A stretch of 15,621 nt of DNA. It comes from a bacterium. GTDB lineage: Bacteria > CSSED10-310 > JAJRTK01. Location of the stretch: positions 1 to 15,621 of the forward strand of contig JAJRTK010000221.1 in NCBI GenBank assembly GCA_024278345.1, given 5' to 3'. This document shows positions 1 through 15,621 of the stretch, one piece after another. Position 1 is the first letter of the stretch. Each line of letters starts with the position of its first letter. The translations under genes and the position numbers were made by a program. Under the pieces are notes generated by a model that did not search any database, was not told the DNA's origin, and saw only the letters and a program-made list of their open reading frames with translations.

Positions 1-1414
1 AAAGCGATTCCAACACCTCCCAGGCTGCCTCCGTGCCCAGTTCTTCCAGAATCCAGATGACATTGATCTGGCGGCTCGGCGACACCGCCTGCAACACTTT
101 GAGAAGGTGAGCCTCTAGGACGGGGATCTTCCAATGGCGCAAAACCCAGGCGACGTTGTATTGGGTTGTCTGACCAGCTCGGGCGAGGGCCTTGAGGAGG
201 TCTGGCGCAACGGTTGGCTCGGGGAGGGCGGCAAGAGGTTCCGCGGCCGCGAGGGCGGCGGCGGGATCCTCGGAAAGCACCAGGTCGCAGAGCCGGCGGG
301 CAATTCGGCGGCGCGCCTCTCGATCGACCTGCCTTGCCGCCTGCTCTACCCGATCAGGTTCCCCGCTCATCAGATCGACCCAGAGATCTTCTTCCGTGGG
401 TTTCGGCGTTGATCTCCCCGGGGCTTGTCTTGCGGGAGATGGCTTGGAGAGCCTTGCCATCCCCGACCTGACCTGGAGCTGCTTCCTGCTGGCTGGTGAA
501 CCAGGCGGAGGAATTTTCTGTTTGCTCACCGGTGGTTTAGGGGGATTTTCCGGGAGGCGGGCTCCTGATGGAGAGCTTGTGGGGACCGGCGCCACCGGAG
601 GCTGAACGCTGTGGCCCACCGGAGAGGGGATGGGTTGGGATTTGGCTTGCGCGGAGGCAATCAGCTTCTCCGCAAGAGCAGCCCCGGCCTGATTCTGAGG
701 CCGTGCATCGGCCCTGCTCCGCGGGATCGGGCGAGTGAACTTCCGCGCGGGAAGACCGAGCTTCAGACGGAGGGACTGGGGCAAATCAAGGGCTTCATTG
801 AGGCCCACAGCTCCGGCAAGCAGAGTTTGGCCATCCAGAAGGGCTTCGGTCCAGATGGAGCCGGAAAGCCTGCTTCCGCGGAGATCGGCGCCGCGGAGAT
901 CAGCTTGGCTCAGGTCGGCATTCCGCAGGTCGGCTTCCCGCAGGTCGGCGCCGGAGAGCAGGGCCGTCTTCAGGGCCGCGTGACGAAGATCGGCCCCGCG
1001 CAATTCAGCAAACTTGAGGGTCGCGCCTGAGAGGTCGGCCTCCAGAAGAGTTGCACAGACCATGCTGGAGAACTTGAGCTGCGCGCCCCTGAGATTGCTC
1101 CTGGTGAGATTGGCGTCGGCGAAATCGGAACTGAGGAGGATGGCATCGGCAAAGCTGCTCTCCGGAAGATCCGCTCCGGCCAGGCGAAGCTCGGGTCCGG
1201 AGGCACCCTCCAGTTGGATACCGCGAAGAGAGGCTTCCTCCAGGAAAAAACCCTCGATGGGCAGCCGCCGGGCAATTCTGCTTTCCAAGAATTCCTTGGG
1301 CGGCGCCGGATAACCTTGGTCTCGGATAGCTGGATCGTGCCAGAAACAAAGTCCTCGGTCTCCAGCGACCGGCTGATCGCAGCGAAAACGGGCAGTTTCG
1401 TAGGCACAAATCAT
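1..1414 (-). CDS. Pentapeptide-repeat protein with N-terminal Cys/His motif and C-terminal helical repeats (partial, runs off left edge)
   Basis: The minus-strand frame starting at ATG 1414-1412 is open to the window edge, giving 471 residues without a stop; the true C-terminus lies outside. An AGGGGA Shine-Dalgarno (1426-1421) sits 6 nt before the ATG. Residues 1-28 hold C3, C12, C23 and H26 (C-X8-C-X10-C-X2-H), a plausible small zinc site. Residues about 56-200 are A(D/N)LXX-type pentapeptides, clearest at 140-181 (GADLRHAAL, SGADLREADLRNADL), which form a right-handed quadrilateral beta-helix in this family. Residues about 225-340 are a Pro/Ser-rich, probably disordered linker. From 341 on the sequence is Ala/Leu-rich and helical, with a motif repeated 31 residues apart (QYNVAWVL at 418, QINVIWIL at 449), suggesting HEAT-like repeats. 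There is no signal peptide, so it is probably a cytoplasmic scaffold or interaction protein. The molecular role is unknown. It lies downstream of dksA on the same strand. Confidence 0.88.
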   Translation of the reverse strand, partial: MICAYETARFRCDQPVAGDRGLCFWHDPAIRDQGYPAPPKEFLESRIARRLPIEGFFLEEASLRGIQLEGASGPELRLAGADLPESSFADAILLSSDFADANLTRSNLRGAQLKFSSMVCATLLEADLSGATLKFAELRGADLRHAALKTALLSGADLREADLRNADLSQADLRGADLRGSRLSGSIWTEALLDGQTLLAGAVGLNEALDLPQSLRLKLGLPARKFTRPIPRSRADARPQNQAGAALAEKLIASAQAKSQPIPSPVGHSVQPPVAPVPTSSPSGARLPENPPKPPVSKQKIPPPGSPASRKQLQVRSGMARLSKPSPARQAPGRSTPKPTEEDLWVDLMSGEPDRVEQAARQVDREARRRIARRLCDLVLSEDPAAALAAAEPLAALPEPTVAPDLLKALARAGQTTQYNVAWVLRHWKIPVLEAHLLKVLQAVSPSRQINVIWILEELGTEAAWEVLESL

Positions 1415-1497
1415 CTTGTTTCCCCTTCCGGGAGCTCGCCGACCCGATGGACGAGGCCAACTCGTTGGTCATCGCCACCAGCCTCACGGGTGGGACC

Positions 1498-1517
1498 TCC
1501 CCGCCGTGGCGCGGGGA
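1498..1517. other. GC-rich hairpin in the dksA-pentapeptide gap
   Basis: TCCCCGC and GCGGGGA form a perfect 7-bp stem around a 6-nt loop, 44 bases past the dksA stop. No T-run follows on the minus strand, so it is not a standard intrinsic terminator. It could be a transcript-stabilising or attenuating structure, or chance in GC-rich DNA. Confidence 0.3.
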
Positions 1518-1560
1518 CGAGTTGGAAAGCACGTTCGGGATTCTTCCCCCTTTTCAACAC

Positions 1561-1950
1561 CTAGAGGACCCGCCACTCCACGGCGCCATCCCGCCCGTAG
1601 GTGCGAATCGTTTCCATCTCTTCCTTGCACTTGACGCAAAGAGTGGCCATGGGTTGTGCTTTCAGTCGTCCGACGCCAATGGGCTCATCGCATTCTTCAC
1701 AGATCCCGAACTCCCCGGCCGCAATTTTTTTTAGAGCGGCATCGATCTCTGCGATGAGCGATCGCTCCCGACCTCTGAATCGGGCGTACAAACTTCTTTC
1801 CGCAACAGTCGACGCCAAATCCATGGAATCCATCATCTCGTCTTCGCTCAGAGGCTCTTCTTTGGAGCGGGCATCTTGCAGCTTCGAGATGAGAAATCGT
1901 TTTTTTTCACGGAGCATGCGGCGAAAATGCTCAAGTTTTTCTGTTTCCAC
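1561..1950 (-). CDS. dksA: DksA/TraR-family RNA polymerase-binding transcription factor
   Basis: DksA proteins enter the RNA polymerase secondary channel and, with ppGpp, change initiation at stringent-response promoters. The protein has an N-terminal helical hairpin with the coiled-coil-tip signature DxxDxA (DSMDLAS, about residues 41-47), then a four-Cys zinc finger: C84-X2-C87 (GICEEC) and C105-X2-C108 (LCVKC), within the typical FGICEECDEPIGVGRLKAQP block. Start choice: an upstream in-frame TTG at 1968 has no ribosome site, whereas GTG 1950 has GGAGGG at 1966-1961, 10 nt ahead. This gives 129 residues, shorter at the N-terminus than the 151-residue E. coli protein. A sigma70-like promoter lies at 1986-2014. 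The gene ends in TAG at a normal family end point, right after the zinc finger and a short tail. It is divergent from the zinc-finger operon. The family is certain; equivalence to housekeeping DksA rather than a paralogue is not proved. Confidence 0.93.
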   Translation of the reverse strand: METEKLEHFRRMLREKKRFLISKLQDARSKEEPLSEDEMMDSMDLASTVAERSLYARFRGRERSLIAEIDAALKKIAAGEFGICEECDEPIGVGRLKAQPMATLCVKCKEEMETIRTYGRDGAVEWRVL

Positions 1951-1985
1951 TGGACCATTTCCCTCCAAATTGATACGAACAGCGT

Positions 1986-2014
1986 TTAGTAATGATATTG
2001 AGCGAAGATGTCAA
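1986..2014 (-). promoter_or_regulatory. Candidate sigma70 promoter of dksA
   Basis: On the minus strand a perfect TTGACA (-35, 2014-2009) is followed after 17 bases by TACTAA (-10, 1991-1986), within the only AT-rich patch of the divergent gap. Transcription would begin near 1979, about 29 nt before the GTG start, and would include the GGAGGG ribosome site. The -10 box matches consensus at only three positions. Confidence 0.5.
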
Positions 2015-2154
2015 CTGATGCAGGTGGAGTTGTGGCGACTTGAGCGCCTGTTTCATTGGCGCGATGGCGGGTCGCTCGTCCGCAAGAAGCCGTTGGCCGG
2101 GTCGGTTCCCGGTTCCCTGCACGGGGCGATTTTCCCCACAACCCGGACTGCCTC

Positions 2155-2352
2155 ATGGATTCTTCCACACCCAATTTGTCCCGCCTGAAGACTTGCTACA
2201 AATGCGAAGAAAAATTTCCGCTCCACAAGGTCAAACGATGCCCCGTCTGTAGGAAGCTCTACTGCCGCAAGTGCGGAGTCGTCGATGGTGGCCGGCGCTT
2301 TTGCTCCAAGGGCTGCGGAAGATTCCACACCTACCACACCGAAGAAGAGTGA
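2155..2352 (+). CDS. Small eight-cysteine zinc-finger protein (FYVE/treble-clef-like spacing)
   Basis: This 65-residue protein has eight cysteines: C14-X2-C17-X11-C29-X2-C32-X4-C37-X2-C40-X9-C50-X3-C54. Four Cys pairs suggest two zinc ions. The C-X2-C-X4-C-X2-C core (RCPVCRKLYCRKC) resembles the FYVE-type cross-brace core, though the last pair is spaced X3 rather than X2. I do not recognise a named family. ATG 2155 is preferred over an in-frame ATG at 2056, because the extra 33 residues look non-coding and neither has a clear Shine-Dalgarno. Its TGA overlaps the GTG start of the hydrolase gene (GTGA, 2349-2352), so the two are probably translationally coupled. No signal peptide is visible. 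Likely roles are protein, lipid or nucleic-acid binding, perhaps partnering the downstream hydrolase; this is inference from position only. Confidence 0.75.
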   Translation: MDSSTPNLSRLKTCYKCEEKFPLHKVKRCPVCRKLYCRKCGVVDGGRRFCSKGCGRFHTYHTEEE

Positions 2353-3227
2353 GAGACGCCAAATCCTTGATAGGTGGGAAGGCCTGGTCTTCAGGCGACG
2401 GGATCGCGGTCATTCCACTGACGACTCCGACGCTACCACCGGCAACAACGACAAACGCCTTCCTGGTTGGCCGGCGAGATTTTCTGGTGGTGGAACCTGC
2501 ATCGCCCTACGAGGGGGAGCAGGAGCGGCTGTGGGCACTGGTGGCAAAAAGGCTGGCGGGAGGCGGACGTTGCGTGGGCATTGCCGTAACGCACCATCAC
2601 CCGGACCACGTGGGGGGATTGAATCCCCTGCTTAGGCGCCTTTCCGCGCCGCTCATGGCACATGGGAAGACCGCCGAGCTGATCCGGCCCATGAGGCCAG
2701 TGGATCGGTTCCTTGAGGATGGCGATTGGATCGATCTCGAGGGTGAAGCGTGCGTCCGAGTTTTTCACACGCCGGGACACGCCCGTGGGCATTTGTGTTT
2801 TTACCACCCGGAAAGCGGCTCCATGATCGTCGGAGACATGCTCGCTTCGGTGGGGACGATCCTCATCACTCCAGAGGAGGGAAACATGGCGGATTACCTG
2901 GCCTCTCTGGCACGACTGAAAGAGGTGGGCGCCACAAAGTTGCTTCCGGCGCACGGTACGGCGCTATTGGACCCGAAATCCGCGGTGGATGGTACTATTT
3001 CCCATCGTCTTGCCCGGGAGGCGAAGGTTCTCCAGGCCCTGATGAGGCATCCCCACGGCAGGAGCCTCCAGAGCCTTCTGCCCGAGGTCTACGATGACAC
3101 TCCCATCCTCTATCACAAGTGGGCCGCTCTCTCCTTGGAATCGCACCTCATCAAGCTCGTCAAGGACGAGAAAGTCGTGATTCACGGTGAGTCCGGCTAC
3201 CTGTTGTCGGCTCCGGGAAGATCATGA
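2349..3227 (+). CDS. Metallo-beta-lactamase-fold hydrolase, LACTB2-like, with C-terminal winged helix
   Basis: This 292-residue MBL-fold protein starts at GTG 2349, which overlaps the preceding stop; longer in-frame starts would bury it inside the zinc-finger gene. All metal ligands are present: HHHPDH (H82, H84, D86, H87), H144 in TPGH, D163 in VGD and H202 in PAHG, so it should bind two metal ions and be active. Residues about 215-277 match the small helical/winged domain at the end of LACTB2-type enzymes (LAREAKVLQAL, then SLESHLIKLVKDEKV). Relatives include the human endoribonuclease LACTB2 and many bacterial hydrolases of thioesters or phosphoesters, so the substrate cannot be assigned. 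It has no signal peptide and is probably cytoplasmic. Its TGA overlaps the next gene's ATG (ATGA, 3224-3227), making it the middle gene of a tightly coupled operon. Confidence 0.92.
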   Translation: MRDAKSLIGGKAWSSGDGIAVIPLTTPTLPPATTTNAFLVGRRDFLVVEPASPYEGEQERLWALVAKRLAGGGRCVGIAVTHHHPDHVGGLNPLLRRLSAPLMAHGKTAELIRPMRPVDRFLEDGDWIDLEGEACVRVFHTPGHARGHLCFYHPESGSMIVGDMLASVGTILITPEEGNMADYLASLARLKEVGATKLLPAHGTALLDPKSAVDGTISHRLAREAKVLQALMRHPHGRSLQSLLPEVYDDTPILYHKWAALSLESHLIKLVKDEKVVIHGESGYLLSAPGRS

Positions 3228-6200
3228 TGCCTGCCACCCTGTCGCTTGGTCCCCCCTTTGGCCGGACGGTGTCCACGGCAGCTCTTCTCAGTTTGATCCT
3301 CGTCTGTTGCCTGAAACCCTGTCTCGCGCTGGCCACGGAGAACGCAGGTGAAAGCCGAAGTCGCCGGGACGGGACCCTCTTCGAAGTCTCGGCGCTCTGC
3401 GAATCGGGGCAGCGGAGCGAGGCCGTGGACTTGCTCATCGGAACCATTCGGCAGGCTCCCCATGACATGGAAGCCGCGGAACAGCTCTACCAGATCGCCG
3501 GGCAGGACTCTGATCTCTGGCAACGGTTCTCCCCAGCCGAGACATGGCGCACCCTGATGCTGGGACCTGCAGCCCCAGCATGGTGGAGCATCATGGGCCG
3601 CCTCTTGGCCTCGCGAAACCCAGAAGCGGCAAGGTATTGGCTCGCCGGCGCTATTTCGGGGGCGAAGGAGTTCACACCGGCTTCCATCGACGCGTGGATC
3701 CGGCTCCTGTCGAACCCGGAGGAGGAACAACATTGGATCCGGACGATGCGGGACCGGGGGTGTACACCGAAGAACCTGGGCGCAATCTCGGTGAGCCTGG
3801 CCCGGAGAACTGGCAGGCTGGACCTGGCTTTGGACCGGCTCCTGCCGTTAGCCAAGCGGTGGCATGACGATCCGCGCATTCTGATGCAAGAGGCCCAACT
3901 GCTCCTGATCTCAGGCCGCTGTGCCGATGCCGTAGACGCAGCGGAGCGTGCGCTTTTGGAAGCAAAGCGCCAAGATTGGAGGTGGTTGTACCCGGAGATC
4001 TTACGCCTTTACGCCAAGGCTCAAATCTGCCGCGGAAACGAAAAGAAGGCCCGAACTGCCTATCGATCCGCGGTCGAAAGCTCGAAATGGGCCTGTGAGG
4101 CAAATCTCGCCCGGGAGCTCCAGTTGGAGTGGGCGGCTAGCCTTCAAAAACTCGGAAATATGTTTGACGCCGCCGCGGTTCTCAAGGATGCCCTGGATCG
4201 AGGTTCCACCAAGGCGAGCGTGGAGTTAGCAGGACTCCTGGAGAAGACAGGCAGGCTGGAAGAGGCCCTTTTCGCGGCGGAAGAAGCGGAGATTGCGGTG
4301 GAAATGGACGGCGGGGCTGGGGATCTGATGGAGCTCCAGCAGATCCGTGGGAGGCTTTTGGCCAAGAGCGGAAGAACCAAGGAAGCGCTGGGCTCACTGG
4401 GAGCCGCCTTCGGAGTAGCGCGTGAAACCAAAAACTCTGGCGCACAGGCCGAGATCCTCTTGGAGACAGCCACGGTCTGGCTGCGGCTTTCGGTTCCCAA
4501 ACAGGCGGCGGCGATTCTCCGGGCGGCGTTGAAACTGGAGCTTCCAGAGCGAAAAGAAGCCAAGCTACGATGCGGTTTGGCAGAGATCGAGATCTTCCGA
4601 GCCCGCCCCAAGCAGGCTCTTGGTCTGGCGGCAGGCTGCCAGGAGCTTGGACTCGACGTTGGGGATCGGGAGCTCTGGCAACAAGGCGTTCTTCTTGAGG
4701 GCCAGGCCCTGAACCGCCTTGGACGATGGAGGGAAGCCTTCTCGAAACTGGAAGGGGTCGAGACAAGAGGTAAGCTCCAAAAAGCGGAGGGCGCTCGTTG
4801 GCAAACAGAGGTGGAGCTGGCGCGGGGCTGGGCCCTGGCGCATCTCTCCCGCGGCGGCGAAGAAGATCTGGAGTCAGCGGCGAAACGGGCATCGGCCGAA
4901 CTGATGCCCCTCCTAGAGGCCGAGTCCCTCCGGCGCCTGGCCTGGATTCAGCGAACCATGGGAAACCTGGAAGCTGCGCGGCATCGCCTCAAAGAGGCAA
5001 CGAGGCGGGCAAGCCGGGCGGCACTCTTCCCTGAAGAGCGCCCGGGCGCCCTCGATCCTTCCGCGGTGCGCACGGCGGTCTATGAAGAGTATCTGGACCT
5101 CCTGGCCGAACAGGCAGAGAAGGCGGCCAGCGGCTCCCGTCGAGGGAGAAAAGGCCTTCAGGAAGTCCACGAGCTGGGCTGGAGGGTGGCGGATCTTTTG
5201 GCGGGAGAGGCCGTACGCCGTTCTTTTTCCTCTCCCAGGCTCATGACCCCGGGTGCCGCGGCCGAAGCCCTGGATCGCTATCTGGAACAGGCCCGCGAGG
5301 TCGCCCGCGTGGAAGCCTGCCTGGATGCGCCTCACCTGGGTTCGGTCCTGCGTTACCATATCCAGAGGTGGATAAGTTCCAGCGCTTTGCCGGCGAAGAC
5401 GCGGCTGGCCCTTCGGGATAGGGCGCAACTCTCCATCATCGGGAAAGAGCTTCGGGCTTTTTTGGAGGAGCTCCGGGAGCGGCAGTCAAGCCGTTTGGCG
5501 AGGGCTGCCACAGATTTGCGCCATGAGAGGCCGGCCGTTGCTCGGACCCTGGCGCCACCTCCGGCCATGGCCACGGTCCAAAAGGCCTTGGCTTCGAAAG
5601 AAGTTTTGCTCTCGTGGGTCGTCGGGGGAAATCGTCTTTGGATCCTGGGCGCCACAAAGAAACGGACGGCCCTGTCGCGGGTCCAGCTTTCAAGAGGGCT
5701 CGTGGCGGCCTTGCGAGATTACGTGGAGGCCCTGCGCCGTCCTCCGGGGCGAGGAGAGGAGCTTGACCGGAGCAGCGGGCGCCTGGTCTACGAGAAACTT
5801 CTGGCGGACCCTCTTCGAGCCCTGGGATTGGACAAGCCGCCGCGGAGGTTGACCGCGATCCTTGACGGCGAGCTTGCCGAGTTGCCGCTTGGGGCCTTGC
5901 CGGTGGATGAGTCCAGCTTCCTGATCCAGGACACAACGGTCAGCGCGATCCCATCGCTGGCCTGGCTTTCCGTTTCTCCACCTAATCTACGGACCCGCCC
6001 GAAGGCTGTTTTCTTTGGAGCGCCGTTTCTACCGCGGGCGGGAGGGCCGGAAAGTCTTGAGCCGGTGATGCCTGGTCTCCCGGATGGCACCTTCACCTTG
6101 GTCCTCCCTCCAGAGACGGCTGCGGCAAAGCGGCTGCCCTATTCGGCCCTTGAGGTGGAAACGGTCGCGCAGAGATTTGGCGAAGGGGCGACGCTCTACC

Positions 6201-6700
6201 TGGAGGGGAGCGCCTTGGAAAGCGAGGTGTCGGGGTTGGCGGCCCGGAGCGCGTCAATCCTCCACTTTGCGGCTCCTGCCTTCTCGGGCCTAGAGAACTC
6301 GTTTTTGAGCGGGATTTTGTTAAGCCGTGGGGAAGATGATGAAACTGACGGTTTCCTGAGCCAGCGGGAAATCTTGGGGTTGGGGCTAACTGCCGATGTC
6401 ATCGTCCTTAGCGGCAACCGGACGCATAGCGGTTCTCGGGCTCACGACGTCGTGGCGAGCTTCCAACTTTCGGGAAGCAGCGTTGTGCTGACGGGACTTT
6501 GGCCCCACGCCGACCGCTCGGCGGTCTTCCTGCTTGGGCGGTTCCATGGATATTTACCGGAGCTGGGGCCAATAGACTCGCTTCGGCGGGCGCAGCTCGA
6601 CCTCCTGGAAATCCGGCTCCAGGACAAGAAAAAACGGGCACTCCGCAAGTTTCGCCACCCCTACTACTGGTCGGGCTACCGCATCTTCGGGAGACCCTGA
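3224..6700 (+). CDS. Exported TPR protein with a catalytically degenerate CHAT (caspase-like) domain
   Basis: This 1158-residue protein begins with a signal peptide: hydrophobic core about residues 18-36, with probable cleavage after the ALA at 35-37. Cysteines near the end of the core do not form a good lipobox. Residues about 50-720 are Ala/Leu/Glu-rich helical hairpins of TPR type (for example ALFAAEEAEIAVEM, AKSGRTKEALGSLGAAF). Residues about 780-1156 align well with the CHAT protease fold: DGELAELPLGALP, then SILHFAAPAFSGLENSFLSG, DVIVLSGNRTHSG, VVLTGLWPHAD and HPYYWSGYRIFG. CHAT proteases normally read HFATHG and LSACxTG here. The catalytic His is replaced by Pro (P1018) and the catalytic Cys by Asn (N1065), while the scaffold is intact. 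It is therefore predicted to be a pseudo-protease acting as a periplasmic or surface scaffold or sensor. The start overlaps the hydrolase stop (ATGA), and a second ATG follows at 3227. It ends in TGA, converging on the glycosyltransferase gene. Confidence 0.92.
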   Translation: MMPATLSLGPPFGRTVSTAALLSLILVCCLKPCLALATENAGESRSRRDGTLFEVSALCESGQRSEAVDLLIGTIRQAPHDMEAAEQLYQIAGQDSDLWQRFSPAETWRTLMLGPAAPAWWSIMGRLLASRNPEAARYWLAGAISGAKEFTPASIDAWIRLLSNPEEEQHWIRTMRDRGCTPKNLGAISVSLARRTGRLDLALDRLLPLAKRWHDDPRILMQEAQLLLISGRCADAVDAAERALLEAKRQDWRWLYPEILRLYAKAQICRGNEKKARTAYRSAVESSKWACEANLARELQLEWAASLQKLGNMFDAAAVLKDALDRGSTKASVELAGLLEKTGRLEEALFAAEEAEIAVEMDGGAGDLMELQQIRGRLLAKSGRTKEALGSLGAAFGVARETKNSGAQAEILLETATVWLRLSVPKQAAAILRAALKLELPERKEAKLRCGLAEIEIFRARPKQALGLAAGCQELGLDVGDRELWQQGVLLEGQALNRLGRWREAFSKLEGVETRGKLQKAEGARWQTEVELARGWALAHLSRGGEEDLESAAKRASAELMPLLEAESLRRLAWIQRTMGNLEAARHRLKEATRRASRAALFPEERPGALDPSAVRTAVYEEYLDLLAEQAEKAASGSRRGRKGLQEVHELGWRVADLLAGEAVRRSFSSPRLMTPGAAAEALDRYLEQAREVARVEACLDAPHLGSVLRYHIQRWISSSALPAKTRLALRDRAQLSIIGKELRAFLEELRERQSSRLARAATDLRHERPAVARTLAPPPAMATVQKALASKEVLLSWVVGGNRLWILGATKKRTALSRVQLSRGLVAALRDYVEALRRPPGRGEELDRSSGRLVYEKLLADPLRALGLDKPPRRLTAILDGELAELPLGALPVDESSFLIQDTTVSAIPSLAWLSVSPPNLRTRPKAVFFGAPFLPRAGGPESLEPVMPGLPDGTFTLVLPPETAAAKRLPYSALEVETVAQRFGEGATLYLEGSALESEVSGLAARSASILHFAAPAFSGLENSFLSGILLSRGEDDETDGFLSQREILGLGLTADVIVLSGNRTHSGSRAHDVVASFQLSGSSVVLTGLWPHADRSAVFLLGRFHGYLPELGPIDSLRRAQLDLLEIRLQDKKKRALRKFRHPYYWSGYRIFGRP

Positions 6701-6820
6701 GGAATCTTGCGGTGATCTTGGGCGAGCAGCGCGAACGGAGGTGAGTGATGGGAGCGGAAGCCAACTCAAAGAGAAGACAACCGTTCAACCTTGTTTTGGC
6801 TGCCGATGGGTGAGGCTGTG

Positions 6821-7831
6821 TCAAGCTACGAGGACCAGCATTTGGCCGGTTTTCAGGGGATGACATCGGAACCATTCCACGATCCGCCCGCGGCCTCCCT
6901 TCTTGCCTACGGCCGCGAGGAAGACGGTGACATCGAGTTTCGGCAGGTCATCATAGGCCACCACCGGCAGGCCCTGGATCGACTTGCCGATCCGTCTTGG
7001 GTGGAGATCGACGAAGCAACGAACGGCGATTCCACGTTGCGCAAGGAGCCTTGCCCAGGGTTTGGCCGTGGGTCCTGCCCCAAGGATGGCACACCCTTTG
7101 TGGAGAGGCGCAAAGCGTTCCAGGTATTCGAGCTTGCAGTTTCTGAAGGCCTCGGGGGAATACTGCCGTGAGGTCCTGGAAGTTCGATGTGCGGTGTCCC
7201 GCCATTTTAGAAGAGATTCCGGGACTTTCGCCAGGCGGTAACCGGACTCTAGGAGGCGGAGCCAGAGGTCGTAGTCTTCGGGCCATCGCAGTGCCTGGTA
7301 GCCTCCGATGGCGTTGAAAGCTTCGCGGCGAATGAGAACACTGGGGTGGGCCAGCGGGCTTTCGACGAATCTCTGATCGCTCATTTGGTCGTGAGTCACG
7401 AGGGAGTTGAGCCAATTTTCGTAGCGCTCCATGCCCATGGAAAGTGGTTTTGGAAAGATGTCTACCAAGGAGCCAACGACGGCGATTTCCGGATGCTCGG
7501 CCAAGAAATGAAACTGTTTCTCCAGCCGTTCGGGGCAGCAGACATCATCGCCATCCATTCTGGCGAGGAGTGGCGTAGAGGCGATCTCGGCGGCTTGATT
7601 GAGCGCGCTCACGATGCCTTTTCCCCGAGCGGGGTAAAGGTGGAATCGTGCGTCGCGCCGGGCAGTGGACCCGAAGATCGGGGCTGTGTCATCGCTCGAT
7701 CCATCGTCAATGGCAATGACTTCGAAGTCTCGGAAAGTCTGCATGCGCAGGGAGTCGAGGCACTCTTCCAGATAGTGGCCCTCATTTCGTAGCGGCAGGA
7801 GAACACTGATACGAGCAAGGTTCAAGGGCAT
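6821..7831 (-). CDS. Family 2 glycosyltransferase fused to a C-terminal Rossmann-like domain
   Basis: This 336-residue protein starts at ATG 7831, chosen because GGAGG (7843-7839) lies 7 nt upstream; an upstream in-frame start at 7936 would add 35 unlike residues. Residues about 8-230 are a GT-A, family 2 domain: ISVLLPLRNEG, DDGSSDD (42-48) for nucleotide-sugar binding, DGDD (93-96) as the metal-binding DXD, and WPEDYDLWLRL with the acidic ED pair (185-186) near the acceptor site. Residues about 246-336 begin with the dinucleotide-type turn AILGAGPTA and continue with CFVDLHPRRIGKSIQGLPVV, recalling the N-terminal Rossmann domain of PglD-like sugar acyltransferases. There is no membrane helix, so it is probably a cytoplasmic or peripheral enzyme making surface glycan. 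No other glycan genes are adjacent. It is convergent with the TPR/CHAT gene and divergent from the sensor kinase; sugar donor and acceptor are unknown. Confidence 0.92.
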   Translation of the reverse strand: MPLNLARISVLLPLRNEGHYLEECLDSLRMQTFRDFEVIAIDDGSSDDTAPIFGSTARRDARFHLYPARGKGIVSALNQAAEIASTPLLARMDGDDVCCPERLEKQFHFLAEHPEIAVVGSLVDIFPKPLSMGMERYENWLNSLVTHDQMSDQRFVESPLAHPSVLIRREAFNAIGGYQALRWPEDYDLWLRLLESGYRLAKVPESLLKWRDTAHRTSRTSRQYSPEAFRNCKLEYLERFAPLHKGCAILGAGPTAKPWARLLAQRGIAVRCFVDLHPRRIGKSIQGLPVVAYDDLPKLDVTVFLAAVGKKGGRGRIVEWFRCHPLKTGQMLVLVA

Positions 7832-7838
7832 GGGAAAA

Positions 7839-7843
7839 CCTCC
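7839..7843 (-). promoter_or_regulatory. Ribosome binding site fixing the glycosyltransferase start
   Basis: GGAGG on the minus strand, 7 nt before ATG 7831. It supports the shorter start over the in-frame extension to 7936. Confidence 0.8.
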
Positions 7844-7882
7844 GTAATGCGTCTGCCCGGTAGAGAGGCTAAAACGATCCGG

Positions 7883-7911
7883 TTGAAATTGGCGGGGCTC
7901 ATCGATAAGAA
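7883..7911 (+). promoter_or_regulatory. Weak candidate promoter of the sensor kinase gene
   Basis: TTGAAA at 7883-7888 is followed after 17 bases by TAAGAA at 7906-7911 (or after 15 bases by GATAAG at 7904-7909), in the 122-base divergent gap between glycosyltransferase and sensor. The -10 match is poor, so this is only a suggestion. Confidence 0.25.
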
Positions 7912-7953
7912 TGAGGGTGGATTCGAAGGTCTGCAACCGCTTCCGAGGTGAGG

Positions 7954-8754
7954 ATGCCGAAACGTCGCCGTGCGTTCTTCCGGGGCTCGATCCCCTTGTG
8001 CTTCTTTCTGGCCGGGATGGTCTCCTTGCCGGAAGCGGGGTGGTGTGAAGGCGTTGGCGCAGTGCCTGTACAGGGAGGCGACCTTTCCCGGAGCCCGACC
8101 CACAAGGTCAAGCTGCTGGAGGCCCAGCTCATCCAGGCAAGGCGGGCGACACGGCCAGCGCAATGGCGGACCTGGGGACCGGAAACGGGACTTTCTTCAA
8201 CTGAGATCTACGTGCTCCTGGAAACGCCGGACGGAACCCTTTGGGCCGGGGGAAACCAGGGTCTCCACAGGTTCGACGGATTCCGCTGGACTCCGGTACC
8301 CGGTGCTGGCACCTTTTGTTACAGCTTGGCTTACGAAAAATCGACGAAGACCCTGTGGGCCGGTTTCGACGACCAAGTGTACCAACTTCGGGAAGGAAGC
8401 GACTCTCTGAAGCCTTACACTCGGATCGCGGAAGCGGCCATCCCCCGGGCGGCGCTGAGCTTTGACGGAAAGAACCGGCTGTGGGTTATTTCGGAGAAGG
8501 GGATATTCCTTCGTGCAGGCGGGGACGATTGGCGTCAAGTGCCGGTGCGCTCGGTTGAAAACCTGGCCTACGCCACCCCCCTATTGGAATCGGCGCGAGG
8601 CGAGCTGTTGCTGGGCACGGAAGAGGGCCTGCTAGTGGGCACGGCCGCGGATGGATTCGCCCCCTTTCCCGGGGCTCCCACGGTCCAGGTCTTGGCGCTG
8701 GCGGAAGATCCCACTGGCCGGTTGTGGGTTGCCACCGTGGATGGCTTGTTCTAG
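7954..8754 (+). CDS. Reg_prop sensor kinase, N-terminal segment ending at an in-frame TAG
   Basis: ATG 7954 has GAGG at 7945-7948, 5 nt ahead; an in-frame GTG lies at 7948. The first 266 codons encode an exported region: basic start MPKRRR, a hydrophobic core (about 12-24) and probable cleavage near residues 28-33. Beta-propeller repeats of the Reg_prop type follow, recognisable by G-x-LW-x-(G/A) and GL-(H/F) motifs: GTLWAGGNQGLHRFDG, KTLWAGFDDQ, NRLWVISEKGIF, GELLLGTEEGLL and GRLWVATVDGLF. Translation then meets TAG. The next codons in the same frame read REEGKWEKL, exactly the expected end of the blade. This is therefore the first part of the gene continuing to 13212, not a complete protein. 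If translation really stops here, the product is a secreted five-blade propeller fragment that would not close. Confidence 0.85.
   Translation: MPKRRRAFFRGSIPLCFFLAGMVSLPEAGWCEGVGAVPVQGGDLSRSPTHKVKLLEAQLIQARRATRPAQWRTWGPETGLSSTEIYVLLETPDGTLWAGGNQGLHRFDGFRWTPVPGAGTFCYSLAYEKSTKTLWAGFDDQVYQLREGSDSLKPYTRIAEAAIPRAALSFDGKNRLWVISEKGIFLRAGGDDWRQVPVRSVENLAYATPLLESARGELLLGTEEGLLVGTAADGFAPFPGAPTVQVLALAEDPTGRLWVATVDGLF
8752..8754 (+). other. In-frame amber codon interrupting the sensor kinase
   Basis: TAG at codon 267 (counting from ATG 7954) splits blade 5 between DGLF and REEGKW. The frame is unchanged on both sides and open for 1485 further codons. Single-base ancestors could be CAG, GAG, AAG, TGG, TCG, TTG, TAC or TAT. 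A nonsense mutation, a base-call error and stop readthrough are all possible. The next base is C, but no known recoding element is recognised. Confidence 0.9.
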
Positions 8755-11700
8755 CGGGAGGAAGGGAAATGGGAAAAACTCGACGAGACCACCGGCCTGC
8801 CGCGTTCGTATTGTTCGGGGCTCTGCCCCACGGCGCAAGGGATTTGGGTGGGAACTCAGAGCGGGATTTGCGCCATCGAAGGGCAGGCGATCAACTGCTT
8901 CACCAAGAAGGATGGATTGTCGGCCAACGCGGTACGTTCGATCCTCGTGGATAGCCGGGGGCTGGTGTGGATTGGCACCCGTGGCGGTGGCTTGAGCGTC
9001 TTGAACGGTCGGCTGTGGAGACAGTGGTTGGAGGAATTGGGAATCCCCCCTGGCCACATTGTCTTCGGCCACGCCATGGACCCCGATGGGACTCTTTGGT
9101 TCGAAGCTGACACGGGCGGCCTGATCCGGGTGGCTCCGGACGGGACCCACCAGGCCATCCAGGTTGAGGATCTGGGCCGCGCCATTACCCGAGACCATGC
9201 TGGCAGACTCTGGGTGACCCGGTGGCACAAGAACCCCACGTATTTGGAAGATGGTGTCTGGAACGAGATCCCCGGGACGGAGGCGCGGGGAGCAAACTTT
9301 ATGATTCCGGGCTCCAACTCGGGGGAACTGTGGCTTGGAACCAACTGGAACGGACTTTTCCTGTACCGGGACGGCAAATTCCAGCACTGGGGGCCGGATA
9401 AGCTGGGACATGCCTTCGTTCGGCTTCTTTACCTGGACCGGTCCGGGACGCTTTTCGTCTCGACGCTGGACGGTGATCTCTGGACGCTGCCATCAGGATC
9501 CTCTGAACTGATGCCCTGGCTCCGAGCATACCAGTTGCCGAGCACGCGACTTCAGGCGATGCTGGAAACCTCCATGGGGACGCTCTGGATTGCCACGAAC
9601 CGGGGCGTCGCGCGAATGGCCGGGGAGGAGATCGACGTTTTCACGACGAAGGATGGTCTGAGTGACGATGATGTCCGGGCCATCATGCAAGACAGCACTG
9701 GTAAGCTTTGGTTCGGCACAGGGAACGGTGTGACGATTTATGATGGGGAGACGTTTCTTCCTCTTCGGGCGGAAGATGGCGCCCCCGGACATCTCGTCAC
9801 GGGAATCGTCGAGACGCCCAAGGGTGAGATTTGGATGACGGGCTCGGCAGGAATCAGCGCGCTACAACCATCCGCAATGCCGGAATTGGAATTGACCGCA
9901 AGCCTCGTTTCCGGTGAAGGGGATGAGCCTGGTGTCATCACAACGGCGACGGCCGAAATAAAACTCCACGCTCAGACCCGCTGGTGGAGTCATCCCGCCC
10001 GGCTCTTCCGGTTTTCGTGGAAGCTGGACGAAGGTCCGTGGAGCCCCTACATCGCAGGAAATAAGCTCAAGCTGACAGACCTTGGCGAGGGAGCGCACGT
10101 GCTCCAGGTCCGCGCCAAGGATCCTCTTCTCCGCCCATCCAAGATGCCGGGTATCGTCAGGTTCAAGGTCAATCTCCCAACGCCTCGGGAAGTCTATTAT
10201 CTTCTGGCCCTTCTTCTAGTCGTGGCAGCAAGCCTCCTACTCCGGGTCATCCGCAGAAGAAAAGCCTCTTACGTTGGCCCTTACCTGCTCCTCAAACCCC
10301 TTGGCGAAGGTGGGCTGGGGCAAGTGTGGAAGGCCCGGGACATCACGACGGGGGAAGTTGTAGCCCTCAAGGTTCTGCGGCCTGATCTGACAGCCTCGGA
10401 AGAAATGCGCCAGCGGTTTCGACGAGAAGCCGGCCCCGCGATTCAGGTGGAGCACCCGAACATCATTCAGATCCACAACAGAGGTGAGCACCAGGGCCGC
10501 GCCTATCTGAGCATGGAATTCCTGGATGGCTGGACGTTGAGCGAAGAACTTCGGCGAAGGGGCGGCCATCTCCCGGCAGGCGATGTTTTGGAAATTGGCA
10601 TCATCCTTCTCGACGCCTTGGAGTGCCTCCACGAGCACCGGATCCTCCACCTCGATCTCAAGCCGGGCAATGTCATGGTTCTCAAGAGCGGCACCACTTG
10701 GAACGAGAAGATCCGCCTCATGGATTTCGGATTGGCGGAGATCATGTCCGAACGGGAAGGAACCGCGCCTCCAGCGTTTGGAGGAACGCTTTACTACATG
10801 TCTCCGGAGCAGGCGCTAGGCCGATCGCTCGATCCCCGAGCCGATCTTTTTTCGGTGGGCGCGATTCTCTTCGAGCTGGCTTCCGGGCAGCGGGCATTCG
10901 CGGGGAAGCATGATCTCGCGGTCCTCCAGGATATGATGAGCGGTGAACCTCCGTCGCTGAGGGAGCATCTTCCTGATGCTCCGAAACAGTTTGACGCGGC
11001 CCTGAGCGCAGCGCTGTCGCCAACGGCGACGGCACGGTATTCAACGGCCTCTGCCTTCAAGGCCGTTCTGGAAGAAATCCGTGCAAATCCGAAGACCGAC
11101 TTCGATTCCTCGCCAGCCGCTATCGAACAGCCGCTGGAGCGAGCGCCCGTGGGGAATGAAGAGCTTTGGACCACCTCTTTAATGTCCACGGCCAGTGCTT
11201 CGGACCTCCGCCAGCGGCTCTCGATACTCTACGAGCTCATCGACGCGCTGCTCAGCCCTGACTTGGACGAGTTGCTGGAGCGTCTCCTGGACAGGATCCT
11301 TCACATGATGGACGCACAACGGGGCATGATCTTCCTTTTGGACCCCACCGAAGGCGTGGAAATGCGTGTTGCCCGCGGCGGGCAGATCTCTTACAGCCAT
11401 TCCGTGGTGGAAAAGGTGCTGCGGACGGGGGCTCCCCAGTATCTTGTCAACGTGCAGGATGATGAAAACTCTTCCCCCAGCATCTTGGCCGACCAGCTTT
11501 TGGCAGTCCTCTGCGTGCCGTTTCTGCGCGGTGAAGAAGTCATCGGCGCCCTCTATTTAGACTCGTCCACTTCAGTCCTGGGTTCTCATTTCTCCATCGA
11601 AGAAGGGCACCTTCTCACTTCCCTGGCCGGGCTTGCGGCGGCGGCTATCGCCAACGCCCGGGAGCTCCGGGCCCGCCGCGAGGCTGAGGCGGCAGTCGCG

Positions 11701-13212
11701 GAGCTCAAGAACTACCTCCAGGACATTCTGGAATCGATGCCTTCGATGCTGATCGCCGTCGATTCGGCAGGCCAGATCCGCTCCCTGAATCCCGCGGCGT
11801 GCAAGCAGTTTTCCCTGGATTCCGAAAGCGCCTTGGGGGCTTCCTTTTGGGAAGCCTGCCCCTCGTTGGCTGCCTACCGTGAGACCTTCACCGAGCTTGA
11901 GAGAACGCGCTCCAGCCTTGAGATCCCCGAGCGCCTGTCCGGCGACAAGCCGGATGAATTCTGGTCCTTGAGCTTTTTTCCCCTGAGCGCCAGTAGATCG
12001 GGTGGCATGGTCATCCGGATTGATGATGTCACCACCACTCACAAACTCAAGGAACAACTCCAGCAATCGCAAAAGATGGAAACCGTGGGAACCCTCGCTG
12101 GCGGGATCGCCCATGATTTCAATAATTTGTTAGCAGGAATGCTGGGCACCCTCTCGATCCTTGACTGGCAGATGCAGTCGGGCATGGAGATCAAGAGCAC
12201 GGAATTCAAGTCTCAGATCGATGTCGTCCGAGATTGTGCTCTCCGGGCGACGGAGATTGTTCGGCAGCTCCTGAGCCTTTCCAGGAAAACAGATCTCCAC
12301 CTCACCACCGTCGATCTGCAGAAACTGTTGGGCGACGTCATCAAAATATGTTCTTCATCTTTTCCGCCAAATGTGGAGATCGAAACAGTTTCCGAAGAGC
12401 GAGATATCCTGGTGACGGCTGATCCCATGCAGATCAAGCGCATTCTTCTGAACCTTGCCGTCAATGCCAGGGATGCCATGCCCGATGGCGGTCGCCTGAG
12501 CTTCGTGTTGGAGAAGATCGAGGCGTCGCGCTGCCAAGAAGTGGATATGGCGGCGGCGAAAAGCGATTACATTCGCATCGACATCAAGGATACTGGAACC
12601 GGTATCGCTCCGGAGAATATTTCGAGGATTTTCGATCCCTTCTTTACGACGAAACCGGTGGGGAAAGGGACCGGCCTCGGGCTCGCCATGGTCTATGGGA
12701 TCGTCACGCAACACAATGGCTTCATCAAGGTCGATAGCCAGGCGAATCAGGGAACGACCTTCCGGATCCACATGCCTGCGGCCACCGAGGACCTCCGCGT
12801 GACATCGATCCCCGTCTCCGCCCTTCCAAAAGGCACGGAGACCATTCTGGTCATCGATGATGAAAGGGTCGTCCAGCAACTGGTTCAGGGGATGCTCAAG
12901 GTCTTGGGATACACTGTTTTCGTCGTCAGCGATGGTGAGAGCGGCCTCGAATTCATCCAGACGAGCAGGCAGCCCATCGACCTCGTGTTGCTCGACCTTA
13001 TCATGCCGGGCCTCAGCGGCCGGGAGACCCTGACCGAGATCCGAAAGATCAACACTTCCCTGCCAGTGATCGTCTCTTCAGGGGTCCAGCTCGACACCCA
13101 GGCCCACGGGATCCCGGTCGATTTGGTCTCCTCCCTCCTGGCCAAGCCCTTCGAGCTCGCGGATCTGGCCATGGCGGTTCGCTACGCTCTCGATGAACCA
13201 CGCATTCTCTAG
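8755..13212 (+). CDS. Sensor kinase continuation: propellers, Y_Y_Y, TM, Ser/Thr kinase, GAF, PAS, histidine kinase, receiver
   Basis: Same frame as the 7954 segment; residues are numbered from that ATG. Nine more complete blades bring the total to 14, two seven-bladed propellers. A Y_Y_Y domain (about 684-741) and one membrane helix (747-766) follow. The Hanks-type Ser/Thr kinase (773-1043) has the glycine loop GEGGLGQV, K806 in VALKVL, HLDLKPGN with catalytic D901, DFG 924-926 and SPE 950-952; the Arg of HRD is Leu. Then come GAF (about 1088-1238), PAS (about 1254-1363), HisKA with H1387 (GGIAHDFNN), HATPase (N1504, DTGTGI, GKGTGLGLA) and a receiver (DD 1635-1636, phospho-acceptor D1681, K1731). 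All catalytic residues of both kinases are present. No DNA-binding domain is present. The first plausible restart is GTG 8848 (AAGGGA nearby), which would lack the signal peptide. TAG at 13210 is a natural end after the receiver. Propeller plus Y_Y_Y resembles Bacteroidetes hybrid sensors for polysaccharides; the ligand here is unknown. Confidence 0.9.
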   Translation, partial: REEGKWEKLDETTGLPRSYCSGLCPTAQGIWVGTQSGICAIEGQAINCFTKKDGLSANAVRSILVDSRGLVWIGTRGGGLSVLNGRLWRQWLEELGIPPGHIVFGHAMDPDGTLWFEADTGGLIRVAPDGTHQAIQVEDLGRAITRDHAGRLWVTRWHKNPTYLEDGVWNEIPGTEARGANFMIPGSNSGELWLGTNWNGLFLYRDGKFQHWGPDKLGHAFVRLLYLDRSGTLFVSTLDGDLWTLPSGSSELMPWLRAYQLPSTRLQAMLETSMGTLWIATNRGVARMAGEEIDVFTTKDGLSDDDVRAIMQDSTGKLWFGTGNGVTIYDGETFLPLRAEDGAPGHLVTGIVETPKGEIWMTGSAGISALQPSAMPELELTASLVSGEGDEPGVITTATAEIKLHAQTRWWSHPARLFRFSWKLDEGPWSPYIAGNKLKLTDLGEGAHVLQVRAKDPLLRPSKMPGIVRFKVNLPTPREVYYLLALLLVVAASLLLRVIRRRKASYVGPYLLLKPLGEGGLGQVWKARDITTGEVVALKVLRPDLTASEEMRQRFRREAGPAIQVEHPNIIQIHNRGEHQGRAYLSMEFLDGWTLSEELRRRGGHLPAGDVLEIGIILLDALECLHEHRILHLDLKPGNVMVLKSGTTWNEKIRLMDFGLAEIMSEREGTAPPAFGGTLYYMSPEQALGRSLDPRADLFSVGAILFELASGQRAFAGKHDLAVLQDMMSGEPPSLREHLPDAPKQFDAALSAALSPTATARYSTASAFKAVLEEIRANPKTDFDSSPAAIEQPLERAPVGNEELWTTSLMSTASASDLRQRLSILYELIDALLSPDLDELLERLLDRILHMMDAQRGMIFLLDPTEGVEMRVARGGQISYSHSVVEKVLRTGAPQYLVNVQDDENSSPSILADQLLAVLCVPFLRGEEVIGALYLDSSTSVLGSHFSIEEGHLLTSLAGLAAAAIANARELRARREAEAAVAELKNYLQDILESMPSMLIAVDSAGQIRSLNPAACKQFSLDSESALGASFWEACPSLAAYRETFTELERTRSSLEIPERLSGDKPDEFWSLSFFPLSASRSGGMVIRIDDVTTTHKLKEQLQQSQKMETVGTLAGGIAHDFNNLLAGMLGTLSILDWQMQSGMEIKSTEFKSQIDVVRDCALRATEIVRQLLSLSRKTDLHLTTVDLQKLLGDVIKICSSSFPPNVEIETVSEERDILVTADPMQIKRILLNLAVNARDAMPDGGRLSFVLEKIEASRCQEVDMAAAKSDYIRIDIKDTGTGIAPENISRIFDPFFTTKPVGKGTGLGLAMVYGIVTQHNGFIKVDSQANQGTTFRIHMPAATEDLRVTSIPVSALPKGTETILVIDDERVVQQLVQGMLKVLGYTVFVVSDGESGLEFIQTSRQPIDLVLLDLIMPGLSGRETLTEIRKINTSLPVIVSSGVQLDTQAHGIPVDLVSSLLAKPFELADLAMAVRYALDEPRIL

Positions 13213-13294
13213 GCTTGTGGGCAATGGGCGACCTCGACGTTAGCCTCAGCCCTTCTCCAACAACCTTTCCCACCCCAGAGTCGCCGAGGAGACC

Positions 13295-14830
13295 ATGTCC
13301 CAAAAGAGCAATGTGGCGCCGCGCCCCATGACCCTCACCGAAAAGATCCTTCTTGCCCACGCCATAGGCTGGGATCGGCCAGATCTCCGGCCTGGCGACG
13401 AAATACGGATCGCCGTTGATTGGACAATTGCCTCGGAGCTGGCCTGGAACGGTATGAACCTGACCTACGAGGCGCTCGGGCGGCCTCAGCTTCACGATAG
13501 GGGAAAATTCTACCTGGCCATCGATCACACCGTCGATCCCATCACTCTGGCCAACGATGCCAGAACCCAACGGCTCGTAGGTCTTTCACAAAGCTTCGCC
13601 AAAGAAGCGGGACTGCGCCACTTTTACGATTCTAACCAGACGATCCTCCACACCAAATTCTACCGCGATCTGATTCGGCCCGGCGAAATCGTCCTCGGCG
13701 CCGATTCTCACACATCGTCCCACGGCGGGTTGGGGGCATTTGCCATGGGACTCGGCGGCGCGGATATCACCGTTGCCATGGTCACGGGAGCCTCCTGGAT
13801 CAAGGTTCCTGAAGCGATTCGCGTCCACTTCGCCGGAAAACTTCCCTTCGGTTTGACGGGAAAAGATGCCATCCTCAAGACTCTGGGAGAGTTAGGCAGA
13901 AATACCGTGGCCATGGAACGTACCGTGGAGTACACAGGCGACAATCTAGCGCAGTTTTCCGCCGACTTCCGGTTCACAGTCGCCAACATGACCGCCGAAT
14001 TCGGCGGTCTCAATGGTATCTTCCCCGCCGACGCTATCGCCCGTGCCTACTGTGATGCCCGGAGCGAAAGGGAATTCCGCGGTGGCCGTTTTTTTCGCGC
14101 CGATGAAGGGGCGGACTACAAGGCGACGTTCCATATCGACCTGGACGGCCTCCCGCCGCAAGTGGCCAAGCCTTTCTCGCCGGACAATGTCTTCCCCGTA
14201 AGTGAAGTCCTGGGCCACCCACTGGACGGGGCCTTCATCGGAGCTTGCACCACCACCCAGGAGGAGCTGCTCCTTGCGGGGCTGCTCCTGGAAGCAGCGC
14301 TCAAAGAGAAAACTCCCACGAAAAAGGGCACCAGGCTTGTCGTTCCCGGTTCTCTGGAAATCGTAGGCAACCTCCGGGAGGCCGGAATCATGGAAATCTA
14401 TGAAAAAGCCGGATTCCGCGTGGGAGTTCCAGGATGCTCCATGTGCCTTGGCATTGCATCGGACAAGGCCCGACCCGGGGAAGTATGGCTTTCGAGCCAA
14501 AACCGAAACTTCGAAAACCGCATGGGCAAGGGATCGCTTGCCTGGCTCGCCTCGGCTGCCACCGTTGCGGCATCCACTGTGGAAATGCGAATCGCCGATC
14601 CACGGCCACTCTTGGAAAAGCTCGACAAAGACCGCTTGGCTCGGTTAGTCGGGAACCCTACTGGGGCATGCACCGGACCGATTGAGGTTTCCATTCCGAC
14701 GCCACTGTCAGGCGCAAGCACCGCTGAAAAGCCGAAGTCCACGGAGCGAAAGAAAACCAACACCACCATTCGCGGACGCGTTCAGGTTTTCGGAAACAAT
14801 GTCGATACGGATGCCATCATTCCGGGCTAA
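13295..14830 (+). CDS. Aconitase/3-isopropylmalate dehydratase-family hydro-lyase, LeuC-type part, ending at an in-frame TAA
   Basis: This is the catalytic part of a [4Fe-4S] hydro-lyase that interconverts hydroxy-acid isomers by dehydration and rehydration. The three cluster cysteines are present: C318 (IGACTTTQEE) and C381 and C384 (PGCSMCLG). Other family blocks are LGADSHTSSHGGLGAFAMG and TGKDAILKTLGELG. The chain then passes through a polar linker (about 470-493) into the first swivel-domain strand, VQVFGNNVDTDAIIPG, and stops at TAA, codon 512. GAGGAG lies at 13286-13291, only 3 nt before ATG 13295; the next in-frame ATG (residue 12) has no ribosome site. Single-chain LeuC-LeuD fusions are known. 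The fragment alone lacks the substrate-binding swivel and should be inactive. Isopropylmalate, homoaconitate, citrate or methylcitrate-like substrates are all possible; no leucine genes adjoin. It starts 82 bases after the sensor gene. Confidence 0.9.
   Translation: MSQKSNVAPRPMTLTEKILLAHAIGWDRPDLRPGDEIRIAVDWTIASELAWNGMNLTYEALGRPQLHDRGKFYLAIDHTVDPITLANDARTQRLVGLSQSFAKEAGLRHFYDSNQTILHTKFYRDLIRPGEIVLGADSHTSSHGGLGAFAMGLGGADITVAMVTGASWIKVPEAIRVHFAGKLPFGLTGKDAILKTLGELGRNTVAMERTVEYTGDNLAQFSADFRFTVANMTAEFGGLNGIFPADAIARAYCDARSEREFRGGRFFRADEGADYKATFHIDLDGLPPQVAKPFSPDNVFPVSEVLGHPLDGAFIGACTTTQEELLLAGLLLEAALKEKTPTKKGTRLVVPGSLEIVGNLREAGIMEIYEKAGFRVGVPGCSMCLGIASDKARPGEVWLSSQNRNFENRMGKGSLAWLASAATVAASTVEMRIADPRPLLEKLDKDRLARLVGNPTGACTGPIEVSIPTPLSGASTAEKPKSTERKKTNTTIRGRVQVFGNNVDTDAIIPG
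14828..14830 (+). other. In-frame ochre codon splitting the hydro-lyase swivel domain
   Basis: TAA stands between DTDAIIPG and FCHLSNLETIGQKAF in an unbroken frame. In related fused enzymes I recall Glu at this place (IIPGEFCHL), which would need only GAA to TAA, one G-to-T change. The downstream frame stays open and well conserved for 139 codons. This is a nonsense mutation or sequence error, or less likely readthrough. Confidence 0.88.
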
Positions 14831-15250
14831 TTCTGCCATCTGTCGAATCTGGAAACTATCGGCCAAAAGGCCTTCCATCATGCGCGCCCCGAGTTTATCC
14901 AGCGCGTCCAGGAGGGCGCGAACATCATCGTCGCCGGCAAGGGTTGGGGCACCGGATCATCCCGGGAGCATGCGGCTTGGGCCCTCAAAGGCGCAGGCAT
15001 CCGCCTGGTGATCGCTCGCTCCTTCGCCTTCATCCACGTCCGAAACCTGGTGAACGAATCCATCCCATTCCTGCAAGTGGATGGCAATAGACTCTACGAC
15101 GCGGTCACCGAAGGCTGTGAGATCACGGCCGACCTGGAAACAGGGCATATCCGGATCACTGGCGTGGAAGAAGAATTCCAGGGCAACCCACCACAAGGAG
15201 TCTCTTGGGCAATACAGCAAGCGGGTGGACTCGTGGCTTCCCTGCCCTGA
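14831..15250 (+). CDS. LeuD-type swivel domain, in-frame continuation after the TAA
   Basis: The 139 codons after the TAA complete the swivel domain of the upstream hydro-lyase, ending in TGA. They contain the substrate-binding block VAGKGWGTGSSREHA and the following ALKGAGIRLVIARSFAFIHVRNLVNE, both typical of LeuD and the aconitase C-terminal domain. No in-frame ATG or ribosome site lies near the beginning, and the first strands of the domain belong to the upstream ORF. It is therefore not an independent leuD gene but the severed end of a single-chain enzyme of about 651 residues. An in-frame GTG at 15008 exists but would delete the active-site motif. If the TAA is a base-call error or is read through, the enzyme is complete and probably functional. 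Confidence 0.85.
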   Translation, partial: FCHLSNLETIGQKAFHHARPEFIQRVQEGANIIVAGKGWGTGSSREHAAWALKGAGIRLVIARSFAFIHVRNLVNESIPFLQVDGNRLYDAVTEGCEITADLETGHIRITGVEEEFQGNPPQGVSWAIQQAGGLVASLP

Positions 15251-15377
15251 AGCGGGAATCAGGGTATCCACGCAAAGCGGGACAATGGGTCGCCGGGGAA
15301 AAACTTGGCATCGGGCAACGCCGCGCTCCGCTCGGCGGGTCACGTTTGCGTGAGTCGAAGGTCGGCCGGGAATTGTA

Positions 15378-15403
15378 GCGTGCGGGCCTTCTGGCCCGCA
15401 CGC
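15378..15403. terminator. Perfect 11-bp palindrome with 4-nt loop: terminator or dispersed palindromic repeat
   Basis: GCGTGCGGGCC, loop TTCT, GGCCCGCACGC. It lies 127 bases after the hydro-lyase stop, in the gap between converging genes, and TTTT follows 6 bases later (15410-15413). It could end transcription from the left. Its compact, perfect, GC-rich form also fits the REP-like intergenic palindromes scattered in many environmental genomes; a single copy cannot separate the two. Confidence 0.55.
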
Positions 15404-15479
15404 ATCGGGTTTTGCCCTGCACTCACCTGGGAGCACGCTCCACTGGAATCCTCTATGTACGCAGCGCGGGGTGGCGGGT

Positions 15480-15499
15480 GGCCGGAATGATGACCGGCC
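15480..15499. terminator. Weak hairpin just past the outer-membrane protein stop
   Basis: GGCCGG and CCGGCC pair around an 8-nt loop, 12 bases beyond the minus-strand stop at 15512. No T-run follows on either strand, so intrinsic termination would be inefficient. Confidence 0.3.
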
Positions 15500-15511
15500 C
15501 CAGAAGATCCA

Positions 15512-15621
15512 TCAAAAGTTTAGTCTCAGGCCGCCCACGATTTTCATTTGCGTCGTATCGACCTCGACCCTGTTCCCTTCCACGAGGTCGAGGCGGCCTT
15601 GAGCAAACATTCCCAGGGACT
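15512..15621 (-). CDS. C-terminus of a probable outer-membrane beta-barrel protein (partial, runs off right edge)
   Basis: Thirty-five codons on the minus strand lead to TGA at 15514-15512; the rest of the gene lies outside. The visible end shows alternating polar and apolar residues (AQGRLDLVEGNRVEVD) and finishes with the strand MKIVGGLRLNF. A final amphipathic strand ending in Phe is the usual signal for recognition by the BAM assembly complex, so a Gram-negative outer-membrane barrel is likely. The family cannot be named from this fragment. It converges with the hydro-lyase gene. Confidence 0.6.
   Translation of the reverse strand, partial: SLGMFAQGRLDLVEGNRVEVDTTQMKIVGGLRLNF

Follow-up and report, generated by a model that had tools for sequence, protein, structure and literature searches.

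A predicted double-propeller receptor carrying a Ser/Thr kinase and a hybrid histidine kinase in one TAG-interrupted bacterial reading frame

Sensors composed of Reg_prop propellers and a Y_Y_Y domain are a major bacterial means of sensing polymers outside the cell, and their usual described outputs are histidine kinases or cyclases; gut bacteria use twin-propeller sensors for sugars. The cyanobacterial dual protein kinases (cbSTKIII, HstK Alr2258) contain an N-terminal Ser/Thr kinase, a GAF domain, sometimes a PAS domain and a C-terminal histidine kinase, and such enzymes are also reported from Leptospira, Ralstonia, Pseudomonas and Rhodopseudomonas (PMC2176072, PMC1262709). PknD (Mbk) of Mycobacterium tuberculosis possesses an extracellular propeller linked via one helix to a Ser/Thr kinase (PMC1262709).

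The sensor gene described here lies in a window of 15,621 nt (the whole stretch of DNA analysed), which is the entire contig C145 of a draft genome of 6.06 Mb (550 contigs, 88% complete). The gene comprises 1752 codons and is open except for a single in-frame TAG at codon 267, at which the product would stop under the standard code (residue 266, in the first propeller). Domains were called by Pfam on the read-through translation with a placeholder residue at the TAG, the named matches being above the cut-off, and the features are as follows.

7954..13212, + strand: sensor gene, TAG-terminated, read through one internal TAG (reading-frame analysis)
7954..8046, + strand: signal-peptide-like N-terminus, hydrophobic residues 7-25 (hydropathy)
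8149..9012, + strand: first seven-bladed propeller, approximate bounds (blade motifs; single propellers fit model residues 36-323)
8752..8754, + strand: in-frame TAG, codon 267, within blade 5 (reading-frame analysis)
9007..9873, + strand: second seven-bladed propeller, approximate bounds (blade motifs; structure alignment; Reg_prop match)
9874..10179, + strand: Y_Y_Y-like domain, degenerate, without Pfam match (alignment with the L052 class; phmmer match of L181; BT4663 fold to model residue 712)
10195..10251, + strand: membrane helix, residues 748-766 (hydropathy)
10288..10944, + strand: Hanks-type Ser/Thr kinase with K806, E825, D901 (HLD) and D924 (Pfam, alignment, residue check)
11260..11652, + strand: GAF domain (Pfam)
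11728..12042, + strand: PAS domain (Pfam)
12088..12291, + strand: HisKA, phospho-acceptor H1387 (Pfam, residue check)
12421..12783, + strand: HATPase_c (Pfam, residue check)
12844..13179, + strand: receiver domain, phospho-acceptor D1681 (Pfam, residue check)

With a probability of roughly 60%, the gene encodes a single-pass receptor with a double propeller of the hybrid two-component (HTCS) type and a Y_Y_Y-like stalk outside the cell and a dual kinase and receiver inside, working by the mechanism proposed below. The domain order given by the first-pass annotation, from signal peptide to receiver with the TAG read through, is borne out by Pfam, hydropathy and the fold model. Pfam matched Reg_prop (E 2.7e-34), Pkinase (residues 779-997, E 5e-40), GAF_2 (1103-1233), PAS_4 (1259-1363), HisKA (1379-1446), HATPase_c (1490-1610) and Response_reg (1631-1742), after which the chain stops. 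Hydropathy placed a signal-like segment at residues 7-25 and one helix at 748-766, just ahead of the kinase, while a third hydrophobic stretch falls inside the GAF domain. The linker from kinase to GAF domain is about 100 residues long and contains no AAA domain.

In the outer half, 14 blade motifs were counted between residues 94 and 624 at a spacing of 38-44, and the AlphaFold2 model (residues 31-760; mean pLDDT 78.8), built from an alignment of 22 related propellers, contains two seven-bladed propellers, both in agreement with the 14 blades (2 x 7) first annotated. The Bacteroides sensors BT4663 (4a2l, E 3e-32), BT3049 (3v9f) and BT4673 (3ott) were found by sequence search against solved structures, and the same three ranked first when the model was searched with Foldseek (E 9e-35). 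The VIA-align match to the periplasmic domain of BT4663 (Z 31.4, 663 residues) spans model residues 37-712 and thus includes the stalk, while single seven-bladed propellers align separately to residues 36-323 and 322-610. BT3049 is likewise matched over its full length. The overall rmsd of 7-8 Å probably reflects uncertain relative placement of the two propellers. The model supports an outer part consisting of two seven-bladed propellers and a Y_Y_Y domain. As to the latter, the first-pass call stands only in a weakened form: Pfam gave no Y_Y_Y match in the sensor, even at E 1, but the region aligns with the Y_Y_Y domain of other propeller-kinase proteins and is matched by L181, a protein of the same phylum (phmmer, E 2e-9), and is therefore called Y_Y_Y-like, in a degenerate form consistent with the fold.

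The in-frame stop makes the activity of the sequenced copy, truncated by the TAG in the consensus, uncertain, and this copy may be either a recent pseudogene or the product of a consensus error. As a recent pseudogene, it would preserve a once-functional layout whose product is now cut short by the TAG inside the first propeller, with no signal peptide on any downstream restart; this is a serious contender, though held at somewhat less than even odds. The lone TAG in an otherwise open frame of 1752 codons agrees with it, as does a second gene with an internal stop on the same contig. Against it, no further stop or frameshift occurs in 5.2 kb, the codon make-up is even on both sides of the TAG, all catalytic residues are retained, and a draft metagenome consensus can contain such errors. 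The second gene (13295-15248, + strand) is of the aconitase/isopropylmalate-isomerase family, with large and small parts fused, and has an internal in-frame TAA at 14828-14830, downstream of which it stays in frame and still matches the isomerase small subunit. Decay and consensus errors would each account for two nonsense codons on a single contig. In a codon-usage scan of 267 kb, the TAG of the sensor was among ten flagged sites.

In the inner half, the Ser/Thr kinase retains the glycine loop, K806, E825, D901 and DFG (D924), and the histidine kinase retains H1387, the N box and both G boxes, so the first annotation of intact key residues in both kinases proved correct, with the qualification that the Ser/Thr kinase is "non-RD", HLD replacing HRD. 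The receiver retains D1635, D1681, S1708 and K1731. The Ser/Thr kinase might nevertheless be a mere spacer or pseudo-enzyme in a protein acting as an ordinary propeller hybrid histidine kinase, as the leucine in place of the HRD arginine and the long branch of this kinase in the tree described below would suggest; with the lysine, glutamate, catalytic aspartate and DFG all retained, and given that non-RD kinases can be active, this is judged unlikely.

Propeller-to-kinase proteins were sought with a junction query over 386 genomes, a thin sample across very many phyla, which returned one spanning protein, L052 in genome G222 (4984-8379, 1131 aa), containing Reg_prop, Y_Y_Y, a helix and Pkinase. 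Within the phylum of G222 (40 genomes), at least 8 genomes retain the junction, with identities of 44-55% and domains checked. When the same 386 genomes were searched with the junction profile A1, G222 and the window alone gave full-length matches. Applied to a large third phylum (396 genomes), the profile brought up nine additional spanning proteins from eight genomes and three families, mostly encoded by ORFs of 1069-1229 aa (Pfam was run on two). The proteins with the order propeller, Y_Y_Y, helix and kinase (L052, L079, L081-L085, L211-L217, L222 and L223) have the kinase at the C-terminus and come from two phyla beyond that of the window; they and the window share this order without insertion, the matches covering profile positions 10-378. 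In the window's own phylum (8 genomes), L181 (G003:C159, 2481-7802) contains a propeller, a window-type Y_Y_Y, AAA_16 and a C-terminal Pkinase. These spanning proteins in other phyla, together with L181, argue that the coupling of a double propeller to a Ser/Thr kinase is a receptor design that recurs, predicted in at least three phyla, and no artefact or assembly oddity. The first-pass annotation held that propeller/Y_Y_Y sensors normally lead directly to a histidine kinase, a contrast that this recurrence corrects; it would also have given up its reading had the propeller-kinase join occurred in this assembly alone, which is not so, spanning proteins being present in other genomes.

Elsewhere, a peptide-pattern scan of genome contigs found only one Bacteroidota propeller protein, and in plasmid records the outputs found with propellers are histidine kinases, diguanylate cyclases or enzymes of the adenylate cyclase type; among the best plasmid matches, none combined a propeller with a Ser/Thr kinase in one place, and no record covers 80% of the query. 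Searches of three further phyla concern tiny phyla and carry little weight. The literature, searched narrowly with wording that may miss some papers, yielded no account of Reg_prop/Y_Y_Y receptors that carry a Ser/Thr kinase. Two gene pairs in G003 should be mentioned separately. In L185 (G003:C94), the end of a propeller histidine kinase gene (3996-8090) runs into the first part of a Ser/Thr kinase-AAA-TPR gene (8038-11499), an unfused pairing of the same parts. The pair in G003:C178 was considered as a broken propeller-kinase gene and rejected, as Pfam and the intervening stops identify two separate genes.

The propeller kinases lie close to L181 and the window in a tree built from 98 kinase domains, where the window occupies a long branch. 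A single clade of all 17 propeller kinases was rejected (AU p 0.005), while a clade of the 17 plus L086, which has a CHASE2-like sensor, was not rejected (AU p 0.14), this group having been picked after the tree was seen.

The full three-part combination was found in the window only. A deep search of the window's phylum (8 genomes) with the two-kinase half gave no match across kinase and histidine kinase; a kinase-to-PAS query over 386 genomes, with three candidates scored per genome, hit only the window at E <= 1e-42; and among 230 loci examined, kinase and histidine kinase share one frame only in the window's own. No three-part protein was present among the best plasmid matches, and narrow literature searches, some wording of which may miss papers, gave no description of one. 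Search depth is uneven, most big phyla being represented by few genomes, and "unique" here means unique in the sequences searched. The early concern about a find confined to this assembly is answered for the propeller-kinase join, which occurs elsewhere, but is borne out for the whole protein, which these searches turned up a single time.

Misassembly could have fused a propeller gene with one for a dual kinase, since the draft genome is split into 550 contigs and the full combination is found only in it. However, frame and composition are continuous through both joins (GC3 is even over the gene, 0.64-0.81), no repeats were found at the joins, similarly spaced propeller-kinase joins exist in other phyla, and G003 joins a window-type Y_Y_Y to an AAA-kinase half, which together make such a chimera very improbable.

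Reading of the TAG as an amino acid, by recoding or programmed readthrough, is the least credible explanation and is rejected: although the frame is undamaged downstream, in 454 kb of the source genome 113 long ORFs out of 238 stop at TAG or TAA, in-frame stops flagged there (under a strict threshold which left the window's own TAG unflagged) occur no more often than in the relative G003, and the sensor gene itself terminates with TAG. As many genes of the source genome stop at TAG or TAA, the internal TAG of the sensor is, from the sequence, a lone nonsense codon and not a recoded one.

The neighbours of the sensor gene are a glycosyltransferase, a CHAT/TPR protein and the aconitase-family enzyme, and no partner regulator, substrate or dedicated target gene adjoins it among the genes of the window. 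Promoter and terminator scans gave matches at chance level only. The gene at 3224-6700 (+ strand) encodes the TPR-CHAT protein (CHAT E 3.5e-35), whose N-terminus looks signal-like by eye, and a metallo-beta-lactamase-fold gene lies upstream. The sole other Reg_prop protein found in the source genome is L053 (G000:C3, 3742-7917; 1391 aa), whose C-terminal part appears fibronectin-like by eye and whose gene is adjacent to a Ser/Thr kinase gene.

For the single-pass receptor reading, the following mechanism is proposed, in which we infer the ligand, the dimerisation, both kinase activities and their coupling. On the model of the BT4663 family, the propellers would bind, as a dimer, a ligand which is perhaps a glycan or other polymer fragment, the Y_Y_Y stalks would shift, and the change would cross the helix into the directly adjoining Ser/Thr kinase; a ligand bound by the propeller dimer of BT4663 (structures 4a2l/4a2m) reportedly shifts the stalks and membrane helices. 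As in the simpler propeller-kinase class, the Ser/Thr kinase is the first domain inside the membrane. The histidine kinase, for which the GAF and PAS domains could sense intracellular cues, would autophosphorylate and pass the phosphate to its own receiver and then to a partner, while the Ser/Thr kinase may either signal separately or tune the histidine kinase in cis. A bolder version, in which a working receptor answers a single external signal with Ser/Thr as well as His-Asp phosphorylation (as the first-pass annotation suggested it could), the Ser/Thr kinase controls the fused histidine kinase in cis, and the protein is the most complex representative of a so far undescribed class of propeller-Ser/Thr-kinase receptors across several phyla, is offered tentatively and considered rather doubtful. 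The recurring type, in which the same propeller sensor would feed a Ser/Thr kinase, gives such kinases defined, testable ectodomains, and the window sensor, with both chemistries behind one sensor, would be a natural test of Ser/Thr and His-Asp gating by one input.

Compared with known systems, the window sensor shares with the Bacteroides HTCS (BT4663, BT3049 and BT4673) two seven-bladed Reg_prop propellers, a putative Y_Y_Y-like stalk, one helix, a histidine kinase and a receiver, the fold of its outer part matching theirs end to end. Unlike them, it has a Ser/Thr kinase, GAF and PAS domains between helix and histidine kinase, its Y_Y_Y is degenerate, and it lacks the C-terminal AraC-type DNA-binding domain of classical HTCS members. 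Its inner half resembles the dual protein kinases in carrying a Ser/Thr kinase, GAF (and PAS) and a histidine kinase in one chain, in the order kinase-GAF-PAS-histidine kinase; the kinase is however not N-terminal in the whole chain, as a signal peptide, a double propeller and a membrane helix are added ahead of it, with a receiver added at the end. PknD likewise has an extracellular propeller, one helix and a Ser/Thr kinase, but its single NHL-repeat propeller is C-terminal, its kinase is N-terminal, and it has no histidine kinase. The L052-type receptors agree in the outer part, the helix and the kinase immediately behind it, but end after the kinase and have a canonical Y_Y_Y in those tested, whereas the window sensor continues. 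Since the propeller/Y_Y_Y-Ser/Thr-kinase type recurs, only the addition of a GAF-PAS-histidine kinase-receiver tail to this predicted layout is new, such a tail after a Ser/Thr kinase being familiar from the dual kinases (PMC2176072, PMC1262709), and the window sensor is best called, on its predicted domains, an HTCS-type sensor on a dual-kinase output, both halves of which have known counterparts.
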